From Bdellovibrio sp. NC01 (GTDB lineage Bacteria > Bdellovibrionota > Bdellovibrionia > Bdellovibrionales > Bdellovibrionaceae), in assembly GCF_006874625.1 (NCBI RefSeq), contig NZ_CP030034.1, positions 992,001-1,056,000 of the forward strand: a DNA stretch of 64,000 nucleotides, given 5' to 3'. Position numbers and translations under genes: made by a program. A model generated the notes under the pieces. The model was not told the DNA's origin. It saw only the letters and a list, made by a program, of their open reading frames with translations, and ran no database searches. This document shows, in pieces, positions 1-64,000 of the stretch. Each line of letters starts with the position of its first letter. Positions within the stretch are counted from its first letter, which is position 1.

Positions 1-28
1 TGGCCCAAAGAATGACAGAATTGGACCT

Positions 29-1291
29 ATGAAAGCCCTCACTCAGCAAGAACTTCAGACCTTTGTCACTTCTATTTTTCCAGCCATCGAGGGTGCACAA
101 CTACAAGAAGTGCAAGTCAGCGACCGTGGTCTTGCTTTAGGGTTTCATCGTGAGACGATGTTGTGGTTGATCCTAGACCTTGTACCCAACACGCCGATGA
201 TGTTGCTGTTTGAAGAAAACAGTCCCTTTAAAAAAGGTGCGAAATCAAAACCGGTGGCGTTGTTTTTAAATTCTCACGCCCGCAATTTGTATCTTCATAA
301 AATGGAAGTGCAAACAGAGTTCGGCCGTGTCGTAAAGATGCTGCTGAAAAATTCTCATAAGGAATGCGAAATCGAAATTCGCATGATTCCCAAACAATGC
401 AACGTCATCGTCAAAGCGGAAGGCAAACACATCGCGTGGGAGCGACCTTTGGATTTAACTCCGCCACCAGTCGTTGAAAATCCTCCCGAGCCACGTTCCA
501 TTGAACAACTTCATGAAGAGTGGTTGGCGGAACAAGGGGCGGGTTCTGCGCAGAAAACGGCGCTCGACCCTGTTGCACAGTGGGAAAAGCAGAAACAAAA
601 AGACCTCGAGAAAAAGCGTAAAGCTTTAGCGGAAATTCAAAAGCAGATTGAAAGCGATAAAGAAAGTCTGTGGATTGAAGCAGGGACGTTTTTAAAAACT
701 CACGGATCGTTAGAGGTTCCGGAAGAGTTGCAAGCTTTTGTCGATAAAAAACAATCATTGAGCTGGAATATCGAAAACAGTTTCAGCAAGGCGAAACAAC
801 TTGTTGGCAAAAAAGAAGGTGCTCGCGAGCGATTGACTGAGCTCGTTGCAGAAATTGCGAAACTTGAAAAATCTCAATTCAGTGAAAAACGTCAAAAGAA
901 TCAGTTGATCGACCTGATGCAAAAGACCGATGCTCGTGGTCGTAAGTTGCATTTGGATTCAGGGGCCCTTGCTTATTGTGGAAAGTCAGCGGCAGATAAT
1001 TTGGCGTTGCTTCGTCAGGCAAAAGCTTGGGACTACTGGCTGCATTTGAAAGATTACCCGGGCGCGCATGCGATCATTCATCGCCAACGTGATCAGGAAG
1101 TTCCTGCGGGTGAGGTGCAAGAGGTTGCAGCTTGGGTCGCTAAAGAGTCGTTGTCATCAAAGTCATTGATGGTGGGGCAAAAAGTCGCCGTGGTTATGGT
1201 AGAGTGCCGCTTCGTTCGTCCGATCAAGGGTGATAAATTGGGAAGAGTCACTTACCATTCGGAAAAGACCTTTCATTTCACTTTGCGTTAG
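29..1291 (+). CDS. NFACT-family (RqcH/Rqc2-like) ribosome quality-control protein
   Basis: 420 residues with an NFACT-N-like first half, a charged coiled coil at about residues 180-300 and an NFACT-R (DUF814) domain at about 305-420, recognised by the stretch DYWLHLKDYPGAHAII. Family members bind stalled 50S-peptidyl-tRNA complexes and in bacteria direct C-terminal alanine tailing. The protein is shorter than typical RqcH (about 570 residues). At the position where RqcH has its conserved Asp-Arg pair it shows Gly99-Arg100. No strong ribosome binding site precedes the ATG. The family call is firm; activity in alanine tailing is inference. Confidence 0.85.
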   Translation: MKALTQQELQTFVTSIFPAIEGAQLQEVQVSDRGLALGFHRETMLWLILDLVPNTPMMLLFEENSPFKKGAKSKPVALFLNSHARNLYLHKMEVQTEFGRVVKMLLKNSHKECEIEIRMIPKQCNVIVKAEGKHIAWERPLDLTPPPVVENPPEPRSIEQLHEEWLAEQGAGSAQKTALDPVAQWEKQKQKDLEKKRKALAEIQKQIESDKESLWIEAGTFLKTHGSLEVPEELQAFVDKKQSLSWNIENSFSKAKQLVGKKEGARERLTELVAEIAKLEKSQFSEKRQKNQLIDLMQKTDARGRKLHLDSGALAYCGKSAADNLALLRQAKAWDYWLHLKDYPGAHAIIHRQRDQEVPAGEVQEVAAWVAKESLSSKSLMVGQKVAVVMVECRFVRPIKGDKLGRVTYHSEKTFHFTLR

Positions 1292-1315
1292 GCCCTCACT
1301 TCACTCGGGACAAGC

Positions 1316-1343
1316 TTGACTGAAAGTCGTGCGGGTTTAGAAT
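1316..1343 (+). promoter_or_regulatory. Candidate sigma-70 promoter for the gld-like operon
   Basis: TTGACT (1316-1321) and TAGAAT (1338-1343), each matching five of six consensus bases, are separated by 16 bases. They lie about 30 bases before the ATG at 1375 in the only gap ahead of a six-gene operon. Seen by eye only. Confidence 0.55.
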
Positions 1344-1374
1344 TTCTTCTGCATACATGCTAGGAGAACTTCGA

Positions 1375-2313
1375 ATGATTGAAGTTAAGGATCTTACCAA
1401 GGATTACGGCCCACGACGTGCGATTGATCATCTGAACTTTACAGTCAGCAAAGGTGACGTCGTTGGATTTCTAGGCCCCAACGGTGCCGGCAAATCAACA
1501 ACAATGAAAATCATTACGGGCTTCATGGCCCCCAGCAGTGGCCAGGCGTCTGTCGCAGGATTTGATGTTTTCGAAAATCCCATTGAAGTAAAAAAACGTA
1601 TTGGTTATTTGCCAGAAACTCCACCGGTGTATGGTGATATGTATGTGCGCGACTATCTTCGTTATGTCGCCGCCTTAAAACAAGTGCCTAAAGAAAAAGT
1701 CGAAACGCTAGTAAATAACGCCATTGAAAAAACAAACTTGGGCGATGTACAGAAACGTTTGATTCAACATCTTTCCAAAGGTTTCAAACAACGTGTGGGA
1801 ATTGCCCAAGCGTTGGTATCTGATCCTGAAGTTTTGATTCTGGATGAACCCACAGTCGGTCTTGATCCAAAACAAGTGGCTGAAATTCGTGATTTGATCA
1901 AAGCCTTGAAAGGCCAGCATACAATTATTCTTTCAACCCACATTCTTCCTGAAGTGCAAGCGACGTGTGAAAAGATTGTGATCATTAATAAAGGTCGCAT
2001 TGTCGCGCAAGACAGTATTCATCGTTTGTCGACGATGGAAAAAGGCCAAAGCCGTCTGCAAGTGCGTTTGCGTAAAGACGTTTCTGATATGAAAGCGATT
2101 TTGTCGAATGTGTCTGCTGTGATTGGTATCCATGAAGGGGCCTCTCATAAAGAATGGCGCATTGATGTTCAAGGTGGCGAGGAATCGGTAGATGCCGTTT
2201 CTTCATGCCTGGTGCAAAAGGGATTGGGTTTGCTAGAGCTGACTCCGACGAAATTGGATCTTGAAGATGTCTTCTTGAAATTGACTTATGGTCAAGAAGG
2301 AGCGCAATCATGA
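1375..2313 (+). CDS. ABC transporter ATP-binding protein, GldA-like
   Basis: Cytoplasmic ATPase of 312 residues. Walker A is GPNGAGKST (34-42), the signature region LSKGFKQR (133-140), Walker B VLILDEPT (153-160) and the switch His is 189. The start at 1375 is chosen because AGGAGA lies seven bases before it; an in-frame ATG at 1357 has no such site and would include it. The gene overlaps the downstream permease by four bases (ATGA), suggesting translational coupling. Together with the next two genes it matches the GldA-GldF-GldG type of ABC exporter, which is needed for gliding in some Bacteroidetes. The substrate is unknown. Confidence 0.93.
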   Translation: MIEVKDLTKDYGPRRAIDHLNFTVSKGDVVGFLGPNGAGKSTTMKIITGFMAPSSGQASVAGFDVFENPIEVKKRIGYLPETPPVYGDMYVRDYLRYVAALKQVPKEKVETLVNNAIEKTNLGDVQKRLIQHLSKGFKQRVGIAQALVSDPEVLILDEPTVGLDPKQVAEIRDLIKALKGQHTIILSTHILPEVQATCEKIVIINKGRIVAQDSIHRLSTMEKGQSRLQVRLRKDVSDMKAILSNVSAVIGIHEGASHKEWRIDVQGGEESVDAVSSCLVQKGLGLLELTPTKLDLEDVFLKLTYGQEGAQS

Positions 2314-3083
2314 ATGGTGCCGTGACTATTTTTAAAAAAGAATTAAAGGGCTTTTTCTTAAGCCCCACTTTCTGGGTCGTTTGTTTTTTGATCAGCGTGG
2401 TCTTTAGCTGGGTGTATCCAATTCAACTGAATATGTTTGCACAACTTCTTTTGAACTATGTGATGCAACAGAATGTGCCAGCAAATCAACTGAACATCCA
2501 TTACGGTGTGTTCTTGCGTTTGTTGTCTTACTTGAACTTGTTGCTTATTTTTGTGGTTCCAGCTTTGACGATGAAGTTATTTGCTGAAGAAAAGAAGATG
2601 CGCACGTTCGATCTGCTTTTGACTTCACCCGTGACGTCATTGCAAATCGTTGTTGGAAAATACTTGGCGGCGCTTGCGGCAGTCTTCGGTTTGGTGTTGG
2701 TTGCAATCTCTTACCCTATTGCAACGGCGGCTTTGGCGAAGTTGAATTGGGGACCGTTGCTCATTGCATTCTTCGGTATCTTCTTGGTTGGCGCAGTATA
2801 CGCGGCTATGGATTTGTTTGCGTCGTCATTGACTGAAAATTCTTTGATCGCTTATGTCGCCTCTGTGATGTTTAACGTTTCGATCTGGTTTATTGGTATT
2901 GGCGCTGAAGCCGTCGATAGCGAGACCGCTCGTAAAGTGTTTGAGCACGTATCGCTTAGCACGCATCTTTCAAGTCTTGTGGAAGGCACTATCCGTACCA
3001 ACGGGTTGGTGTTTTTTGCAAGTATCATCGTCTTGTTCTGCTTCTTGGCGGAACGTGTAGTTGAATCCTCTCGCTGGAGATAA
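2310..3083 (+). CDS. ABC-2 type permease, GldF-like
   Basis: Integral inner-membrane protein of 257 residues with about six hydrophobic segments, starting with FWVVCFLISVVFSW near the N-terminus and ending with a segment around FFASIIVLFCFL. The cytoplasmic stretch EEKKMRTFDLLLTSPVT after the second segment is typical of ABC-2 permeases of the GldF/NosY type. It overlaps the ATPase gene by four bases and ends two bases before the GldG-like gene, so all three should be made together as one transporter. Confidence 0.9.
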   Translation: MNGAVTIFKKELKGFFLSPTFWVVCFLISVVFSWVYPIQLNMFAQLLLNYVMQQNVPANQLNIHYGVFLRLLSYLNLLLIFVVPALTMKLFAEEKKMRTFDLLLTSPVTSLQIVVGKYLAALAAVFGLVLVAISYPIATAALAKLNWGPLLIAFFGIFLVGAVYAAMDLFASSLTENSLIAYVASVMFNVSIWFIGIGAEAVDSETARKVFEHVSLSTHLSSLVEGTIRTNGLVFFASIIVLFCFLAERVVESSRWR

Positions 3084-3085
3084 GA

Positions 3086-4609
3086 ATGAGCAAACTTGGT
3101 AAATTATCTATTCTGCTTTCGGGTATCTCTTTAGTTTCGACGATTATCATTCGCTATATTATCGGTGACTGGGTGCCGTTTTGTTGGGTCGCTTTAGGCT
3201 TAACGGTCTTCTTTTTGGTTATCACTTTGATTTTGGATCGTAAGTTCTTAAATGAATTCATCGGCATGAAGACAACGAAGGAAGGCATGAGCATGGGTGT
3301 GCTGATTGTCTTGATGTTGGCGTTGTTGATTGTTGTGAACTATTTGGGTGTAAAGCACTATACGACTTGGGATTTTTCAACGGCGCAAACCAACACTTTG
3401 TCTGAACAATCCGTCAAGCTGGTGAAGTCTTTGGATTCAGACCTTAAGGTTTTGTTTTTCTATAAAAAGGGTGTCGAAGGCAACGAAGACAATCGTCGTC
3501 AGTTCCGCGAATTGATAAAAAAATACCAAGATCAAAGCCAAAAGATTCAACTTGATTTCGTCGAAGTGAATGAACGCCCGGATCTTGCCAAAGAATATGG
3601 TGTCGATAAGGGCAGTGGCGTTGTGTTCTTGGATTACAAAGGACGTCGCAATCGCATCGAGAAAATTGACGAACAGGAATTCACAAGCGCCCTTGTGAAA
3701 GTAACACGCACGACGATCAAGAATATCTATTTCACAATCGGTCATGGCGAAAAGAATCTGGATGAAGCCAAAGAAGGCTTGGGTCTGAACGCTTTGAAGG
3801 TAATGTTGGAAAATAACCGCTACACTGTCAAAACTTTGCCGTTATTGCAGACGACAAAAGTTCCAGATGACGCTGACGTCGTGGTGATTGCAGGTCCGAT
3901 TCAAAACTTCCAAGATTTTGAAATCAACGCGTTAGAAGAATACATCAAGCGCGGTGGCAGCTTGTTTATCGCTCTGGAATCGCAAAATACGGCGGGTTTG
4001 GAAAAGCTGACGAAAAAAATCGGTGTTGAACCTGAAAACAATTACGTCCTAAATGTTGTTGAAACAGTAATGGGCAAAGGAATCAACCAAGGCCCAACAA
4101 CAGGCACATTGTTTTCGCCAACGAATCAAATCACAAAAGGATTTGGAACTGGTGAAGGGACGTTGTTCCGTTATCCACAAGGTCTAACAACTTTGACGGT
4201 CGAAGGCATCACTGTGGATCAACTTGTGCGCACGATCCCTAATGCAGTGGCGTATCCTACAATGTCGATTAAAGGCGATGGTAAAGAAGGCAGTTACGCA
4301 TTGGTTGACGAAGTCAGTGGTAAACTTCCTGGTGGTAAAGACTTTAAAGCAGTGATCGCTGGTGACGTGGATTTTATGAGCAACCAGATGCTTTATCAAA
4401 ACTTGAACCGCGACTTGGTTCTAAATTCAATTGCGGCTTTGGCAAAAGAAGAAAACTTGATCAGCATTTCGCCAAAAGAACCACAATCGACACAACTTCT
4501 TTTGACGGAAACCAAATTTGCCGTTTTCTTGTTTGCTTTCATTATTCCATTCCCTATCTTGCTTTTGGGGATCGCAATCGGTCTTGGAATTAAAAGGAGA
4601 AATGCCTAA
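3086..4609 (+). CDS. GldG-like ABC transporter auxiliary protein
   Basis: 507 residues. Two or three membrane segments lie in the first 95 residues, followed by a large extracytoplasmic domain and one C-terminal membrane segment (about 480-502, FAVFLFAFIIPFPILLLGI) with a basic tail. The stretch beginning NTLSEQSVKLVKSL and the later glutamine-amidotransferase-like fold region VVVIAGPIQNF are typical of GldG/ABC_transp_aux proteins. It starts two bases after the permease, and its stop overlaps the next start by one base (TAATG). It probably forms the periplasmic part of the transporter. Confidence 0.88.
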   Translation: MSKLGKLSILLSGISLVSTIIIRYIIGDWVPFCWVALGLTVFFLVITLILDRKFLNEFIGMKTTKEGMSMGVLIVLMLALLIVVNYLGVKHYTTWDFSTAQTNTLSEQSVKLVKSLDSDLKVLFFYKKGVEGNEDNRRQFRELIKKYQDQSQKIQLDFVEVNERPDLAKEYGVDKGSGVVFLDYKGRRNRIEKIDEQEFTSALVKVTRTTIKNIYFTIGHGEKNLDEAKEGLGLNALKVMLENNRYTVKTLPLLQTTKVPDDADVVVIAGPIQNFQDFEINALEEYIKRGGSLFIALESQNTAGLEKLTKKIGVEPENNYVLNVVETVMGKGINQGPTTGTLFSPTNQITKGFGTGEGTLFRYPQGLTTLTVEGITVDQLVRTIPNAVAYPTMSIKGDGKEGSYALVDEVSGKLPGGKDFKAVIAGDVDFMSNQMLYQNLNRDLVLNSIAALAKEENLISISPKEPQSTQLLLTETKFAVFLFAFIIPFPILLLGIAIGLGIKRRNA

Positions 4610-5601
4610 TGAAACTTAAAGGTCGTTCCATTCTAGTTATTGCTTTGCTTATCTTTGGTGGTTACGCCTTTTACGATTTTAAAAAGGACCAGAAAAAAGA
4701 GATGAGCCAAGCGGAAGCCGCTCGTCTGTTGACTGTCGACTTTGATCAAGTGGATTCAGTTGTGATTGAAAAGGGCGAGCAAAAGATTTCCCTTAAGCGC
4801 ACCGTCGATGGCTGGAACATGGAAGAGCCTATTAAAGATCTTGCCGATAATACAGCTGTTGATGATCTGATTAAGAATTCCGCGACTGAAAGAATTATTG
4901 AAGTCGTCAAAGATGAACCAAAGATTGACTGGTCCATGTACGGCTTAGATAAACCGCTTGGCAAGATCACGTATCACTCGACAGCAGGCAAACAAAACGT
5001 TTTTGAGATTGCTACGAAACGTAATTTTGAAGAAAACGTTTACGCACGCAGAGATTCTGAAAGTCGTGTGCTGCTGGTAAACTCCGTATGGCAAAATCGT
5101 ATTAACAAACAGCCTATCGATTTCCGTGATCGCCGCGTTTTGCGCCACAAAATGGCTTCTATCGACTCTATGAAATTGAAAAACACGGTTGGCACTTTGG
5201 AGTTACAACTTCAAGACGGCAAATGGGTTGCGCCAAAAGCGAAAGACCAAGTTTTAGAGCAAAATAAAGTTCGCGAGCTTTTGCAAAGTATTGCTGATGC
5301 CAAGGCCGCGGAATATGTCGAAGGCAAAGCTCCCGTTTTAAAGCCGTTATTCACTTTGAATTTGCAGTTGGCGGATAAAAGCTGGACTGCGGAAGTGGGG
5401 CAGGCGCAGGACCTAAAAATCTATGCGAAAGTATCTGACCCCGCATTTGTTCTAAAGCTTGAGCCGGGTGCCATGGACAAATTGATCAAACTGACAATTG
5501 AGGACTTGAAAGAAGCCCCTCCTTCGAAGGAGAATAAAGGCGCGCCGAATACAGAAGGTGCAGATCAAGCTTTGGCTACGCAAAAGAAAGAAATTAAATA
5601 A
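4609..5601 (+). CDS. DUF4340-domain protein, membrane-anchored
   Basis: 330 residues with one N-terminal membrane anchor (about 6-22) and a repetitive extracytoplasmic beta-rich body typical of DUF4340, containing the stretches VDSVVIEKGEQKISLKR and WSMYGLDKPLGKITY. The C-terminal 35 residues are charged and low in complexity. DUF4340 genes very often follow gldG-like genes, and here the two overlap by one base. The likely role is an extracytoplasmic partner of the ABC complex; no enzymatic function can be assigned. Confidence 0.85.
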   Translation: MKLKGRSILVIALLIFGGYAFYDFKKDQKKEMSQAEAARLLTVDFDQVDSVVIEKGEQKISLKRTVDGWNMEEPIKDLADNTAVDDLIKNSATERIIEVVKDEPKIDWSMYGLDKPLGKITYHSTAGKQNVFEIATKRNFEENVYARRDSESRVLLVNSVWQNRINKQPIDFRDRRVLRHKMASIDSMKLKNTVGTLELQLQDGKWVAPKAKDQVLEQNKVRELLQSIADAKAAEYVEGKAPVLKPLFTLNLQLADKSWTAEVGQAQDLKIYAKVSDPAFVLKLEPGAMDKLIKLTIEDLKEAPPSKENKGAPNTEGADQALATQKKEIK

Positions 5602-6594
5602 ATGCAGAAGATTGTCGTTAAATCTCCGACTCGTGTGGACCTAGCAGGTGGAACATTGGATTTGTGGCCCCTGTATCTTTTTATCAATGGCGCATCGACT
5701 GTGAATGTGGCCATCGACGTTTATACGAACGTTGAATTGACTCCTCATGATGATGCGACAATCGTTCTTGAATCTGCAGATTTGAAGCTTCGCAAAGGCT
5801 ATACGGATTTGATGGACGCTTTGGCTGACACAGATCCAAAAATGATTTTATTGCAAACGCAGCTGCGCTATTGGATGCCGAAAAAAGGTTTCACTTTGAA
5901 AACTTCTTCTGAAAGTCCTGTCGGTGGTGGTTTGGGCGGAAGCTCAAGCTTAACGATCGGTTTGATGAAAGCCTTTGCGCAATTCTGTGAAAAGCCTTTC
6001 AAAGATGTGCATCACATGGTGCATGTGGCTCATAATATCGAAGCTGAAATTTTAAATACACCGACAGGCACGCAAGATTATTATCCGGCGGCTTCAGGTG
6101 GTTTGAATGTGCTTCATTATTCTTACAATGGAATTCAACAAGAAGTGTTGAATGTTACCAATACTCCGTTGTCACAAAAATTTATGCTTGTCTACACGGG
6201 CAAAGCACATCACTCGGGCCTAAATAACTTTGAAGTGATGAAGGATTCTGTCACAAAAGATCCAGAAACGATTCAAGCGTTGAAAGATTTGAAAGCGATC
6301 GCTATCGAAACTGAACATGCGGTTCGTGCTGGCAACTGGAATGAAATTGGCACACTTTTTAAACGTGAATTCGAAGCGCGTGTCCGTTTGGCGCCAGAGT
6401 TTTCAAGTCCTGAGATCCAACGCCTTGCCGAACTCTCTTTGCAGAATGGGGCAGAGGCTGTTAAGATTTGTGGAGCTGGGGGCGGCGGTTGTGTTCTTGT
6501 TTGGTGTCCTCCGGAAAACAAACAAAAGGTAGCAAGTGCATGCCAAGAAGCCGGCTTTCAGGTGATGGACGCAAAACCCGTCAATCCTCTGTAA
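5602..6594 (+). CDS. GHMP-family sugar kinase (heptose/fucose-kinase-like)
   Basis: 330 residues. The N-terminal SPTRVDLAGGTLD (8-20) is the substrate-side motif shared with D,D-heptose-7-phosphate kinases, followed by the ATP-binding motif PVGGGLGGSSSL (106-117) and a C-terminal glycine-rich motif KICGAGGGGCVL. It is soluble and would phosphorylate a sugar or sugar phosphate, perhaps for LPS or surface glycan. The ATG directly follows the TAA of the DUF4340 gene. HddA-like is the best guess, but the exact sugar cannot be read from sequence. Confidence 0.85.
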   Translation: MQKIVVKSPTRVDLAGGTLDLWPLYLFINGASTVNVAIDVYTNVELTPHDDATIVLESADLKLRKGYTDLMDALADTDPKMILLQTQLRYWMPKKGFTLKTSSESPVGGGLGGSSSLTIGLMKAFAQFCEKPFKDVHHMVHVAHNIEAEILNTPTGTQDYYPAASGGLNVLHYSYNGIQQEVLNVTNTPLSQKFMLVYTGKAHHSGLNNFEVMKDSVTKDPETIQALKDLKAIAIETEHAVRAGNWNEIGTLFKREFEARVRLAPEFSSPEIQRLAELSLQNGAEAVKICGAGGGGCVLVWCPPENKQKVASACQEAGFQVMDAKPVNPL

Positions 6595-7499
6595 AAAAGA
6601 AGACAACAAAAAAAGTCGCGCCGAAAAAGGTGAAGGCGATCGAAAGTTCGTCTTCCACAGATACTTCACATGCGGGCATGGTTCATCGTTTTATCGGCAT
6701 CTCTTTAGGTGGCGGTAAAACCGATAAGGCCTGTGTTGCTGTTATCGAATATTACCCTAAGCACAAAAAAGTTTTTCTATCGCGTTTAGTTGAAAAAATT
6801 AAAAGCGATGAAGTGCATTCAGCCGATTTCAAAATTCATGAAGTCATTGGGCAGTATCACGAAGACATCGAATCGATTGCGTTCGATGTGCCATTCCGTT
6901 TACCTCATTGTGTCGAGTGCAATCCATTGTGCCCTGGAATTGAGGCGTGCCCCGAGCCCCACGTAAAATGGATGTGGGATTACACACGCAAGCTTCATAA
7001 AAAGAAAAAACCACGCAAGCTGTTTACACCTTATACTCAACGCTGTGTTGAAATGTATCTGTCGACAGAACTTGAAGAGCCGTTCATTTTGCAGCATGCA
7101 ATGGGAGCAAACTGTGCGCCGTTATTAGCGCGTGCGATGTATTTAAAACGTCGCATCAAGTTCCCATGTATCGAAGTGTTTCCGAAGCTGAGCATTTACC
7201 GTATTGGACGCTCGTTGCATGTAGCAAAAAGTCATTTGATGTTTCATAAACACGCCATCGGCGGGGATGAAAGTCGTCGTGTGATTTTGAACGCGTTAAG
7301 CACGCACAATATCGCCTTCGTGTATGAACAAGACGTGAAATTAATGATCGAAAATAATCACGCTTTTGAATCATTTGTATGTGCTCTTACGGGTTTTTTG
7401 AAATTCAAAGAATTGACGGAACCGCGTCCTCCTGGATTCCCGGCAAGTGAAGATTGGGTCGAGTTCCCGATTCCGGCGATTAAGTGGAATAGTTTTTAA
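6540..7499 (+). CDS. DUF429-like predicted RNase H-fold nuclease
   Basis: 319 residues from the ATG at 6540, which gives a Lys-rich tail (KKKTTKKVAPKK) and then FIGISLGGGKTDKACVAVIEY. That opening and the C-terminal HAFESFVCALTGF resemble the first strand and the catalytic helix of DUF429 RNase H-like proteins. AFDVPFRLP is the central acidic strand. An unusual insert holds four cysteines (CVECNPLCPGIEAC) that could bind metal. The start lies 55 bases inside the GHMP kinase gene in another frame; a later start such as the Met in AGMVHRF is possible. The function is unproven. Confidence 0.7.
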   Translation: MPRSRLSGDGRKTRQSSVKKKTTKKVAPKKVKAIESSSSTDTSHAGMVHRFIGISLGGGKTDKACVAVIEYYPKHKKVFLSRLVEKIKSDEVHSADFKIHEVIGQYHEDIESIAFDVPFRLPHCVECNPLCPGIEACPEPHVKWMWDYTRKLHKKKKPRKLFTPYTQRCVEMYLSTELEEPFILQHAMGANCAPLLARAMYLKRRIKFPCIEVFPKLSIYRIGRSLHVAKSHLMFHKHAIGGDESRRVILNALSTHNIAFVYEQDVKLMIENNHAFESFVCALTGFLKFKELTEPRPPGFPASEDWVEFPIPAIKWNSF

Positions 7500-7532
7500 G
7501 CTCTACAGACAAAGGTCTAGTCTACGTTAAGG

Positions 7533-7554
7533 ACACCGTACTTTGCGGTGTTTC
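7533..7554 (+). terminator. Short hairpin after the gld-like operon
   Basis: ACACCG (7533-7538) pairs with CGGTGT (7546-7551) around a seven-base loop, followed only by TTTC. It is a weak terminator candidate in the 128-base gap before the next gene. Confidence 0.4.
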
Positions 7555-7627
7555 TCCATTCATTTTTGTTTGCCTACAAGCCGCGGTCGTAACACAATTT
7601 TCTAGCAAACAATCACGGAGGTTCATT

Positions 7628-8119
7628 GTGAAAATTGCTAAGTTCGTTGTTATCGCTATGTTGGTTTCTGGTGCTGCTCACGCTGCAGGTAAAAAAGGTT
7701 TGTTGTCTGAAGTTTCTGGTCAAGGTTACGGATCTGCAGGTTGCGGTTTCGGTTCTATCTTGATGGGCCAAGACGGTAACCAAGTTCTTGCTGCTACTAC
7801 AAACGGCACATCTGGTTCACAAACTTTCGGTATCTCTACTGGTACATTGAACTGCCAACAAGACGCGGTTTTCAAATCTGGTAAAGAAGTTCCAGCTTTC
7901 ATCGAAGTGAACAAAGTTGCATTGGCTAACGACGCTGCTCGTGGACAAGGTGAAACTTTGGCAGGTCTTGCAAATCTTATGAATTGCGATGCTAAAGTTA
8001 TGGGTTCAACTTTGAAAAAGAACTACAACAAAATCTTTGTTGAAACAAACATGCAACCAGCTGCTATCGAAGCAAACATCAACCAAGTTGTTGTTGCTAA
8101 CAACGTTTGCGGCGCTTAA
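7628..8119 (+). CDS. Exported DUF3015-family protein
   Basis: 163 residues with a clear signal peptide (MKIAKFVVIAMLVSGAAHA). The mature part opens with the GYGSAGCGFGSILMG stretch characteristic of DUF3015 and has further cysteines in LNCQQ, MNCDA and NNVCG. Translation starts at a GTG eight bases after GGAGG. Codon use is strongly biased to a few codons (GCT, AAA, GGT), as in highly expressed genes. It is monocistronic between two hairpins. Its periplasmic or outer-membrane role is unknown. Confidence 0.85.
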   Translation: MKIAKFVVIAMLVSGAAHAAGKKGLLSEVSGQGYGSAGCGFGSILMGQDGNQVLAATTNGTSGSQTFGISTGTLNCQQDAVFKSGKEVPAFIEVNKVALANDAARGQGETLAGLANLMNCDAKVMGSTLKKNYNKIFVETNMQPAAIEANINQVVVANNVCGA

Positions 8120-8181
8120 TTAATTAAGCTTTAAACCGAACACCGGCGCGTACTTCTTGTTCGGTTCGTAGATTTCTAAAG

Positions 8182-8209
8182 GCGATGAGTGATCTCATCG
8201 CCTTTTTTA
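8182..8209 (+). terminator. Rho-independent terminator
   Basis: GGCGATGAG (8182-8190) pairs perfectly with CTCATCGCC (8195-8203) around a TGAT loop and is followed by six T. A second inverted repeat, AACCGAAC with GTTCGGTT, lies just upstream between the stop codon and this hairpin. It ends the DUF3015 transcript. Confidence 0.9.
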
Positions 8210-8314
8210 TTTTTGGCTAACCAAAAAAATCTTTCCTGGAAATTTGCGCTTTATGCTCTGTCTCATACGGGAATCTGCTTCGCAGAAAGACCGCTAAGTA
8301 ATAGGCTTTGGGTC

Positions 8315-10255
8315 ATGAGATTTTGTTCTTCTGCAATTGTTTTCGCTTTGGCTTTATCGACATCTTTAAGTGCGCGTGCGCTTTCTTCACAAGACGATTT
8401 GAATCGTGCTCTTAAAGCCGCTGAAGACAAACATCTTTCTGAAGATCGTCAGTGGCGTAAGCTTATGCACTTCGAAACGGATCTTTTTCAAACGACTGAA
8501 AGTCAGGTCGACAGTCCCAAATTCTTTTTCGCTAAAGACGGCAAAAGAAATCTGCATTCCGAATTGCGAGCGACGATCACAGCTTTCTTTCATGATGATG
8601 AAATTTCTGATTCCTACGAAAAAGCACAGTGTCGCTTCCCAGCTCGTTATCGCTGGTTGAAAAAACATCTGGCAGATCAAAAGATCGCGTGGCCCGAGGC
8701 GCGCTGCGAACGCTTCGAATTTTTCGCCAAAGGTTTGAAAGGCGATTCGGTCTCTCTCGTTTTTTCCAGTTACTATTTAAATAATCCGTCGTCAGCATTC
8801 GGGCACACGTTCTTGCGCGTGAATAAACCCGCAGGTAAAGACGGGCAACGTCACGAGCTTTTGGATTACGGTTTGAACTATGCGGCTGAAGCAGACACAA
8901 ACAATGCGTTTTTGTACGGCTTCAAAGGTCTGTTTGGAATGTTCCAAGGAAAATTCAAAGCCATTCCTTATTATTTTAAAGTTCGTGAATACAACAATGC
9001 CGAATCGCGCGACTTGTGGGAATACCAACTTCGTCTGCCGCCCGAATCTGTGGATATGCTGGTGGCCCACGTCTGGGAATTGGGACCCGCACAAATCGAT
9101 TATTGGTATCTGACTGAAAACTGCTCGTATCATATGCTTTCTATTCTGGAAGCCGCAGATTCTTCTGTAGATGTGTTATCGAAATTAGATCGTTTCGTAA
9201 TTCCGGCGGACACAGTACGGGTCTTATGGAATCGCACGGATCTTGTGACGAGCTATAAATATCGTCCCTCTATTCGCCAAGTATTTTTCCAACGTGAAGC
9301 TTTATTAAATGCTGACGAGAAAAAACAACTGAATATCCTTGCTCAACAAATCAAACATCAGGATGAATTCGTTTTCAGCGACGAATTCAATAAAATGAGT
9401 TCAGCTTCGCAAGCGAGAATCTTAGACGCTTTCATTGATTTCATCGATTATCGCTATTCAAAAGAAGTGCAAGAAGCCAGTCGCGAATTCCAATTGAAAA
9501 ATCGCATTCTAGATAAGCGTGCCGGTATTCAAGATGAACCTGCAAAGATCGTCATTGATCCCGTGCCAGAACAGCGTCCTCATCTTGCGCATCCTTCAGG
9601 TCGTTGGGGCGTGGGGTATCGTCACAATACCGAAGATAAAGACTTCGCGTTGTTGTCGCATCGTTTTGCTTTGCATGATCGTTTAGATCCCGCAGTAGGC
9701 TATCCAAGTTATTCGCAAATCAGTTTCTTTGATTTAGATTTTTCATATGGTGATAGTTTTTCTGGTAAGGATGGCGACGTCTTCCAACTTGAAAACTTCG
9801 CAGCTTTCGAGCTGATTTCGGCTTCACCCTGGTCGTACTTAATTCCTGATCACTCGTGGAGATTTAAGTTAGGGGTCGAAAGAACTTACAATGAAAACTT
9901 CGCTCCGACACAAGAGGCTATTTTAAGAATGGCAGGTGGATGGACTTTCTTGGTTGACGACTTCGATATCAGTGCACAGCTTTCGGTTGAGGGCCACTAT
10001 CTTGGTGCGCACTCAGAAAATCAACTGTGGGGCGGAATAGGACCGATTGTAGAGGCCCATTATCAATGGACTCCGTATTTGTTGTCGCTAGCCAGTGTGC
10101 AATATCGTCGCGATTCGTCGTGGGATGTTAAGGACTACTTTAAAACGAGTGTGGAAACGCAATACAGCTTTTCTAAGACTTGGGGCGTGCGCGCGGCATA
10201 TAGCAACCAGAGATTCCTTGAGCAGTACTCCCTTCAGTTGTTTAATTACTACTAG
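8315..10255 (+). CDS. Exported DUF4105-family protein with C-terminal outer-membrane-like region
   Basis: 646 residues from the ATG at 8315. An upstream in-frame ATG at 8189 would begin inside the terminator and lacks the signal peptide, which is MRFCSSAIVFALALSTSLSARA. The middle carries DUF4105 (Lnb N-terminal periplasmic) motifs: SSYYLNNPSSAFGHTFLRV at about 165-183, with a conserved His, and YLTENCSYHML with conserved Cys and His, a pattern recalling papain-like folds. The last 170 residues are rich in alternating aromatic strands and end in LQLFNYY, suggesting an outer-membrane barrel. Enzymatic activity is not established. Confidence 0.8.
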   Translation: MRFCSSAIVFALALSTSLSARALSSQDDLNRALKAAEDKHLSEDRQWRKLMHFETDLFQTTESQVDSPKFFFAKDGKRNLHSELRATITAFFHDDEISDSYEKAQCRFPARYRWLKKHLADQKIAWPEARCERFEFFAKGLKGDSVSLVFSSYYLNNPSSAFGHTFLRVNKPAGKDGQRHELLDYGLNYAAEADTNNAFLYGFKGLFGMFQGKFKAIPYYFKVREYNNAESRDLWEYQLRLPPESVDMLVAHVWELGPAQIDYWYLTENCSYHMLSILEAADSSVDVLSKLDRFVIPADTVRVLWNRTDLVTSYKYRPSIRQVFFQREALLNADEKKQLNILAQQIKHQDEFVFSDEFNKMSSASQARILDAFIDFIDYRYSKEVQEASREFQLKNRILDKRAGIQDEPAKIVIDPVPEQRPHLAHPSGRWGVGYRHNTEDKDFALLSHRFALHDRLDPAVGYPSYSQISFFDLDFSYGDSFSGKDGDVFQLENFAAFELISASPWSYLIPDHSWRFKLGVERTYNENFAPTQEAILRMAGGWTFLVDDFDISAQLSVEGHYLGAHSENQLWGGIGPIVEAHYQWTPYLLSLASVQYRRDSSWDVKDYFKTSVETQYSFSKTWGVRAAYSNQRFLEQYSLQLFNYY

Positions 10256-10285
10256 TGGCTGAGATCAGCCGAGAGAGGTGCATTC

Positions 10286-11098
10286 ATGACTGACTTTCCT
10301 TATCTGCACGGCTTTTCGCAAGATGAACAAGAGCGTTTGCGTAAACAGGCGCGTTTCGGCGAATTTACTGTTTATCAAAATGTGAACCTTTCGCACGTCA
10401 AAGATTTGTTGGAAGTTGGTTGTGGCGTTGGCGCACAAAGTGAAATCATTCTGCGCCGTTTTCCCGACATCAAATTGACGGGCATTGATCGCAGCACCAA
10501 ACAATTGGCAGCAGCAAAACATCGCTTGGCTTCTTTGCCAGGAACAAACGGTCGCTTTCATCTGCAAGAGATGGATGCAACGAAAATGGATTTCCAAGCG
10601 AACTCTTTCGATGGTGCTTACTTGTGTTGGATTCTAGAACACGTTCCAGATCCAATTCGTGTTTTGTCAGAAGTTCGTCGTGTGCTTCGTCCGGGTTCAG
10701 TGGTGTATGCGACTGAAGTGATGAACGCTTCCTTTTTTCTTGATCCGTATTCTCCGAACGTGTGGAAGTACTGGATGGCTTTCAATGAATACCAACTTGA
10801 ACAGCATGGTGATCCGTTTGTTGGCGCAAAACTGGGTAACTTCTTTATGCAATTGGGCTATCAAGATATTCAAACCGAAGTAAAAACTTGGTTCTTGGAT
10901 AATCGTTACCCACAAGCGCGTAAAGACTGCATCGAATACTGGGCAGAATTACTTCTTAGCGCCAGCGACCAATTGATCGCAGCAAAACTTGTCAGCGAAG
11001 AAGTGGTCAGCGGCATGAAAGAAGAAATGGCGAAGGTCGCAAACGACCCGAACGCTGTGTTCTTCTATTCATTCGTGCAGGCACGCGCCAGAACTTAA
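10286..11098 (+). CDS. SAM-dependent class I methyltransferase
   Basis: 270 residues. Motif I is DLLEVGCGVGAQ (about 38-49), the acidic end of strand 2 is TGIDRS and motif IV is FDGAYLCWILEHVPDP, followed by LRPGSVVYATEV. This is the Methyltransf_11/25 layout for a soluble small-molecule methyltransferase. A small hairpin (10257-10270) sits between it and the DUF4105 gene. Its stop overlaps the end of the convergent corA gene by four bases. The substrate cannot be predicted. Confidence 0.85.
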   Translation: MTDFPYLHGFSQDEQERLRKQARFGEFTVYQNVNLSHVKDLLEVGCGVGAQSEIILRRFPDIKLTGIDRSTKQLAAAKHRLASLPGTNGRFHLQEMDATKMDFQANSFDGAYLCWILEHVPDPIRVLSEVRRVLRPGSVVYATEVMNASFFLDPYSPNVWKYWMAFNEYQLEQHGDPFVGAKLGNFFMQLGYQDIQTEVKTWFLDNRYPQARKDCIEYWAELLLSASDQLIAAKLVSEEVVSGMKEEMAKVANDPNAVFFYSFVQARART

Positions 11099-12027
11099 AG
11101 GTCTTCTTTCGTCAGCCAACCTTTGCGGTAAACCCAAATCAAGATCATGATGGCGATGAATGCCATCAACCCCAGAGTGAAGTGGTAACCATGAATCCAC
11201 TTCAGCTCTGGCATGTGTTCGAAGTTCATTCCGTAAATTCCCGCGATGAAATTCAGTGGCAAGAAGAACATGGACACAACCGTTAATACGCGCATGACTT
11301 CATTGGTTTTAAACGAAGCTTCGTTCGTACGCTGTGACATCATCGACAGATGCAGATTCAATAAACCTGTGATGTCGTCAAAAATGGCATCGGCATAATA
11401 AGTATAACGTTCCAATGGCTCGCGTGTTTCCGACATGTTGTTAACGAAGTCGTGGCCTGGGAAGGTCGCTAATTTATTGAAAACGTCTGCAGTAAATTTA
11501 AAGATCTTTCTAAAAACCGCAGCTTTGCGTTTCACATGAAAACCTTCGCGCAAAATATTGCGACGACGGAACGCAAACACGCGTCCTTCAATGACTTCGG
11601 TTTTATTTTCTAATTCATCCAAAGGTTTGTCGTAAGTTGCGATCACTCCGCGGAAAAGGCTTTTGATAAGTTCATCCAAAGTCAATTTCTCGAAGGGCGC
11701 TTTCATAATTCTATCACTCACACAGTGCAAGTCCATGCGATGAATCGTTAAGACAAAATCTTTACCGAAGAAAATCACAAGCTTCGTCGAGATATCCTGC
11801 ATGGTGCCGGCATTGGCTTTCGCCGTTACGTCGAACAAGCGTAAAATCATGAAGCAAACGTCATTAGGTAAACACTGAAACTTCGGCAGATGTTCAGGAT
11901 CTAAAGAGGTCGCGACAGTTTGATAGGGGAGTTTAAACTCCTCGGCCAAACGCAGGTAATCTTCGTTCGTCGGAGCTTCAATATCGACCCATTTAAAATC
12001 TTGCCATTGGTGTTCAAAACGCTTCAT
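11095..12027 (-). CDS. corA: CorA-family magnesium/divalent cation channel
   Basis: 310 residues. A long N-terminal cytoplasmic domain with helical segments is followed by two C-terminal membrane helices, the first ending in the diagnostic GMN motif (IAGIYGMNF) before the periplasmic loop EHMPELKWIHG. This is the pentameric CorA/ZntB architecture that passes Mg2+ or other divalent ions. The start codon lies only nine bases from the divergent start of the lipoprotein hydrolase gene, with no obvious ribosome binding site. CorA against ZntB cannot be settled from motifs alone. Confidence 0.9.
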   Translation of the reverse strand: MKRFEHQWQDFKWVDIEAPTNEDYLRLAEEFKLPYQTVATSLDPEHLPKFQCLPNDVCFMILRLFDVTAKANAGTMQDISTKLVIFFGKDFVLTIHRMDLHCVSDRIMKAPFEKLTLDELIKSLFRGVIATYDKPLDELENKTEVIEGRVFAFRRRNILREGFHVKRKAAVFRKIFKFTADVFNKLATFPGHDFVNNMSETREPLERYTYYADAIFDDITGLLNLHLSMMSQRTNEASFKTNEVMRVLTVVSMFFLPLNFIAGIYGMNFEHMPELKWIHGYHFTLGLMAFIAIMILIWVYRKGWLTKEDL

Positions 12028-12036
12028 GATTCAAGT

Positions 12037-12873
12037 ATGACGAATTTCTCGAAGGTATGCCGTAGAATTTTACTTTTCAGCGCATTGCTTCTTTTAACGG
12101 CCTGCCAGTCGTTCTTCTATATGCCGGTGCAGAACAAACTTTTTGATCCGGTTCGTATTAACATGAAATACGATGACGTCTTTCTGACGACTCTTTCAGG
12201 TAACAAGATTCATGGTTGGTATTTTGCCACGACACAAAAGGTGAATAAAGGCACGGTGCTGTTCTTTCATGGCAACGCGGAAAATATAACGTCGCATTTC
12301 TTGATGCTTCGTTGGATGCCAGATGCCGGCTACAACTATTTTATTTTTGATTATCCTGGTTATGGTTTATCAACTGGTTCGCCGACTCCTGAATCTACGG
12401 TGGAAGCGGGAATTGCTGCGGCCGAATGGTTGCACGAGAAGAAAGATAAACGCGCTCTTATCATCTATGGTCACAGCTTGGGTGGCGTGATTGCGATGCG
12501 CACAGTGGAAGAAATCAAAAAAGACATTCCGATCAGCAAGGTCATTATCGAAGGCAGTTTTTCTTCTTATAAAGAGATGTCCCGCCGAGTGCTCAAGCGC
12601 CAGTGGTGGACATGGTGGCTGCAACCTGTGAGTTACTTATTTGTAAGCGATAAATACTCACCTGAGCCGATCGACCAGATTGCGCCGATCCCGATGTTGT
12701 TCATTCATGGAACGTCAGATCCCGCAGTGGAATATCAAAGCTCAGAACAAATGTATGCAGCGGCGAAAGATCCTAAAGAACTATGGCTCATTCCCGAAGG
12801 TAAGCATGGCAATCTTTATGAGATCAACAACGGCGAACTTCGCCAAAGACTGCTTAAGTACCTTGAGCAGTAG
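12037..12873 (+). CDS. Lipoprotein alpha/beta hydrolase (BEM46-like)
   Basis: 278 residues from the ATG at 12037, chosen because it gives a signal peptide ending in the lipobox LTAC (Cys24). The hydrolase core has LFFHGNAEN (oxyanion side), the nucleophile elbow IYGHSLGG, an acid in HGTSDPAVEY and the catalytic His in PEGKHGNLYE, so the triad is complete. It should be a membrane-tethered serine hydrolase or esterase facing the periplasm. Starting upstream in frame would place the N-terminus inside corA antisense and destroy the signal peptide. The substrate is unknown. Confidence 0.87.
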   Translation: MTNFSKVCRRILLFSALLLLTACQSFFYMPVQNKLFDPVRINMKYDDVFLTTLSGNKIHGWYFATTQKVNKGTVLFFHGNAENITSHFLMLRWMPDAGYNYFIFDYPGYGLSTGSPTPESTVEAGIAAAEWLHEKKDKRALIIYGHSLGGVIAMRTVEEIKKDIPISKVIIEGSFSSYKEMSRRVLKRQWWTWWLQPVSYLFVSDKYSPEPIDQIAPIPMLFIHGTSDPAVEYQSSEQMYAAAKDPKELWLIPEGKHGNLYEINNGELRQRLLKYLEQ

Positions 12874-13009
12874 TTTTTACCTTTTTTCAAAGGTTGTTTA
12901 AACGGCTAACACTTCTAGGGTTTCTACTTCATTTTACAGATATTTCGATCTTGGCACTGGTTTCGCACAGGCCAAAAGCGGATTTAAAAAACCTTTTAAA
13001 GGAGTATCT

Positions 13010-15202
13010 ATGAAATGGGGTCGTCTCGGCATCGCCGCTATCACTCTTATTCAGTTCCAGGCTACGCAGGTCTTCGCTGCGAAAGCAGGTTCTACCCAAG
13101 TTCAAGTGCAAGGAATCGACACAAGTCTTTTCCCAATTGAAACGACACCAACTACGGGTACTTCTGTAGATGATTTATTCCCAACTCAACCAAGAATCCC
13201 AGGCGGTTCAGGTTCTGGCTCAAGCTCTGGCTCGGGCAGTTCGGGTTCTTCTGGCTCATCGGGTTCTTCAGGCTCACAACGTCCTTCAACGGGCGGCAGT
13301 GGCACGGGCATGAAGCAATCAGATCTTAAAGGTGAGTTCCGTTGTAACTTGTTTGAAAATACAGAGACAGCTGACATCTTGTCTGCGGTGAACTCTTTGA
13401 ATCAAGCTGTGGGTTCTCCATCTTGCGGTGGCAACAGCGGCTTCAACGTTCAAGCTGTTCAAGACAATAATAAGAAAATCAGTGATGCAGTTAAAGCTCT
13501 TCAAGGTTACTTGGACAATCCAGATTCAGTAACTCCTGAAAATGCATCGACAATCGTTAACAACGTGGACATTGCGATCCGCGCAGCTAACACATTGGCA
13601 ACTTCATTCGCAAACTCTGATTTGATCAACAAAAACTGCCGTGACAACATGAGCGGTGGTCAAATCGCGTTGGCGTTGAATGATATCGTTAACGGTTTGA
13701 CTCCATACGCTTTGATGGCTGCAACTATGACGGGTGGTACAGCCGCTGTTCCATTCATCGTGGGTGGTTCAGTGATCACAGGCGCATTGAGCTCGATGAA
13801 CAAAATCGTGACTGAAAACTCGACTAAGATTGCAGACGCTCAAGTACGTCGTGCGGTTGTTGAGAATACCTGCCAATTCATCCGTTTGGATCAAAAATAT
13901 AAATTCTTGATCAAAAACCGTGATGAACAAACGGCGAAAATCTCTTCAGAGATCAATTCTTCGCAATCTACTTTCAGCGCAAAAATCCAAAGTTTGTCTA
14001 AACCATTGAACAACTTGGTAACTAGAAAAAATGCTTTGAGCTCGACATCTTTGCAAATGGATAACGACCTTGCAAATGCGATGACTCAATTGGCGAATGA
14101 TAAAACGTTTGTGACAAGCACTAGCGACGATATCAAGATCTGCCAAATCGGTATCCAATTGGCTGCGATGACACAAGAACAAGGTTCTTATGTTAACACA
14201 ATGTTGGGTTCTGTTGATAAAGCTATGGTTGCTTACGGTTCAACAAGCATCGCAGAAGCGCGTGCTTTGAAATTCTCTGCGCAAATCGCAGTGAACAGCT
14301 TGAACCAATTCGCGACTTCGCAATTCACAATCAACTCTGACTTCTCTGTGTGCGCGAAAGCGACAAAATCGTTTGTTGAGTCTGTTGAGCAATCAGCTAG
14401 TCTTTCTAAACGTATCGTAAAAATGGCCCAAGAAAAATTGGACCAAGAGTTGAAACAAAGCCCAGACTACAATCAATTCCAAACTCAGTTGATGGCTTTG
14501 AACAAAAAGCAATTGCAAGCAGAACGCGTTGCGGGCTCTTTGGATAACTTGAAAAAATACGCGACAAACTTCACACAATCGGAAATCGATTCAGAGATGG
14601 ATCGTCTTCGTTCAGGTTTGTTCGGTCAACGCACTATGGGCATCAACTCACCAGTTATGGCTTGGTTCACTTACACTCAAAACTTGCACAAAGGTGCAGT
14701 GACGAAGTTTAAAGAAGGGCTTGCGAGCGTACGTCAAAGAGCTTACTCAATGACGGCTTCTGGTAAAAACCCTGTGAACACAACTTGGGGTGGTTTGATC
14801 GTTAATAAAGGCCAAGTTGACAAAGACTGGGATGACGCTTTCCAATTACGTATCTACGATGCTGTGAACTTGAAAAAAGGCAGTGCTGAATACACGAACT
14901 CTTGCCGTGAACTTCAAGACGTTTGGAATCGTTGGACAACTGCGGTTGATCACTTGGCTGCTGTTGAATCATTCTGCTCGATGATCGAACCATACATCTA
15001 CGACAACCGCCAAGAAGACCGCGTGCTTGTACAAATGTGTCGTGGTGGTCAACAAATCGTTGGTGCTTACGGTACGACTTACGAAAACGTATCGACTCTG
15101 CAAACTTTGAAAGACACTTTGGTGAAAGACCATACTTCTGAGTGGGCGTTGTTGTTGAAGAAAAAAGTGGACGCTTTGAACTGTCCAACTCCGACTCTGT
15201 AG
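13010..15202 (+). CDS. Large exported protein, Ser/Gly linker plus helical body, function unknown
   Basis: 730 residues after a strong AAAGGAG site. A signal peptide (about 1-25, cut near VFA-AKAG) is followed by a Ser/Gly/Pro linker at about 63-103 made of short SGS and GSSG units. The rest is mostly alpha-helical and polar, with coiled-coil-like stretches (about 300-360 and 455-530), one Gly/Ala-rich hydrophobic stretch (MAATMTGGTAAVPFIVGGSVITGAL, about residues 243-267) and scattered cysteines. No family is recognised. It precedes a MepA-like lipoprotein on the same strand, 111 bases away. The codon use suggests high expression. Confidence 0.85.
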   Translation: MKWGRLGIAAITLIQFQATQVFAAKAGSTQVQVQGIDTSLFPIETTPTTGTSVDDLFPTQPRIPGGSGSGSSSGSGSSGSSGSSGSSGSQRPSTGGSGTGMKQSDLKGEFRCNLFENTETADILSAVNSLNQAVGSPSCGGNSGFNVQAVQDNNKKISDAVKALQGYLDNPDSVTPENASTIVNNVDIAIRAANTLATSFANSDLINKNCRDNMSGGQIALALNDIVNGLTPYALMAATMTGGTAAVPFIVGGSVITGALSSMNKIVTENSTKIADAQVRRAVVENTCQFIRLDQKYKFLIKNRDEQTAKISSEINSSQSTFSAKIQSLSKPLNNLVTRKNALSSTSLQMDNDLANAMTQLANDKTFVTSTSDDIKICQIGIQLAAMTQEQGSYVNTMLGSVDKAMVAYGSTSIAEARALKFSAQIAVNSLNQFATSQFTINSDFSVCAKATKSFVESVEQSASLSKRIVKMAQEKLDQELKQSPDYNQFQTQLMALNKKQLQAERVAGSLDNLKKYATNFTQSEIDSEMDRLRSGLFGQRTMGINSPVMAWFTYTQNLHKGAVTKFKEGLASVRQRAYSMTASGKNPVNTTWGGLIVNKGQVDKDWDDAFQLRIYDAVNLKKGSAEYTNSCRELQDVWNRWTTAVDHLAAVESFCSMIEPYIYDNRQEDRVLVQMCRGGQQIVGAYGTTYENVSTLQTLKDTLVKDHTSEWALLLKKKVDALNCPTPTL

Positions 15203-15221
15203 TCGAAAGACCACAAATGGG

Positions 15222-15251
15222 GGCGGTGTCTTAAAGTTAGACAGCGCCTTC
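15222..15251 (+). other. Imperfect hairpin after the 730-residue gene
   Basis: GGCGGTGTCT pairs with AGACAGCGCC around a short A/T-rich loop, with one G-G mismatch in ten pairs. No T tract follows at once, so it may be only the first part of the transcript end. The next hairpin (15303-15345) does carry a T tract. Confidence 0.45.
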
Positions 15252-15302
15252 TGGATCTAGCCCCTTTTAATTTGAATACAGGGAGCATAGAATCTGCAAA
15301 TT

Positions 15303-15345
15303 AGGCCAACAGGATGAAGATCGTCTGTTGGCCTTTTCTTTTTTT
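15303..15345 (+). promoter_or_regulatory. Terminator-like hairpin whose loop contains a start codon
   Basis: AGGCCAACAG (15303-15312) pairs perfectly with CTGTTGGCCT (15325-15334) around a 12-base loop, followed by TTTTCTTTTTTT. This is a textbook intrinsic terminator, yet the ATG of the MepA-like gene (15314-15316) lies in the loop and its signal-peptide codons form the right arm and T tract. Confidence 0.75.
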
Positions 15346-16918
15346 AGCCTTGTTCCTTACAGCCTGTGCTCCAGCGAGCCGGGATGAGCAGACGTCTGTC
15401 ACAACGACTTATTCTCCACCAGCTCCAACAGTCAGCAAAGAGGGCAGCTACGACGTAGTTCACGGCGCAACTTCTGTGACTGACATGTACACGCAGTTTG
15501 ATGCTTCTAAAAAGGGTCTTGCCCTTCGCGGTAAAGTAAACGTTCGTCCTTTGGATGGCGCAAATTCTTTTGTCGTGAATGTGGATATGGAAGGCCAAGC
15601 GGACTCTCAAGGTTTCGTTTATTTCCAAGCAACCAAAGAACAGGCTAGCTTGCCACCCGAAGTGAAAATGGGTGCGAAAGCCACGTGCTTAGGCAAGAAC
15701 TATAGCTGCGACACTTCTTTCATTGATATCTATATTGAGTTCCGCGGTAAGGTTTATCACCATCAAGTAGAAAGCCATCAAGAAGCTGCGGCGCAAACTC
15801 CCGTTGTGTCTGAAGATCATTCAGCCGACCAAAAGGAAGATAAGCCCGCGACGACAACTCCTCCAGCACAAACAAAACCAGCAGAGCAAAAACCTGCGCC
15901 GACGAAACCTGCAGAGACAAAACCTAGCGAGAACAAGCCGGCTGAAACAAAGCCTGCTGACTCAAAACCAGTGGATACGAAACCGGCAACTCCGACAAAA
16001 CCGTCGACTCCTGCTGCTCCGGCAACGAAACCTGAGCCAGCAAAACCTGCGACACCGTCAAAGCCGACAACTCCTGCGAAGCCAGAAGTTCGCAAGCCTG
16101 TTGTGAAACCAGAAGAAGAAGATGAAGCCGATGAAGGTGAAGACGAAGCAGAACTAGCGGGTCGTTACCAAGGTGATATCGCGGGCGACATCGACAAGGT
16201 GATCAATAACAAAAAAACAAGCGACAACAAAGTTCCTGAGCTAAAGGGGCAAAAGCTTGATCAAGTGATCAGCCCAACTAAGAAAGGCCAAGAGGGTCGT
16301 CTTGAAAATGCTTCGAATCTTTTAGCGTACGAGAGATCTCATTCTCCAGCGGGATTTCATGTTGTGAATCCAAAGCGCGAAAGATATTACGGTTCGCAAG
16401 AGATCGTGTACTTGATCGGACAAATGGGTCAGTTCACGCGCAAGCTTATTCCTAATTACGTTTTGCCAATTGGTGACGTGTCAGCGAAGACCGGTGGAAA
16501 GCTTGGAACGCATGCGTCTCATCAAAATGGTTTGGATGCGGATATTGCGTTTTATTTTAAAGATCAAAAAATCCAAGGCAACTTGTTCTCTGCTTTGCAA
16601 AACGGAAAGACCGGAAGAGTTTTGGATAGCTGGATGGTTGAAGAGCAGTGGAAGCTTTTGAAATATGCGGTAAGCTCTAAATACGTAGACCGTATTTTCA
16701 TTCACCAATCTTTGAAGAACTCTTTGTGTCAATACGCGATCAAAACAGGCGATATCAAAAAGGAAGACAAGGCCGGAGACGCTTATGAATTGTTGCGCCG
16801 CCTTCGTCCCGAAAAGAATCACTATAATCATTTCCATTTACGAGTGAAGTGCTCAAAAGCTCAGGTGCGTTGTCGCCAGATGGCAGATCCGGCCCCAGGC
16901 ACAGGCTGCTTCAGTTAG
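15314..16918 (+). CDS. Lipoprotein with C-terminal MepA-like (M74) murein endopeptidase domain
   Basis: 534 residues. A short signal peptide ends in the lipobox FLTAC. An N-terminal beta-rich region (about 35-150) is followed by a 100-residue Lys/Pro/Thr linker built of KPAE/KPAT-type repeats (about 175-262), then an acidic patch. The C-terminal domain has the penicillin-insensitive endopeptidase zinc motif HxxHxxGxDxD (THASHQNGLDADI, about 399-411) and HYNHFHLRVKC near 503-512. Family members cut D,D-crosslinks in peptidoglycan. The linker could span the periplasm. Predation use is inference. The start codon sits in a hairpin loop. Confidence 0.88.
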   Translation: MKIVCWPFLFLALFLTACAPASRDEQTSVTTTYSPPAPTVSKEGSYDVVHGATSVTDMYTQFDASKKGLALRGKVNVRPLDGANSFVVNVDMEGQADSQGFVYFQATKEQASLPPEVKMGAKATCLGKNYSCDTSFIDIYIEFRGKVYHHQVESHQEAAAQTPVVSEDHSADQKEDKPATTTPPAQTKPAEQKPAPTKPAETKPSENKPAETKPADSKPVDTKPATPTKPSTPAAPATKPEPAKPATPSKPTTPAKPEVRKPVVKPEEEDEADEGEDEAELAGRYQGDIAGDIDKVINNKKTSDNKVPELKGQKLDQVISPTKKGQEGRLENASNLLAYERSHSPAGFHVVNPKRERYYGSQEIVYLIGQMGQFTRKLIPNYVLPIGDVSAKTGGKLGTHASHQNGLDADIAFYFKDQKIQGNLFSALQNGKTGRVLDSWMVEEQWKLLKYAVSSKYVDRIFIHQSLKNSLCQYAIKTGDIKKEDKAGDAYELLRRLRPEKNHYNHFHLRVKCSKAQVRCRQMADPAPGTGCFS

Positions 16919-16996
16919 CACGCCGTAAAATGAGTTTTCTCTTCGTTGCTCGTCGTCGGTGTTGCAAACATCACCTTAAAAATCTAGTATAAGTTC

Positions 16997-18073
16997 ATGG
17001 CTGATTGGCGTGAACGAAGTGAAATGAATGGCGATGTGGTTTTTTTCCGTTACGTTTCTGAGGGAATGGAAAAGAGTCATGATGAGGTCTTCTTGTGGGA
17101 TCTCGATAAAACCTATCTTGATACGGCCATTGATTCGTTGTCGGGTTTGATGACGACGATTCTTGAAAAAGCTTTGAATAAGAAAAACGTTCCTGGCACG
17201 AACACTTTGTTGCAATCGCTTTCCGAGTATCGCAAGCAACAAAAAGGTTACATGTATTTTCCGATTTATTTCATCACGGCATCACCGCCACAGATGGAAG
17301 AAAGAATTTCGGAAAAATTCTCACTGGATAATATCAGACCGTTTGGTTGCTTTTATAAAGACAATTTAGCGAATCTTCGTCCGGGTCGCTTTTGGCGTTT
17401 AACGAAACAGGTCGGCTATAAGTTGCAAGCGTTGTTACAACTGCGCACGCGCTTAGGCGAAACGGTTCGTCAAATCTGTTGGGGCGATGACAGTGAAACA
17501 GATGCGATCATTTATAATCTCTATTCAGATATCTGTTCACGTCGTTTAGGTGCGCATGAAATTCGCACGACACTTGAAAGATTAAATGTTTCAGGCGAGC
17601 AAGTGGATACGATCTTGGAACTGCAAGCCAGCATTCCAGAAAATGATCCGGTTGAAAAAATCTATATCAATTTAGCGACGGATACGGACCCTGATTACTA
17701 TTTGAAATTTGGTCGCAGAACGCTTGCAACCTACAACACGTTCCAAGTCGCTCTTGATTTGTTCCAAGACCGTCGCATTGGCCTGGAAGGTTTGTATTCA
17801 GTCCTTCAAGACATGATCTACAACTACGGCTACACACCAGAAGAATTGATGAAGAGCTTTGACGAATTCATTCGTCGCGGAGTCCTTGGTCAAGCCGCCT
17901 ATGAAGAAGCCCGCGCATTCTTCGTCGAAAAAGGTTTGCTGTATCCATCGTACTCACCAACGGTCGCACCACTGAAAGAAAAATTAGTGGTTGAAGGAAG
18001 AGTCTACGAAATGGAAGGCGCCCATGAGCCTTGGATTCCAGAGCGCATCGACTACTTACACGATTATCGTTAA
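16997..18073 (+). CDS. HAD-like phosphatase-domain protein (APP1/DUF2183-type)
   Basis: 358 residues without a signal peptide. The HAD motif I is FLWDLDKTYLDT (DxDKT, about 31-42), motif II is YFITASPPQ and the acidic motif is CWGDDSETDAIIY. This layout matches the catalytic part of APP1-like phosphatidate phosphatases and related DUF2183 proteins. The C-terminal half is helical and not recognised. The start could also be the internal Met in SEMNGDVVFF. It is convergent with the AgmX-like gene, with a large inverted repeat between them. Confidence 0.72.
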   Translation: MADWRERSEMNGDVVFFRYVSEGMEKSHDEVFLWDLDKTYLDTAIDSLSGLMTTILEKALNKKNVPGTNTLLQSLSEYRKQQKGYMYFPIYFITASPPQMEERISEKFSLDNIRPFGCFYKDNLANLRPGRFWRLTKQVGYKLQALLQLRTRLGETVRQICWGDDSETDAIIYNLYSDICSRRLGAHEIRTTLERLNVSGEQVDTILELQASIPENDPVEKIYINLATDTDPDYYLKFGRRTLATYNTFQVALDLFQDRRIGLEGLYSVLQDMIYNYGYTPEELMKSFDEFIRRGVLGQAAYEEARAFFVEKGLLYPSYSPTVAPLKEKLVVEGRVYEMEGAHEPWIPERIDYLHDYR

Positions 18074-18080
18074 AGCGGGG

Positions 18081-18225
18081 ATTTGCTACTAAGGCAGAAC
18101 TTTACCTGTTCTTCGGCGGCACGCCATCCGGGCTCAATCGTCGCCGAAGCTTCGCTTCGGTTCGCGCATCCATGCGCCGACGAAGGCCGCCTACGCACAG
18201 GCAAATTTCTGCCTTAGCAGCAAAT
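18081..18225. repeat. 145-base nested inverted-repeat element
   Basis: The outer arms 18081-18108 and 18198-18225 are complementary at 25 of 28 positions. Inside, GGCGGC (18115-18120) pairs with GCCGCC (18186-18191) and TCGTCG (18138-18143) with CGACGA (18178-18183). The centre holds two hairpins: CCGAAGC/GCTTCGG with a TTC loop (18144-18160) and GCGCAT/ATGCGC (18164-18177). It fills most of the gap between two convergent genes. It could be a mobile palindromic element or a structured RNA. Confidence 0.85.
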
Positions 18226-18309
18226 TGTGCATATTCGAAAAACAAATAGCAGTTGTTGTTACTGAACTGCGTGTATAAAATACTCCGACGAAAAAGGGTA
18301 TGGATGTAG

Positions 18310-19119
18310 TTATTCGAATTTAAGAGGGAAGACTGTTGAGATGGCGTCGCCCGTGAATGATTTGAAATCGACTCGGCGAATGGCATCGATCAGGCATTTT
18401 TTGAAATTCGCATCGTTGATTGTCGATGAGGCGATTTCTGCGTTGTAGACTTTGCCGGATCTTTCGATAGTAAAACTAATTGAAGCTTGGCCAACCACAC
18501 CTGGAGTTCTTTGCAATAACTGTGTGTAGCACTTAAAGAACGAAGCACGTTGCAAGCGCAATGTTTCTTGAATCGCTTCGGAAGTAAGACCGCCTTCGAC
18601 TCGGCCGCTGATCATTTCTGGTGAAGCGTCAGCCGTTGGCGCTAGATCTGGAAGACTTTGTTGCGGAGCTTGTTTTTTATAATTCGTTTCGTAGTCCGTG
18701 GCTGTCCAACGAACGCCATCGCGAGAAACATAGACTGTGCCTTCACGGCCGAAGTTTTCTACTTGGACGTCACCACGCTTGATGATGATCACTGTGCGAT
18801 CGCTTTCTTCGTCCAACGTCACTAAAGAATTTTCTTCGACACGAATGCGGTAAGAAGAATCGAAGTCCATTGTGGCGTCGCCATCAGGACCTGTCTCAAC
18901 GGAATCCAATGCAAACAACGACGCTCTTTTCGTCAAAGTTTCTTTTTGGGTCATGTTTTTGCGAAGAACGAAGACTTTACCAAGATTGAGTTCGATACGC
19001 GCAAGAGGCGCTTCACCTGGTTTTTGTTTTTCAGTGCGGGATGCGATGAAGATAGAAAGAGCTACGCTCAAGATTCCGAAACCGATAAGAGATGCAATCA
19101 ACCAATTGTTCTTCGCCAT
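18310..19119 (-). CDS. FecR-like plus AgmX/PglI C-terminal domain protein, membrane-anchored
   Basis: 269 residues. One N-terminal membrane anchor (about 5-26, WLIASLIGFGILSVALSIFI) precedes a FecR-like beta domain (about 40-140, including RIRVEENSLVTLDEESDRT). The C-terminal domain (about 175-269) is the AgmX/PglI type, with RASFFKCYTQLLQRTPGVVG and GKVYNAEIASSTINDANFKKCLIDAIRRVDF. AgmX domains occur in gliding-related proteins of myxobacteria and relatives and resemble TonB C-termini. It lies 35 bases downstream of secG on the same strand. The role in the envelope is unproven. Confidence 0.85.
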   Translation of the reverse strand: MAKNNWLIASLIGFGILSVALSIFIASRTEKQKPGEAPLARIELNLGKVFVLRKNMTQKETLTKRASLFALDSVETGPDGDATMDFDSSYRIRVEENSLVTLDEESDRTVIIIKRGDVQVENFGREGTVYVSRDGVRWTATDYETNYKKQAPQQSLPDLAPTADASPEMISGRVEGGLTSEAIQETLRLQRASFFKCYTQLLQRTPGVVGQASISFTIERSGKVYNAEIASSTINDANFKKCLIDAIRRVDFKSFTGDAISTVFPLKFE

Positions 19120-19154
19120 AGGAAAACTATAGCGAAGAACTAAGTAGGGTTGTA

Positions 19155-19547
19155 CTACTTTGTAGCAGGAGCTGGAGTTGCTTCAACTGCTGGCGGAGTT
19201 TGTGGGATTTTTTGTGCTTCAGGAATTTGAGAAGCATCCGCACCAACTGGAGCCGTCGCTGGAACTGTTTGTTGAACAGGAGCCGCAGCTGGCAAAGTAT
19301 CAACAACTGATTTCGTTTTAGAAGAAGTCAAAACAGACAAAGTAAGGCAAGTGATCGCGAAGATGATAGATGCCCAAACAGTCATTTTGCTTGCAAGAGT
19401 TTGCGCGCCTGTTGCACCCAACAAAGAGTTCGAACCAGAGCTGCCACCCATGCCCAAAGCGCCATTGCTTTTAGAGTCTTGGATCAATACAAGAACGATA
19501 ACAACTAGGGCTACGATGATGTGGATAATACCAACGAAAGTATTCAT
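19155..19547 (-). CDS. secG: Preprotein translocase subunit SecG
   Basis: 130 residues. Two membrane helices flank the conserved cytoplasmic loop QDSKSNGALGMGGSSGSNSLLG (about 22-43), which is diagnostic for SecG. A C-terminal Ala/Pro/Thr-rich tail of about 50 residues is longer than in E. coli. The start at 19547 is chosen over upstream codons because GGGAG lies eight bases before it and the protein then begins at the first helix. SecG joins SecYE in the inner-membrane export channel. Confidence 0.93.
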   Translation of the reverse strand: MNTFVGIIHIIVALVVIVLVLIQDSKSNGALGMGGSSGSNSLLGATGAQTLASKMTVWASIIFAITCLTLSVLTSSKTKSVVDTLPAAAPVQQTVPATAPVGADASQIPEAQKIPQTPPAVEATPAPATK

Positions 19548-19688
19548 TATTAAGATCTCCCAAAGACCCAGAATATAGAGATAAAGGGGGCGCTTCGTCC
19601 ACCCTAAAGTGACCCACAGAATCACAAAGCCTTAATTGACGCAACGCAGTCTTGTCCTTAGCCCCGAGACCTCCCTAAACTCAAATAT

Positions 19689-20159
19689 ATGAATAAAATC
19701 CTAAGCCTTTTCGCGGTTCTATCGGTCCTGGTTTTAAGCTCCTGCACATCGAACGAAAGCCAAGTTAAAAAGCTCGCCTTAGCTGACGCCGAAACTCAGT
19801 TCAATGAGCTGATCCAAAAGGAAGCTGACGAGTACATCACTCAGTCCGAATTTTTAAAAAATGCGTATGTTTCTTACATGAAAAAGAACTCTGAATTTGA
19901 GATCGATGAGGTCACAATTCAGAATGAAAACTTGGCAGTCGCCGCGGTGAAAGTGACGACCTATCCGCCCGTACAACGCAAGTTGATGGTGAAGATCGCA
20001 GGCACAGTCAATCCAAGCCGCGAACGCCAGTTTAACTTTGGCAATGCCATTCAATTGATTCGCGAACAAACCGGGCAAACAGTTACGTCCGAGAAAATTC
20101 CAGCAGGTGTTTTTAAGTATCATAAGAATTCCAAGGGTGATTGGTTGCTAGAAAAGTAA
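19689..20159 (+). CDS. Small lipoprotein of unknown function
   Basis: 156 residues with a signal peptide and lipobox VLSSC (Cys19). The mature part is charged, with an acidic helix (ADAETQFNELIQKEADEYITQ), then a beta-rich region with conserved-looking IDEVTIQNENLAVAAVKV resembling an NTF2 or DUF4878-like fold. It has no recognised catalytic motif. It is divergent from secG and sits 91 bases before tmk; coexpression with tmk is possible but no shared signal is visible. Confidence 0.78.
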   Translation: MNKILSLFAVLSVLVLSSCTSNESQVKKLALADAETQFNELIQKEADEYITQSEFLKNAYVSYMKKNSEFEIDEVTIQNENLAVAAVKVTTYPPVQRKLMVKIAGTVNPSRERQFNFGNAIQLIREQTGQTVTSEKIPAGVFKYHKNSKGDWLLEK

Positions 20160-20250
20160 GCAAGCTACTCTTGAAGCAATGGCGCGATGCGATTAGTTGA
20201 CCGGGCGGGAGCTATGGCCGACAAAGAGCGGTGTTTGCTGAGGGGTCACA

Positions 20251-20886
20251 ATGGCATTTTTAGTTTTCGAGGGTTTGGACGGCTCGGGGAAAAGTTCCTT
20301 GATGGCGGCGCTTGAAAAAGAGCTGCAAAAAAGAGGAGTCGTTTTTCACCGCACGCGTGAACCGGGTGGGACACCACTGGGTGATGAAATCCGTAATATG
20401 ATTTTGCGTACTGACGGACCAGCGCCATTGCCTCGCACTGAATTGCTTTTGTATATCGCTTCACGTGCCCAGCACGTTGAAGAAGTCATTCGTCCTAAAC
20501 TTCAACAAGGAACATGGATTTTGTGCGATCGTTTCGCAGCAAGCTCTGTGGCCTTTCAAGGTGGCGGTCGCGAAATTTCTGAAACGGATGTTGTGAATTT
20601 GAATACTTTCGCAACCGGCGGTTTAAAAGCAGACCTGACAATTCTTTTGGATCTTTCTGTTGAAGAGTCGCGCAAACGCCGTCAAGGTCGTGGCGCGCAG
20701 AATGGTGAAAGTGAAGATCGTATTGAATCGGAAGCAGATTCCTTTCACGAAAAAGTGCGCAGATCTTTCTTGAAACAAGCCAAAGACGACCCCCAGGGTT
20801 GGTTGGTTTTGGATGCGCGCGAAACTCCAGACGGCTTGTACTTGCAGTTGTTGAATGCTTTGCAAGAGCGCGGAATTTTAAAATAG
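20251..20886 (+). CDS. tmk: Thymidylate kinase
   Basis: 211 residues. P-loop GLDGSGKSS (8-16), TREPGGTPLGDEIR for the dTMP-binding region, the DR motif in CDRFAASSVAFQGGGR and the LID region EESRKRRQGRG are all present. It phosphorylates dTMP to dTDP for DNA synthesis. GAGGGG precedes the ATG. It begins a tmk-holB-tatD cluster seen in many bacteria, with 14 bases to holB. Confidence 0.95.
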   Translation: MAFLVFEGLDGSGKSSLMAALEKELQKRGVVFHRTREPGGTPLGDEIRNMILRTDGPAPLPRTELLLYIASRAQHVEEVIRPKLQQGTWILCDRFAASSVAFQGGGREISETDVVNLNTFATGGLKADLTILLDLSVEESRKRRQGRGAQNGESEDRIESEADSFHEKVRRSFLKQAKDDPQGWLVLDARETPDGLYLQLLNALQERGILK

Positions 20887-20900
20887 GAAATTGAGAGCTC

Positions 20901-21851
20901 ATGGCAAGATTGGTCGACTTCATTTTAGGACATCAAGGCATCATCAAAAAGATGATTGATTCCTTCGAGGCTGGAAAGCCGGGTCAGACCTATTTGTTTG
21001 TGGGACCGAGTGGCGTCGGTAAAAAAATGACAGCCGTAGGCCTTGCGCAAGCTTTGATGTGCCCACAAAGTCCTCGTGGTTGCGGCAAATGTCCGTCATG
21101 TTTCCGTGTGGCACAAGGTCAGCACGAAAACTTGCGCATTATTGCTCCAGCCGGTGCACAAATCAAAATGGAGCAGGCCAAAGAAATCATCGAATTCTTA
21201 AGTCTGAAAAGTTTGGGCGGCAATCGTGTGATCATCATTGATCAGGCGAATGCATTGAATGCACAAACAGCGAATGCTCTTCTTAAAACTTTGGAAGAAC
21301 CACCTGAAGGGACATTCTTCTTTTTGATTGCTCCAAGTGTCGCGGGCATTATGCCGACAATTCGTTCGCGTTCACGTATCGTGCAGTTTAAACCATTAAC
21401 GATGGAAGAACTGGCGAAGCGTGTGAAAGCACCGACATGGGCGTTGAAAGCAGCGGGTGGAAGTTTTGAAAAACTCGCGCAGTTGCAAGATGGACCCGAG
21501 TTAGAGCTTCGTCAAAAATCAGTCGAGATCTTGAACGTCTTTTTGGCAGATGATGATTTCATCATGAATGAATTCTGGCGTTCGGAATTTAAAGACCGTG
21601 CGCAAGGACAGCGTCTGGTTTCTTACTGGGCAGGGTTCTTTAAAGATGCGATCTTCCTTCAAGAAAATGCGAAAAACCAAGTCGTAAATATCGACCAGGC
21701 CGAGCTTATTAAGACCTTAGCCGAAAAAGATCGTCAGATGCTTTTAAAACTCACGCAAGGAGCGTTTCAAGCTGAGCAAGCCATTGCCTCAAATCGTGAT
21801 CCGCAACTTGTGATGGAAGAGTACTTTGTGACGAGCAAAGAATTAAGGTAG
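20901..21851 (+). CDS. holB: DNA polymerase III delta-prime subunit
   Basis: 316 residues of the clamp-loader AAA+ family. It has GPSGVGKK at the P-loop and a zinc-binding module with four Cys (CPQSPRGCGKCPSC), followed by NALLKTLEEPPEG and the SRSR arginine motif typical of HolB. The last Walker A positions are K-K rather than K-T/S, consistent with delta-prime subunits that do not hydrolyse ATP. It acts in loading the sliding clamp. It is clustered with tmk and tatD and starts at an ATG after TTGAGAG. Confidence 0.92.
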   Translation: MARLVDFILGHQGIIKKMIDSFEAGKPGQTYLFVGPSGVGKKMTAVGLAQALMCPQSPRGCGKCPSCFRVAQGQHENLRIIAPAGAQIKMEQAKEIIEFLSLKSLGGNRVIIIDQANALNAQTANALLKTLEEPPEGTFFFLIAPSVAGIMPTIRSRSRIVQFKPLTMEELAKRVKAPTWALKAAGGSFEKLAQLQDGPELELRQKSVEILNVFLADDDFIMNEFWRSEFKDRAQGQRLVSYWAGFFKDAIFLQENAKNQVVNIDQAELIKTLAEKDRQMLLKLTQGAFQAEQAIASNRDPQLVMEEYFVTSKELR

Positions 21852-21860
21852 TATTGAGTC

Positions 21861-22634
21861 ATGCTTGAATGGATTGATGTACACTCTCATTTGAATATGT
21901 TGGAAGAAGGCGTTGATGCCGCTATTCAAAACGCGAAAGCGGCTGGCGTGCGTCGTCTGATCACAATCGGTACTGAACCGGGTGATTTCCAAACAGTGCT
22001 TGATATCGCCAATCAATATTACCCTGAAGTGTATTGCACTTTGGGTGTGCATCCTCACGATGGCAAAGTCTATACACCAGAAATTGGTGCCTTCATTGAA
22101 AAACACGCCGGCGATAAAGTCGTTGTTGCGATTGGCGAGATCGGTCTTGATTATTATTACGATCAATCTCCACGTGAAGAGCAAAAAGAAGCCTTCCGCG
22201 CACAACTTGAAATTGCGAAGCGCACGAAAATGCCTGTGCAAATTCACACGCGCGATGCCGACGAAGACACGGTTGAGATTTTAAAAGAATTCAAAGGCGA
22301 AGTGACTGGTATCATTCACTGCTTCACGGGTACGGAAATGCTTGCACGTGAATCTTTGGATTTAGGTTTTAATATTTCTATCAGCGGTGTTGTGACTTTC
22401 AAAAATGCGGATTCATTGCGTGCGATCGTAAAAATGTTGCCGCTAGATCGCATTCACGTCGAAACGGATTCACCGTTCTTAGCGCCTATTCCAATGCGCG
22501 GAAAGAAAAACACGCCAGCCTATGTGGTGCACACCGCGAAATTCGTGTCGGAATTAAAAGGCATCACTGAAGAGCAACTGGCTGAACAAACGCGCAAGAA
22601 CGCGCTTAAAATGTTCCCGAAAATTCAGTGGTAA
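21861..22634 (+). CDS. tatD: TatD-family metal-dependent hydrolase/DNase
   Basis: 257 residues with the full TatD metal site: HSH in DVHSHLNML, Glu in GEIGLDYYY, His in QIHTRDADED, His in IIHCFTGT and Asp in ETDSPFLAP. Family enzymes act as 3'-5' exonucleases or deoxyribonucleases in DNA repair and turnover. It is nine bases downstream of holB, completing the tmk-holB-tatD unit. A palindromic repeat lies right after the stop codon. Confidence 0.93.
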   Translation: MLEWIDVHSHLNMLEEGVDAAIQNAKAAGVRRLITIGTEPGDFQTVLDIANQYYPEVYCTLGVHPHDGKVYTPEIGAFIEKHAGDKVVVAIGEIGLDYYYDQSPREEQKEAFRAQLEIAKRTKMPVQIHTRDADEDTVEILKEFKGEVTGIIHCFTGTEMLARESLDLGFNISISGVVTFKNADSLRAIVKMLPLDRIHVETDSPFLAPIPMRGKKNTPAYVVHTAKFVSELKGITEEQLAEQTRKNALKMFPKIQW

Positions 22635-22642
22635 GCTAGGCT

Positions 22643-22670
22643 GGTCTACAATCCGACTTCGTCGGAGTAG
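22643..22670 (+). repeat. Dispersed palindromic repeat, copy 1
   Basis: GGTCTACAA followed by TCCGAC-TTC-GTCGGA and GTAG, then TGAAGTCTA. It lies eight bases after the tatD stop and matches the other copies in layout, with the stem changed on both sides so pairing is kept. Confidence 0.8.
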
Positions 22671-22689
22671 TGAAGTCTATTTCTCGAAT

Positions 22690-23553
22690 TTACCTTAAAG
22701 CTTGTTGTAATAGTCTTTTCTCTTCTTTTTTGATCCATGGAAAAAATGGGGCGACTTTGGTTGCTTGGGATCTGCCCATGCAGCTTTGTACGCCGTTGGG
22801 GAGTTTTTCACCAAAAGAGGCTGAGTTCACGCCGATCACTTTTAAGACTCCGTCTTTGTCGTAGAATTGTGGGCCGCCTGAGTCGCCTTGGCAAAGATGG
22901 CTGGGCCAATCTACTAACGTATAATAACGATCGGGAGTTTCTTTATAGAAGTTATCGATCTTCAAAACGCCACGATACAAAGTGCCAGTTGAATAGCGCA
23001 GATTTTCATTCGGTGCGCCGGTGTAGTCGACGGTACGTCCATAACCATAAGCATATGTCAGCATGTTGGAATAATTGGCGTTGATGTTGTTGTCGATCGC
23101 CACTGTGCTAAAGCCCTGAGGTATTGTACCTGCGAACACACCGATCGCGATATCATGGTCGTAAACTTTTTTGCTGTTGTAATCAGGATTGCGAACGAAC
23201 GCGAGTCCTTCACGCACCTCACGTTGTCCAGCGGTCGTATAAGTGTTTTCAAAAAGAACACGAAATCCCGCAAGGCCCGGGATCACCATTGGATCAAAGC
23301 AATGGCTTGCCGTTAAAATTGTATGAGCTCCGATTAAAGTGGCAGTACAGAATGTAATGGCGCCACGACGGGCGTTTAAAAGCTCAATCATCACAACGGC
23401 CTTCGAGGCAGGCGTATCACGCACGGTTTTAATTTGCCCATTGATGATGCCGGTCGTGTTTTGTGAATCGAAAGAATCACCCAGGTGTTGGTTACAAGCA
23501 ACAAGCCCGAAGACCAAAACAAACATGAGCGCGTGCTGACTTAAGTTTTTCAT
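22690..23553 (-). CDS. Secreted trypsin-like serine protease (S1 family), lipoprotein
   Basis: 287 residues with a signal peptide and lipobox GLVAC (Cys20). The chymotrypsin-fold triad is complete: His84 in LTASHCFD, Asp134 in YDHDIAIG and Ser225 in CQGDSGGP. The first mature residues IINGQ resemble the activation-cleavage end IVGG of trypsin, so a short propeptide is likely. It is a candidate extracellular or prey-directed protease, but the sequence does not show its target. It is convergent with tatD. Confidence 0.92.
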   Translation of the reverse strand: MKNLSQHALMFVLVFGLVACNQHLGDSFDSQNTTGIINGQIKTVRDTPASKAVVMIELLNARRGAITFCTATLIGAHTILTASHCFDPMVIPGLAGFRVLFENTYTTAGQREVREGLAFVRNPDYNSKKVYDHDIAIGVFAGTIPQGFSTVAIDNNINANYSNMLTYAYGYGRTVDYTGAPNENLRYSTGTLYRGVLKIDNFYKETPDRYYTLVDWPSHLCQGDSGGPQFYDKDGVLKVIGVNSASFGEKLPNGVQSCMGRSQATKVAPFFPWIKKEEKRLLQQALR

Positions 23554-23701
23554 TTCGTTTGTCCTCTTTGCTATTCACCATACCGAGACCGTGAAGAGGG
23601 AATCGACTTACGCAGACGTCATTTGTGGAAATGCAAAAAAAATTGCGAAAGGGTCCTGAAGTGTCTTGCTACAGGGACGCAAGAGCTTTAACTTAAAAGT
23701 A

Positions 23702-24331
23702 ATGAAGATCGCAGTTCAAGACGGAGAACGTTTTAATGTTTTTAGTCATCTTGCCGCGGGCCTGTTGGCTGCGTGCGGGGTGTGCTTGTTGATGTTTTCA
23801 GCTTTGCTGAAACACGATATGTCGCGAATTATCACCTGCTCAATTTATAGCATCTCGACGGTGGGTATCTACATCATCTCTGTTCTGTATCACGCGTCTC
23901 ACGGTCCAACGAAACAACTGTTTCGTCGACTTGACTATATCGGCATCTATTTAAAAATTGCAGGCAACTATACGCCGTATATGATTTTAGCCATTCAAGG
24001 CTTGCGTGGTTGGACCGTGCTTTCAACCGTGTGGACTCTGGCGGCTGCTGGAATCTTGATTGAGATTTTCTTTAAGCCTGATAATCGCCTTGTTCCAAAT
24101 ATGATTTATCTGACGATGAGTTCAACCGTGTTGCCGGTGATTCATATCTTAGCGCGCTCGGTTCCGCCGTTGGGTTTTGCGATGATCATGTTGGGCTTTT
24201 TGTCTTACGCTGTCGGTTTTTATTTCTTCTTGAATGACGATAAAATTCCGCACGGTCACGGGATCTGGCACATGTTCGTGATTGGCGGAAGTGCGTGCCA
24301 GTACATGTGTTTATTGATGTACGTCGTCTAA
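23702..24331 (+). CDS. Hemolysin III (PAQR/YqfA) family membrane protein
   Basis: 209 residues with about seven membrane helices. Family signatures are FNVFSHLAAGLLA near the start, SVLYHASHG in helix 2 and HGHGIWHMFVIGGSACQYM near the end; the Ser, His and HxxxH residues form the PAQR metal site. The ATG at 23702 is chosen; a TTG at 23666 would add 12 residues and neither has a strong ribosome binding site. Some members act as ceramidase-like hydrolases. 'Hemolysin' is a historic name. Confidence 0.88.
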   Translation: MKIAVQDGERFNVFSHLAAGLLAACGVCLLMFSALLKHDMSRIITCSIYSISTVGIYIISVLYHASHGPTKQLFRRLDYIGIYLKIAGNYTPYMILAIQGLRGWTVLSTVWTLAAAGILIEIFFKPDNRLVPNMIYLTMSSTVLPVIHILARSVPPLGFAMIMLGFLSYAVGFYFFLNDDKIPHGHGIWHMFVIGGSACQYMCLLMYVV

Positions 24332-24449
24332 TTTTCTATTTCGTTTCCCTTACAATTTATTTCCATTGAATCCCTGGTAATTCCAATTGTGAACTTATGT
24401 CGAACTCTTTGGCGCAATGAATATTTCTTCTTTGCATTCACAAAGTTCC

Positions 24450-24469
24450 CACAAAGCCGGGGGCTTGTG
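24450..24469 (+). other. Bulged hairpin in the leader of the 162-residue exported gene
   Basis: CACAAAGCC (24450-24458) pairs with GGCTTGTG (24462-24469) with one bulged A and a GGG loop, 39 bases before the ATG. No T tract follows. It could be a leader structure or the weak end of the upstream transcript. Confidence 0.4.
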
Positions 24470-24508
24470 CTAAACCTTCAGCGTTTTCAATCAGTGAAGG
24501 AGATTTGA

Positions 24509-24997
24509 ATGAAGGCACTTCTGGCAGTGGCAGTAGCGTTTTTGGCGATGAATGCAGCAAACGCAAACGAACTTAGAAAAGTAGTAGATGGCTCTGGACG
24601 CTCTTGCGATAAAGCAAGTGATTACGGTCAAGGTATGCAAGTTCAAATGAACAAAAAAGCCGACGCTTTGACAATCAGCCTTGTGAAATGTGAATTGGTA
24701 AATGGCCAAGGACAATACGTTCTTGAAAGTGCCGTGAACTCTCGCTCTTTCAAAGCGATCAATGGTGAAATGGTCAGTGAGTCGTATCAAGGCTTCGAGC
24801 TTTTGTTGGTAGATGGTAACAGCAAACTTTTGCGTACGATCCAGTTGAACTCGCTGGAACAAACGTCTCAAGAAGTTTTGCAATTGAACGACTTGCAACA
24901 AGGTACGGATTTGGTTTTGCGCGCAGTAAAAAGCTACAAATCTGAAAGCGGTATCAGTGACAATCACTATGTCACTTGGGGCAGCTTCCGTTACTAA
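24509..24997 (+). CDS. Small exported protein of unknown function
   Basis: 162 residues with a signal peptide (MKALLAVAVAFLAMNAANA) and a beta-rich mature domain. There are two cysteines (SCDKAS and VKCELV) that could form a disulfide. GAAGGAG precedes the ATG by about eight bases. It is monocistronic, with a strong terminator downstream. No family is recognised. Confidence 0.8.
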   Translation: MKALLAVAVAFLAMNAANANELRKVVDGSGRSCDKASDYGQGMQVQMNKKADALTISLVKCELVNGQGQYVLESAVNSRSFKAINGEMVSESYQGFELLLVDGNSKLLRTIQLNSLEQTSQEVLQLNDLQQGTDLVLRAVKSYKSESGISDNHYVTWGSFRY

Positions 24998-25026
24998 TTT
25001 TCGTTAAGAAAATCGCACAAATGAAG

Positions 25027-25059
25027 AAGGGTTTGCGTTCATCCGCAAACCCTTTTTTT
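25027..25059 (+). terminator. Rho-independent terminator
   Basis: GGGTTTGCG (25029-25037) pairs perfectly with CGCAAACCC (25044-25052) around a six-base loop and is followed by seven T. It ends the transcript of the 162-residue exported gene. Confidence 0.9.
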
Positions 25060-25217
25060 ATGCCCGAAAATCCCTTAAAGGCGCCGTGTTTGAGCTTAGT
25101 GTCTAAGTTTCAGACAGGTGTCGAAGGTTTAAATGGTTTTTACGGGGGCCTTGGTCACTCTATTAAACGGCACGAAGTTTGGAATGTGCACACCGAAGTT
25201 CCAAATATGGAGTGATC

Positions 25218-26720
25218 ATGAAGCGTTTTTTAAAACAAGGCTTGTTAGCCACGATTGCGATCGTTCAAGTTGCAAGCATTGCGCATGCTCAGGAAGTTAT
25301 TGTCGATCTTCCGGGCTTTGATTCGCCTGATCAACAGCCGGCAACGCCGTCACCGGTGCCTTTTCCTCCGACGACGCAACAACCTCAGCCGCAAAATCCT
25401 CCAAGTCCTGTGCAGACTCAATATGAAGGCGTTGCACAAGTCACCTCGGTCACTCGTAAGAGTGGTGGAGCGATGTTGAAGATCGCTTTACAACAACCTG
25501 TTATTTTAACGCGTATTGAAATCAAAGTTTTAAAAAGCCAAATCAAAATCTATGAAGGGCAAGTCATCACTGCCAGTGGTAAACGTCTTGCCGTTCGCGA
25601 GTTCACAGATCTTGATCCACAAGGTGTGGGCGCAACAATCGTTTCTGAAAATTTAAATATCAATGAAGCGATTGCTTCGATTGAAGTTCGCGGTGAATCT
25701 TTCCAAGCGGAAGCGGACATCGAAGTGAAAGCGATTTCGTCTTCAGGTGTTCCGAAGCTTTCAGTGCAAACATCTGAATTGCCAAGACCACTTCCGCCGG
25801 GACAACCGCCAGCACCACCGCGTCCACCAGCTCCACCGGCACCTCCTGCGCCTCGTCCGCCACAATACCCAGGCAACTGCATTGGTGATGTATGCCTTGG
25901 CGATCGTTTTTATAACGTGCAACGTGAATTCCGTCTTGTAACGGTGGTGGCGTTAGATCGTAGTAACAACTCTTTCACTCTGCGTTTTGATGACAACGGT
26001 GGAGTCGGTGCCGGCTGGGGTCGAGAAGCTCTGGCTGCGACAACGGGTTGTATGCAGGGTGTTTGTGTTGGTCAGCGTTTCTTCAATGTCTCGCGTGATT
26101 TCCGTGTTGTGACGATCGTTGGTCTACAACAAGAGGGTCGTTTGGTTCTGCGCTTTGAAGATAACGGCGGCATCGGTGGTAATTGGTCGACGACTGATTT
26201 AGCGGCGATGACGGGTTGTTCAGGAGACATCTGTGTTGGCGCAACCGCATACAACATCAACAGAGATTCTCGTAAAGTCACAGTTGTTGGTATTCAACCA
26301 GATACACGTTTAATTCTTCGCTTCGAAGATAACGGCGGTATCGGTGGAAACTGGACACGCCAAGATCTTGCCATCGCAAAAGGTTGTGTAGGTACGACGT
26401 GTGTTGGTGATCGTCTTTTGAATATTCAGCGTAATTACAGAATGGTTCGCATTGTCGCGATCGATATCTACAGTCGCTTTGTTCTTCAGTTTGAAGACAA
26501 CGGTGCGATTGGTGGCAATTGGACCTCGAATGATTTAGCGGCCCTCAAAGGCTGTGGGCAAAGTTTTTGCGTCGGCGACACAGTTTTAGTCCGTCCTCGC
26601 AATAACCGCACAGCACGCGTTGTGGCAATTCAAGGAAACGGCCTGTATGTGCTGAACTTCCTTGATGTTAATCAAGTGGGTGGCAACTGGGCCGATGTGG
26701 ACCTTTTGCGCGCAAGATAA
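25218..26720 (+). CDS. Exported protein: beta domain, proline linker and five C-x4-C repeats
   Basis: 500 residues from the ATG at 25218 (GGAG six bases before), which gives the signal peptide MKRFLKQGLLATIAIVQVASIAHA. A first Pro-rich stretch is followed by a beta domain (about 71-174) that is homologous to the C-terminal domain of the next gene. A Pro/Ala linker (about 182-217) leads to five tandem repeats of about 55 residues (about 220-498). Each opens with C-x4-C-(V/L)G and contains a core like LRFEDNGGIGGNW and then (D)LA. No known repeat family is recognised. The repeats look like small beta modules for binding. Confidence 0.85.
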   Translation: MKRFLKQGLLATIAIVQVASIAHAQEVIVDLPGFDSPDQQPATPSPVPFPPTTQQPQPQNPPSPVQTQYEGVAQVTSVTRKSGGAMLKIALQQPVILTRIEIKVLKSQIKIYEGQVITASGKRLAVREFTDLDPQGVGATIVSENLNINEAIASIEVRGESFQAEADIEVKAISSSGVPKLSVQTSELPRPLPPGQPPAPPRPPAPPAPPAPRPPQYPGNCIGDVCLGDRFYNVQREFRLVTVVALDRSNNSFTLRFDDNGGVGAGWGREALAATTGCMQGVCVGQRFFNVSRDFRVVTIVGLQQEGRLVLRFEDNGGIGGNWSTTDLAAMTGCSGDICVGATAYNINRDSRKVTVVGIQPDTRLILRFEDNGGIGGNWTRQDLAIAKGCVGTTCVGDRLLNIQRNYRMVRIVAIDIYSRFVLQFEDNGAIGGNWTSNDLAALKGCGQSFCVGDTVLVRPRNNRTARVVAIQGNGLYVLNFLDVNQVGGNWADVDLLRAR

Positions 26721-26819
26721 CTAAAAATTATCAAGTGCATTTTGCCACCGACAGCTTTGGCACAAAGTTTGGATTACAGGTTTTCGCTTAATTTTACTAG
26801 ACACTAAGGAGTCTATTTT

Positions 26820-27788
26820 ATGAAAAAAAGAATGATCGTAGGTGCATTGGTTGTAGCTTCTATCACTCAAACTGCAGGCGTAGCACACGCTTCTAAAGCA
26901 GATATCGGTGGCATCATTGGTGGTGTTATCGGTGGTCTTGCAGGTACGCAAGTAGGTAAAGGAAACGGCAGAACAGCCGCTATCATTATCGGTGCAGTTG
27001 CTGGTTCTGTGATCGGTAATAAAGTAGGCGCGAATATGGACGAAAACGATCGTCGTGCAGCTGCTGAAGCTCAACGTCGTTGCCTTGAAGGCAGCTTGAA
27101 TGGCAACTACGACTGGGACGGTAGAAACTACGGTTCACGCACAGGTGCTCGTGGTCGTATGACTTCAACTCGTGAAGGTTACAACTCTTACACTGGCGAA
27201 TACTGCCGTGAATACCAATCTGTGATCTACGCTGGTAACCGCACTGAGGAAACTCGTGGAGTTGCTTGTACTCGTCGCGATGGCTCTTGGTATGAAGTTC
27301 AAGAAACTCAAGTTCGTTGGGGTGGCAGAAATGCCGGTGGCCCAGGTCGCAACGAAGGACCAGGTCGTTACAACCCAGCTCCAGTTCCACCTCCATCACG
27401 TCCTGTTCCACCGCCTCCTGTTCAAAACAACAGTGGTTCGTCAGTACAAGTATCAAGCATCTCTCGTCGTTCAGGTGGCGAATGGATCCGTGTGACATTG
27501 TCTCGTCCAGCTTCAATTGATCAAATCGAAGTACGTGCCTTGTCAGCTGGTATGAAAATCCACGAAGCGACTGTTTACACAGAAAATGGCCGTCAAATGC
27601 AAGTTCGTGAGTACCAATCGACTCCGACTTTCTACGCAGGCGACAGAGCTATGTCTGAGCGTTTGAACCTTCGTGACCGCGTAACAACGATCGATATCCG
27701 TGCTGAAGCAATGGGCGGCAACGCTGATGCTCTAGTGACTGTGATTTCGAATGATGGTTACACGTCATTGAACGTGTCGCGTTACTAG
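26820..27788 (+). CDS. Glycine-zipper surface antigen-like protein with shared beta domain
   Basis: 322 residues with a signal peptide cut near AHA-SKA. A glycine-zipper double helix (about 28-70, GGIIGGVIGGLAG and IIGAVAGSVIGNKVG) is followed by a domain with EYCREYQ, TEETRGVACTRRDGSW, as in the 17-kDa surface antigen family. A Pro-rich linker leads to a beta domain (about 207-311) resembling residues 71-174 of the preceding gene. It is probably located in the outer membrane or periplasm. AAGGAG precedes the ATG. It lies 99 bases after its paralogue-sharing neighbour, so the two may be cotranscribed. Confidence 0.88.
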   Translation: MKKRMIVGALVVASITQTAGVAHASKADIGGIIGGVIGGLAGTQVGKGNGRTAAIIIGAVAGSVIGNKVGANMDENDRRAAAEAQRRCLEGSLNGNYDWDGRNYGSRTGARGRMTSTREGYNSYTGEYCREYQSVIYAGNRTEETRGVACTRRDGSWYEVQETQVRWGGRNAGGPGRNEGPGRYNPAPVPPPSRPVPPPPVQNNSGSSVQVSSISRRSGGEWIRVTLSRPASIDQIEVRALSAGMKIHEATVYTENGRQMQVREYQSTPTFYAGDRAMSERLNLRDRVTTIDIRAEAMGGNADALVTVISNDGYTSLNVSRY

Positions 27789-27814
27789 TCTACACTCCGG
27801 CTCCGCCGGAGTAG
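27788..27814 (+). repeat. Dispersed palindromic repeat, copy 2
   Basis: GTCTACA, then CTCCGGC-TCC-GCCGGAG, then TAG. It overlaps the last base of the preceding stop codon and is followed ten bases later by copy 3 in the same direction. Confidence 0.8.
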
Positions 27815-27823
27815 GGATTGCTT

Positions 27824-27850
27824 GTCTGCACTCCAGCTTCGCTGGAGTAG
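27824..27850 (+). repeat. Dispersed palindromic repeat, copy 3
   Basis: GTCTGCA, then CTCCAGC-TTC-GCTGGAG, then TAGAGAAGTCTG. The stem differs from copy 2 at paired positions, so base pairing is preserved. It shares the GAAGTCT tail with copy 1. Confidence 0.8.
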
Positions 27851-27910
27851 AGAAGTCTGATCACGATCTTTAGTTTAATAGTGGTAAAAAAGGCTCACAA
27901 AACGGGCAAA

Positions 27911-27951
27911 AAGCCAGTCTAGGACGTAGTGTCTAGACTGGCTTTTTTTTT
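27911..27951 (+). terminator. Strong rho-independent terminator just before gap
   Basis: AAGCCAGTCTAG (27911-27922) pairs perfectly with CTAGACTGGCTT (27933-27944) around a ten-base loop and is followed by a long T tract. Its T tract ends only about 42 bases before the gap start codon, so it either isolates gap, whose promoter must then be very close, or acts as a leader attenuator. Confidence 0.88.
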
Positions 27952-27993
27952 GGCCAGGGACCATATTAAGTTCGTTTATAAGGAGCTTATTCA

Positions 27994-29001
27994 ATGGCAA
28001 AACTTCGTGTTGGTATTAATGGTTTTGGTCGTATCGGTCGTGTTCTTTTCCGCGCTGGCTTTGAGCACTTTGACATCGTAGGTATTAATTCTTTGGACAG
28101 CCTTCAAGGTAACGCGCATTTGTTGAAGTACGATTCAGCACATGGTCGTTTTGATGCTGACGTTAAAACTGACGGCGAAAACTTGATCGTGAACGGCAAA
28201 AAGATTCACGTAAGCAAACACAAAAATCCTGCTGATATCCCTTGGAAAGATTGGGGCGTTGACTTGGTTCTTGAGTGCACAGGCGCATTCAAAACTAAAG
28301 AAGACTTCATGCTTCACATCAAAGGTGGCGCGAAACGCGTTTTGGTTTCTGGCCCTGCTGAAAAAGGTGCTGACATCACAATGGTGTACGGTATCAACCA
28401 CGAATCTTACGATCCAGCTATTCACCACGTAGTTTCAAATGCATCTTGCACAACAAACTGCTTGGCTCCTTTGGCGAAAGTATTGAATGAAACATTCGGT
28501 ATCGAACACGGTACAATGATGACTGTTCACTCTTACACAAACGACCAAAAAATCTTGGATGCTCCTCACTCTGACATGCGCCGTGCACGTGCTGCTGCGG
28601 TCAGCATGATCCCAACAACAACAGGTGCTGCGAAAAACGTAGGTCTTGTGTTGCCAGAATTGAAAGGTCGCATCGACGGTATCTCTGTTCGTGTTCCAAC
28701 TCCGAACGTGAGCCTTGTTGACTTCACATTCACAGCAAAAACAGATGTAACGAAAGAATCAGTGAACGCTGCTTTGATCAAAGCTTCTGAAGGCGCCTTG
28801 AAAGGTGTGTTGGCAGTTGAGCACGATGAACTTGTAAGCGTTGATTTCAACGGTAACAAAAATTCATCGATCGTAGATCTTGCAACGACAATGGTTGTGG
28901 GTCCTCGTATGGTGAAAGTACTTTCTTGGTACGACAATGAGACGGGCTTCTCGAACCGTATGGTTGACGTGGCTCTTCACATGGCTAAGAAAGGTCTTTA
29001 A
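27994..29001 (+). CDS. gap: Glyceraldehyde-3-phosphate dehydrogenase
   Basis: 335 residues. The Rossmann motif INGFGRIGR (8-16), the catalytic Cys152 in SNASCTTNC and the His in TVHSYTNDQ are present. It oxidises glyceraldehyde 3-phosphate in glycolysis. Where NAD-specific enzymes have Asn-Asp (IND), this one has IN-SLD (residues 31-35), a change also seen in NADP-tolerant GapB-type enzymes. TAAGGAG precedes the ATG. It is three bases from pgk, forming an operon. Confidence 0.95.
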   Translation: MAKLRVGINGFGRIGRVLFRAGFEHFDIVGINSLDSLQGNAHLLKYDSAHGRFDADVKTDGENLIVNGKKIHVSKHKNPADIPWKDWGVDLVLECTGAFKTKEDFMLHIKGGAKRVLVSGPAEKGADITMVYGINHESYDPAIHHVVSNASCTTNCLAPLAKVLNETFGIEHGTMMTVHSYTNDQKILDAPHSDMRRARAAAVSMIPTTTGAAKNVGLVLPELKGRIDGISVRVPTPNVSLVDFTFTAKTDVTKESVNAALIKASEGALKGVLAVEHDELVSVDFNGNKNSSIVDLATTMVVGPRMVKVLSWYDNETGFSNRMVDVALHMAKKGL

Positions 29002-29004
29002 TCC

Positions 29005-30213
29005 ATGGCTTCTAACGGACTCAAAGGTATTAAGACCGTTCGCGATTTCGAGTTGGAAGGAAAAGTGGTTTTCCTTCGCTTGGATCTGAACGTGCCAATG
29101 GAAGACGGTAAGATCACGGATGAAAACCGTATCACGGCTTCTTTGCCGACAATTAAATATTGCATGGAAAAAGGCGCGAAGTTGGTTTTGGCTTCGCACT
29201 TGGGTCGTCCTAAATCAAAAGACGACGCTGAGTTTTCTCTAGAGCCAGTTGCGAAACGTTTGCAAACTTTGTTGGAAGCAGAAGTGATCTTGGTTGAAGA
29301 ACCAGATTCAGATGCTCCAGTGCATCTTTTGCCTTCATTGAAAAAGAACCAATTGATCCTTCTTGAAAACGTTCGTTACGAAGAAGGTGAGACGAAAGAT
29401 TCTATCGAGTTCGCACAAAAAATTGCGAACTACGCAGAGATCTATATCAACGACGCATTCGGTGCTTCTCACCGTGCGCATGCAACGATCCACGCTTTGC
29501 CTTCAGTGATGAAGGAAAAGGGCATTGGTTTCTTGATCGAAAAAGAAATCAACATGTTGGATTCTTTGCTAACAAATCCAAAACGTCCGTACATCGCAGT
29601 GATGGGTGGCGCGAAAGTGTCAGACAAAATCGCTGTGATCGAAAGATTGATGGATGTTGTTGATGGTTTCGTTATCGGTGGTGCGATGGCTTACACGTTC
29701 CTAAAAGGACAAGGTCAAGCTGTTGGTAAATCGCTTGTTGAAACTGACAAAGTTAAATTCGCAAAAGAAATGATCGAGCGTATTGAAGCTCGTGATAAAA
29801 CAGTTCTTTTGCCAGTAGATCACGTGGCTTCAAAAGCATTTGGTGACGTTGCAAACGCACACGTAACTAAAGACGTTGTGATTCCTGAAGATGAAATGGG
29901 TTTGGACATCGGTCCGCAAACTATCAGAAATTATTCTGCGGCTTTAAAATCTGCAGGCACTATTTTCTGGAATGGTCCAATGGGCGTTTTCGAAAACCCA
30001 GCTTTCTCTAAAGGTACTTTCGGTGTTGCGCAGGCAATTGCTGAAAGTGATGCAATCAAGATCGTTGGTGGTGGTGATTCAGCGGCGGCGGCAGAAGCTT
30101 CGGGCTTCGCTGACAAGATGACTCACATCTCGACAGGTGGTGGTGCAAGCCTTGAATACCTTCAAGGTGATAAACTTCCAGGTCTGGAAATTCTTCGTAC
30201 TCGCGTGCGCTAA
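29005..30213 (+). CDS. pgk: Phosphoglycerate kinase
   Basis: 402 residues with the hallmark substrate motif VVFLRLDLNVPME near the start, SHLGRPK for 3-phosphoglycerate binding, the hinge PYIAVMGGAKVSDKI and the nucleotide-site glycine run VGGGDSAAAAE with STGGGASLEYL near the end. It transfers phosphate from 1,3-bisphosphoglycerate to ADP. It is three bases downstream of gap and is followed by a bidirectional terminator shared with the convergent tpiA. Confidence 0.96.
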   Translation: MASNGLKGIKTVRDFELEGKVVFLRLDLNVPMEDGKITDENRITASLPTIKYCMEKGAKLVLASHLGRPKSKDDAEFSLEPVAKRLQTLLEAEVILVEEPDSDAPVHLLPSLKKNQLILLENVRYEEGETKDSIEFAQKIANYAEIYINDAFGASHRAHATIHALPSVMKEKGIGFLIEKEINMLDSLLTNPKRPYIAVMGGAKVSDKIAVIERLMDVVDGFVIGGAMAYTFLKGQGQAVGKSLVETDKVKFAKEMIERIEARDKTVLLPVDHVASKAFGDVANAHVTKDVVIPEDEMGLDIGPQTIRNYSAALKSAGTIFWNGPMGVFENPAFSKGTFGVAQAIAESDAIKIVGGGDSAAAAEASGFADKMTHISTGGGASLEYLQGDKLPGLEILRTRVR

Positions 30214-30235
30214 GATTTTTAAAAGATAAAAACTA

Positions 30236-30265
30236 AAAAGGGACATCATCGATGTCCCTTTTTTT
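30236..30265. terminator. Bidirectional terminator between pgk and tpiA
   Basis: GGGACATC (30240-30247) pairs with GATGTCCC (30251-30258) around ATC. It is flanked by an A run on the left and seven T on the right, so it can end transcripts from both convergent genes. Confidence 0.9.
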
Positions 30266-30298
30266 ATTTAGCTGCTTTAGATTTCGCGGCCGCTGTCA

Positions 30299-31021
30299 CT
30301 AGACACTTGCGATCTTAATAAACGAATCCACTTCTAAAGAGGCACCGCCTACCAAGAAACCACTGACGTGAGGTTGTTTAATCAATGTGCCTGCGTTGTC
30401 AGGTTTGACGGAACCACCGTACAGAATCGGAGCCGTGAAGCCCATTTTCGTTAGAATGTTGTGAACGTCTGTGTGAGTTTCCGCAACTTGTTCTGGAGTC
30501 GCAACTTTGCCTGTGCCGATCGCCCATACTGGTTCGTAAGCAATCACGATCGGTTTAGCTTTGTCAGCTTTAGCAAGGCCTAACAGCAATTGTGTTTCAA
30601 GTACGCGGAACGTGTGAGTGGCTTCACGCTCTTGCAAAGTTTCACCGATGCACAACATAGGGATCAGACCCAAGCTTTGTGTTAATGCCACTTTGTCTGC
30701 GATCAACGCATCCGTTTCGCCAAATAACTGACGACGTTCACTGTGACCGATCAAGATGTATTGACCGCCAAGCTCTTTAACGATTTGTGCTGAGTTTTCG
30801 CCAGTGAAGGCACCTTGGACTTGCACGTAACAGTTTTGCGCGCCGAAGGCGATGTTGGAACCTTTTACTGTTTCGCTGGCAGCTTCAAGGCTGATAGCAG
30901 AAGGAAAGAACACAAGGTCGCCAGTGGCTTTTGCAGAAACCTCTTTGAAACTTTTAAAGAAGTTGCGTGTTTCTGTCGGAGATTTGAAAAGCTTCCAGTT
31001 AGCGGCAAAAATCTTTTTCAT
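30299..31021 (-). CDS. tpiA: Triosephosphate isomerase
   Basis: 240 residues from the ATG at 31021 (AAAGGA nearby), which yields the canonical start KKIFAANWKLFKS with catalytic Lys10. The electrophile His lies in LIGHSERRQLFGE, the base Glu in VIAYEPVWAIGTGKVA, and the phosphate loop is LYGGSVKPDN. Thirteen more upstream codons exist but would precede the conserved first strand. It interconverts the triose phosphates. It is convergent with gap-pgk. Confidence 0.95.
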   Translation of the reverse strand: MKKIFAANWKLFKSPTETRNFFKSFKEVSAKATGDLVFFPSAISLEAASETVKGSNIAFGAQNCYVQVQGAFTGENSAQIVKELGGQYILIGHSERRQLFGETDALIADKVALTQSLGLIPMLCIGETLQEREATHTFRVLETQLLLGLAKADKAKPIVIAYEPVWAIGTGKVATPEQVAETHTDVHNILTKMGFTAPILYGGSVKPDNAGTLIKQPHVSGFLVGGASLEVDSFIKIASV

Positions 31022-31072
31022 GTGTCTTTCCTTTGTTGAAAAAGAAAGACTAGCATTCACAAGATCAAAAAA

Positions 31073-31807
31073 TCAAGGCGCATCCGCGACAGCCGTTGGC
31101 ACAGCGGATTCTACATTTTTAAGGATTTCAGCACCTTCAAAGGTTTTACGTGAAACTGCGATATGAACGGGCAGGGCTTTGAATAGATGGCCACGAAGTT
31201 GGACAGTGGGGTTGCCTTTCATCCATGTTTCGACAGTCGCGCGATAATTCAAAAAGACATCAGCACGTTTATTTACAAGCAAACGATAAGCTTGATCGTT
31301 ATCTTTGACTTCGATGGTTTGAAATTTATTTTTTGGATTTTGAAGTTCTTCAATCATGCCACCGTACGTGTAGCCCGCGTAAGTGATGACACGATATTTT
31401 TTCAAGTCATCTAAGGTTTTGATCGAAATATCTTGGCCAAGCGCATAGGTCATCAGCTCAAGAGTTGTCACCGTTTTTGAACCAATCAAAGTGGAGCCTT
31501 TGAACTCTTTGTAGTGAGTCAGTCCCATCCACAAATCCACATTGCCATTCGCAAGTTCGGAAGGCATGCGTTTGAACGGCACATGCACAAATTCAATTTC
31601 GTAACCAGTAGGCTTCACATATTTTTTTGCAAGATCAATCAGAACACCTCTGGGGCCTTCGGGTGTGTCTTCTTGGAAAGGCGGGAAGTCGGTGTAAGCC
31701 ATTTTCAATTTGCGTTTAGGAGCTGCATCTTCAGCAGCGAATGCAGAAGCGGAAAAAAATCCCAAAACAAAAAGGCTTGAAAGTAGCCAACTCAAAAATG
31801 TTTTCAC
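31073..31807 (-). CDS. Periplasmic solute-binding protein, family 3-like
   Basis: 244 residues with a signal peptide (MKTFLSWLLSSLFVLGFFSASAFA). The mature part begins LKMAYTDFPPFQEDTPEGPRGVLIDLAKKY, the opening strand and helix of amino-acid-type binding proteins, followed by LANGNVDLWMGLTHYKE and the hinge ITYAGYTYGG. No permease or ATPase gene is nearby, so it may serve a transporter elsewhere or act as a sensor input. It lies 51 bases upstream of tpiA on the same strand. Confidence 0.85.
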   Translation of the reverse strand: MKTFLSWLLSSLFVLGFFSASAFAAEDAAPKRKLKMAYTDFPPFQEDTPEGPRGVLIDLAKKYVKPTGYEIEFVHVPFKRMPSELANGNVDLWMGLTHYKEFKGSTLIGSKTVTTLELMTYALGQDISIKTLDDLKKYRVITYAGYTYGGMIEELQNPKNKFQTIEVKDNDQAYRLLVNKRADVFLNYRATVETWMKGNPTVQLRGHLFKALPVHIAVSRKTFEGAEILKNVESAVPTAVADAP

Positions 31808-31887
31808 ACTTTTATTTGAGCACTAGAACGATGGCTTTTAAAGGGGAGCTGCGTCTTTGTCGAGGCCGTCAACCCGAGGTTGAGGAA

Positions 31888-32292
31888 TCAACCGTTGCCG
31901 TTTTGCTCTTCTTTGATTGCATCTTGAATGGATTTCAAGAGCGAGTCCGCATCGGACTTCGGAAGAGTCTTCAAGGCTTTCTTGAAAGCTTTTAAATCTT
32001 TTTTATAAAGCGGAATTAGGACATCCGCCACGGCTGCACTGTCATCGTGTTTCAACGTGATTGCAGACACGCGTACGATTTGTGTCAGTGCTTCTGACGA
32101 GGCTTTTTCAACAGTCGCGTATTTAACAGCATCATCAACTTTTGCCACAAGGTCGGCCAAGTGTTCGTTGCCCTTTGTACCATCAGCCTTCGTGAAAGTT
32201 TTGAATTCTTTCACAATTTCATCAGACGATTTGTACTCAGCAAACGCGTTCAACGAAAGTAGAAGTGAGAAGGTCATTAACAGGCTACGCAT
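31888..32292 (-). CDS. Small exported protein of unknown function
   Basis: 134 residues with a signal peptide (MRSLLMTFSLLLSLNAFA) and a wholly helical, Lys/Ala/Asp-rich mature part of about 115 residues. No cysteine or catalytic motif is visible. Its start codon overlaps the stop of the preceding gene by one base (TAATG), so the two are translationally coupled and probably work together. A GGTTGA/TCAACC hairpin overlaps its stop codon. Confidence 0.8.
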   Translation of the reverse strand: MRSLLMTFSLLLSLNAFAEYKSSDEIVKEFKTFTKADGTKGNEHLADLVAKVDDAVKYATVEKASSEALTQIVRVSAITLKHDDSAAVADVLIPLYKKDLKAFKKALKTLPKSDADSLLKSIQDAIKEEQNGNG

Positions 32293-33506
32293 TATAGTTT
32301 CTCCGGCGGCAAGATCATGACACCAATCAGTTCGTAAGGTTTCCCGATTTTAGCACGGTACACGCCTTTAACTGTTTTCTGGATGTTGTTACTAGACTCA
32401 TAGTCACTGATGTAAGTAGAGTCTGAACCTTTTCCAGATTTAATTTCAATATGACCCGGTTGTGAGCCCGTTCTATATACGAGCACGGCACCTTTCGGAG
32501 CGTCTTCCGGTTTCTTGATCAATGCTTTGTATTTTGGATTATCCAAAAGATTGACCATACCTTGAGCTTTCAAGTCAGAGACACCTTGTCTAGCAAAACC
32601 ACCTGGAGGATATGAATCAATCATGTCGCCAGCAAGCAGGGCATTCTTAACGTATTTGTAGCACAGACGTTTTGATCTTTTTGCTTTCAAACGTTTTGCA
32701 GCCTTGATGGTCTTTTCAACAACTTTGCTGTTTTCATAACCAGAGATATACGGATCATCAGCCCAAGGATCTTTTGGATCTTTTTTCGCAGATGGATCGC
32801 GCTTCGCAACTTCCTTAGAGACGTCAGATAAATCTTGAACGTTGCGTGTATTGCCAGTTTGGCAAGTCGTGCAAGTCTCTTGGAAGCCACCTTCCGTTTT
32901 TGTTTTATCTTTGTTTAACGCAAGATTCGGATCTGTCTCTTTCGCTTTTTCAGCAGCGGCTTTTGCGGCAGCTTCTGCAGCTTTACGAGCGTCTTCTTCT
33001 TTTTGTTTTTCTAAGTTTTTAGCATCACGTTTTGTTGGTAGAGTTGGGTTTACAACAACACCGGCATCCGCTTTCAAACCTTCACCGTCGCGTTTTGCTT
33101 GCGTCGTCAGTGCGCTTTCTGGGTCTTGAATGTCTTCGCCTTTTTTATCTTGGAAACTCAACCATGGATCTTTTTGCGAATAATAAACCCAGACTTCGTC
33201 ATCTTTTTTCGCAGTGGTTTTACCCATGTCTTTGCCGATGGTGCTAAGACGAACTTTCACACCGTACGAACCCGTGCGTTTTAATTTGCGCGTTTCGATA
33301 ACAGTGCCGGTAGAACCTTCAGGAATTAATGACGTGATGTTTTTAGCATTTTTATTGAAGTCTAAAGAGGAGCGACCATACAGATTTCCTTCAAGCACGA
33401 CAGTTTGAAGTTCCTGCGGAACGTCAGCCATAGCAGTGCTACATAATAGAAGTGCTGCAGTGATGCGGAAAAGTCGTGTGAATAAACTCAAATTGATACT
33501 CCTCAC
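32292..33506 (-). CDS. Exported protein with possible CHAP/NlpC-like C-terminal domain
   Basis: 404 residues with a signal peptide (about 1-27). The N-terminal part resembles an SH3-like domain (TVVLEGNLYGRSSLDF, STGTVIETRKL). A charged, Ala/Lys-rich linker (about 165-195) with a CTTCQTGN patch follows. The C-terminal domain (about 275-404) has a Cys in SKRLCYKYVKNALL and a His in SQPGHIEIKSGKG, the spacing and order of Cys/His in papain-like amidases. Peptidoglycan cleavage is inference. It is coupled to the downstream 134-residue gene. Confidence 0.75.
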   Translation of the reverse strand: MRSINLSLFTRLFRITAALLLCSTAMADVPQELQTVVLEGNLYGRSSLDFNKNAKNITSLIPEGSTGTVIETRKLKRTGSYGVKVRLSTIGKDMGKTTAKKDDEVWVYYSQKDPWLSFQDKKGEDIQDPESALTTQAKRDGEGLKADAGVVVNPTLPTKRDAKNLEKQKEEDARKAAEAAAKAAAEKAKETDPNLALNKDKTKTEGGFQETCTTCQTGNTRNVQDLSDVSKEVAKRDPSAKKDPKDPWADDPYISGYENSKVVEKTIKAAKRLKAKRSKRLCYKYVKNALLAGDMIDSYPPGGFARQGVSDLKAQGMVNLLDNPKYKALIKKPEDAPKGAVLVYRTGSQPGHIEIKSGKGSDSTYISDYESSNNIQKTVKGVYRAKIGKPYELIGVMILPPEKL

Positions 33507-33707
33507 AATCTCTTCGGTGTTTACGAGTAAAGTCTAAGGCTAGCTGAGAAAAACACGCCTTTGGTCCTAAGTCCCCGAGGCCACTTGAGATTTCCCTCGT
33601 GTTGTATAAAAGCGGCAAATTTTTCCCGTGATTTCAATAACTTAAAATGAGACCCGAGCTTGTGAAGTACGACAAGAGAACTCTATCATCTAAATAGGAG
33701 GAAGCTT

Positions 33708-33959
33708 ATGCACGTTAAAACTCACTTCCGACTTTGCCATGTATGCGGTACAGCGAATTCCCTCGAGGGAGATCTTGTGACCGAATGCGAATGCTGCGGA
33801 AAGCACCTTGCACCCTTTTATTTTTTCGACGAGAGTAGGGCCATGGGGCTCACGAACTCAAGTCTTTACTCCAGTGAGGCTGGAGGAAGTTCCGAGTCTG
33901 TGTTACCTCATAAAGAGTATCCCCCTATTCGGGGATTAACCGCTTATTGGGAGCCGTGA
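33708..33959 (+). CDS. Small zinc-ribbon-like protein
   Basis: 83 residues preceded by a very good site (TAGGAGGAAG). No signal peptide. CHVCGTAN and, fifteen residues after the first pair, CECCGKH give a C-x2-C...C-x-C-C set suited to one structural zinc. The C-terminal part is polar and ends in RGLTAYWEP. It ends five bases before the threonine ammonia-lyase start, so the two are probably cotranscribed. No named family is recognised. Confidence 0.78.
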   Translation: MHVKTHFRLCHVCGTANSLEGDLVTECECCGKHLAPFYFFDESRAMGLTNSSLYSSEAGGSSESVLPHKEYPPIRGLTAYWEP

Positions 33960-33964
33960 CTTCA

Positions 33965-35173
33965 ATGAAAGTGTCCTTCGAAGATATTAAAAAAGCTCGT
34001 GAGTTACTGAATAATGTTATTTGCCCTACAGAGATGAGTCACTCCATCAACGCGAGCAAACTTCTTGGAAGCGATATTTTCTTTAAGTTTGAAAACACTC
34101 AGCGCACTGGCAGTTTCAAATTCCGTGGCGCTTACAATAAAATTTCTAATCTTACACCTGAAGAAAAAGCCCGCGGAGTTGTCGCAAGCTCCGCAGGCAA
34201 TCATGCGCAAGGTGTGGCGCTGTCTGCTTCATTGGCGGGGGTTAAAGCCACCATTGTGATGCCAGAAAATGCGTCGATCAGTAAAGCGTCAGCCACCAGA
34301 TCTTACGGCGCTGACGTTGTCCTTAAAGGTGAAATTTACGACGAAGCTTACGAGCACGCACAATCATTAGAAAAAAATCACGGCTACACTTTCGTTCATC
34401 CTTATCAAGATCCATTTGTCATCGCCGGCCAAGGCACAATCGGTATCGAAATCCTAGAAAAAGTTCCTGACTTAGATTCTGTCATCGTTCCCATCGGTGG
34501 TGGCGGCTTAATTAGTGGCGTGGCATTGGCCGTAAAGTCGATCAATCCAAAATGTAAAGTGATTGGTGTACAAAGTGATCGTTCGCCGGGTATGGCGTGC
34601 ATGTACAACAAACAAACTTTGGATCAAAAGAAAAAGCGCGCAGCGACTATCGCTGACGGTATCGCTATTAAAAATCCATCGCCTGTGATGTATGAAAATT
34701 TCATTTCTAAATATGTCGATCAAGTTGTGACTGTTAGTGATGACGAAATTGCTGAAGCGATCGTGTTCTTGATGGAAAGAACAAAAACAGTGGCTGAAGG
34801 TTCTGGCGCCGCCGCTTTGGCAGCAGCTATGCATCGTGGTCTTGAGCTTGGTAAAAAATCTTGCATCATCATCAGCGGTGGTAACATCGACTTAAACATC
34901 GTCAGCAAAATTATCGATCGCGGTCAGATCTTGCGCGGTCGCTTGTGTGAGTTGTCGGTGATCGTTGACGACTTGCCAGGAAATTTAAGCCGTTTGACTC
35001 AAGCGATTGCTTCGGAAAAAGCAAATATCCTTGAGGTGAAGCATGACCGCGTATCACAAGGTCTTTCACTGCGCGAAACACGCATTGATTTCACTCTCGA
35101 GACTTCAAGCATTGAACATGTCGAGAAGATCAAAAAAGCCCTTGAAGCGACGGGCGCAAAGATCATCACTTAG
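33965..35173 (+). CDS. ilvA: Threonine ammonia-lyase (catabolic type, with C-terminal ACT domain)
   Basis: 402 residues from the ATG at 33965 (GGGAG upstream). PLP lysine lies in RTGSFKFRGAYNK, the phosphate-binding loop in VPIGGGGLISG, and a Ser/Gly loop in EGSGAAALAA. The last 75 residues (CELSVIVDDLPGNLSRLTQAI) form one ACT domain, as in the catabolic (TdcB) and single-ACT biosynthetic forms. It deaminates threonine to 2-oxobutanoate. No other isoleucine gene is nearby. The choice of biosynthetic or catabolic role is open. Confidence 0.92.
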   Translation: MKVSFEDIKKARELLNNVICPTEMSHSINASKLLGSDIFFKFENTQRTGSFKFRGAYNKISNLTPEEKARGVVASSAGNHAQGVALSASLAGVKATIVMPENASISKASATRSYGADVVLKGEIYDEAYEHAQSLEKNHGYTFVHPYQDPFVIAGQGTIGIEILEKVPDLDSVIVPIGGGGLISGVALAVKSINPKCKVIGVQSDRSPGMACMYNKQTLDQKKKRAATIADGIAIKNPSPVMYENFISKYVDQVVTVSDDEIAEAIVFLMERTKTVAEGSGAAALAAAMHRGLELGKKSCIIISGGNIDLNIVSKIIDRGQILRGRLCELSVIVDDLPGNLSRLTQAIASEKANILEVKHDRVSQGLSLRETRIDFTLETSSIEHVEKIKKALEATGAKIIT

Positions 35174-35200
35174 AAATTCCCTTACAGAAATTAAATACAG

Positions 35201-35226
35201 AGGCCTAGCGATGCTAGGCCTTTTTA
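35201..35226 (+). terminator. Rho-independent terminator after the threonine ammonia-lyase gene
   Basis: AGGCCTAGC (35201-35209) pairs perfectly with GCTAGGCCT (35213-35221) around GAT, followed by a run of T. Confidence 0.9.
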
Positions 35227-35407
35227 TTTTGGCGTCATTCGATCTCACATTAAAAAGCCTGCCGTATTCTTGGTATGAAGATTGGAATAATAGCTCTATG
35301 AAATCTTAACTCTAATATAAAGAACTTTGCGAGGCTTCTTCGTGACTAGGAAGGGCCGCTGTCAAAGTTGTAGACACTCGCGCGGTCGTCTACGAAAGGT
35401 AGGGCTC

Positions 35408-36493
35408 ATGAAAAAGACACTTATCGTTTCTGGTTTGGTTGTAGGCCTTTTATCAGGCTGTGGTGAGCTTAAAAAAGTAGATGATATGCACGATGCCACT
35501 GGCAAGATGGCGGACACTACTGACAAGATGAACAATACAACAAGTCAGATGAATAAGACGACGACGGAAATGAACGGCACGACTTCAGAAATGAAGGACA
35601 AGATGACGTCGTTGGAAAAAAAGACGGAAGAGCTTAAGCAAATCACTGACGAGCTTTACGATACCCTTCGCCAAGGGAATGCCTTGCAGCTTCGTCGTGA
35701 AGCGATGACGGAAATCGTGAAAGCGCCGACATTGTTCAGAAAAATTTCTGAATCTAATAAATATATGATGTCTTTCGAATTCCAAATTTGGAATAACTTG
35801 GGCCAAGATGCAGAGCCTGAAAAACGCGATCTTTTGGCGCAACAAGCGGCTTTGGAATTCTTCTTGGACATCGAAGGTTTTGCCCCACGTGATAATTCTG
35901 TCAACGTGCTTGCAGAGCCGGATATGAAAGACCTGAATTCACAAGACAACCGCACGGCTTCGTTCAACGCGCTGGCAGCGGCAATGCACCAAGTGAATCG
36001 CAAGGAAACTCGCGCCGAAAAGAACATCAAAAATCTTCCGAACATGACGATGTATGCGATCATGGAAAAAGCGTTGCTGGCTTCGCGTGAAGAGCAGCAA
36101 TCGGGCGCATCACGCGAAGTGATGGCTCATGAAGATAAAGCGATTCAAATTTTGCAAACTCGTTACAGCTTGTTCCCTTTGATCTTTATCGACTCCGTTT
36201 CTAAGGTCGGCGATAAGAGCCTTGTCGGTAAAGCGAAAATGATGATGCTAGGTTGGGAATTCGATATCGACTGCTTGAATGCAACTCAACTTGAATACTT
36301 GCAAACAGAAGTGTTGCAACAATCATTGCAATCAAAACAGTTGTTATTGAAGCTTGGTAAAAAACCGGTGCTTGATAGCACGGTTGCGAAATTCCTTGCG
36401 AAAATGAAAGTGAAAGCCAGCGGCAAGATGGCCCCTGCGGTCATCAACGAGCAAACGAAATTGCTAGGCTTGCTTGCAGAGATCCAGAAGTAA
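35408..36493 (+). CDS. Lipoprotein with N-terminal Met/Thr heptad repeats
   Basis: 361 residues from the ATG at 35408, which gives a signal peptide with lipobox LLSGC (Cys18). Residues from about 27 form nine heptads of the kind M-x-x-T-T-x-x (MADTTDK, MNNTTSQ, MNKTTTE, MNGTTSE and so on), then turn into a leucine/lysine coiled coil. The remaining 270 residues are helical and not recognised. A lipid anchor followed by a heptad rod suggests a multimeric stalk holding the C-terminal domain away from the membrane. No enzyme motif is visible. Confidence 0.82.
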   Translation: MKKTLIVSGLVVGLLSGCGELKKVDDMHDATGKMADTTDKMNNTTSQMNKTTTEMNGTTSEMKDKMTSLEKKTEELKQITDELYDTLRQGNALQLRREAMTEIVKAPTLFRKISESNKYMMSFEFQIWNNLGQDAEPEKRDLLAQQAALEFFLDIEGFAPRDNSVNVLAEPDMKDLNSQDNRTASFNALAAAMHQVNRKETRAEKNIKNLPNMTMYAIMEKALLASREEQQSGASREVMAHEDKAIQILQTRYSLFPLIFIDSVSKVGDKSLVGKAKMMMLGWEFDIDCLNATQLEYLQTEVLQQSLQSKQLLLKLGKKPVLDSTVAKFLAKMKVKASGKMAPAVINEQTKLLGLLAEIQK

Positions 36494-36540
36494 TTTCCAT
36501 TAGCGTATTTTAATAGGACATTTGTGCAAAACTCGGTGAT

Positions 36541-36574
36541 TTTGCACTCTGCTTCGACGAAGTCGGAGTGCAAA
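36541..36574. repeat. Palindrome related to the dispersed repeat
   Basis: TTTGCACTC (36541-36549) pairs with GAGTGCAAA (36566-36574). The inside holds CTTCG and CGAAG. The right half carries the CTCCGAC-TTCGTC core of copy 1 in inverted order. It lies 15 bases before the next start codon. Confidence 0.6.
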
Positions 36575-36589
36575 CAATTGGAGTTAGAA

Positions 36590-36892
36590 ATGAAAGCAGT
36601 CATCAGTACTATCGTTGTAATTCTTGCGACTTCTCAAGCATTCGCTCACACAAAAAAAGTTGAAGCAGCGGCTGCGAAAATCAAAGAGGAAAGTACCCGA
36701 ACGATCATTAAGACCATCGACAACGTCGAAGGCAATCCCTGCTTGCCCGAAGGTAAGTCTTACTTGGTAGAGCTGCAAGTGCGCCAAGCTGCTTACGATC
36801 GTATTCATAATAAAATCGTCTATTCGTGGGAAACAGCAAAGACAGTGAATGTCGACAAGAGCGGCGCGATCTCTGAGGCGTGCGGAGAATAA
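36590..36892 (+). CDS. Small exported protein of unknown function
   Basis: 100 residues from the ATG at 36590 (GGAG about eight bases before), giving the signal peptide MKAVISTIVVILATSQAFA. The mature part has two cysteines (GNPCLPEG and EACGE) that probably pair, and a beta-rich middle (SYLVELQVRQAAYDRI). The upstream palindrome would lie in its leader. No family is recognised. Confidence 0.75.
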   Translation: MKAVISTIVVILATSQAFAHTKKVEAAAAKIKEESTRTIIKTIDNVEGNPCLPEGKSYLVELQVRQAAYDRIHNKIVYSWETAKTVNVDKSGAISEACGE

Positions 36893-36894
36893 CA

Positions 36895-36924
36895 AAAGAG
36901 ACACCCTAGGGTGTCTCTTTTCTG
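36895..36924. terminator. Bidirectional terminator
   Basis: AAAGAGACACCC (36895-36906) is followed by its complement GGGTGTCTCTTT (36909-36920). The A and T runs on both sides let it end both the small exported gene and the convergent msrA. Confidence 0.88.
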
Positions 36925-36932
36925 TTTAAAAT

Positions 36933-37514
36933 TTAAAACGTCATTGGACGAATGAAGTGGCAAGTATAACCGCCGGGATTTTTCACAAGATAATCTTGGT
37001 GGTATTCTTCCGCGGTCCAGAACTGACCTGCTTTTTCAATCTTAGTCACAGCAGGTTTGCCCCATGCACCTGATTTATCAACACGGGCTTTGACTCTTTC
37101 GGCAGTTTCTTTTTGCTCTTCAGATGTGTAGAAGATTTCGCTGCGATATTGTGTGCCGATGTCGTTGCCTTGACGATTTTCAGTTGTTGGATCGTGAACT
37201 TTAAAGAAGAACAACAACAAGTCTTCGTATTTCAACTTCGATGGATCGAAAGTGACTTTCACTGTTTCTGCGTGACCTGATGTGCCGGTTTTGACGATGT
37301 TGTAAGTGGCATTGTTCACGTTACCACCCATGTAGCCGACCTTCACGTCGATGATACCTGGAAGTTTGCGAATCAAATCTTCCATACCCCAAAAACATCC
37401 ACCTGCTAAATAAGAAACTTCCGTCGACACAGGCCCACCTTTCTTTGCACTTGGTTTTGCAAATCCAGAAAAACTAAACATCATACTCAAGATCAATAAG
37501 ATGATTCTTTTCAT
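36933..37514 (-). CDS. msrA: Periplasmic peptide methionine sulfoxide reductase A
   Basis: 193 residues. A signal peptide (about 1-19) precedes the catalytic motif GGCFWGMEDL with the nucleophilic Cys. YMGGNVNNATYNIV, SGHAETVKVTFDP and GTQYRSEIFY are the usual MsrA landmarks. It reduces methionine-S-sulfoxide in proteins, here probably in the periplasm. It lies 43 bases downstream of the hydantoinase B-like gene on the same strand. No MsrB is adjacent. Confidence 0.94.
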   Translation of the reverse strand: MKRIILLILSMMFSFSGFAKPSAKKGGPVSTEVSYLAGGCFWGMEDLIRKLPGIIDVKVGYMGGNVNNATYNIVKTGTSGHAETVKVTFDPSKLKYEDLLLFFFKVHDPTTENRQGNDIGTQYRSEIFYTSEEQKETAERVKARVDKSGAWGKPAVTKIEKAGQFWTAEEYHQDYLVKNPGGYTCHFIRPMTF

Positions 37515-37557
37515 ATAACTATTTTAGCTGAAGTGGGCAGGCCAGTGCAATACTGTA

Positions 37558-38967
37558 CTAAGCCGGCGTTTCTGGCTTACCGAAGCCACCACCGCTGCCA
37601 GAGCAGAGTGTTAACACGTCGCCTTTTAGAACCTTCTGGGTCCCAAGGACAGGAAGGACTTTCGTTGAGCCATTTGAATCTAAAATTACTTCGCATGGAT
37701 CGCCATGTGAGCAATTTTTAGGAATACGCGGACGATGTAGAGTCAAATCTGAAAGCCAAGTCGTTTCCACATCTGCCAAAGCTTCCACTTTGAAGATCAA
37801 ACCACGACCACCTGAAAACTTACCTTTACCGCCCAAAGACTGACGGCGATCGGCGCGTACAATTTTGACTGGCAACTCACGTTCGATTCTTTCAATCGAA
37901 ATGTTTTCAAGATGTGCCGAAGCGCCATCACGATTTGCAAAAGCACCTTCACCGCCTTGCAAACGCAAAACAGCTTGGCTTGAGTTTGCATTGAACTGCA
38001 CAGTCAAAGGACTGTAGCAAGACAACGCTTTTTCTTTTTTAGAGTGAATATGAGTCAACGCCAGTTCAATCGCAGCTTGTAAAGCCGCGATGCCTGAATT
38101 CATACCTTTGACGATGGAAGCAGGGTACTTCGCCATCAACCAGCAACCAGAAGGTTTCGTCACAGTTAAAGACGAGAAAGTGCCACTGTTCGCGTAATCC
38201 GTGAAGCCGTAGTATTTGCTGATGGTGTGGAAGCAAGTTCCGTAAGCTGCAGACTCAGTCAGTTGAATGGTCTTAGCTGCTGATGTGCCACCGAAATCCA
38301 TTTTGATACGACCTTCGTGGATCTCTAAGCTTAAGCGTAATAATTCACCGCTGTCCAAAACGATATCAACGCGCGCATCACCAGATGCATTTTCAGAAAT
38401 ACGATGAGTCGCTAAGTTTTTCGAAAGATCCAAATACTCTTCAATCAATTCGCCAGTGATTTCAAAACCTGTTGTTTCAACTGTATGAATCAAGCGGTAC
38501 GCGTGCTCGATCATTTGTGCGAATTGTTCTTTAATCCATTCCGTGAAGTTGGGTGGGCACGCAGGGTGTGCCTGCATCGCTGACAAAATCACATCGTTCA
38601 CCTTGCCCGATTGACGAAGGGGAGTCGGCGGAATACGCAGACCTTCTTCTTCAACTGATTTTCCAGTTTTGATCGATTTGACCATAGGGCGACGTGATAC
38701 CCACAACAAGTCTTCAGACACGGCCATGATGAATGTCATTTCATCCAAAGTCGTGCCGCCGCTGTAAGGATCATTCAATACTGCGATGTCACCTTCTTGA
38801 AGTTTTAAATATTTACCAACGATATTTGCTGCCGCTGATAATGTTCCATACGTCGCAGGTTGTTTTCCGCGCACAGCAAGAACGTCGCCTTCAATTGTCA
38901 GCAACGCTTCTTCGCCTTTAAGGAAGTTATTTAGCAATGAATGAAAGAGTTCGATTTTATAAGACAC
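37558..38967 (-). CDS. Hydantoinase B/oxoprolinase-family protein
   Basis: 469 residues, a little shorter than typical HyuB (520-580). Conserved features include AVLNDPYSGGTTLDEMTFIM, the stretch PPTPLRQSGKVNDVIL, IKMDFGGTSAAKTIQ, a Gly-rich ADRRQSLGGKGKFSGGRGLIF and the final LTLCSGSGGGFGKP. Family enzymes open hydantoin or 5-oxoproline rings with ATP together with a HyuA subunit. The gene for such a subunit lies seven bases upstream. Both are shorter than usual, so the substrate may differ. Confidence 0.88.
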   Translation of the reverse strand: MSYKIELFHSLLNNFLKGEEALLTIEGDVLAVRGKQPATYGTLSAAANIVGKYLKLQEGDIAVLNDPYSGGTTLDEMTFIMAVSEDLLWVSRRPMVKSIKTGKSVEEEGLRIPPTPLRQSGKVNDVILSAMQAHPACPPNFTEWIKEQFAQMIEHAYRLIHTVETTGFEITGELIEEYLDLSKNLATHRISENASGDARVDIVLDSGELLRLSLEIHEGRIKMDFGGTSAAKTIQLTESAAYGTCFHTISKYYGFTDYANSGTFSSLTVTKPSGCWLMAKYPASIVKGMNSGIAALQAAIELALTHIHSKKEKALSCYSPLTVQFNANSSQAVLRLQGGEGAFANRDGASAHLENISIERIERELPVKIVRADRRQSLGGKGKFSGGRGLIFKVEALADVETTWLSDLTLHRPRIPKNCSHGDPCEVILDSNGSTKVLPVLGTQKVLKGDVLTLCSGSGGGFGKPETPA

Positions 38968-38974
38968 CAGAAAC

Positions 38975-40321
38975 CTAACCTTTCAAAGCGCTTTGGCCCA
39001 ACAAAGCTACGGCACGAGAGAGTGCGAATTCGTTCGTATCAACAGAAGCTTTCGTATCTTTTTTGAAACCATTCGCGAAAAGTTCAACTAAAGGACCTGT
39101 GATTAGCAACTCTTTGCTATGACGGAACATCACGGCTTCCATTGCGATCTTTTGAATCGCCAAGCTTTGCAATTCTTTGCTTAGGCTTGGTAGTTCTTTT
39201 TCGCGCGTGTTGCTGACTTTCGATAAAGCGAACATGGAGTTTTTAAATTTTTGTACGCCGGCTGCAACGGTGCGATCTTGAAGACCATCCAATTTCGTCA
39301 GTTTTGCATTATCAGCCCACAAGTCGATCAACGTTGCCTTTTGCCCACGGCCTAAGAACATGGGGCCTGGGTCCCAGCTTTCAGGTTCGGTATCGAAATC
39401 GAAATGATGGAAAGCATTCAAAGTGATTGGCAAAGTCGGTTGAATCGTCAGCTCTTTATAAGAGACATGTTTGCTTTCAACCGCGCCCCACGGACTAAGC
39501 CATTGGTTTTTCCACGCATTGCCTGAAATTAAAACGAAACCTTCAAGGCCCATATACAAGACGTCAGATTTTTTATGCGCTAAAGCCAATGCCGCATAAC
39601 CTGCCGACAAACTTGCGATCGAGTTCTTTTCGATGTCTTGCGTGAAAGTGCCATCGCCAGTTAAGAAATGAATGTCAGATTCAGCGACAACATTTTGCAA
39701 AGCTGCAGCGATTTCTTTTTTTAATTCTGAAAACAAACCAGCGACAGTCGCATTCAAAGAATTTTTTCTCCAGCGAGTGACTTCATCGGCGTTGTCTGTT
39801 TTTTCTGGAACGAAAACTTCAAAACCTTTAGCAGTTAAGAAGTTAGTGACCGCCGTTTGGTGTGTTGGATTGATAGCAGAGTGAAGAAGGTGCACGCACA
39901 CTTTCTTTGTTTGCATCATTTCTAATTTCGCAGCGATGGCTTCCAGTTCATCCATGGCAAGCGGCAAAGAAATTTTGCCATCTGCTTGAACGCGCTCACG
40001 CAATGAAAACTGAAGTTCAGCCGTTGTCAGCGTATTATTCGTGCTGTTGTGCAAATCCAACCAGTGCTCAAAGCCTTCGGTTGTGATGTGCGCCACGGCT
40101 CCGTTTAATTTGAAGTCTAAAAGCTTTTCTGGAACACGCAGACTGACGGCGGCCTTAGAAATTTTTTTATCGCTGTGGGTTGAAATAAATTGCTGCAAAG
40201 AATTTTTTAAATTCTCTCGGGACAGGTAGGCTCTTTTGGTTGCAACAGTCTCAGCACCGTCTAAAACACAGTACTCTGCGAAAGATTCACCAACGCTTAC
40301 GCCTAAAATACGACTCGCCAT
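38975..40321 (-). CDS. Divergent hydantoinase A/oxoprolinase-like protein
   Basis: 448 residues from the ATG at 40321, where the protein opens LGVSVGESFAEYCVLDG like the ATPase-fold start of HyuA (VGGTFTD). VCVHLLHSAINPTHQTAVTNFL and EVTRWRKNSLNATVAGLF align with the HyuA landmarks for the N-terminal domain. It is about 230 residues shorter than normal HyuA (about 680), and the usual phosphate-binding GGTFTD loop reads VGESFAE. It may be a degenerate or rebuilt subunit for the HyuB-like partner. Confidence 0.75.
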   Translation of the reverse strand: MASRILGVSVGESFAEYCVLDGAETVATKRAYLSRENLKNSLQQFISTHSDKKISKAAVSLRVPEKLLDFKLNGAVAHITTEGFEHWLDLHNSTNNTLTTAELQFSLRERVQADGKISLPLAMDELEAIAAKLEMMQTKKVCVHLLHSAINPTHQTAVTNFLTAKGFEVFVPEKTDNADEVTRWRKNSLNATVAGLFSELKKEIAAALQNVVAESDIHFLTGDGTFTQDIEKNSIASLSAGYAALALAHKKSDVLYMGLEGFVLISGNAWKNQWLSPWGAVESKHVSYKELTIQPTLPITLNAFHHFDFDTEPESWDPGPMFLGRGQKATLIDLWADNAKLTKLDGLQDRTVAAGVQKFKNSMFALSKVSNTREKELPSLSKELQSLAIQKIAMEAVMFRHSKELLITGPLVELFANGFKKDTKASVDTNEFALSRAVALLGQSALKG

Positions 40322-40461
40322 CTTAAAACGCTCTCTAGTTCGAAAAAATACAGTGCAACAGTGTTCATGCAAGAACGGGAGTTCTTGATAAAACGGCGGT
40401 TACAATGTACTGAAGACGTACAGATATAACAAAAAGATGATCTCAAGAAAAGGATTGTTAC

Positions 40462-41583
40462 GTGAAGATTTCTCCTGAAATTCTTAACTTGGTTCCGTAC
40501 AAACCGGGAAAGCCTATTTCTGAAACACAACGCGAGTATGGTTTGAAGACCGTCATTAAACTCGCAAGTAATGAAAATCCTTTAGGTCCTAGTCCCAAAG
40601 CGATGGCGGCGGTGAAGCTTGCATTGGATCATCAGCAGCTTTATCCAGATCCTTCACATTATGAGCTTTTACAGACAATTTCCAAAGAGTGGGGATTTCC
40701 AACTCAACAATTGGCTGTTGGCAACGGAAGTGACGAGCTGATTGATTTATTAACTCGCATTTTCTGCGAGCCTAAAGAAGGCGTGTTGTCATCTGTGGCA
40801 GCTTTTAATGCCTATGAAGTAAGCGCTCAGGCCAATCGTGCGATCATCCGCAAAGTGCCACTGGCAAAGGGTTATCGCTTTGATATGAAAGCGATTGCTG
40901 ACCACTTTTTTGCTCATCCAGAACAAAATATTCGCCTTATTTTTATTTCGAATCCAAACAATCCAACGGGGACCTATGCAACTCAACAAGAGATTGAAGA
41001 GTTCTTGGCACGCCTTGGAAATCGTGACGATGTGATGATCGTTTTCGACGAGGCTTATAATGAGTTCGTGCGTGCGACTGATTATGTGTCTGCGCAAAAA
41101 TACATGAGCCAATATAAAAATCTGATCGTTCTGAGAACTTTCTCGAAAATCTATGGCCTTGCTGGTTTCCGTATCGGCGCGATGATTGCCCCGGCAGAGG
41201 TGGTTGAGGTGTTTAACCGCGTGCGCAAACCATTCAATGTCAACGATTTAGCGCAGGTGGCTGCAAATGCGGCTCTGCAAGATAAAGAATTTATTGAGCG
41301 TTCGCAGCAGATTTGTTGGAAAGGGCTTGATTACTTTTACAAGAAATTAGAAGAATTAGGCCTGCCATACATTCCATCTCAGGGAAATTTTGTCATGTTT
41401 GACACCCTTCGCGACGCGGCCAAGGTGAATGAAGCTTTGTTACGTCGTGGGATCATTATGCGACCTATTTTAAATTATGGGTTCAAAACGCATATGCGTG
41501 TGAGTGTTGGTCTTGAGCATGAAAATGAAGCGGCAATGAACGCTTTAGCAGAAGTGCTTAAAGAAATTCCGGTTTTAGTTTAG
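40462..41583 (+). CDS. hisC: Histidinol-phosphate aminotransferase
   Basis: 373 residues, starting at a GTG after AAAAGGA. Landmarks are KLASNENPLGPSPKA near the start, FISNPNNPTGTYAT, the YNEF segment with the aspartate of FDEAYNEF, and the PLP lysine in RTFSKIYGLAGFRIGAMIAP. It is a fold-type I aminotransferase of the HisC/Cobc branch, for the histidine pathway or for aromatic amino acids. No other his gene is nearby. It lies 13 bases before cmk. Confidence 0.92.
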   Translation: MKISPEILNLVPYKPGKPISETQREYGLKTVIKLASNENPLGPSPKAMAAVKLALDHQQLYPDPSHYELLQTISKEWGFPTQQLAVGNGSDELIDLLTRIFCEPKEGVLSSVAAFNAYEVSAQANRAIIRKVPLAKGYRFDMKAIADHFFAHPEQNIRLIFISNPNNPTGTYATQQEIEEFLARLGNRDDVMIVFDEAYNEFVRATDYVSAQKYMSQYKNLIVLRTFSKIYGLAGFRIGAMIAPAEVVEVFNRVRKPFNVNDLAQVAANAALQDKEFIERSQQICWKGLDYFYKKLEELGLPYIPSQGNFVMFDTLRDAAKVNEALLRRGIIMRPILNYGFKTHMRVSVGLEHENEAAMNALAEVLKEIPVLV

Positions 41584-41596
41584 TCAGGAAAAGGTT

Positions 41597-42253
41597 ATGG
41601 GAATGGTTATTACGATTGATGGACCCGCGGCTTCAGGTAAATCTTCAGTGAGTCGCGAATTAGCTCGTCGTTTGGGCTGGAAGTGGGTTTCCACTGGTGC
41701 ATTCTATCGTGGTTTGGCTTATGCCGCTTTACAATTAAGTGTTGATCTTGATGACGTGAAGGCGTTGGCAGAGCTGACTCATAATCCTATCTGGAGCATC
41801 CGTTTAGAATCGGAGCGCACGAAAGTTTATTTCCAAGATCAAGATGTGACAGATCAAATTGCTCATGAAGACGTGGGTAACTTTGCGTCTAAAATTTCTC
41901 ACTATCCTGAAGTTCGTAAAGCTTTGCTTGAGGCACAACGTAATTGCAGCAACGGACCAGATGGTTTGGTTGCTGAAGGCCGCGATTGCGGTACGGTTGT
42001 ATTCCCGCAAGCTGAAGCGAAGGTGTTTTTGACAGCATCAAGCGAACACCGTGCTGCTCGTCGTGCGACGGAATTAGGTCTTGATCAAGATGATATGGTG
42101 AAAGCACAAAAACAACGTGATCACCAAGATTCAACTCGCAAAGTGGCGCCGATGGCTGTTCCACCAAACGCTTTTGTTCTTGATTCAACTGAATTGAATC
42201 TTGATGAAGTGGTCGACAAAGTCGAAGCATTCGTTCGCACAAAAATTCACTAA
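41597..42253 (+). CDS. cmk: Cytidylate kinase
   Basis: 218 residues. The P-loop is GPAASGKSSVSREL, followed by WVSTGAFYRGLAYAA (CMP-binding) and the GRDCGTVVFP segment, with the arginine-rich lid HRAARRATELG. It phosphorylates CMP and dCMP. AGGAAAAGG precedes the ATG. A second ATG two codons on (MVITIDGP) is possible. The hisC-cmk order ahead of rpsA is common, though here several small genes intervene before rpsA. Confidence 0.95.
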   Translation: MGMVITIDGPAASGKSSVSRELARRLGWKWVSTGAFYRGLAYAALQLSVDLDDVKALAELTHNPIWSIRLESERTKVYFQDQDVTDQIAHEDVGNFASKISHYPEVRKALLEAQRNCSNGPDGLVAEGRDCGTVVFPQAEAKVFLTASSEHRAARRATELGLDQDDMVKAQKQRDHQDSTRKVAPMAVPPNAFVLDSTELNLDEVVDKVEAFVRTKIH

Positions 42254-42267
42254 ATTTAATGCGTTTT

Positions 42268-42324
42268 CAGAGTGAAAAATGGTCTTACCGGTCCCCGTCG
42301 GTAAGGGGCGTTTTCTTCACTCTG
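42268..42324 (+). other. Two-storey hairpin with possible pseudoknot after cmk
   Basis: An outer 9-bp stem joins CAGAGTGAA (42268-42276) to TTCACTCTG (42316-42324). An inner 7-bp stem joins CTTACCG (42284-42290) to CGGTAAG (42299-42305). The inner loop holds CCCC (42293-42296), which can pair with GGGG (42305-42308) just past the stem. It lies 14 bases after the cmk stop. It may be a terminator variant or a leader RNA element for the next gene. Confidence 0.7.
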
Positions 42325-42440
42325 TGTCTAGAAACTTGTCAGTGAAATTCCCCTCAGATTCTCTATATTGCCTGGCACCTGGGCACAGTCCTTGTAAATA
42401 CCCCAGCGTTGATAAATCTTTGTCCCCTCTGGAGGCGTCT

Positions 42441-42836
42441 ATGAAAAAGATCGTAGCTTTAACAGCATTGTTGGTTTCGGTATCTGGTTTAGCTCACGCA
42501 GATCAAAAGTTAATCGAATGCCGTGGTTCTATTTTGAAAGATATGTCGGTATCTGAAAACTACACGGTGACTTTGGCAGAATCAGGCGATGTTCGTCTTG
42601 AAGGTCAGTATAAAAATTCTCGTGATATCGTGATTTCTGCTTCCGCAGATGTTTTGCAAAACGACGGTGAAGGCTTGCACCTTGAAGCGGCTAAAAAGCG
42701 CATGGGCATGGTGTTCTCTAAACAAGTGCTATCCATCGATTACTCATCAGGTAAGGGTTACGCTTCAGACTATTCAGCGGCTGAAAGCTTATTGAAGCCT
42801 AAGATGGTTTACTTGGATTCTTGCACACGTCTTTAA
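42441..42836 (+). CDS. Small exported protein of unknown function
   Basis: 131 residues from the ATG at 42441 (CTGGAGG nine bases before). In-frame codons upstream run through the hairpin and give no signal peptide. The signal peptide is MKKIVALTALLVSVSGLAHA. The mature part is beta-rich with two cysteines (ECRGSI and DSCTRL) placed to bridge the ends. No family is recognised. Confidence 0.8.
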   Translation: MKKIVALTALLVSVSGLAHADQKLIECRGSILKDMSVSENYTVTLAESGDVRLEGQYKNSRDIVISASADVLQNDGEGLHLEAAKKRMGMVFSKQVLSIDYSSGKGYASDYSAAESLLKPKMVYLDSCTRL

Positions 42837-42867
42837 GATTTTTGCGAACAGAAGTGTTCTTGGGAAC

Positions 42868-42895
42868 CTACTCTGGCGAAGCCGGAGTGTAGACC
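42868..42895 (-). repeat. Dispersed palindromic repeat, copy 4 (inverted)
   Basis: On the minus strand this reads GGTCTACA, then CTCCGGC-TTC-GCCAGAG, then TAG. It is the same unit as copies 1-3, in the opposite direction, 31 bases after a stop codon. One stem pair is mismatched. Confidence 0.8.
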
Positions 42896-42900
42896 AGCGA

Positions 42901-42930
42901 AGGCCATCCCCGTGATGGCTTTTTTATTTT
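42901..42930 (+). terminator. Rho-independent terminator
   Basis: GCCATC (42903-42908) pairs with GATGGC (42914-42919), followed by TTTTTTATTTTTT. It ends the transcript of the 131-residue exported gene, just past repeat copy 4. Confidence 0.85.
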
Positions 42931-42931
42931 T

Positions 42932-42976
42932 TGCTAGAGAGTTTTTACTCGGCGATTTTGCTCAAACTCTCTAGCA
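42932..42976. repeat. Perfect 13-base inverted repeat
   Basis: TGCTAGAGAGTTT (42932-42944) and AAACTCTCTAGCA (42964-42976) are exact complements around 19 bases. No T run follows. An imperfect palindrome centred on CTCGAG follows at once. Both lie in the 110-155 bases upstream of the next start, so an operator is one possibility. Confidence 0.8.
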
Positions 42977-43086
42977 TTCAGCTCGAGTGAATTAGAGTCG
43001 TTGCACTAGCGTTTTTCAGTTACAAATTTAGAAATCTCAAAATTAATTCTTGGGTTTATTTCGATTCATGAGTTAAACAAGCGCGC

Positions 43087-44145
43087 ATGAAAACACTCGT
43101 ACAATTCTTGGTTCTTAGTTCGTTCTTCTTTGCCTCTGTGCTGTCCTTTGCGGCAAACAAACCTCAAAACTTGCAATTGCGTTTGGGCGACGGTCGCGTT
43201 GTTTATTTCGAATACGCAAAAGCCACAAAGAAAGATGCGCCGACATTCTTGTTGATGCCAGGTGTGAACCGCAGTCTTCTTTTGAATGAATCAGGCCCGA
43301 AAGAGCTGATCGCAAGAGGTTACGGTGTCGCAGCGATGAACTTCAGCGTTCAGCCCTTCTCGGTGGATGCGTTGGAAAAAAATGAAACTCCGTTTTTCAT
43401 GACGAATTCTAAAATCTCTTTGGCTGATTTAGCGGCAGAGGTGCAAGAGCTTGCGACGGATTTAAAAGAACAATTTCAAGTGAGTGATGTGATTCCGGTA
43501 TCGCTTTCATACAGCGGTGCGGTTTCTCCGTTCTTGAAGAACTTCCCAGTGATCGTTGAAGCAGTACCCTTGACTTCGGGCCCCGCGCAAAATCCACAAT
43601 TGGAACAATACCGTCAAAGTTTGAAAATGGGGGAGTTCTGGAATCCTATTTTCGGCCCAGGTATCACTCGCAATTTGTTGGACCAAGCTTATCGCAGCAA
43701 ATGGTCTGAACAAGTGGATGCAATTTCAAATCAGTTTGCTTTCGATTCGTCTCGCAAAGATCAAATGATCGAAGGTTACACAGTTTTGAGTCGCGCGACA
43801 GAAGGTTATGAGTGGGATTTGACGACATTGCCGTCAAAAACTCGTCGTGTGTTTATGTTCGCAGCGAATGAATCTAAAAGCTTGTTGCAACATCAAGTAA
43901 ATACGTTCCTTGCGCTGTATGCGAAAGATAAAAACGTATTGTTGTTCGTCGTGAAAAATTCTGGTCACGTGATTCCTTCTGACCAACCAGAATCCTATGC
44001 AGGCATTTTGGATCTTGTCGCTCAAGGTAAAACTGACAAATTAGGTGGCGTGATCGAAGTAGATCCAGATCAACATGCTACGAAAACGTATCAAAATTCT
44101 GACGCCAAAACTTATTTGCAAGGCTTAGTCGATTCGAAAGAATAG
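43087..44145 (+). CDS. Exported alpha/beta hydrolase-like protein
   Basis: 352 residues with a signal peptide (about 1-22, cut near SFA-ANK). FLLMPGVNRSLLLNE supplies the strand and oxyanion-side loop, VIPVSLSYSGAV the nucleophile elbow (Ser in S-x-S-x-S-G, a loose form of GxSxG), and NSGHVIPSDQPESY the catalytic His. The divergent elbow makes activity less certain than the fold. It is monocistronic, with a strong terminator downstream and inverted repeats upstream. Confidence 0.75.
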   Translation: MKTLVQFLVLSSFFFASVLSFAANKPQNLQLRLGDGRVVYFEYAKATKKDAPTFLLMPGVNRSLLLNESGPKELIARGYGVAAMNFSVQPFSVDALEKNETPFFMTNSKISLADLAAEVQELATDLKEQFQVSDVIPVSLSYSGAVSPFLKNFPVIVEAVPLTSGPAQNPQLEQYRQSLKMGEFWNPIFGPGITRNLLDQAYRSKWSEQVDAISNQFAFDSSRKDQMIEGYTVLSRATEGYEWDLTTLPSKTRRVFMFAANESKSLLQHQVNTFLALYAKDKNVLLFVVKNSGHVIPSDQPESYAGILDLVAQGKTDKLGGVIEVDPDQHATKTYQNSDAKTYLQGLVDSKE

Positions 44146-44173
44146 TCGGCAAATTAAAATTGGGTTGTGTGTG

Positions 44174-44203
44174 AAAGGCTCTGGTAATCAGAGCCTTTTT
44201 TAT
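44174..44203 (+). terminator. Terminator, probably bidirectional
   Basis: AAAGGCTCTG (44174-44183) pairs with CAGAGCCTTT (44189-44198) around GTAAT, with T following. It lies between two convergent genes, but the A run on the left is short. Confidence 0.88.
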
Positions 44204-45511
44204 TTAGCGATTCAAAAATCTATCTGCTAACAACAAAGCCTTGGCGCTTAACGCTGTCGTGTACGCTGTTGATCGCCACACCACAGGATAGCGTGCGACG
44301 AAGGTGGCGGCGTAAAACACTTGGCCCGGCCAATACGTCAAACCGGCCGAGTCTTTTTCTTTTTGTGACAGCAAAAACTTGACGCCTCTTTGGATGCGCG
44401 CGCGATGCAAATCGTTTTTTGGATCACCTAACATAATCAAGGCATTCAATGCCCACGCTGTGGAATGAATGTAATCAGGACGCGCAAGAAAACTATTTCT
44501 CCACGAGCCGTCAGGATTTTGCATCGCAATCACATAGTTCAACAATCTTTGACGGGACGGTTCCAAACAACTGACACCTTCACGCAAGTTTGTCGCAACT
44601 GAATAGGGAAGCGCATACCTGCTGGGATAATACATTCCGCAAAAATAAAACTGTTTGCGGGCCACGACACGATTGATGTGTTCACAGCTGGCTTTGAATC
44701 CGGGGCCTTGATCTTTGCGTGCGAATGACAGCAGCTTCAAAACATTGGCGTTCACGACACAATCGACATCATTCTTGTTAAAGGGAATGCGTGTGCCACG
44801 GTCGGGACGTGCAAAATAGTTGTGAGGCATGTTGGGATTTTTTTCGTCCCACAACCACGTCATAAACGCGCCGGTTTCAATTTGTCTTTGCAGACGATTA
44901 TAGATGTGTGGCGTGCGATCTAAATCGCGTATTGCCGATAAGGCATTGATGACTTGCTCGGGCACTTCGGCAGTCACATCAGTCGGCTGCCTGCCAATCA
45001 CCATGCTGCGATAGTAATGCAAAGTCGTATTCGCAACGGATGTTGTATCAGCATCCGGAGGAATGTTTGCGAAGCCCTGCCACTGGGGTGCTAAATACAT
45101 GAAGCGTGGCTGACGGATTTTTACTCCGTTAAAATATTCAGAAGGGTAGAAATTAAAAAGACTGCCCCAATAATATTTCTGAAAACCTTGGACTGTGCGG
45201 GTGACCATCGGCGGGATGGAAGTGAAGGTCGCATCGATAAAATAAATTTCTGAAAGAACATTGGCGATCGAGCCCGCAACGAATGCCGTGGGTTCGTCGT
45301 AAGGTACGTTGAATTTGCCAACACCGATCGCGCTGGGCACGTAGGATGTGACCTTGGCTCGCCATTGCCCGCGATCATAACCCTCATCGCCAGTGGTCTG
45401 ATAGCGTTCGATAAACTTCAATGCGGACGCCACTTCCGTGCGAAATTGGGGTCCTGCGAAACAAGACAGCCCCCAAAGCCCCACCCCGAGGCCGATCCAT
45501 GCCGCTTTCAT
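44204..45511 (-). CDS. Exported alpha/alpha-toroid (terpenoid-cyclase-like fold) protein
   Basis: 435 residues with a signal peptide (about 1-19). It is helical throughout, with repeat-like stretches of the prenyltransferase/squalene-cyclase kind: ALKFIERYQTT near the start, LNYVIAMQNPDGSWRNSF, HSTAWALNALIML and GVKFLLSQKEKDSAGLTYWPGQ near the end. The DCTAE/DxDD cyclase acid motifs are not seen, so this is a toroid fold without evident cyclase chemistry. Three Cys pairs are plausible (VDCVV, ASCEH, FCGMY, VSCLE). The function is unknown. GGAGG precedes the ATG. Confidence 0.75.
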   Translation of the reverse strand: MKAAWIGLGVGLWGLSCFAGPQFRTEVASALKFIERYQTTGDEGYDRGQWRAKVTSYVPSAIGVGKFNVPYDEPTAFVAGSIANVLSEIYFIDATFTSIPPMVTRTVQGFQKYYWGSLFNFYPSEYFNGVKIRQPRFMYLAPQWQGFANIPPDADTTSVANTTLHYYRSMVIGRQPTDVTAEVPEQVINALSAIRDLDRTPHIYNRLQRQIETGAFMTWLWDEKNPNMPHNYFARPDRGTRIPFNKNDVDCVVNANVLKLLSFARKDQGPGFKASCEHINRVVARKQFYFCGMYYPSRYALPYSVATNLREGVSCLEPSRQRLLNYVIAMQNPDGSWRNSFLARPDYIHSTAWALNALIMLGDPKNDLHRARIQRGVKFLLSQKEKDSAGLTYWPGQVFYAATFVARYPVVWRSTAYTTALSAKALLLADRFLNR

Positions 45512-45638
45512 AATCCCTCCTAGAAAACGTCAGATCAAATATGTTCGAGCTGAAGGCCTCTGTCAGGGGGAAGATAGGGGACGTGCAAAGGTACATAAAA
45601 GGCCCTATGTGAAATACCTAACGGCCCGCGCAAATCCT

Positions 45639-45710
45639 TTGACTTTCGCCCCCTTAGCTCGCTAAACCATTGGTTCGCCTGAAGTGCGAAGAAAGGTACG
45701 GGTAAGACCC
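45639..45710 (+). promoter_or_regulatory. Candidate promoter and structured leader of rpsA
   Basis: TTGACT (45639-45644), then 18 bases, then TAAACC (45663-45668) is a moderate sigma-70 match. Downstream, TTCGC/GCGAA (45674-45690) and GGGT/ACCC (45700-45710) form two small hairpins before the strong GGAGGT site of rpsA. S1 genes in other bacteria are autoregulated through leader structures, so this is a plausible site; the sequence alone does not prove it. Confidence 0.4.
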
Positions 45711-45748
45711 ATTGAGGTTTTACTACGTGGAGGTTTTTAAAAAACGAT

Positions 45749-47551
45749 ATGACAAAACAATTGAACAAGGCTGAACTTGAAAAACAGAAAGTACTTGCTT
45801 TCTTGGATGCAGAAGACTCAAAAGTAGCTGCAAATCCTGGCATCTATGGTGCTTCAAAATCTGATAAAGGCGAATTCGATTCTCTATTCGAAGCGTCTAT
45901 GAAAGAGCAAGATTTCAAAGTCGGCGACGTTGTTACTGGTACTGTAGTAGAAGTTCAATCTGACTACGTTCTAGTAGACATCAACTACAAATCTGAAGGC
46001 TTGATCGCTATCAATGAATTCCGCATCGTAGACGGCGTTCGTGATGTTAAAGCTGGAGATAAAGTAGAAGTTCTTATCGACCGTATCGAAAATGAAAACG
46101 GTATGATCGTTCTTTCTAAAGATAAAGCAGACATGCTTCGTGCATGGACTGATATCTCTAAAGCAGCAGAGAACGAAGAAGTTATCGAAGGTACTGTTGT
46201 TGCTAAAGTTAAAGGCGGCTTGAGCGTTGATATCGGCGTTAAAGCATTCTTGCCAGGATCACAAATTGATCTTCGTCCGGTTCGTAACATGGACGTTTAC
46301 TTGGGCAAAAAATTCAAATTCAAAGTTATCAAATTCAACAAGAAACGTGGCAACATCGTTCTTTCTCGCCGCGCACTTCTTGAAGAAGAACGCGACAGTT
46401 TGCGTTCACAAACTCTTGACACTATGGCTGAAGGTTCAGTTGTTACTGGTGTTGTTAAAAACATCACTGACTACGGTGCATTCATCGATCTTGGTGGCAT
46501 GGACGGTTTGTTGCACATCACTGACATGTCATGGGGCCGTGTAAAACACCCTTCTGAAATGTTGAACGTTGGTGACGAAATCCAAGTTAAAGTTCTTAAG
46601 TATGACAAAGAAAAAGAACGCGTATCTTTGGGCATGAAACAGTTGCACAACGATCCTTGGGAAACTGTTAAAGCTTCTTACCCAGCAGGCACTAAGCTTA
46701 AAGGTAAAGTTGTTTCATTGGCAGAATACGGTGCATTCATTGAACTTGGCGAAGGCATTGAAGGCCTAATCCACGTTTCTGAAATGTCTTGGACTAAACG
46801 TGTGAAACACCCTTCTCAAATCGTAAACGTTGGTGACGAAGTTGAAGTTGTTGTACTTGAAGTAGACACTGAAAACCGTCGCATCAGCTTGGGTATGAAA
46901 CAGCTTCAACAAAATCCTTGGATTGAGTTGAAAGAATCATACGCTCCAGGAACTATCATTGAAGGCGAAGTGAAATCAGTAACTGATTTCGGTATCTTCA
47001 TCGGTATCGAAGAAGGCATCGACGGCCTTGTTCACATCTCTGACTTCTCTTGGACTAAACGTGTAAATCATCCAAATGAACTTTACACTAAAGGCCAAAA
47101 AGTACGTGCGGTTGTTCTAGGTGTTGATATCGAGAACGAAAGATTCTCATTGGGTATCAAACAACTTGAATCTGACCCATGGTCAAACATTGAAAACAAA
47201 TACGCTATCGGTACACAACACGATGTTAAAGTAACTAAAACAGCTGATTTTGGTGCTTTCGTTGAGCTTGAGTCTGATATCGAAGGTTTGATCCACATTT
47301 CTGAACTTACAACTGACAAAATCGGTTCAGTTGAAGAGTTCATTAAACCGGGTCAATCAATCAAAGCTGAAGTTATCTCTATCGACAAAGACGCTCGTAA
47401 GATCGGTTTGTCTGCAAAACTAGTGAAACTTCGTGAAGCTAAAGCTGACGTTGACGATTACGTTAAAAAAGCGACTGCAACTTCTAAGTCTACTTTCGGT
47501 GACTTGTTTGCAGATCAATTGAAAAACGTAAAAACAGACACAAAAGCTTAG
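45749..47551 (+). CDS. rpsA: 30S ribosomal protein S1
   Basis: 600 residues, somewhat longer than the 557 of E. coli. Six S1 RNA-binding domains follow a 45-residue N-terminal extension. Domains 3-6 show the usual pattern G-x-V-x-x-x-x-x-[FY]-G-[AI]-F[IV] then GL[IVL]H[IV]S, as in TDYGAFIDLGGMDGLLHITDMSW. It binds mRNA leaders on the 30S subunit and is needed for translating most messages. Strong codon bias fits high expression. A terminator follows. Confidence 0.97.
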   Translation: MTKQLNKAELEKQKVLAFLDAEDSKVAANPGIYGASKSDKGEFDSLFEASMKEQDFKVGDVVTGTVVEVQSDYVLVDINYKSEGLIAINEFRIVDGVRDVKAGDKVEVLIDRIENENGMIVLSKDKADMLRAWTDISKAAENEEVIEGTVVAKVKGGLSVDIGVKAFLPGSQIDLRPVRNMDVYLGKKFKFKVIKFNKKRGNIVLSRRALLEEERDSLRSQTLDTMAEGSVVTGVVKNITDYGAFIDLGGMDGLLHITDMSWGRVKHPSEMLNVGDEIQVKVLKYDKEKERVSLGMKQLHNDPWETVKASYPAGTKLKGKVVSLAEYGAFIELGEGIEGLIHVSEMSWTKRVKHPSQIVNVGDEVEVVVLEVDTENRRISLGMKQLQQNPWIELKESYAPGTIIEGEVKSVTDFGIFIGIEEGIDGLVHISDFSWTKRVNHPNELYTKGQKVRAVVLGVDIENERFSLGIKQLESDPWSNIENKYAIGTQHDVKVTKTADFGAFVELESDIEGLIHISELTTDKIGSVEEFIKPGQSIKAEVISIDKDARKIGLSAKLVKLREAKADVDDYVKKATATSKSTFGDLFADQLKNVKTDTKA

Positions 47552-47624
47552 TCTGTGAGAGCAAGGAGTAAGCTGCGGCGCGGCTTACTTCCTGAACGCT
47601 CCATGCGATTGACTGTGAAGTCTT

Positions 47625-47657
47625 AAAAGGGGACCCTAATCGGGTTCCCTTTTTTTA
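47625..47657 (+). terminator. Rho-independent terminator after rpsA
   Basis: GGGGACCC (47629-47636) pairs with GGGTTCCC (47642-47649) around TAATC, with flanking A and T runs. A second bulged stem (GGAGTAAGC with GCTTACTTCC, about 47565-47593) lies between the stop codon and this hairpin. Confidence 0.9.
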
Positions 47658-47711
47658 TTTGGGCTTCATGGTGGAAGTTCCAAAGGGGACATTCACGGAG
47701 GTCTTCTCGCA

Positions 47712-48695
47712 ATGAAGAGCGGCAATTTCTTTAAAAAGCTTCTTATCATCTTCTTAGTCTTTGTAGGTATCGGTGCCTTGTTGAAAATGGGCGGCGACTT
47801 CTTCGGCGAATCTGAAAAACGCGTCTCTGCGAAAAACACGGTTCTGCAATTGGACATGAACGGTGTGATCTTGAACGGTAAGAAGTTCATCAAAAATCTA
47901 AAAAAATATAAAGACGACAACCGCGTGAAAGCGATCGTCATCAACATCAACTCTCCGGGCGGATCTGTCGGTCCTTCGCAAGAAATCTATCATGAAATCA
48001 AACGCGTTCGTGATGAATTGAAAAAGCCAATCGTGTGTGTGACGACAGGTGTGATGGCATCAGGTGCTTATTACTCTGCAGTTGCTTGTGACAAAATCGT
48101 GGTGGCTCCAGGTGCGCTTGTGGGTTCGATCGGTGTGATCATGGAATTCGCGAATCTTGAAAAACTTTATGATTGGGCGAAGGTTTCTCGTTACTCGATC
48201 ACTTCTGGAAAATTCAAAGACTCGGGTGCTGAATACCGCGGTATGCGTGACGACGAAAAAGCTTTGTTCCAAAACATGATCAACGAAGTTTACGGTCAGT
48301 TCAAAGGCACTGTGATGAAAGAACGTAAACTGAAAGAAGAAACAATGAACGAGTACGCGGATGGTCGCGTGTTCACTGGAACTTCTGCGGTGAAATTAGG
48401 TTTCGCCGATCAAGAAGGTTTCTTGGATGACGCTGTGAAATTGGCAGCCGATCTTGCGAAACTTGGCGACAACTACGAAGTATTCGAAATTCCTAAAAAG
48501 AAAATGAGCATCTTTGATTTCGGCGGTCGCGATTCAGAAGACGATTTGAATTCAATGGCTGAATACGCAGATCTTTTGAAAGGCAAATTGCCAGGTGCCG
48601 CTGCTGGTATCAATGCTGAAGGCGCAGTGAAATACTTGCTTCGCACTCAGTACTTGAATCAACCGATGTTCATTATGCCTGGTTACTGGGAGTAG
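47712..48695 (+). CDS. sppA: Signal peptide peptidase SppA
   Basis: 327 residues, the short (SppA 36K-type) form. One N-terminal membrane helix (about 9-26) anchors a periplasmic ClpP-fold domain. The nucleophile is Ser117 in TGVMASGAYYSAVA, the oxyanion glycines lie in NSPGGSVGPSQ, and the general base is Lys in SGKFKDSG (probably Lys169). It degrades cleaved signal peptides in the membrane. GGAGG precedes the ATG. The next gene begins three bases after its stop begins to overlap, so coupling is likely. Confidence 0.93.
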   Translation: MKSGNFFKKLLIIFLVFVGIGALLKMGGDFFGESEKRVSAKNTVLQLDMNGVILNGKKFIKNLKKYKDDNRVKAIVININSPGGSVGPSQEIYHEIKRVRDELKKPIVCVTTGVMASGAYYSAVACDKIVVAPGALVGSIGVIMEFANLEKLYDWAKVSRYSITSGKFKDSGAEYRGMRDDEKALFQNMINEVYGQFKGTVMKERKLKEETMNEYADGRVFTGTSAVKLGFADQEGFLDDAVKLAADLAKLGDNYEVFEIPKKKMSIFDFGGRDSEDDLNSMAEYADLLKGKLPGAAAGINAEGAVKYLLRTQYLNQPMFIMPGYWE

Positions 48696-48697
48696 TG

Positions 48698-49114
48698 ATG
48701 ATGAAAGCGTTGCTTTCTTTATTAGTCTTATTCGGAGTTGCTTCAGCTTCCACGGCAACGGCCGCATCCGTGGATCCGCGCGATCCTCTTCCATGGGTGG
48801 ATGTGACGTGGAAGGGTTTTTACTATTTAACTTCAGACTTGGTCATCAATGATAAAATCACTTTCAAACAAGGCGAGAAATTCAACTTTGTCGAAGTGAT
48901 GGGTGGCGGCGGTTACGTGCCCGTGACGTTCTTTGATTTGCAAGTTGTGAACTGCCCAGATCCTAAAGCGAAAGAAGAACTTTTCTTGATCAATCCATAC
49001 GGACACAAGGGCGAAGAAATCGGTGTTGAACTTCGTGAAAACTGCCGCATTGTCTTTTTCGTAGAAAACAATCTTGTCGGCGGTCGCAGTATCTTCACTG
49101 ACAGCACGGAGTAG
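48698..49114 (+). CDS. Small exported protein of unknown function
   Basis: 138 residues (or 137 if the next ATG is used). The signal peptide MMKALLSLLVLFGVASASTATA precedes a beta-rich domain with two cysteines (VNCPDP and ENCRIV). GGGAG lies six bases before the start, inside the end of sppA. It sits between sppA and a HIT hydrolase in a tight operon. No family is recognised. A GTG at 48695 is also in frame but overlaps the sppA stop. Confidence 0.78.
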   Translation: MMKALLSLLVLFGVASASTATAASVDPRDPLPWVDVTWKGFYYLTSDLVINDKITFKQGEKFNFVEVMGGGGYVPVTFFDLQVVNCPDPKAKEELFLINPYGHKGEEIGVELRENCRIVFFVENNLVGGRSIFTDSTE

Positions 49115-49116
49115 TC

Positions 49117-49740
49117 ATGGCTACAAAAAAACCTGCAAAGAAGGCGAAGCCGAAAAAGGCTTCCTCTTCGAAATCAAAAAAATCCTCTGCAAAAAAATCA
49201 GCGCTAACTCATCCGGAAGCTCTTCTTAAAATTGGTCAACAAGTGTGGCCGATGGAAAGAGACGTCTTGATCCGTCCTGATCGCATGAAGTACGTGCGCA
49301 AGCTGATCAAACCTGAAGGTTGCGTGTTCTGTAACGCTGCTAAAGAAGTGTCGGTTGATACGTTGTGTGCGTATCAAACGAAGCATTCGATGGTGGTGCT
49401 AAATAAGTTTCCATATAACAGCGGACATCTTTTGGTTTTACCAAAGCGCCATTGCGGTGACGTTCTACATCTTAAAGATGAAGAGTATGCGGATTTGCAA
49501 AACACTGTGCGCCTGGTGATGAAAGCCTTGATGGAAATCTATGAACCTGGTGGCATTAATGTCGGATTGAATCATGGAGCAGTGGCTGGTGCTGGTATTC
49601 CAGAACATCTGCACTATCACGTGATCCCGCGTTGGGCAGGGGACCTAAATTTCTTCCCTCTGATCGCTGAGACAAAGGTCTTGGTTGAAAGTCTGGAGCA
49701 GACCTACGACAGAGTTTTGGGGTATTTTAAAAAGATATGA
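49117..49740 (+). CDS. HIT-family hydrolase, Ap4A phosphorylase-like, with basic N-terminal tail
   Basis: 207 residues. The first 30 residues are almost all Lys, Ala, Ser and Pro. The catalytic domain has CVFCNAAKE, FPYNSGHLLVLPKRH and the triad EHLHYHVIPRW; PRWAGDLNFFP is the extension shared with mycobacterial-type Ap4A phosphorylases. It would cleave dinucleoside polyphosphates or other nucleotides. It begins two bases after the preceding stop and overlaps the rhomboid gene by four bases (ATGA). The Lys tail could bind nucleic acid. Confidence 0.9.
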   Translation: MATKKPAKKAKPKKASSSKSKKSSAKKSALTHPEALLKIGQQVWPMERDVLIRPDRMKYVRKLIKPEGCVFCNAAKEVSVDTLCAYQTKHSMVVLNKFPYNSGHLLVLPKRHCGDVLHLKDEEYADLQNTVRLVMKALMEIYEPGGINVGLNHGAVAGAGIPEHLHYHVIPRWAGDLNFFPLIAETKVLVESLEQTYDRVLGYFKKI

Positions 49741-50486
49741 ATAGAAGCGTCGCTTTCCAAACAGCACCTTTCACTAAAGCGGTGAAATGGCTGATCATCA
49801 TCAACGTTGCCGTGTGGTTTATCTTCCAAGTTTTGATGGAAGGTTTCATGCACGTGCCGTTCACATCTTTGTTTGCTCTTTACCCAGGAAAAGTAATTTT
49901 CGATTTCCAAATCTGGCAAATCTTCACTTACATGTTCCTGCATTCGATGTCGGTGACACACATCCTTTTCAATATGTTGATGTTGTGGTTCTTCGGTGCC
50001 GAGCTTGAGCAGCGCTGGGGTACGAAGTTCTTCCTGATTTATTATTTCTCGTGCGGCATTGGTGCAGCGATTTTGTATTGTATCGGTGTGTGGGCATGGG
50101 CATTGGGCACGGGCTCGCAAACGGGTTTGATTGTGCCGGTGATCGGTGCTTCGGGTGCGGTGTTTGGTTTGCTGCTTGCTCAAGGTATTATCTTTGGTGA
50201 GCGCATCGTTTACTTCTTTATGCTGTTCCCGATGAAGACAAAATACTTCGTGGCCTTGATGGGCTTGGTCCAATTGGCTTCGATGATGACTTCTGGGGTC
50301 AGCGGCGGCGAAGTGGCTTATTTAGCCCACGTTGGCGGTTTGGTCGCCGGTTTCGTGACTTTGCAGGTTAAAGCCTGGTTTACCCGCCAAGATTTCAAGA
50401 AAAAGGCTAAAAACAAGGGCCGTAACCTCCGCCTGGTGGTCGATAACGAGAAAAAGAGCGACAAACCTCCGAAATATTGGAATTAA
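49737..50486 (+). CDS. Rhomboid-family intramembrane serine protease
   Basis: 249 residues with six membrane helices. The catalytic Ser139 is in GASGAVFG and the partner His198 in AHVGGLVAG, with His75 and Asn79 in HILFNMLML completing the oxyanion region. So it should be an active rhomboid. The C-terminal 40 residues are a basic cytoplasmic tail (KKKAKNKGRNLR). Substrates are unknown. It is the last gene of the sppA-HIT-rhomboid operon and a terminator follows. Confidence 0.93.
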   Translation: MNRSVAFQTAPFTKAVKWLIIINVAVWFIFQVLMEGFMHVPFTSLFALYPGKVIFDFQIWQIFTYMFLHSMSVTHILFNMLMLWFFGAELEQRWGTKFFLIYYFSCGIGAAILYCIGVWAWALGTGSQTGLIVPVIGASGAVFGLLLAQGIIFGERIVYFFMLFPMKTKYFVALMGLVQLASMMTSGVSGGEVAYLAHVGGLVAGFVTLQVKAWFTRQDFKKKAKNKGRNLRLVVDNEKKSDKPPKYWN

Positions 50487-50506
50487 GCAGGTTTAAGGAC
50501 GACAGA

Positions 50507-50533
50507 GGGACTGGACAGCAGTCCCTTTTTTTT
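50507..50533 (+). terminator. Rho-independent terminator after the rhomboid gene
   Basis: GGGACTG (50507-50513) pairs perfectly with CAGTCCC (50519-50525) around GACAG, followed by eight T. Confidence 0.9.
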
Positions 50534-50594
50534 GTTATAAACGAGTCCTTACCCCGGGAATCCAGGGGTTGGCTTGAATCGAAAGGAACCTACG

Positions 50595-50783
50595 ATGTCT
50601 TTGGCTGATGCAAACAAAAACCTGAAATGGGACGTAAGATTGACTGAAAGAAACCTTAACGTAGGTGACTTGAAAAAGGATGACTTGCAAAAGCACCTTG
50701 AACAACTTCCAGATCTTGCAAGCAACGTAGAGACTTTTACTATCGACGGTAAAAACTCTTCTTCTGCTGACGAATCTCACTAA
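50595..50783 (+). CDS. Small acidic/basic cytoplasmic protein of unknown function
   Basis: 62 residues from the ATG at 50595 (AAAGGAAC nine bases before). No signal peptide or membrane segment. The middle (ERNLNVGDLKKDDLQKHLEQL) is helical and amphipathic, and the tail NSSSADESH is polar. It sits between two strong terminators, so it is its own transcription unit, which supports a real gene. The family is not recognised. Confidence 0.7.
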   Translation: MSLADANKNLKWDVRLTERNLNVGDLKKDDLQKHLEQLPDLASNVETFTIDGKNSSSADESH

Positions 50784-50813
50784 GATCTGAATTTTAAATT
50801 AAGTTTAGAATTG

Positions 50814-50842
50814 AAAAGCCCACGAAGAGTGGGCTTTTTTAT
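50814..50842 (+). terminator. Rho-independent terminator after the 62-residue gene
   Basis: AAAAGCCCAC (50814-50823) pairs perfectly with GTGGGCTTTT (50829-50838) around GAAGA, followed by more T. Confidence 0.9.
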
Positions 50843-50875
50843 TTCCGGCATCAGCCGACAGTGCCTGCGAGGCGA

Positions 50876-51139
50876 TTAATGAAGTCTGTTTTGATTCTGT
50901 GAAGAGACGTCTTGGCAGCGTGGAAGTTCGAAAGTTTTATTTAAGACTTTCACTTTGCACTGCGGAGCCAAGGCTTTCAGATTCAAAGACAAACTTTGTA
51001 GGCTGCGAGTAGGTGGCGCGTCGGAAGTCATCATTTTCGAAAAAGGAATGATGTTTGAAGTGGCGCCTGAAATCACAACAACAAGTGCCGTGGTTGATAA
51101 GCCCAACAGGATGCGGTTGTAGATTTCTTTAAAAGACAT
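50876..51139 (-). CDS. Small membrane-anchored or exported protein
   Basis: 87 residues after an excellent site (AAAGGAGGT, seven bases before the ATG). One hydrophobic stretch (about 11-24, LLGLSTTALVVVIS) could be a signal anchor or signal peptide. Two cysteines (APQCKVK and LPRCQDV) may pair. No family is recognised. It is convergent with the 62-residue gene and divergent from the flavin oxidase, whose start is 220 bases away. Confidence 0.65.
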   Translation of the reverse strand: MSFKEIYNRILLGLSTTALVVVISGATSNIIPFSKMMTSDAPPTRSLQSLSLNLKALAPQCKVKVLNKTFELPRCQDVSSQNQNRLH

Positions 51140-51360
51140 AGCTCAACCTCCTTTCTATAAACATATGCCCAATATATTTGCTGTCAAGGGACAGAGGTCG
51201 CAGTTTCATTACGATTTCAAAAATAACTAGTTGCGGGACCATAGCAACCTGTCAAACGACTTAGCAGCTGGTGTCGCTTTTTCGCTTCTGGCCCTGAGTT
51301 CATTTTTAAAAGCCTTACAACTTAAAAGAGCCGTCGCATTTCTTGCTTCTTTAGTCCGGC

Positions 51361-52827
51361 ATGAAAAGACGTGAATTTCTAAAATTTGGTGGAGCTATCG
51401 TTACGCAAACTTTCTTGGCATCGAGCCTTTTGGAATCGGTGTTCGTGGAAACTGCCCATGGGGAAAGTGTCTCAATTCGAGACTTAAAAAATGCCCTGGC
51501 TCCGGATCAAGCAACGATCTTAGTCCCAACGGATTCAGCGTTTGCGGGCTATCAGAAGGCGTTTAATCTTCGCACTTTAAAAACACCCATGATCCGCGTG
51601 TTGTGTAAAACTCCGCAGGCCGTAGCGATCGCTGTGCAGTGGGCACGCACGAATAAAGTACCACTGGCGATGCGTAGTGGTGGGCATTCATTCGAAGGCC
51701 TTTCGCAAGGCACGGGTCTTGTGATTGACACACGTTTGATGAATCAATTCCAAATCTCTGCAGATAAAAATACTTTTGTTTCCGGTGCGGGTGCCTTGCT
51801 AGGCAACGTCTATACAGAGTTAGCGAAAGACGGTCGCGCGGTTCCTGCGGGCTCATGTCCAACAGTGGGAATCACAGGTCACACGATGGGTGGCGGTTAT
51901 GGACTGCTGGCTCGTCCTTTGGGATTAGCGTGTGATAGTTTGTTAGCAGTTGAAATGGTCAATGCTGACGGAAAAATTCTGACGGTAAGTGAAAACGAAA
52001 ATGCCGATTTATTCTGGGCTTTGCGTGGCGGCGGTGCTGGTCAGTTGGGCTTGGTCACAAAACTTCAATTTAAAACTCATCAAGTTTCACATGTCTATAC
52101 TTACGGCATGAGTTGGAAAACGACTGCGAAAGTTGCGGCAGAGTTGATGAAGGCATGGCAACAGTGGGCTCCGGAATCTCCACGTGAAATCACGTCGTTG
52201 ATGAAAATTAGCAAAGGCAAAGACGGAGTGATTGGCGTTCGTGCGATTGGCCAAACAGTTGGAACTGAAAATATTCTGCGCAGTGAACTGGCGCGCTTGT
52301 CGTCGATTGCTCAGCCGGATTCTTTGAATATTAAAGATCTTGATTTCATGGGTTCAGTTCGTCACTTCGGTGGCAGCTTCGATCCTGAATATATTTTTAT
52401 GAAAGGTAAATCGGACTACATCAAAGAGGTGATGAGTGACGAAGGTATCGCAGCGATGTTACAGAAAATCCCGTCAGGCATCGACGTGATCTTCGACTCT
52501 TACGGTGGAACGATTCGCGACAAACAAGATAAAGACACGGCCTTTGCTCATCGTGAAAAAACTGTCAGCTCTTTGCAGTACTATACACAGTGGTATAAAG
52601 AATCTGATTCGAAAGCAAAGTTGGAAATGATGAAGACTTTCCACGATGCGATGAGACCTTACATGTCGGGTGCGGCATATTTTAATTACTGCGATCTTGA
52701 TATTAAAGACTATGCTCGCGCGTATTGGGGCACGAACCTTGAGCGTTTGAGTGAAATTAAAACTCAACATGATCCAACGAATTTCTTTAATCATCCGCAA
52801 AGCATTCCATTGAAGAAGGGATCATAA
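51361..52827 (+). CDS. Tat-exported FAD-linked oxidase with berberine-bridge C-terminus
   Basis: 488 residues. A twin-arginine signal (KRREFLKFGG) marks export of a folded cofactor protein. The FAD_binding_4 domain has RSGGHSFEGL, with His109 as the usual histidyl-flavin residue, and GSCPTVGITGHTMGGG, where Cys166 is placed for a second, 6-S-cysteinyl bond as in bicovalent flavoenzymes. The C-terminal BBE motif is YWGTNLERLSEIKTQHDPTNFFNHPQSI. It probably oxidises a sugar or alcohol with O2 in the periplasm. The CBM9-like gene starts two bases after its stop. Confidence 0.9.
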   Translation: MKRREFLKFGGAIVTQTFLASSLLESVFVETAHGESVSIRDLKNALAPDQATILVPTDSAFAGYQKAFNLRTLKTPMIRVLCKTPQAVAIAVQWARTNKVPLAMRSGGHSFEGLSQGTGLVIDTRLMNQFQISADKNTFVSGAGALLGNVYTELAKDGRAVPAGSCPTVGITGHTMGGGYGLLARPLGLACDSLLAVEMVNADGKILTVSENENADLFWALRGGGAGQLGLVTKLQFKTHQVSHVYTYGMSWKTTAKVAAELMKAWQQWAPESPREITSLMKISKGKDGVIGVRAIGQTVGTENILRSELARLSSIAQPDSLNIKDLDFMGSVRHFGGSFDPEYIFMKGKSDYIKEVMSDEGIAAMLQKIPSGIDVIFDSYGGTIRDKQDKDTAFAHREKTVSSLQYYTQWYKESDSKAKLEMMKTFHDAMRPYMSGAAYFNYCDLDIKDYARAYWGTNLERLSEIKTQHDPTNFFNHPQSIPLKKGS

Positions 52828-52828
52828 G

Positions 52829-53455
52829 ATGAAATTCGCGTATCTTCTTTCAGGAATTTTATTGTCAGCATCTTTGGCGCAGGCGGAAGTTTCTGCTCTA
52901 GCTTGTGACAAGGTTCAGGCGCAACAAGCATTGACCTTGGCGTATCCCGCTGAATCGCAATTGGTTCAGCCGGTCGATGTGCAATTTCAATTGGATAACG
53001 GCAATTTAATCGCACAATTTTCTGTGCGCAGTGAAAGTATCAACGCGAAACCTGTATTGGGACCTAAAGAGTATCCTTATCAAGGTGACGTCGTAGAATT
53101 GTTTATTTCTGTGGCTGGCAATGCAGAACCATTGCCTTACTTTGAATTTGAGTTAAGTCCTTACAATAATACCTTTGAAGTTCGTGTGGACTCTTTGAAA
53201 AAGGCCTTTGTCGAAGGCATTAAAACCGGTTTTCAACATGAAGTCGTAAGACATGAAGGCGGGTGGACAGCGCGCATGATTATTCCGCTGGCTGCAATCG
53301 GTTGGAATGGCGATGCTTCCATGATTCGTGGCAATGCTTACGCGATCTTGGGTAAGTCTCCGAACAGAAGTTTCTGGAGTTTGTCTTTGCCGAAACAAGC
53401 AAAACCTAACTTCCACAAACCAGAATTTTTCAAACCCTTGTTAGACTGCCGTTAA
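52829..53455 (+). CDS. Exported CBM9-like (carbohydrate-binding family 9-type) protein
   Basis: 208 residues with a signal peptide (about 1-19). The beta-sandwich has YPYQGDVVELFISVAG, PYFEFELSPYNNTFEVRV and EVVRHEGGWTARMIIPLAAIGW, the landmarks of carbohydrate-binding family 9-like proteins. The start directly follows the flavin oxidase stop, so the two form an operon and probably meet in the periplasm, perhaps on a sugar. It has no catalytic motif. Confidence 0.82.
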   Translation: MKFAYLLSGILLSASLAQAEVSALACDKVQAQQALTLAYPAESQLVQPVDVQFQLDNGNLIAQFSVRSESINAKPVLGPKEYPYQGDVVELFISVAGNAEPLPYFEFELSPYNNTFEVRVDSLKKAFVEGIKTGFQHEVVRHEGGWTARMIIPLAAIGWNGDASMIRGNAYAILGKSPNRSFWSLSLPKQAKPNFHKPEFFKPLLDCR

Positions 53456-53467
53456 AAATAAATCAAA

Positions 53468-54418
53468 TTACTTGGCTTGCGATTGGTGCAACAGATTCCA
53501 ATCGCGACCGGCTTCATTCGTCTGGAAGGCTTCGATATTGCCGTGATCTCGGATCGTGATGAATAGGGTCTTGCCGTCTTTGCCACCGAAAGTTAGATTC
53601 GTTGGCTCTTTCCCGTGAAGCTGAATCGTAGAAAGTAGTTTTCCATCTGGCGAAATGCGATCAACTTTGCCTTCCCCAATTCGCACCGCATAGATCGCGC
53701 CACTCATATCGACTTTGATTCCATCGACGGTGTCTTTTTTAAACTGATAGACTAATTTTTTGTTCGTAAGCTTGTGATCTTTTAGATCAAACGAATATAA
53801 AGCACCACTGATGGATTCAGTAAAATATAATTTACTTTCATCGGGACTTAGCTCGATGCCATTCACGGCTTTTAGGTCTTGGCCGACGATCGAGAATTTA
53901 CCATCAGTAGTAAGCAACCAGATGTTTCCTTTCTTTTTAGAACTCCAAGACGGATCGCTAAAGTAAATGTCGCCACTGCGACTTACGGTGAAATCGTTGG
54001 GCTGGTTGAAATCTTTGTTAGTGGCAACAACCACAATTGCTTTACTTTGCAAATCGATCTTCAGCAGTTGATGCTTGATGCGATCAGCAACCAGCATTTC
54101 TTTCTTCGCATTGAAGCGAATGGAATTACTGACGCCGCCGTCGGGGAGAGTTGTGAAAAGTTCTGGTTTGTTAGAGCCAGCTTTCACGACGCCGATGGTT
54201 CCCGATTTTGCGAAGTTCACAACATAAAGATTGCCGTCGGCATCAACGGCGGGACCTTCAATACCTTTGGTGAACAAACCGTTGCCAGTCAAAACCTTCG
54301 CTTCATTGATAGAAGCTGATGGACTGACCGTCGGTGCTCTTGGAGTTGAAACAGAAACGTCTGCTTGCGCAGACGTTATTAAAGCAATGAAGCCGCTTAA
54401 AAGAAGCTGAGCTGTCAT
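53468..54418 (-). CDS. Exported SMP-30/gluconolactonase-like beta-propeller
   Basis: 316 residues with a short signal peptide (cut near QAD). Repeated blades read like IEGPAVDADGNLYVVNF, QPNDFTVSRSGDIYFSDPSW, VNGIELSPDESKLYFTES and TVDGIKVDMSGAIYAVRI. The Glu, Asn and Asp residues in EGPAVD, FNQPNDF and VDGIKVD match the SMP-30 metal site. Members hydrolyse lactones. It is six bases downstream of the L,D-transpeptidase gene, which suggests a joint envelope role; that link is inference. Confidence 0.87.
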   Translation of the reverse strand: MTAQLLLSGFIALITSAQADVSVSTPRAPTVSPSASINEAKVLTGNGLFTKGIEGPAVDADGNLYVVNFAKSGTIGVVKAGSNKPELFTTLPDGGVSNSIRFNAKKEMLVADRIKHQLLKIDLQSKAIVVVATNKDFNQPNDFTVSRSGDIYFSDPSWSSKKKGNIWLLTTDGKFSIVGQDLKAVNGIELSPDESKLYFTESISGALYSFDLKDHKLTNKKLVYQFKKDTVDGIKVDMSGAIYAVRIGEGKVDRISPDGKLLSTIQLHGKEPTNLTFGGKDGKTLFITIRDHGNIEAFQTNEAGRDWNLLHQSQAK

Positions 54419-54424
54419 GTTCGC

Positions 54425-55441
54425 TTATTGAGTTTGTTGTTGAGAAGCCTGACCAGCAAGAACACTTTCGCCACGGGCGATAGCTGCTGAAACTTCTTTC
54501 TCGTTGAATGGGCTCCACTCTTCACGAATGATCTTGTAAGTATCGCCAGATTTCAAAGCATAGATCGTTTTCACACCATAATCGACGTGTTGATCTGATT
54601 CATAACGCTGCAAAGTTTTAACAAGCAACTGATCGTTGTGTTGAACAATGTAAGGTTGTGAAAGGTGAACTTTGATAAATTGATATTTTGCTTTCAAATT
54701 GGCTTTGTGGTTTTTCCACGTTTTCAAGTTGAAGCCAGGAGCTTTGAAGTCTGCATCGTAATAGCTGATGTATTTTTCAATGTCTTGGTTTTCCCAAGCT
54801 TGGCGCCAGCCTTCGATGAAGGTATTCAATTCGACTCTGCGCTTTTCATGATCTTCTTTAGACACGTAATTAACGTGGTCGAAGATTAAGATAGGCGTTT
54901 CGCGAAGTTTAATATAGTCAGCCAATTTTTTGATCACGTCATTACGAACAACAACGCAACCTTTTGAACCGCGAGTCAGGGCCACGCTATCTGGGATCGC
55001 ATGAAGCCAGATGCCAGAACCCGTTTTATTTAAACGACGGTCAAAAAGATTTGGATAGTTTGTTGTGAAAGCCAAGCCACCATAAAGACTGAATGGAATT
55101 TCTGGCTGAGAAAGACGTTTTTCTAAGAAATAGATACCTTCTGGAGTACGCGCATCATCACGTTTCGTTTTGTTGCCGTTCTTTTTCCCGATATCAGCTG
55201 GATATTCGACAACCTTTTCAATCTTTTCGCCGTTACGCTCAAACACTGAAAGTTTGCGTTGTTCTTTATCTACAAGAAGAACGTATTTCGAAAATGCTTC
55301 CGTCTCTGAAATTTGTAGAAGAGGAGCGGGAAGTAGCTCTGCAGCCTTCGCATCAGCTTGAGACGCTGGCGAATTCGCAGGGCCCGCAACCGCAGGTAAG
55401 CAAGATAGTAAAATTATGCATCCAGAGAGGAAAATTCTCAT
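54425..55441 (-). CDS. L,D-transpeptidase (YkuD domain) with C-terminal extension
   Basis: 338 residues with a signal peptide (cut near AVAG). The YkuD domain (about 52-190) carries His147 in GIWLHAIPD and the catalytic Cys162 in RGSKGCVVVRND. The C-terminal 110 residues (EGWRQAWENQDIEKYISYYDADF) look like an NTF2-type domain. Such enzymes make 3-3 crosslinks in peptidoglycan or attach proteins to it; in Bdellovibrio L,D-transpeptidases are known to remodel prey and predator walls. Whether this one acts on prey is open. Confidence 0.92.
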   Translation of the reverse strand: MRIFLSGCIILLSCLPAVAGPANSPASQADAKAAELLPAPLLQISETEAFSKYVLLVDKEQRKLSVFERNGEKIEKVVEYPADIGKKNGNKTKRDDARTPEGIYFLEKRLSQPEIPFSLYGGLAFTTNYPNLFDRRLNKTGSGIWLHAIPDSVALTRGSKGCVVVRNDVIKKLADYIKLRETPILIFDHVNYVSKEDHEKRRVELNTFIEGWRQAWENQDIEKYISYYDADFKAPGFNLKTWKNHKANLKAKYQFIKVHLSQPYIVQHNDQLLVKTLQRYESDQHVDYGVKTIYALKSGDTYKIIREEWSPFNEKEVSAAIARGESVLAGQASQQQTQ

Positions 55442-55568
55442 ATGTATATTATGTCGGAAGACTCGGTAATTTTGTCAAGCCCCAGAGCTGATATGTCTAT
55501 TGCTTAGACACTTTCTGAGGAATTCGTGGGTGGCATGAATTCTCTAGAAAAAATGAAGATATGAGCGT

Positions 55569-55595
55569 TAAGACCAAGGACTGATTCACCGATAC
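55569..55595 (+). promoter_or_regulatory. Sigma-28 (FliA)-like promoter before fliL
   Basis: TAAG (55569-55572), then 15 bases, then ACCGATAC (55588-55595) matches the flagellar sigma-28 pattern TAAA-N15-GCCGATAA with exact spacing. It lies 25 bases before the fliL start codon. Confidence 0.6.
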
Positions 55596-55620
55596 CTTAC
55601 TTAGCTAAGAGGTTCACGAG

Positions 55621-56130
55621 ATGTCAGAAGCACAAGCACAAGCGCCAGAAAAACCGAAAAACTCAGGCATGATCTTCCAGATCGTGTTCGCCGTAGTTAA
55701 CTTGGCGGTCATGGGTGTCGGTATCTACATGGTTTATGCGTCGACAATGGGTTGGGAAAGCCCGAAGATTACAGAGGAACAAGTGGAGCGTGAAATCGCC
55801 TCGACTCCTTCTGCTGCGGATGCGGGTCCCCTGATCTATACAATGGATAAGTTCACGGTTAATTTGGGTGGCGAACCGAAACGTACGATCCGTCTGGAAG
55901 TGAACCTACAAATGTTGGGTAAAGACGGCTTCGAAGAAGTCATGGAACCTGAAAATCGTGCGAAAGCGCGCGACAAGATCGTCCGCATTCTTAATGATGA
56001 GGCGTTCGGTAATCTTGAAAGCATTCAAGGCAAATTATTCCTAAAAGATAAGATCGCAATGGAAGTAAACAGCATCTTGCACAAAGGTGTAGTGAAGGAC
56101 GTTTACTTCTCTGACTTTGTTGTTCAATAA
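55621..56130 (+). CDS. fliL: Flagellar basal body-associated protein FliL
   Basis: 169 residues. A short cytoplasmic N-terminus precedes one membrane helix (about 18-41). The periplasmic domain has MDKFTVNLGGEPKRTIRLEVNLQML and ARDKIVRILNDEAFGNLESIQGK, which is the FliL signature. It forms rings around the stator units and supports motor function. No other flagellar gene is near, so fliL is on its own here. GAGGTT precedes the ATG and a sigma-28-like promoter fits flagellar control. Confidence 0.92.
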   Translation: MSEAQAQAPEKPKNSGMIFQIVFAVVNLAVMGVGIYMVYASTMGWESPKITEEQVEREIASTPSAADAGPLIYTMDKFTVNLGGEPKRTIRLEVNLQMLGKDGFEEVMEPENRAKARDKIVRILNDEAFGNLESIQGKLFLKDKIAMEVNSILHKGVVKDVYFSDFVVQ

Positions 56131-56252
56131 GTCTAGACTATATGCTGGGTAACAGGGCTGCCGCCCATAAGTCTTAAAAATCTCCAAATGGTTGTCTTCG
56201 CTGAAGGCCGGTTCCAAACTTAGGGACGGACCTTCAACGGAAAGTAGCAGCC

Positions 56253-57728
56253 ATGAGACGTTTTTCAACATTGCTAGTCGGCTTGAGTTTTTCGCTTTCT
56301 GCATACGCAGTCGAACCAACTCCAAATACCGCTCCTAATCAACCCTCAAAACCTGACGTCATCGGTGCCATCAAAGGATGGTCACAAGCCGGTGACATGA
56401 AGATTTCCCTTCCAGTGACACGCTTCACTTTGGAAAACGGTTTGACGGTTATTCTTTTGGAAGATCATTCCGTGCCGATGGTGAGTTATCACACGTGGTA
56501 CCGCGTGGGTTCACGCGATGAATCTCCGGGTGTGACGGGTGCAGCGCACATGCTTGAACACATGATGTTTAAGGGAGCAAAAAAATACGACGGTAAATCT
56601 TTTGATCGTATTTTTCATGAAAACGGCATCACCAACAATGCTTTCACGACAAATGACTACACAGGCTTTTTCGAAAACTTGCCAAGCTCCAAGCTTGAAC
56701 TTGTGATGGATATGGAAGTGGACAGAATGAGTTCACTTTCCTTGAATCCAGCAGATCTTAAGAGTGAAAAAGAAGTTGTAAAAGAAGAACGCCGCTGGCG
56801 CGTTGACAACAACCCAATGGGTTTGGTGCGCGAGCTAATGATGAGCACGGTCTTTAAATACAACCCTTATCACTGGCCAGTGATCGGTTACATGAAAGAT
56901 ATCGCAAATTATGACGTAGAAAAATTGCGTTTTTTCTATAGCACTTACTATGTGCCGAATAATGCGGTTCTAGTTCTGGTAGGGGACTTCAAAACTTCAA
57001 CGGCGAAAAGCCTGATTGAAAAATATTATGGTGGTTTGGCGTATCGTCCTTTGCCACGCAGAAATTATCCAAAAGAACCGAAACAAGAAGTTCAAGAAAA
57101 TGCGACTTTACGCAAAGACGTGCAAAACAGCTCTTTCGTAGTTGCTTTCCAAAGCCCGAAACAAGGTGAAGCGGATATGTATCCACTGGACCTTGCGGCA
57201 AATATCTTGGGTAACGGAACTTCAAGCCGTCTTTATAAACGCCTTGTGTACCAAAAACAAATCGCAACATCAGCTTATTCATTCAACTATGCCATGCGTG
57301 AAGCAGGTGTGTTTGCGGTGGGCGTAAACTTGAAGCCAGGCTTTGGTATCCAAGAATCTTTGGACATCACTTACAACGAGCTGTGGAAACTTCGTAATCA
57401 GAAAGTGACTGAAAAAGAGTTAGCGAAAGCGAAAACTCAAGTGATGAAAGACTTGGTGGATAGCTTAAAAACGATGGATGGCAAAGCGCGTGCCTTGGCG
57501 GTGAATGAAATCGTGACGGGCACTTATGAAACTCTGTTCACGGATCTTGATAAATACGAAGCAGTGACAGCTGACGATATCAAAAAAGTCGCTGATAAAT
57601 ACACGAATCAGACACAACGTTCAGTGATCGTTTTGCAACCGAAAAATGCTCCGACTCAAGAGGCGCAATCAGCGGCCACGCCTGAAGCAAAACAAGAAGC
57701 GAAACCAGAAAGCAAAAAGGAAGAGTAG
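56253..57728 (+). CDS. M16-family zinc metalloprotease, catalytically complete
   Basis: 491 residues with a signal peptide (about 1-19). The inverted zinc motif HxxEH is His99-Glu102-His103 in AAHMLEHMMFKG, with the distal Glu expected in KEVVKEERRWR about 70 residues on. Two M16 halves follow (PF00675-like then PF05193-like, YYVPNNAVLVLVGDF). The last 30 residues are Ala/Glu/Lys/Pro-rich. It is periplasmic and probably pairs with the next gene's product as in two-subunit M16 proteases. It is three bases from that gene. Confidence 0.93.
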   Translation: MRRFSTLLVGLSFSLSAYAVEPTPNTAPNQPSKPDVIGAIKGWSQAGDMKISLPVTRFTLENGLTVILLEDHSVPMVSYHTWYRVGSRDESPGVTGAAHMLEHMMFKGAKKYDGKSFDRIFHENGITNNAFTTNDYTGFFENLPSSKLELVMDMEVDRMSSLSLNPADLKSEKEVVKEERRWRVDNNPMGLVRELMMSTVFKYNPYHWPVIGYMKDIANYDVEKLRFFYSTYYVPNNAVLVLVGDFKTSTAKSLIEKYYGGLAYRPLPRRNYPKEPKQEVQENATLRKDVQNSSFVVAFQSPKQGEADMYPLDLAANILGNGTSSRLYKRLVYQKQIATSAYSFNYAMREAGVFAVGVNLKPGFGIQESLDITYNELWKLRNQKVTEKELAKAKTQVMKDLVDSLKTMDGKARALAVNEIVTGTYETLFTDLDKYEAVTADDIKKVADKYTNQTQRSVIVLQPKNAPTQEAQSAATPEAKQEAKPESKKEE

Positions 57729-57731
57729 AGT

Positions 57732-59144
57732 ATGAAGAAGATTGTTGTAGCACTTTCCCTTCCATTTATTTTGTCAGGTGTGACAGCGTGTTCAACTTCT
57801 GGCAATAAAACTCAGAAGCTTGAAAACGGTTACGTTAGTAAAGCGAGCGGTTCATTTAAGTTGCAACCGTTCAAAGAAACGACTTTGGATAACGGTCTTA
57901 AAGTTATTTTCGTTCGCGACAACACTTTGCCGCGTGTCAGTCTGACGTTGTTGGTTAAAACCGGTACAATGCAAGAACCGGCTTCTCAAGCAGGTTTGAA
58001 TGCTTTGACGGCTTATCTTTTAGAACAAGGCACTCAATCTAAAGACGCCAGCACGATTGCTGATGATTTTGGACAAATGGGTTCGAACTTGGATATCTCT
58101 CCGGGTGCGGATGTGACGACTATTTATTCAGACTCTTTGACTTCGTCGTCAGAGACTTTGTTAAACCTGGTTGCTGACGTTGCGATGAATCCGGCATTTA
58201 AAGATGGCGAAATTGCACGTATGCGTTCGCAAGTGTTGGCAGGTCTTAAAAAGAAGATCGACAATCCTTCGTCATTCACAGACGACAAAATGGACGAATT
58301 CTTGTACGGCGAGCATCCTTATGCGCGTGATACCAACGGGACTCCAGAAGCAGTCAAATCAATCACCAAACAAGACATCATTAAGCACTATTTGACGTTC
58401 TATCGTCCAAACAACGCAACGTTGGCAGTTGTTGGTCAATACGGCGATGATTTTGAAAAGAAAGTGCAAGAGATCTTTGGTAAATGGACGAAACGTACAA
58501 TTCCGGCGACGACAGTAGCGGAAGCTCCTGCAATTGATAAATTGCAAGTGCGCGTGATCACGAAGAAGGGTTTGCAACAAACGCAAATTCGCCTGGCTCA
58601 AGTGGGCATTGCTCGTCCAGATGCAGATTTCTTATCTTTGCGTTTGGGCAACGAAATCTTGGGTGGCGGTTTCGCCAGTCGTTTGAATCAACACGTTCGT
58701 GACGACTTGGGGCTGACTTATTCTATTTACTCGGGCTTCGATGCACGTAAAGACAAGGGCAGCTTCGATATTTCGACGTTCACTAAGAACGAAACAGCAG
58801 GTAAAACATTCGAAGAAACATTAAAAGTCGTCGGTGATTATTTGGCAAAAGGTGCTGACGATCGCGAAATCAACGCCGGGAAAAGCCAATTGGTAGGGCA
58901 ATTCCCACGCGCTATCGAAACTGCGGATCGCTTGGCTTATAACTTGTTGGTTCTTGATTTCTACGGAATCTCTTTCGATTACCTGACAGACTACAACAAG
59001 AACGTTGATAATCTTTCAACGAAGAAAGTGAATGAAGCAATTCGCAGACATATCGATCCGACGAAGTTCAAAGTGATCATCTACGGAAACGAATCGATCA
59101 TTCCACAGTTCCAAAAATACAACCCCGAAGTCATTAAGATGTAG
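57732..59144 (+). CDS. M16-family lipoprotein lacking the zinc motif
   Basis: 470 residues. The signal peptide ends with a lipobox (GVTAC, Cys20). The M16 fold is clear from TTLDNGLKVIFVRDNTLPRVSL, FYRPNNATLAVVGQYG and LRLGNEILGGGFASRLNQHVRDDLGLTYSIYSGFD, but where HxxEH is expected it reads AGLNALTAYLLEQGTQ. It is therefore the non-catalytic partner that, in heterodimeric M16 proteases, helps form the chamber. It is translated from the same operon as the active subunit, three bases apart. Confidence 0.93.
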   Translation: MKKIVVALSLPFILSGVTACSTSGNKTQKLENGYVSKASGSFKLQPFKETTLDNGLKVIFVRDNTLPRVSLTLLVKTGTMQEPASQAGLNALTAYLLEQGTQSKDASTIADDFGQMGSNLDISPGADVTTIYSDSLTSSSETLLNLVADVAMNPAFKDGEIARMRSQVLAGLKKKIDNPSSFTDDKMDEFLYGEHPYARDTNGTPEAVKSITKQDIIKHYLTFYRPNNATLAVVGQYGDDFEKKVQEIFGKWTKRTIPATTVAEAPAIDKLQVRVITKKGLQQTQIRLAQVGIARPDADFLSLRLGNEILGGGFASRLNQHVRDDLGLTYSIYSGFDARKDKGSFDISTFTKNETAGKTFEETLKVVGDYLAKGADDREINAGKSQLVGQFPRAIETADRLAYNLLVLDFYGISFDYLTDYNKNVDNLSTKKVNEAIRRHIDPTKFKVIIYGNESIIPQFQKYNPEVIKM

Positions 59145-59212
59145 GGCCGGACGGCCGCAGTGCCGTAGCGACGGCAGTCGCGAAGGCTGGAGCAACTCCC
59201 GCGAAAGCGGGA
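59145..59212. repeat. Three consecutive GC-rich hairpins
   Basis: Right after the stop codon are GGCCG/CGGCC (59145-59156), TGCCGT/ACGGCA with an AGCG loop (59161-59176) and TCCCGC/GCGGGA with a GAAA tetraloop (59197-59212). They lead directly into a terminator. The third resembles short palindromes found as intergenic repeats in other genomes. Confidence 0.7.
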
Positions 59213-59225
59213 ATCCTAATAATAA

Positions 59226-59252
59226 AAAAAAGCCGGGTTCCCCCGGCTTTTT
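59226..59252. terminator. Bidirectional terminator after the M16 pair
   Basis: AGCCGGG (59231-59237) pairs with CCCGGCT (59242-59248), flanked by an A run on the left and TTTTTC on the right. It can end the M16 operon and the convergent membrane protein gene. Confidence 0.88.
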
Positions 59253-59281
59253 CATTTCTATCTATTCAACTTTTTAAGATC

Positions 59282-59998
59282 TTATTTCTTCTTCTTACGT
59301 TTAGCTCTTAAGAAGATAAACACCCCAAGTGCTGCAAGTAACAAAGCTCCGGCAAGAAGCAAGTTCTTGTTGCCACTCTTTTGGCCGTCTTCAGCTTGGT
59401 ACATATCTGCTGGCATCGCTGAACCAATCGGGGCACCCAGCGTTTCAGAGCCTGGGCGAATTGGACCAAGGTCTGGTTTTGCTGAAAGGTTTTTCGTTGC
59501 GATAACACGCAAACTCATCACTGCTTTAAAGAAATCCTGGCTGTATTTTGTATAAAACTGTTTGTGAGCGCTGAATGTCACAAGGATCGCGATCTTATCT
59601 TTGATCGTTGCTAGGTAGCGAGTGAAGTAGTTTGGAACTTCAGAACCCATGTGCAAAGAATCAATCCAGTTTTGGTCATTGATTTGTACTGTTTTCGCTT
59701 TGTAAACGATCTTAGATTCTTGCGTGATGCCTTTTGAAGAGATCGTGATCGGTGAGTTCAAATGCGCTTCATACAGAGGGAAAGTGTCGGTAGGACCCAC
59801 TTCCTTAGCAGTTAGGATAATGATCGCTTCTTTAGATTCTTTAGTTTGTTCGCTTCGGCAAACCCATTCAGTTTGTTCAAGGTTGCACTTCCAAGACTCT
59901 GGCATTTCGAAAGCGATGTAGGCATTACGAAAGACTTTTGCATGTGCTGTAAAACTGAGTAGAATAACGACCAGTGACGCGAACATTTTGTACTTCAT
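59282..59998 (-). CDS. Exported protein with C-terminal membrane anchor, function unknown
   Basis: 238 residues from the ATG at 59998 (GAGGT seven bases before). A signal peptide (cut near HA-KVF) leads to a periplasmic domain with YIAFEMPESWKCNLEQTEWVCRS, where two Cys probably pair, and QNWIDSLHMGSEVPNYFTRYL. A Gly/Pro linker and one membrane helix (about 210-229) end in RAKRKKKK, so the body faces the periplasm and the basic tail the cytoplasm. It resembles small sortase-like anchored proteins in layout only. No family is recognised. Confidence 0.78.
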   Translation of the reverse strand: MKYKMFASLVVILLSFTAHAKVFRNAYIAFEMPESWKCNLEQTEWVCRSEQTKESKEAIIILTAKEVGPTDTFPLYEAHLNSPITISSKGITQESKIVYKAKTVQINDQNWIDSLHMGSEVPNYFTRYLATIKDKIAILVTFSAHKQFYTKYSQDFFKAVMSLRVIATKNLSAKPDLGPIRPGSETLGAPIGSAMPADMYQAEDGQKSGNKNLLLAGALLLAALGVFIFLRAKRKKKK

Positions 59999-60073
59999 GC
60001 AGAACCTCATAGTTGAATGTCATAAGTATAATAACAATTCCGTCGGGGATCAAAGGCCAAAGGAGAAAATCTC

Positions 60074-60973
60074 GTGAAGAATCTTTATCAGCTAACAACC
60101 TTTGTGACGGTCATTGCCGAAGGAAGTATGACAGCTGCCGCAGATAAACTTTATCTGACTCAACCGGCAGTCAGCCAGCAGATCCGCAATCTAGAGGAAG
60201 ATCTAGGCGTCGAATTGTTAGTTCGTGGTGTACGCCAAATTAAAGCAACACCGCAAGGTGAAGTTCTTTACGAGTACGCGAAAAAGATTATTCATCTGAC
60301 TCAACAAGCAGAGATCGCGATCAAGTCTATCGGCAATCAAATGAAGGGACATCTTCGCATCGGCACTTTGAACTCAATCGGTTTGCAGCTGATGAGTCCG
60401 ATCGTAGGCCGTTTGATGAGACATAATCCCGATTTGATGTTGAAAGTAGAATACGACACAGGCGAAGAGTTGATCAAAGCCTTCAAAAAGTCAGCTTACG
60501 ACATCATTATCCTTCCTGACGTAAAATCAGAATTCAATTCTGAGCTAGAAAACTGCGAGCAAAAATTTCTTTTAAAAGAAGAGATGTGGTTGGTCGGTTC
60601 TAGCAAGGACGAAAAAATGCCAAACCAAATCCAAGCAAAAGATTTGGGCGCATTCCCCTTGGTAAACTTCACAGAAGAATTCCCGCGCTTTAACCAATTG
60701 CTTGCGGAAAAAATCGTTGGCAGTAGTGCGCATGCGATTTTTGAATCTTCAAACGTTGGTACCTTGAAACGCGTGATCGAATCTGGATTAGGTTGGGGCT
60801 TCTTGCCAGCGCACTCAATTAAGAAACAAGTTCGTTCGGGCCGTTTGAATCGCGTGTACGTCAAAGACCTTCAGTACGAATTGGATTTGATGTTCTATTA
60901 TAAGAAGAATTCTGAATCTAAGGCATTGGTCGAAGTCTTCTTCCAAACTTTATCCCAACAAGAAAAAGCCTAG
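60074..60973 (+). CDS. LysR-family transcriptional regulator
   Basis: 299 residues, from a GTG with AGGAG about eight bases before. The winged helix-turn-helix (about 1-60) has FVTVIAEGSMTAAADKLYLTQPAVSQQIRNLEEDLG, a clear LysR signature, and the effector domain (about 90-295) has GHLRIGTLNSIGLQLM and KRVIESGLGWGFLPAHSI. It is divergent from the membrane-anchored protein gene, 75 bases away, which is a usual layout for a LysR target, but no operator half-sites stand out. Confidence 0.93.
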   Translation: MKNLYQLTTFVTVIAEGSMTAAADKLYLTQPAVSQQIRNLEEDLGVELLVRGVRQIKATPQGEVLYEYAKKIIHLTQQAEIAIKSIGNQMKGHLRIGTLNSIGLQLMSPIVGRLMRHNPDLMLKVEYDTGEELIKAFKKSAYDIIILPDVKSEFNSELENCEQKFLLKEEMWLVGSSKDEKMPNQIQAKDLGAFPLVNFTEEFPRFNQLLAEKIVGSSAHAIFESSNVGTLKRVIESGLGWGFLPAHSIKKQVRSGRLNRVYVKDLQYELDLMFYYKKNSESKALVEVFFQTLSQQEKA

Positions 60974-61121
60974 GTGCCGCTTATATATGGACGTTGGTCT
61001 GCTTTACGGCAGGATAGTCGTACAAATGATAGGGTGCCTTAATATTGGACTCTAGATTTCGTGAACTTTTTCCGAGTTTTCACAGGTAAAGAAGTTTTCT
61101 GTACTTGGAAGGTGGAACGAA

Positions 61122-63005
61122 ATGAAGAAGAACTATTCAATTCAGGTGAAACTGGCAGCGCCTATTATTCTTATCGCCTTGTTTGTTTTTGCAGCGATGA
61201 ATGTGTTGGTTGCCGTTAATAGTTTGCAAACAGCGAAGAAAGAAGCCATGGAAAAATCTTTGGCAACAGCGCGCTCTTATGCGAACGAGATGAGACTTGA
61301 AGTTGAAAGAGGTTTCGATATCTCTCGTACGATGGCTCACCAGTTCCAATCTTTCAGAGCACACGGCTTTACTTCGCGTGAACCAGTCCATGAATCTCTA
61401 AAAGAAATTTTAGTACAAAATAAGTTTTTGATCGGTGCTTGGACGGGGTGGGAACCTAATGCCTGGGATGGAAAAGATGCGCAATTTGCAAACTCAAAAG
61501 GAACTGACCAAACAGGTCGTTTTGTTCCGTATTTGAATTGGGAAAACGGCAAGGCCTCTTTGACTCCGCTTCTTGGTTACGACAAGCAAGGTGATGGTGA
61601 CTACTATCTTGTACCAAAATCGCGTAACAAAGAAACTTTGATCGAGCCATATCTTTATCAGATTGATGGCAAAATGGTGTTAATGACATCAGCAGTTGTA
61701 CCTATCAACATCGACGATAAATTCGTAGGTGTTGCGGGTGTGGACTTGCCACTTAAAGAAATTCAAAAACAAGTAGCTTCAATCAAACCTTACGAGTCGA
61801 CGGAAGCTTATCTTTTAACTTCAAAAAACAACTATGCGTCTCATCCAGATGATAAGTTGATTACGAAGCAAGCGGACTTCCCATTTGAAAGCGCAAAATT
61901 TAAGGCGGCGATCTCTGAAGGTAAAGACTTCGAAATCGTCGGTTACGATCCAACGCTGAAAGAAGAAGTGTTGTTCGTTGCGGTTCCGATGAAATTAGGT
62001 TTTAGCGGTGACACTTGGACGTTGTTGTTACGTACGCCGACAAAAGCGGTTATGGCGGGCGTACAATCGATGATCTGGACACAAATCATGATCGCGCTTG
62101 CAGGCACATTGATTTTGCTTGCGGCAGTGATGTTGATGGCAAAATATATCGCGAAATCAATTGGTAAACTTTCAAGTCGTTTGCATGAATCAAGCGAACA
62201 CGTGACTTCGGCAATCTTCCAATTGTCACAAGCAGGTCAAAATCTTTCAGAGTCAGCATCATCTTCAGCGGCGTCGCTTGAAGAGACTGTTGCTTCGCTG
62301 GAAGAAATGAGTTCGATGGTAAAAATGAATTCTGAAAATGCAAAACAAGCGTCAGCGCTTTCGTCTGCGTCTTCAGAATCAGCAGTCCGTGGCGAACAAG
62401 AGATGCAGGATCTTTTGCGTGCGATGGAAGAGATTTCTCAATCGTCTAAGAAAATTGAAGAGATCATCACAGTGATTGACGATATTGCGTTCCAAACAAA
62501 CTTGTTGGCACTGAATGCTTCTGTCGAGGCGGCACGTGCGGGTGAGCATGGTAAAGGTTTCGCCGTAGTTGCAGAAGCGGTTCGCACACTGGCACAAAGA
62601 TCTGCGGTTGCTGCGAAAGACATCACGACATTGATCAAAGAATCAGTTGAAAAAATTGATCGTGGTACGACAAAAGCCGATCGTTCTGGCGAAGTTCTTA
62701 AATCAATTGTTCAGTCAGTTAAAAAAGTTTCTGATTTGAATCAAGAGATTTCAACTGCCAGCGAAGAACAATCAGCAGGTATCGCGCAAATTTCTAAAGC
62801 CATGAACCAATTGGATCAATCGGTGCAAACAAATGCGGCGTCTTCAGAAGAGATCGCAGGCACAGCTTCGGAAATTAACACTCAAGCGACAATCATGAAA
62901 TCAGCAACAGATGAATTAAATGTGTTCGTGTATGGTGATCAAAAACAAAAATCACCTGAAGCTGAAATACTCGCTTTTGAGCGTGAGCATAAGAATGCGG
63001 CCTAG
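61122..63005 (+). CDS. Methyl-accepting chemotaxis protein with dCache sensor domain
   Basis: 627 residues. Membrane helices at about 10-32 and 318-340 frame a periplasmic dCache-like domain ([38 protein letters not shown]). The cytoplasmic part has the conserved hairpin tip [46 protein letters not shown] domain is not evident after the second helix. It lacks the C-terminal NWETF-type pentapeptide. It would signal small ligands to CheA, perhaps for prey or nutrient finding; ligand unknown. Confidence 0.93.
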
Positions 63006-63099
63006 GCCGCATTTCCTACATTAGACTTCTACAAAACATAGAGCATTTAAAAAGTGTTCGTGCCAACCTGAGCTTCCAAAAATTTATTAGGAGGTTCAC

Positions 63100-63591
63100 A
63101 TGTTCGCACGCGCACTTGTCGTAGGTCTATTAGCATTGGCCCCAACTCTTGCTTTTGCTTACCCAGCAGTGGGAGATAAAGCCGAGTGGTCAGGCTTTAA
63201 ACACAACTGGGATGGCACAGCGACACCAATGAAGGTGACAATGACTGTGACAGCTTGGGATGATGCTACGAAAACTTGGACTGTCACAAAAGACGTGATG
63301 GTTGATACAACGACAACAACAACAACGATGATGACAAAATGTTTGCCGACTCCAGAATCTGCAGCGATGATTCTTGCGAAGTGTGTAGAAATGGGTGGTC
63401 GTCTTGAGTCGGTCACAACTCCAACTGGCACATACAACACTTGCGCCGGCTTCATGGGCTCACCTGAAACAAAACTGATGAAAACATGGATGGCTGACGT
63501 TCCATTTGGCATGGTTAAAAAATGGATGTCAGATGCAACTGATTCTTCAACAACAACGATGGAACTTACCGCTGTAACTCTTGGTCAATAA
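63100..63591 (+). CDS. Small exported Thr-rich protein of unknown function
   Basis: 163 residues with a signal peptide (about 1-20, cut near AFA-YPA) after a very good AGGAGG site. The middle has a run of seven threonines in VDTTTTTTTMMTKC, encoded by ACA/ACG triplets. Three cysteines (TKCLP, AKCVE, NTCAG) are conserved-looking. It is monocistronic and has its own terminator. No family is recognised. Confidence 0.8.
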   Translation: MFARALVVGLLALAPTLAFAYPAVGDKAEWSGFKHNWDGTATPMKVTMTVTAWDDATKTWTVTKDVMVDTTTTTTTMMTKCLPTPESAAMILAKCVEMGGRLESVTTPTGTYNTCAGFMGSPETKLMKTWMADVPFGMVKKWMSDATDSSTTTMELTAVTLGQ

Positions 63592-63606
63592 CATAAGTTA
63601 CATTTT

Positions 63607-63642
63607 AAAAAAGCCCTGGCTGTAGACTGTCAGGGCTTTTTT
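63607..63642 (+). terminator. Rho-independent terminator
   Basis: AAAAAAGCCCTG (63607-63618) pairs perfectly with CAGGGCTTTTTT (63631-63642) around a 12-base loop. A and T runs extend the stem. Confidence 0.9.
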
Positions 63643-63734
63643 CTTTTTGCATGATTGCAAAGCAAGTCCGATTTCATAGTCATCTATATGCAGTTGATCG
63701 AAGATCTTTATATAAACCAAACAAAGGATGTTCT

Positions 63735-64000
63735 ATGAGCCATTATTCAGTGTTATTGCCTTCATTGCTAACTTTGATGATCGGTACGTCGGCGCATGCA
63801 GCAGCATCGCCAGAGGCGGGTTCGACCTCTTCAAACGAAACTTACAAACAAACCGGTCCGCAATCGATGGAAGTTGCTTCAACTGTCGAAGCAGAAGCAA
63901 AAGTTATTTCCGTCGATAAAAAGAAAAGAACAATCAAAGTTCGTGATGAAAATGGTGAAGAGCTGACAATGAATGTCGGTCCTGACATTCGTAACTTCGA
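63735..64000 (+). CDS. Exported protein, truncated by the window edge
   Basis: Reading from the ATG at 63735 (AAAGGA about seven bases before) gives an uninterrupted frame to the end of the window, 88 complete codons. A signal peptide (MSHYSVLLPSLLTLMIGTSAHA, cut near AHA) is followed by a Ser/Thr-rich stretch and then VEAEAKVISVDKKKRTIKVRDENGEELTMNVG, which looks like the start of a small beta domain. The stop is beyond the window. The family cannot be named from this part. Confidence 0.72.
   Translation, partial: MSHYSVLLPSLLTLMIGTSAHAAASPEAGSTSSNETYKQTGPQSMEVASTVEAEAKVISVDKKKRTIKVRDENGEELTMNVGPDIRNF

What the first reader, a model, noticed from the sequence alone, without database searches (positions are those of the whole stretch)
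18081..18225. 145-base nested inverted-repeat element between convergent genes
Seen directly: 28-base outer arms complementary at 25 positions, two more paired segments nested inside them (6 bp each) and two hairpins in the centre. Convergent genes usually share a simple terminator; this is far larger and branched. It could be a palindromic mobile element, a structured non-coding RNA or a very large bidirectional terminator. No copy was noticed elsewhere in this window.
Basis: partly seen in the sequence, partly recalled or inferred. Interest (0 to 1): 0.7.

Follow-up and report, generated by a model that had tools for sequence, protein, structure and literature searches.

The report
Dispersed DNA palindrome family in Bdellovibrio
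The folded sequence is one of about 25 scattered copies of an unnamed, mobile, palindromic DNA repeat of predatory Bdellovibrio bacteria; its middle is conserved while its two long arms differ in almost every copy yet match each other, and they appear to be kept matching as DNA rather than as RNA.

Summary
Confirmed, and part of something larger. The 145 bases (core 18111-18195) are one of 25 copies in this genome; about 295 copies occur in 22 of 24 Bdellovibrio genomes. No Rfam family matches. The branched core is conserved: 99.0% of 2274 pair cells pair, and 20 of 24 pairs change on both sides. The ~45-base arms are near-random between copies but about 90% complementary within each copy. Pairing does not look RNA-selected: 101 G-U versus 124 A-C in the arms, against 26 versus 2 in the same genome's tRNA stems. 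Copies sit directly behind a gene's stop codon or its terminator. One G001 copy is a recent insertion into a terminator T-tract, with no element in four relatives; its core equals other copies, its arms are new. In 28 of 103 copies the palindrome extends into the flanks, sometimes as an inverted copy of the neighbouring gene's 3' end. Best reading: a non-autonomous REP/MITE-like mobile DNA palindrome whose arms are copied from each other by template switching. The mobilising enzyme and any host function are unknown. A structured RNA or giant terminator is less likely.

The parts
18067..18238 (+). whole element at its widest pairing, both arms and core
   Evidence: fold of 18061-18245
18075..18110 (+). 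5' arm: outer motif GCGGGGATTTGC (18075-18086), then copy-specific stem
   Evidence: outer motif shared with many copies, inner stem not
18111..18195 (+). conserved core (covariance model R1, 98.7 bits)
18115..18120 (+). core stem P1, 5' side, pairs with 18186-18191
18123..18133 (+). core small hairpin P2 (GCC-ATCCG-GGC)
18138..18143 (+). core stem P3, 5' side, pairs with 18178-18183; strongly covarying
   Evidence: U-A, C-G, G-C and A-U all occur, no G-U
18144..18160 (+). core hairpin P4; strongly covarying
18164..18177 (+). core hairpin P5
18178..18191 (+). 3' sides of P3 and P1
18196..18230 (+). 3' arm, reverse complement of the 5' arm, ending in outer motif AAATTGTGC
16997..18073 (+). upstream gene (APP1_cat-like, 358 aa); its stop codon directly precedes the element
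18310..19119 (-). converging gene (AgmX/PglI C-terminal domain, 269 aa)

Best explanation
It is a copy of a non-autonomous, dispersed palindromic DNA element (REP/ERIC/MITE-like) of Bdellovibrionaceae. SHOWN: it is multi-copy, with a conserved core and copy-specific complementary arms; it lies behind gene 3' ends and terminators; copies are gained and lost; the pairing shows no RNA signature. INFERRED: a conserved core is inserted behind the 3' end of a gene, at least once into the T-tract of an intrinsic terminator. The arms are then made and kept complementary at the DNA level, by replication or repair switching template between them (fold-back copying). The same process can overwrite the outer flank with an inverted copy of the neighbouring gene end. 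The enzyme that moves the core is unknown, and a host role is not needed to explain the data.
For: 25 copies in the own genome. 22 of 24 genus members hold 2-29 copies; two other genera hold 4 and 1. Core: 99.0% of cells paired, 20/24 pairs changed on both sides, covariation 0.445 against 0.03-0.08 for slid structures. DNA-level pairing: arms WC 4427, G-U 101, A-C 124, transversion mismatches 274; core G-U 3, A-C 8; tRNA control G-U 26, A-C 2. Position: the upstream gene points at the element in 62 of 81 copies, and stop-to-core distance is mostly bimodal (37-66 or 107-151 nt); in about 10 of 25 own copies a terminator stands between. Lineage-specific gain: 235 bp in G001 between CGCCTATTTT and TATTTTTTTGCGG, uninterrupted in G018, and no element at the site in G020, G006 and G017. 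This copy's core is 100% identical to two other G001 copies while its arms match theirs at 0.50-0.67 (random about 0.55); beyond cores nothing else in G001, G018 or G008 matches its arms except the related copy L238 at 80% (G001) and a partial 83% match in G008. Ortholog pair L228/L242 shows nine two-sided and no one-sided arm changes, L234/L247 five and none. Inverted homology of outer flanks exceeds the 99% null in 28 of 103 copies, including coding ends (L221, L006, L207). At the window's own site the element is present in 5 species and absent in species with the same gene neighbours.
Against: No mobilising enzyme was found. Y1 transposases are absent from two genomes with 11 copies each. 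Only one insertion is polarised by outgroups, and its 6-bp flanking direct repeat is T-rich and could be chance. Settled orthologs usually keep identical arms, so continuous template switching is not observed directly. The source of the new arms in G001 is unexplained. The conserved unpaired bases of the core suggest a binding partner that is not identified.
Confidence: 0.62

Rival explanations
1. A structured RNA element of 3' untranslated regions: it is transcribed with the upstream gene, folds, and protects the mRNA 3' end or is cut by RNase III.
For: Position right behind stop codons. One copy in the genome identified as B. bacteriovorus HD100 (1339154-1339241, +) lies in sense inside the published attack-phase RNA APsRNA6 (1338787-1339441, +; PMC3627812); the coordinate frame was checked with merRNA's c-di-GMP riboswitch. 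Strong covariation.
Against: G-U pairs are no commoner than A-C mismatches in arms or core, unlike tRNA stems. Many copies lie behind the terminator of the upstream gene, outside its main transcript. No sigma-70-like promoter near the window copy.
Confidence: 0.16
2. An oversized bidirectional transcription terminator between convergent genes.
For: Convergent setting in 41 of 81 scored copies; at the same site HD100, Tiberius and G023 carry a plain terminator-like hairpin instead.
Against: No T-tract follows the stem on either strand and no terminator-like site was found at the window copy; 36 of 81 copies are between tandem genes; about ten own copies already follow a terminator; APsRNA6 is reported to run about 150 nt past the element.
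Confidence: 0.07
3. A REP/BIME-type repeat mobilised by a Y1 (RAYT) transposase.
For: Two Y1_Tnp genes in the own genome; hairpin element, 3'-end location and moderate copy number as in REPs (PMC3733652).
Against: G012 (complete) and G007 have 11 copies each and no Y1_Tnp hit, while G003 and G004 have Y1_Tnp and no copies. The own RAYT on L086 has no copy beside it: the nearest is about 1.8 kb away behind other genes.
Confidence: 0.1
4. Relics or passengers of an IS1-like insertion sequence.
For: In G012 three copies sit just inside one end of a ~0.85-1.2 kb unit with matching ends (AACTGATCC...) and an IS1-like transposase ORF.
Against: Copies elsewhere lack those ends; in G012 itself L110 shares with the unit only about 164 bp covering the element. 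The IS looks like a carrier that picked up one element.
Confidence: 0.05

Closest known systems
REP / BIME repeats (GTAG and CGTC superfamilies, PMC3733652)
   Same: Intergenic, palindromic, multi-copy, mostly downstream of genes and often between convergent genes.
   Different: REPs are 20-40 bp single hairpins with an unpaired GTAG or CGTC tag; here 150-180 bp, a branched core inside long copy-specific arms, and the CGTC in the core is base-paired.
ERIC and other 100-200 bp palindromic intergenic repeats, MITEs (own knowledge)
   Same: Size, palindromy, extragenic position, no coding capacity.
   Different: To my knowledge those families keep similar sequence over their whole length; here only core and outer motif are shared, and no common terminal repeat or cognate transposase was found.
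Integron attC sites (own knowledge)
   Same: Imperfect DNA palindromes with conserved structure and poorly conserved stem sequence.
   Different: No GTTRRRY/RYYYAAC ends seen, no arrays; here the centre is conserved, whereas in attC the ends are.
Template-switch evolution of hairpins (quasipalindrome correction; PMC8794818)
   Same: Multi-base two-sided changes and perfect stems without G-U intermediates; a mechanism, not an element family.
   Different: There described for RNA genes; here for a dispersed DNA repeat, with the palindrome reaching into neighbouring coding ends.

Membership tests
Any Rfam RNA family | covariance model match | tested here: not met
   no gathering hit in the window; only a chance-level cobalamin hit outside the element
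GTAG REP mobilised by RAYT | GTAG tag beside a short hairpin, and RAYT gene flanked by the repeat | tested here: not met
   no conserved GTAG flanking a simple hairpin in the copy alignments; nearest copy 1.8 kb from the RAYT on L086; copies in genomes without Y1_Tnp. The second RAYT (L087) was only searched for the core
CGTC REP | unpaired CGTC tag and 8-9 bp stem, 20-40 bp in all | tested here: not met
   CGTC of the core is paired with GACG and covaries; size about 150-180 bp
MITE | flanking target-site duplication | tested here: inconclusive
   one polarised insertion with TATTTT on both sides; T-rich, single case
MITE | terminal repeats shared with an autonomous transposon | tested here: not met
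   only the G012 units carry a transposase ORF and their ends are absent from the other copies read
Intrinsic terminator | GC-rich stem followed at once by a T-tract | tested here: not met
Structured RNA under selection | covariation with G-U pairs far above A-C mismatches | tested here: not met
   against tRNA control
Integron attC site | GTTRRRY/RYYYAAC core sites at the ends | tested here: not met
   by inspection only of the outer motifs GCGGGGATTT...AAATTTTGC

The most novel reading that the evidence does not exclude
The element renews its arms when it moves or is repaired: a conserved core is inserted or converted, and a fresh, copy-specific arm and its exact reverse complement are made in one event. 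This would be a repeat family with built-in production of new self-complementary sequence.
Probability: 0.2. Interest if true: 0.85.

Novelty: new variant of a known kind. Interest (0 to 1): 0.6.

Why it matters
It adds an apparently undescribed, genus-wide repeat family to predatory bacteria. It is also a cautionary case: by ordinary criteria (strong covariation, very low folding energy) it would be called a structured RNA, yet the G-U/A-C balance says the pairing is a DNA property. With about 300 copies, many orthologous between close species, it gives material to test how template switching creates, renews and extends palindromes, and whether an unknown enzyme moves hairpin DNA into terminators.

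Tried and rejected
RAYT as mobiliser: no co-occurrence. The partial core match near the RAYT on L086 proved to be an ordinary copy behind an aldehyde-dehydrogenase-like gene. IS1-like transposase in G012 as the general autonomous partner: its ends are missing from other copies. Phages and viral contigs: no match. Named-genome scan with an exact 28-base pattern found only one Bdellovibrio MAG (near relatives may be left out there). The lepB site as an empty-site comparison failed because the neighbouring genes differ. L231/L296 and L146/L301 look like deletions that left element ends behind, so not every empty site is ancestral. A donor with L141's arms: none found. Literature: no description of this repeat found in the held library. 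A length-only ORF heuristic suggested little orientation bias; a coding-score gene caller replaced it.

Full report
OBSERVATION. The window copy is real and not a chance fold: -79.5 and -87.5 kcal/mol on the two strands, z below -6, no shuffle as good. It sits between a stop codon at 18071-18073 and a converging gene ending at 18310. The core has three hairpins rather than two. Nothing in Rfam matches.

COPIES. A DNA search of the own genome gave 16 hits: the copy itself, its own reverse strand, and 14 other places. A covariance model of 14 cores (R1) finds 25 copies. In relatives it finds copies in 22 of 24 genus members (2 to 29 each, about 295 in all), in two other genera of the family (4 and 1), and none in the other 74 genomes searched outside the genus (strict filters, so weak copies may be missed). 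For G005 this is supported by finding the merRNA c-di-GMP riboswitch at the published coordinates.

ANATOMY. Outside to inside: an outer motif (GCGGGGATTT ... AAATTTTGC in the own genome), a copy-specific stem, then the core: P1, small hairpin P2, and stem P3 opening into hairpins P4 and P5. Over 97 distinct copies 99.0% of core pair cells are paired and 20 of 24 pairs have two-sided changes; sliding the partner by one base drops pairing to 39-46%. The alignment was fitted to the structure, which favours it, but the sequences show the same by eye. Between copies of the own genome, inner arms are 62% alike (55% for shuffled arms), while an arm matches its own partner at 88%; cores are 78% alike.

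DNA OR RNA. If pairing were selected in RNA, G-U pairs should be tolerated and A-C mismatches not. Observed in the arms: 101 G-U and 124 A-C; in the core 3 and 8. The control, acceptor and T stems of 30 tRNAs of the same genome, gives 26 and 2. The constraint therefore acts on Watson-Crick complementarity of DNA (or on both strands alike). An element transcribed and selected on both strands would give the same balance and is not excluded.

POSITION. Using a coding-score gene caller on 81 copies with enough flank (some of them orthologous to each other): 41 convergent, 21 and 15 tandem, 4 divergent. The upstream gene points at the element in 62. The distance from its stop to the core is mostly bimodal: 37-66 nt, so the element starts directly behind the stop, or 107-151 nt, the room taken by a terminator. 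Terminators with T-tracts directly before the element are visible in about ten own copies.

MOBILITY. At the window's site the element is present in G000, G006, G017, G001 and G018 and absent from others with the same converging gene, where a short spacer or a plain terminator-like hairpin is found; a tree of the gene needs at least two changes. A cleaner case is the gene for a Cu/Zn superoxide-dismutase-like protein in G001 (L141; name from sequence features, own reading): 235 bp inserted in the T-tract of a terminator that is uninterrupted in G018. Orthologous places in G020, G006 and G017 hold no element. The insert holds the element plus a terminator pointing the other way, and is flanked by TATTTT on both sides. 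Its core is identical to two other G001 copies, one of which is shared with G018, yet its arms resemble no other copy beyond chance except the related copy L238 (80% over arms and core) and a partial match in G008 (83% over one arm and most of the core). Losses also occur: two 'empty' relatives keep the end of an element.

ARMS. Fourteen ortholog pairs of G001 and G018: most arms are unchanged, but at four loci (L168/169, L233/244, L228/242, L234/247) both arms are rewritten, while the gene-side far flank is 92-99% alike and the near flanks range from 53 to 97%. L228/L242 shows nine two-sided and no one-sided change; L234/L247 five and none (the arm alignments of L168/169 and L233/244 are unreliable in detail). 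In L143/L085 the 5' arm is identical and the 3' arm matches it perfectly in one genome only. In 28 of 103 copies the outer flanks (45-140 nt from the core) are inverted copies of each other above the 99% level of mismatched pairs. In several the left partner is the coding end of the upstream gene: L221, L006, L207, and L132 and L140 in HD100. These footprints fit DNA template switching, which is known to create and repair hairpins (PMC8794818).

RNA EVIDENCE. In HD100 one copy (1339154-1339241, +) lies in sense within APsRNA6 (1338787-1339441, +), an attack-phase RNA with a FliA promoter. That transcript also contains a 92-codon reading frame ending just before the element, and is reported to continue about 150 nt past it. 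So at least one copy is transcribed and does not stop transcription.

VERDICT. A new, mobile, REP/MITE-like DNA palindrome family with unusual arm evolution. Shown: family, conservation, DNA-type pairing, location, one polarised gain. Inferred: template switching as the arm-keeping process, and an unidentified mobilising enzyme.

Noticed in passing
L132:1288-1942 (G005:C1:1338787-1339441): The published 'small RNA' APsRNA6 of HD100 contains a 92-codon frame (L132:1314-1592) with likely membrane segments, so it may be an mRNA with the element in its 3' part.
   Followed up: partly
L250 (G012:C1:2003500-2011500), unit ~821-2049 on the reverse strand; also L248, L249: An IS1-like insertion sequence (290-aa transposase, ends AACTGATCC...) carries the palindrome inside one end, in three intergenic copies that each start within about 25 bp of a host gene's stop.
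   Followed up: partly
G000:C1:588974 and 589372; L144; L145; L149; L232; L066; L083; L097: Close pairs of copies, usually in inverted orientation and about 0.2-0.7 kb apart, recur in several genomes.
   Followed up: no
G000 chromosome: 20 of 25 copies lie in the first 1.65 Mb of the 3.98 Mb chromosome (binomial p about 1e-4, cut-off chosen after looking).
   Followed up: no
L015:1441-1557 (G000:C1:2549043-2549159): In this copy hairpin P5 carries an extra ~30-base hairpin in its loop.
   Followed up: no
G000:C1:1181412-1181753 and 614779-615048: Two Y1_Tnp (RAYT-like) genes; their own flanking repeats were not characterised beyond a search for the core.
   Followed up: partly
window 18310-19119: The converging gene has an AgmX/PglI C-terminal domain, as in gliding-motility and TonB-like proteins.
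   Followed up: no
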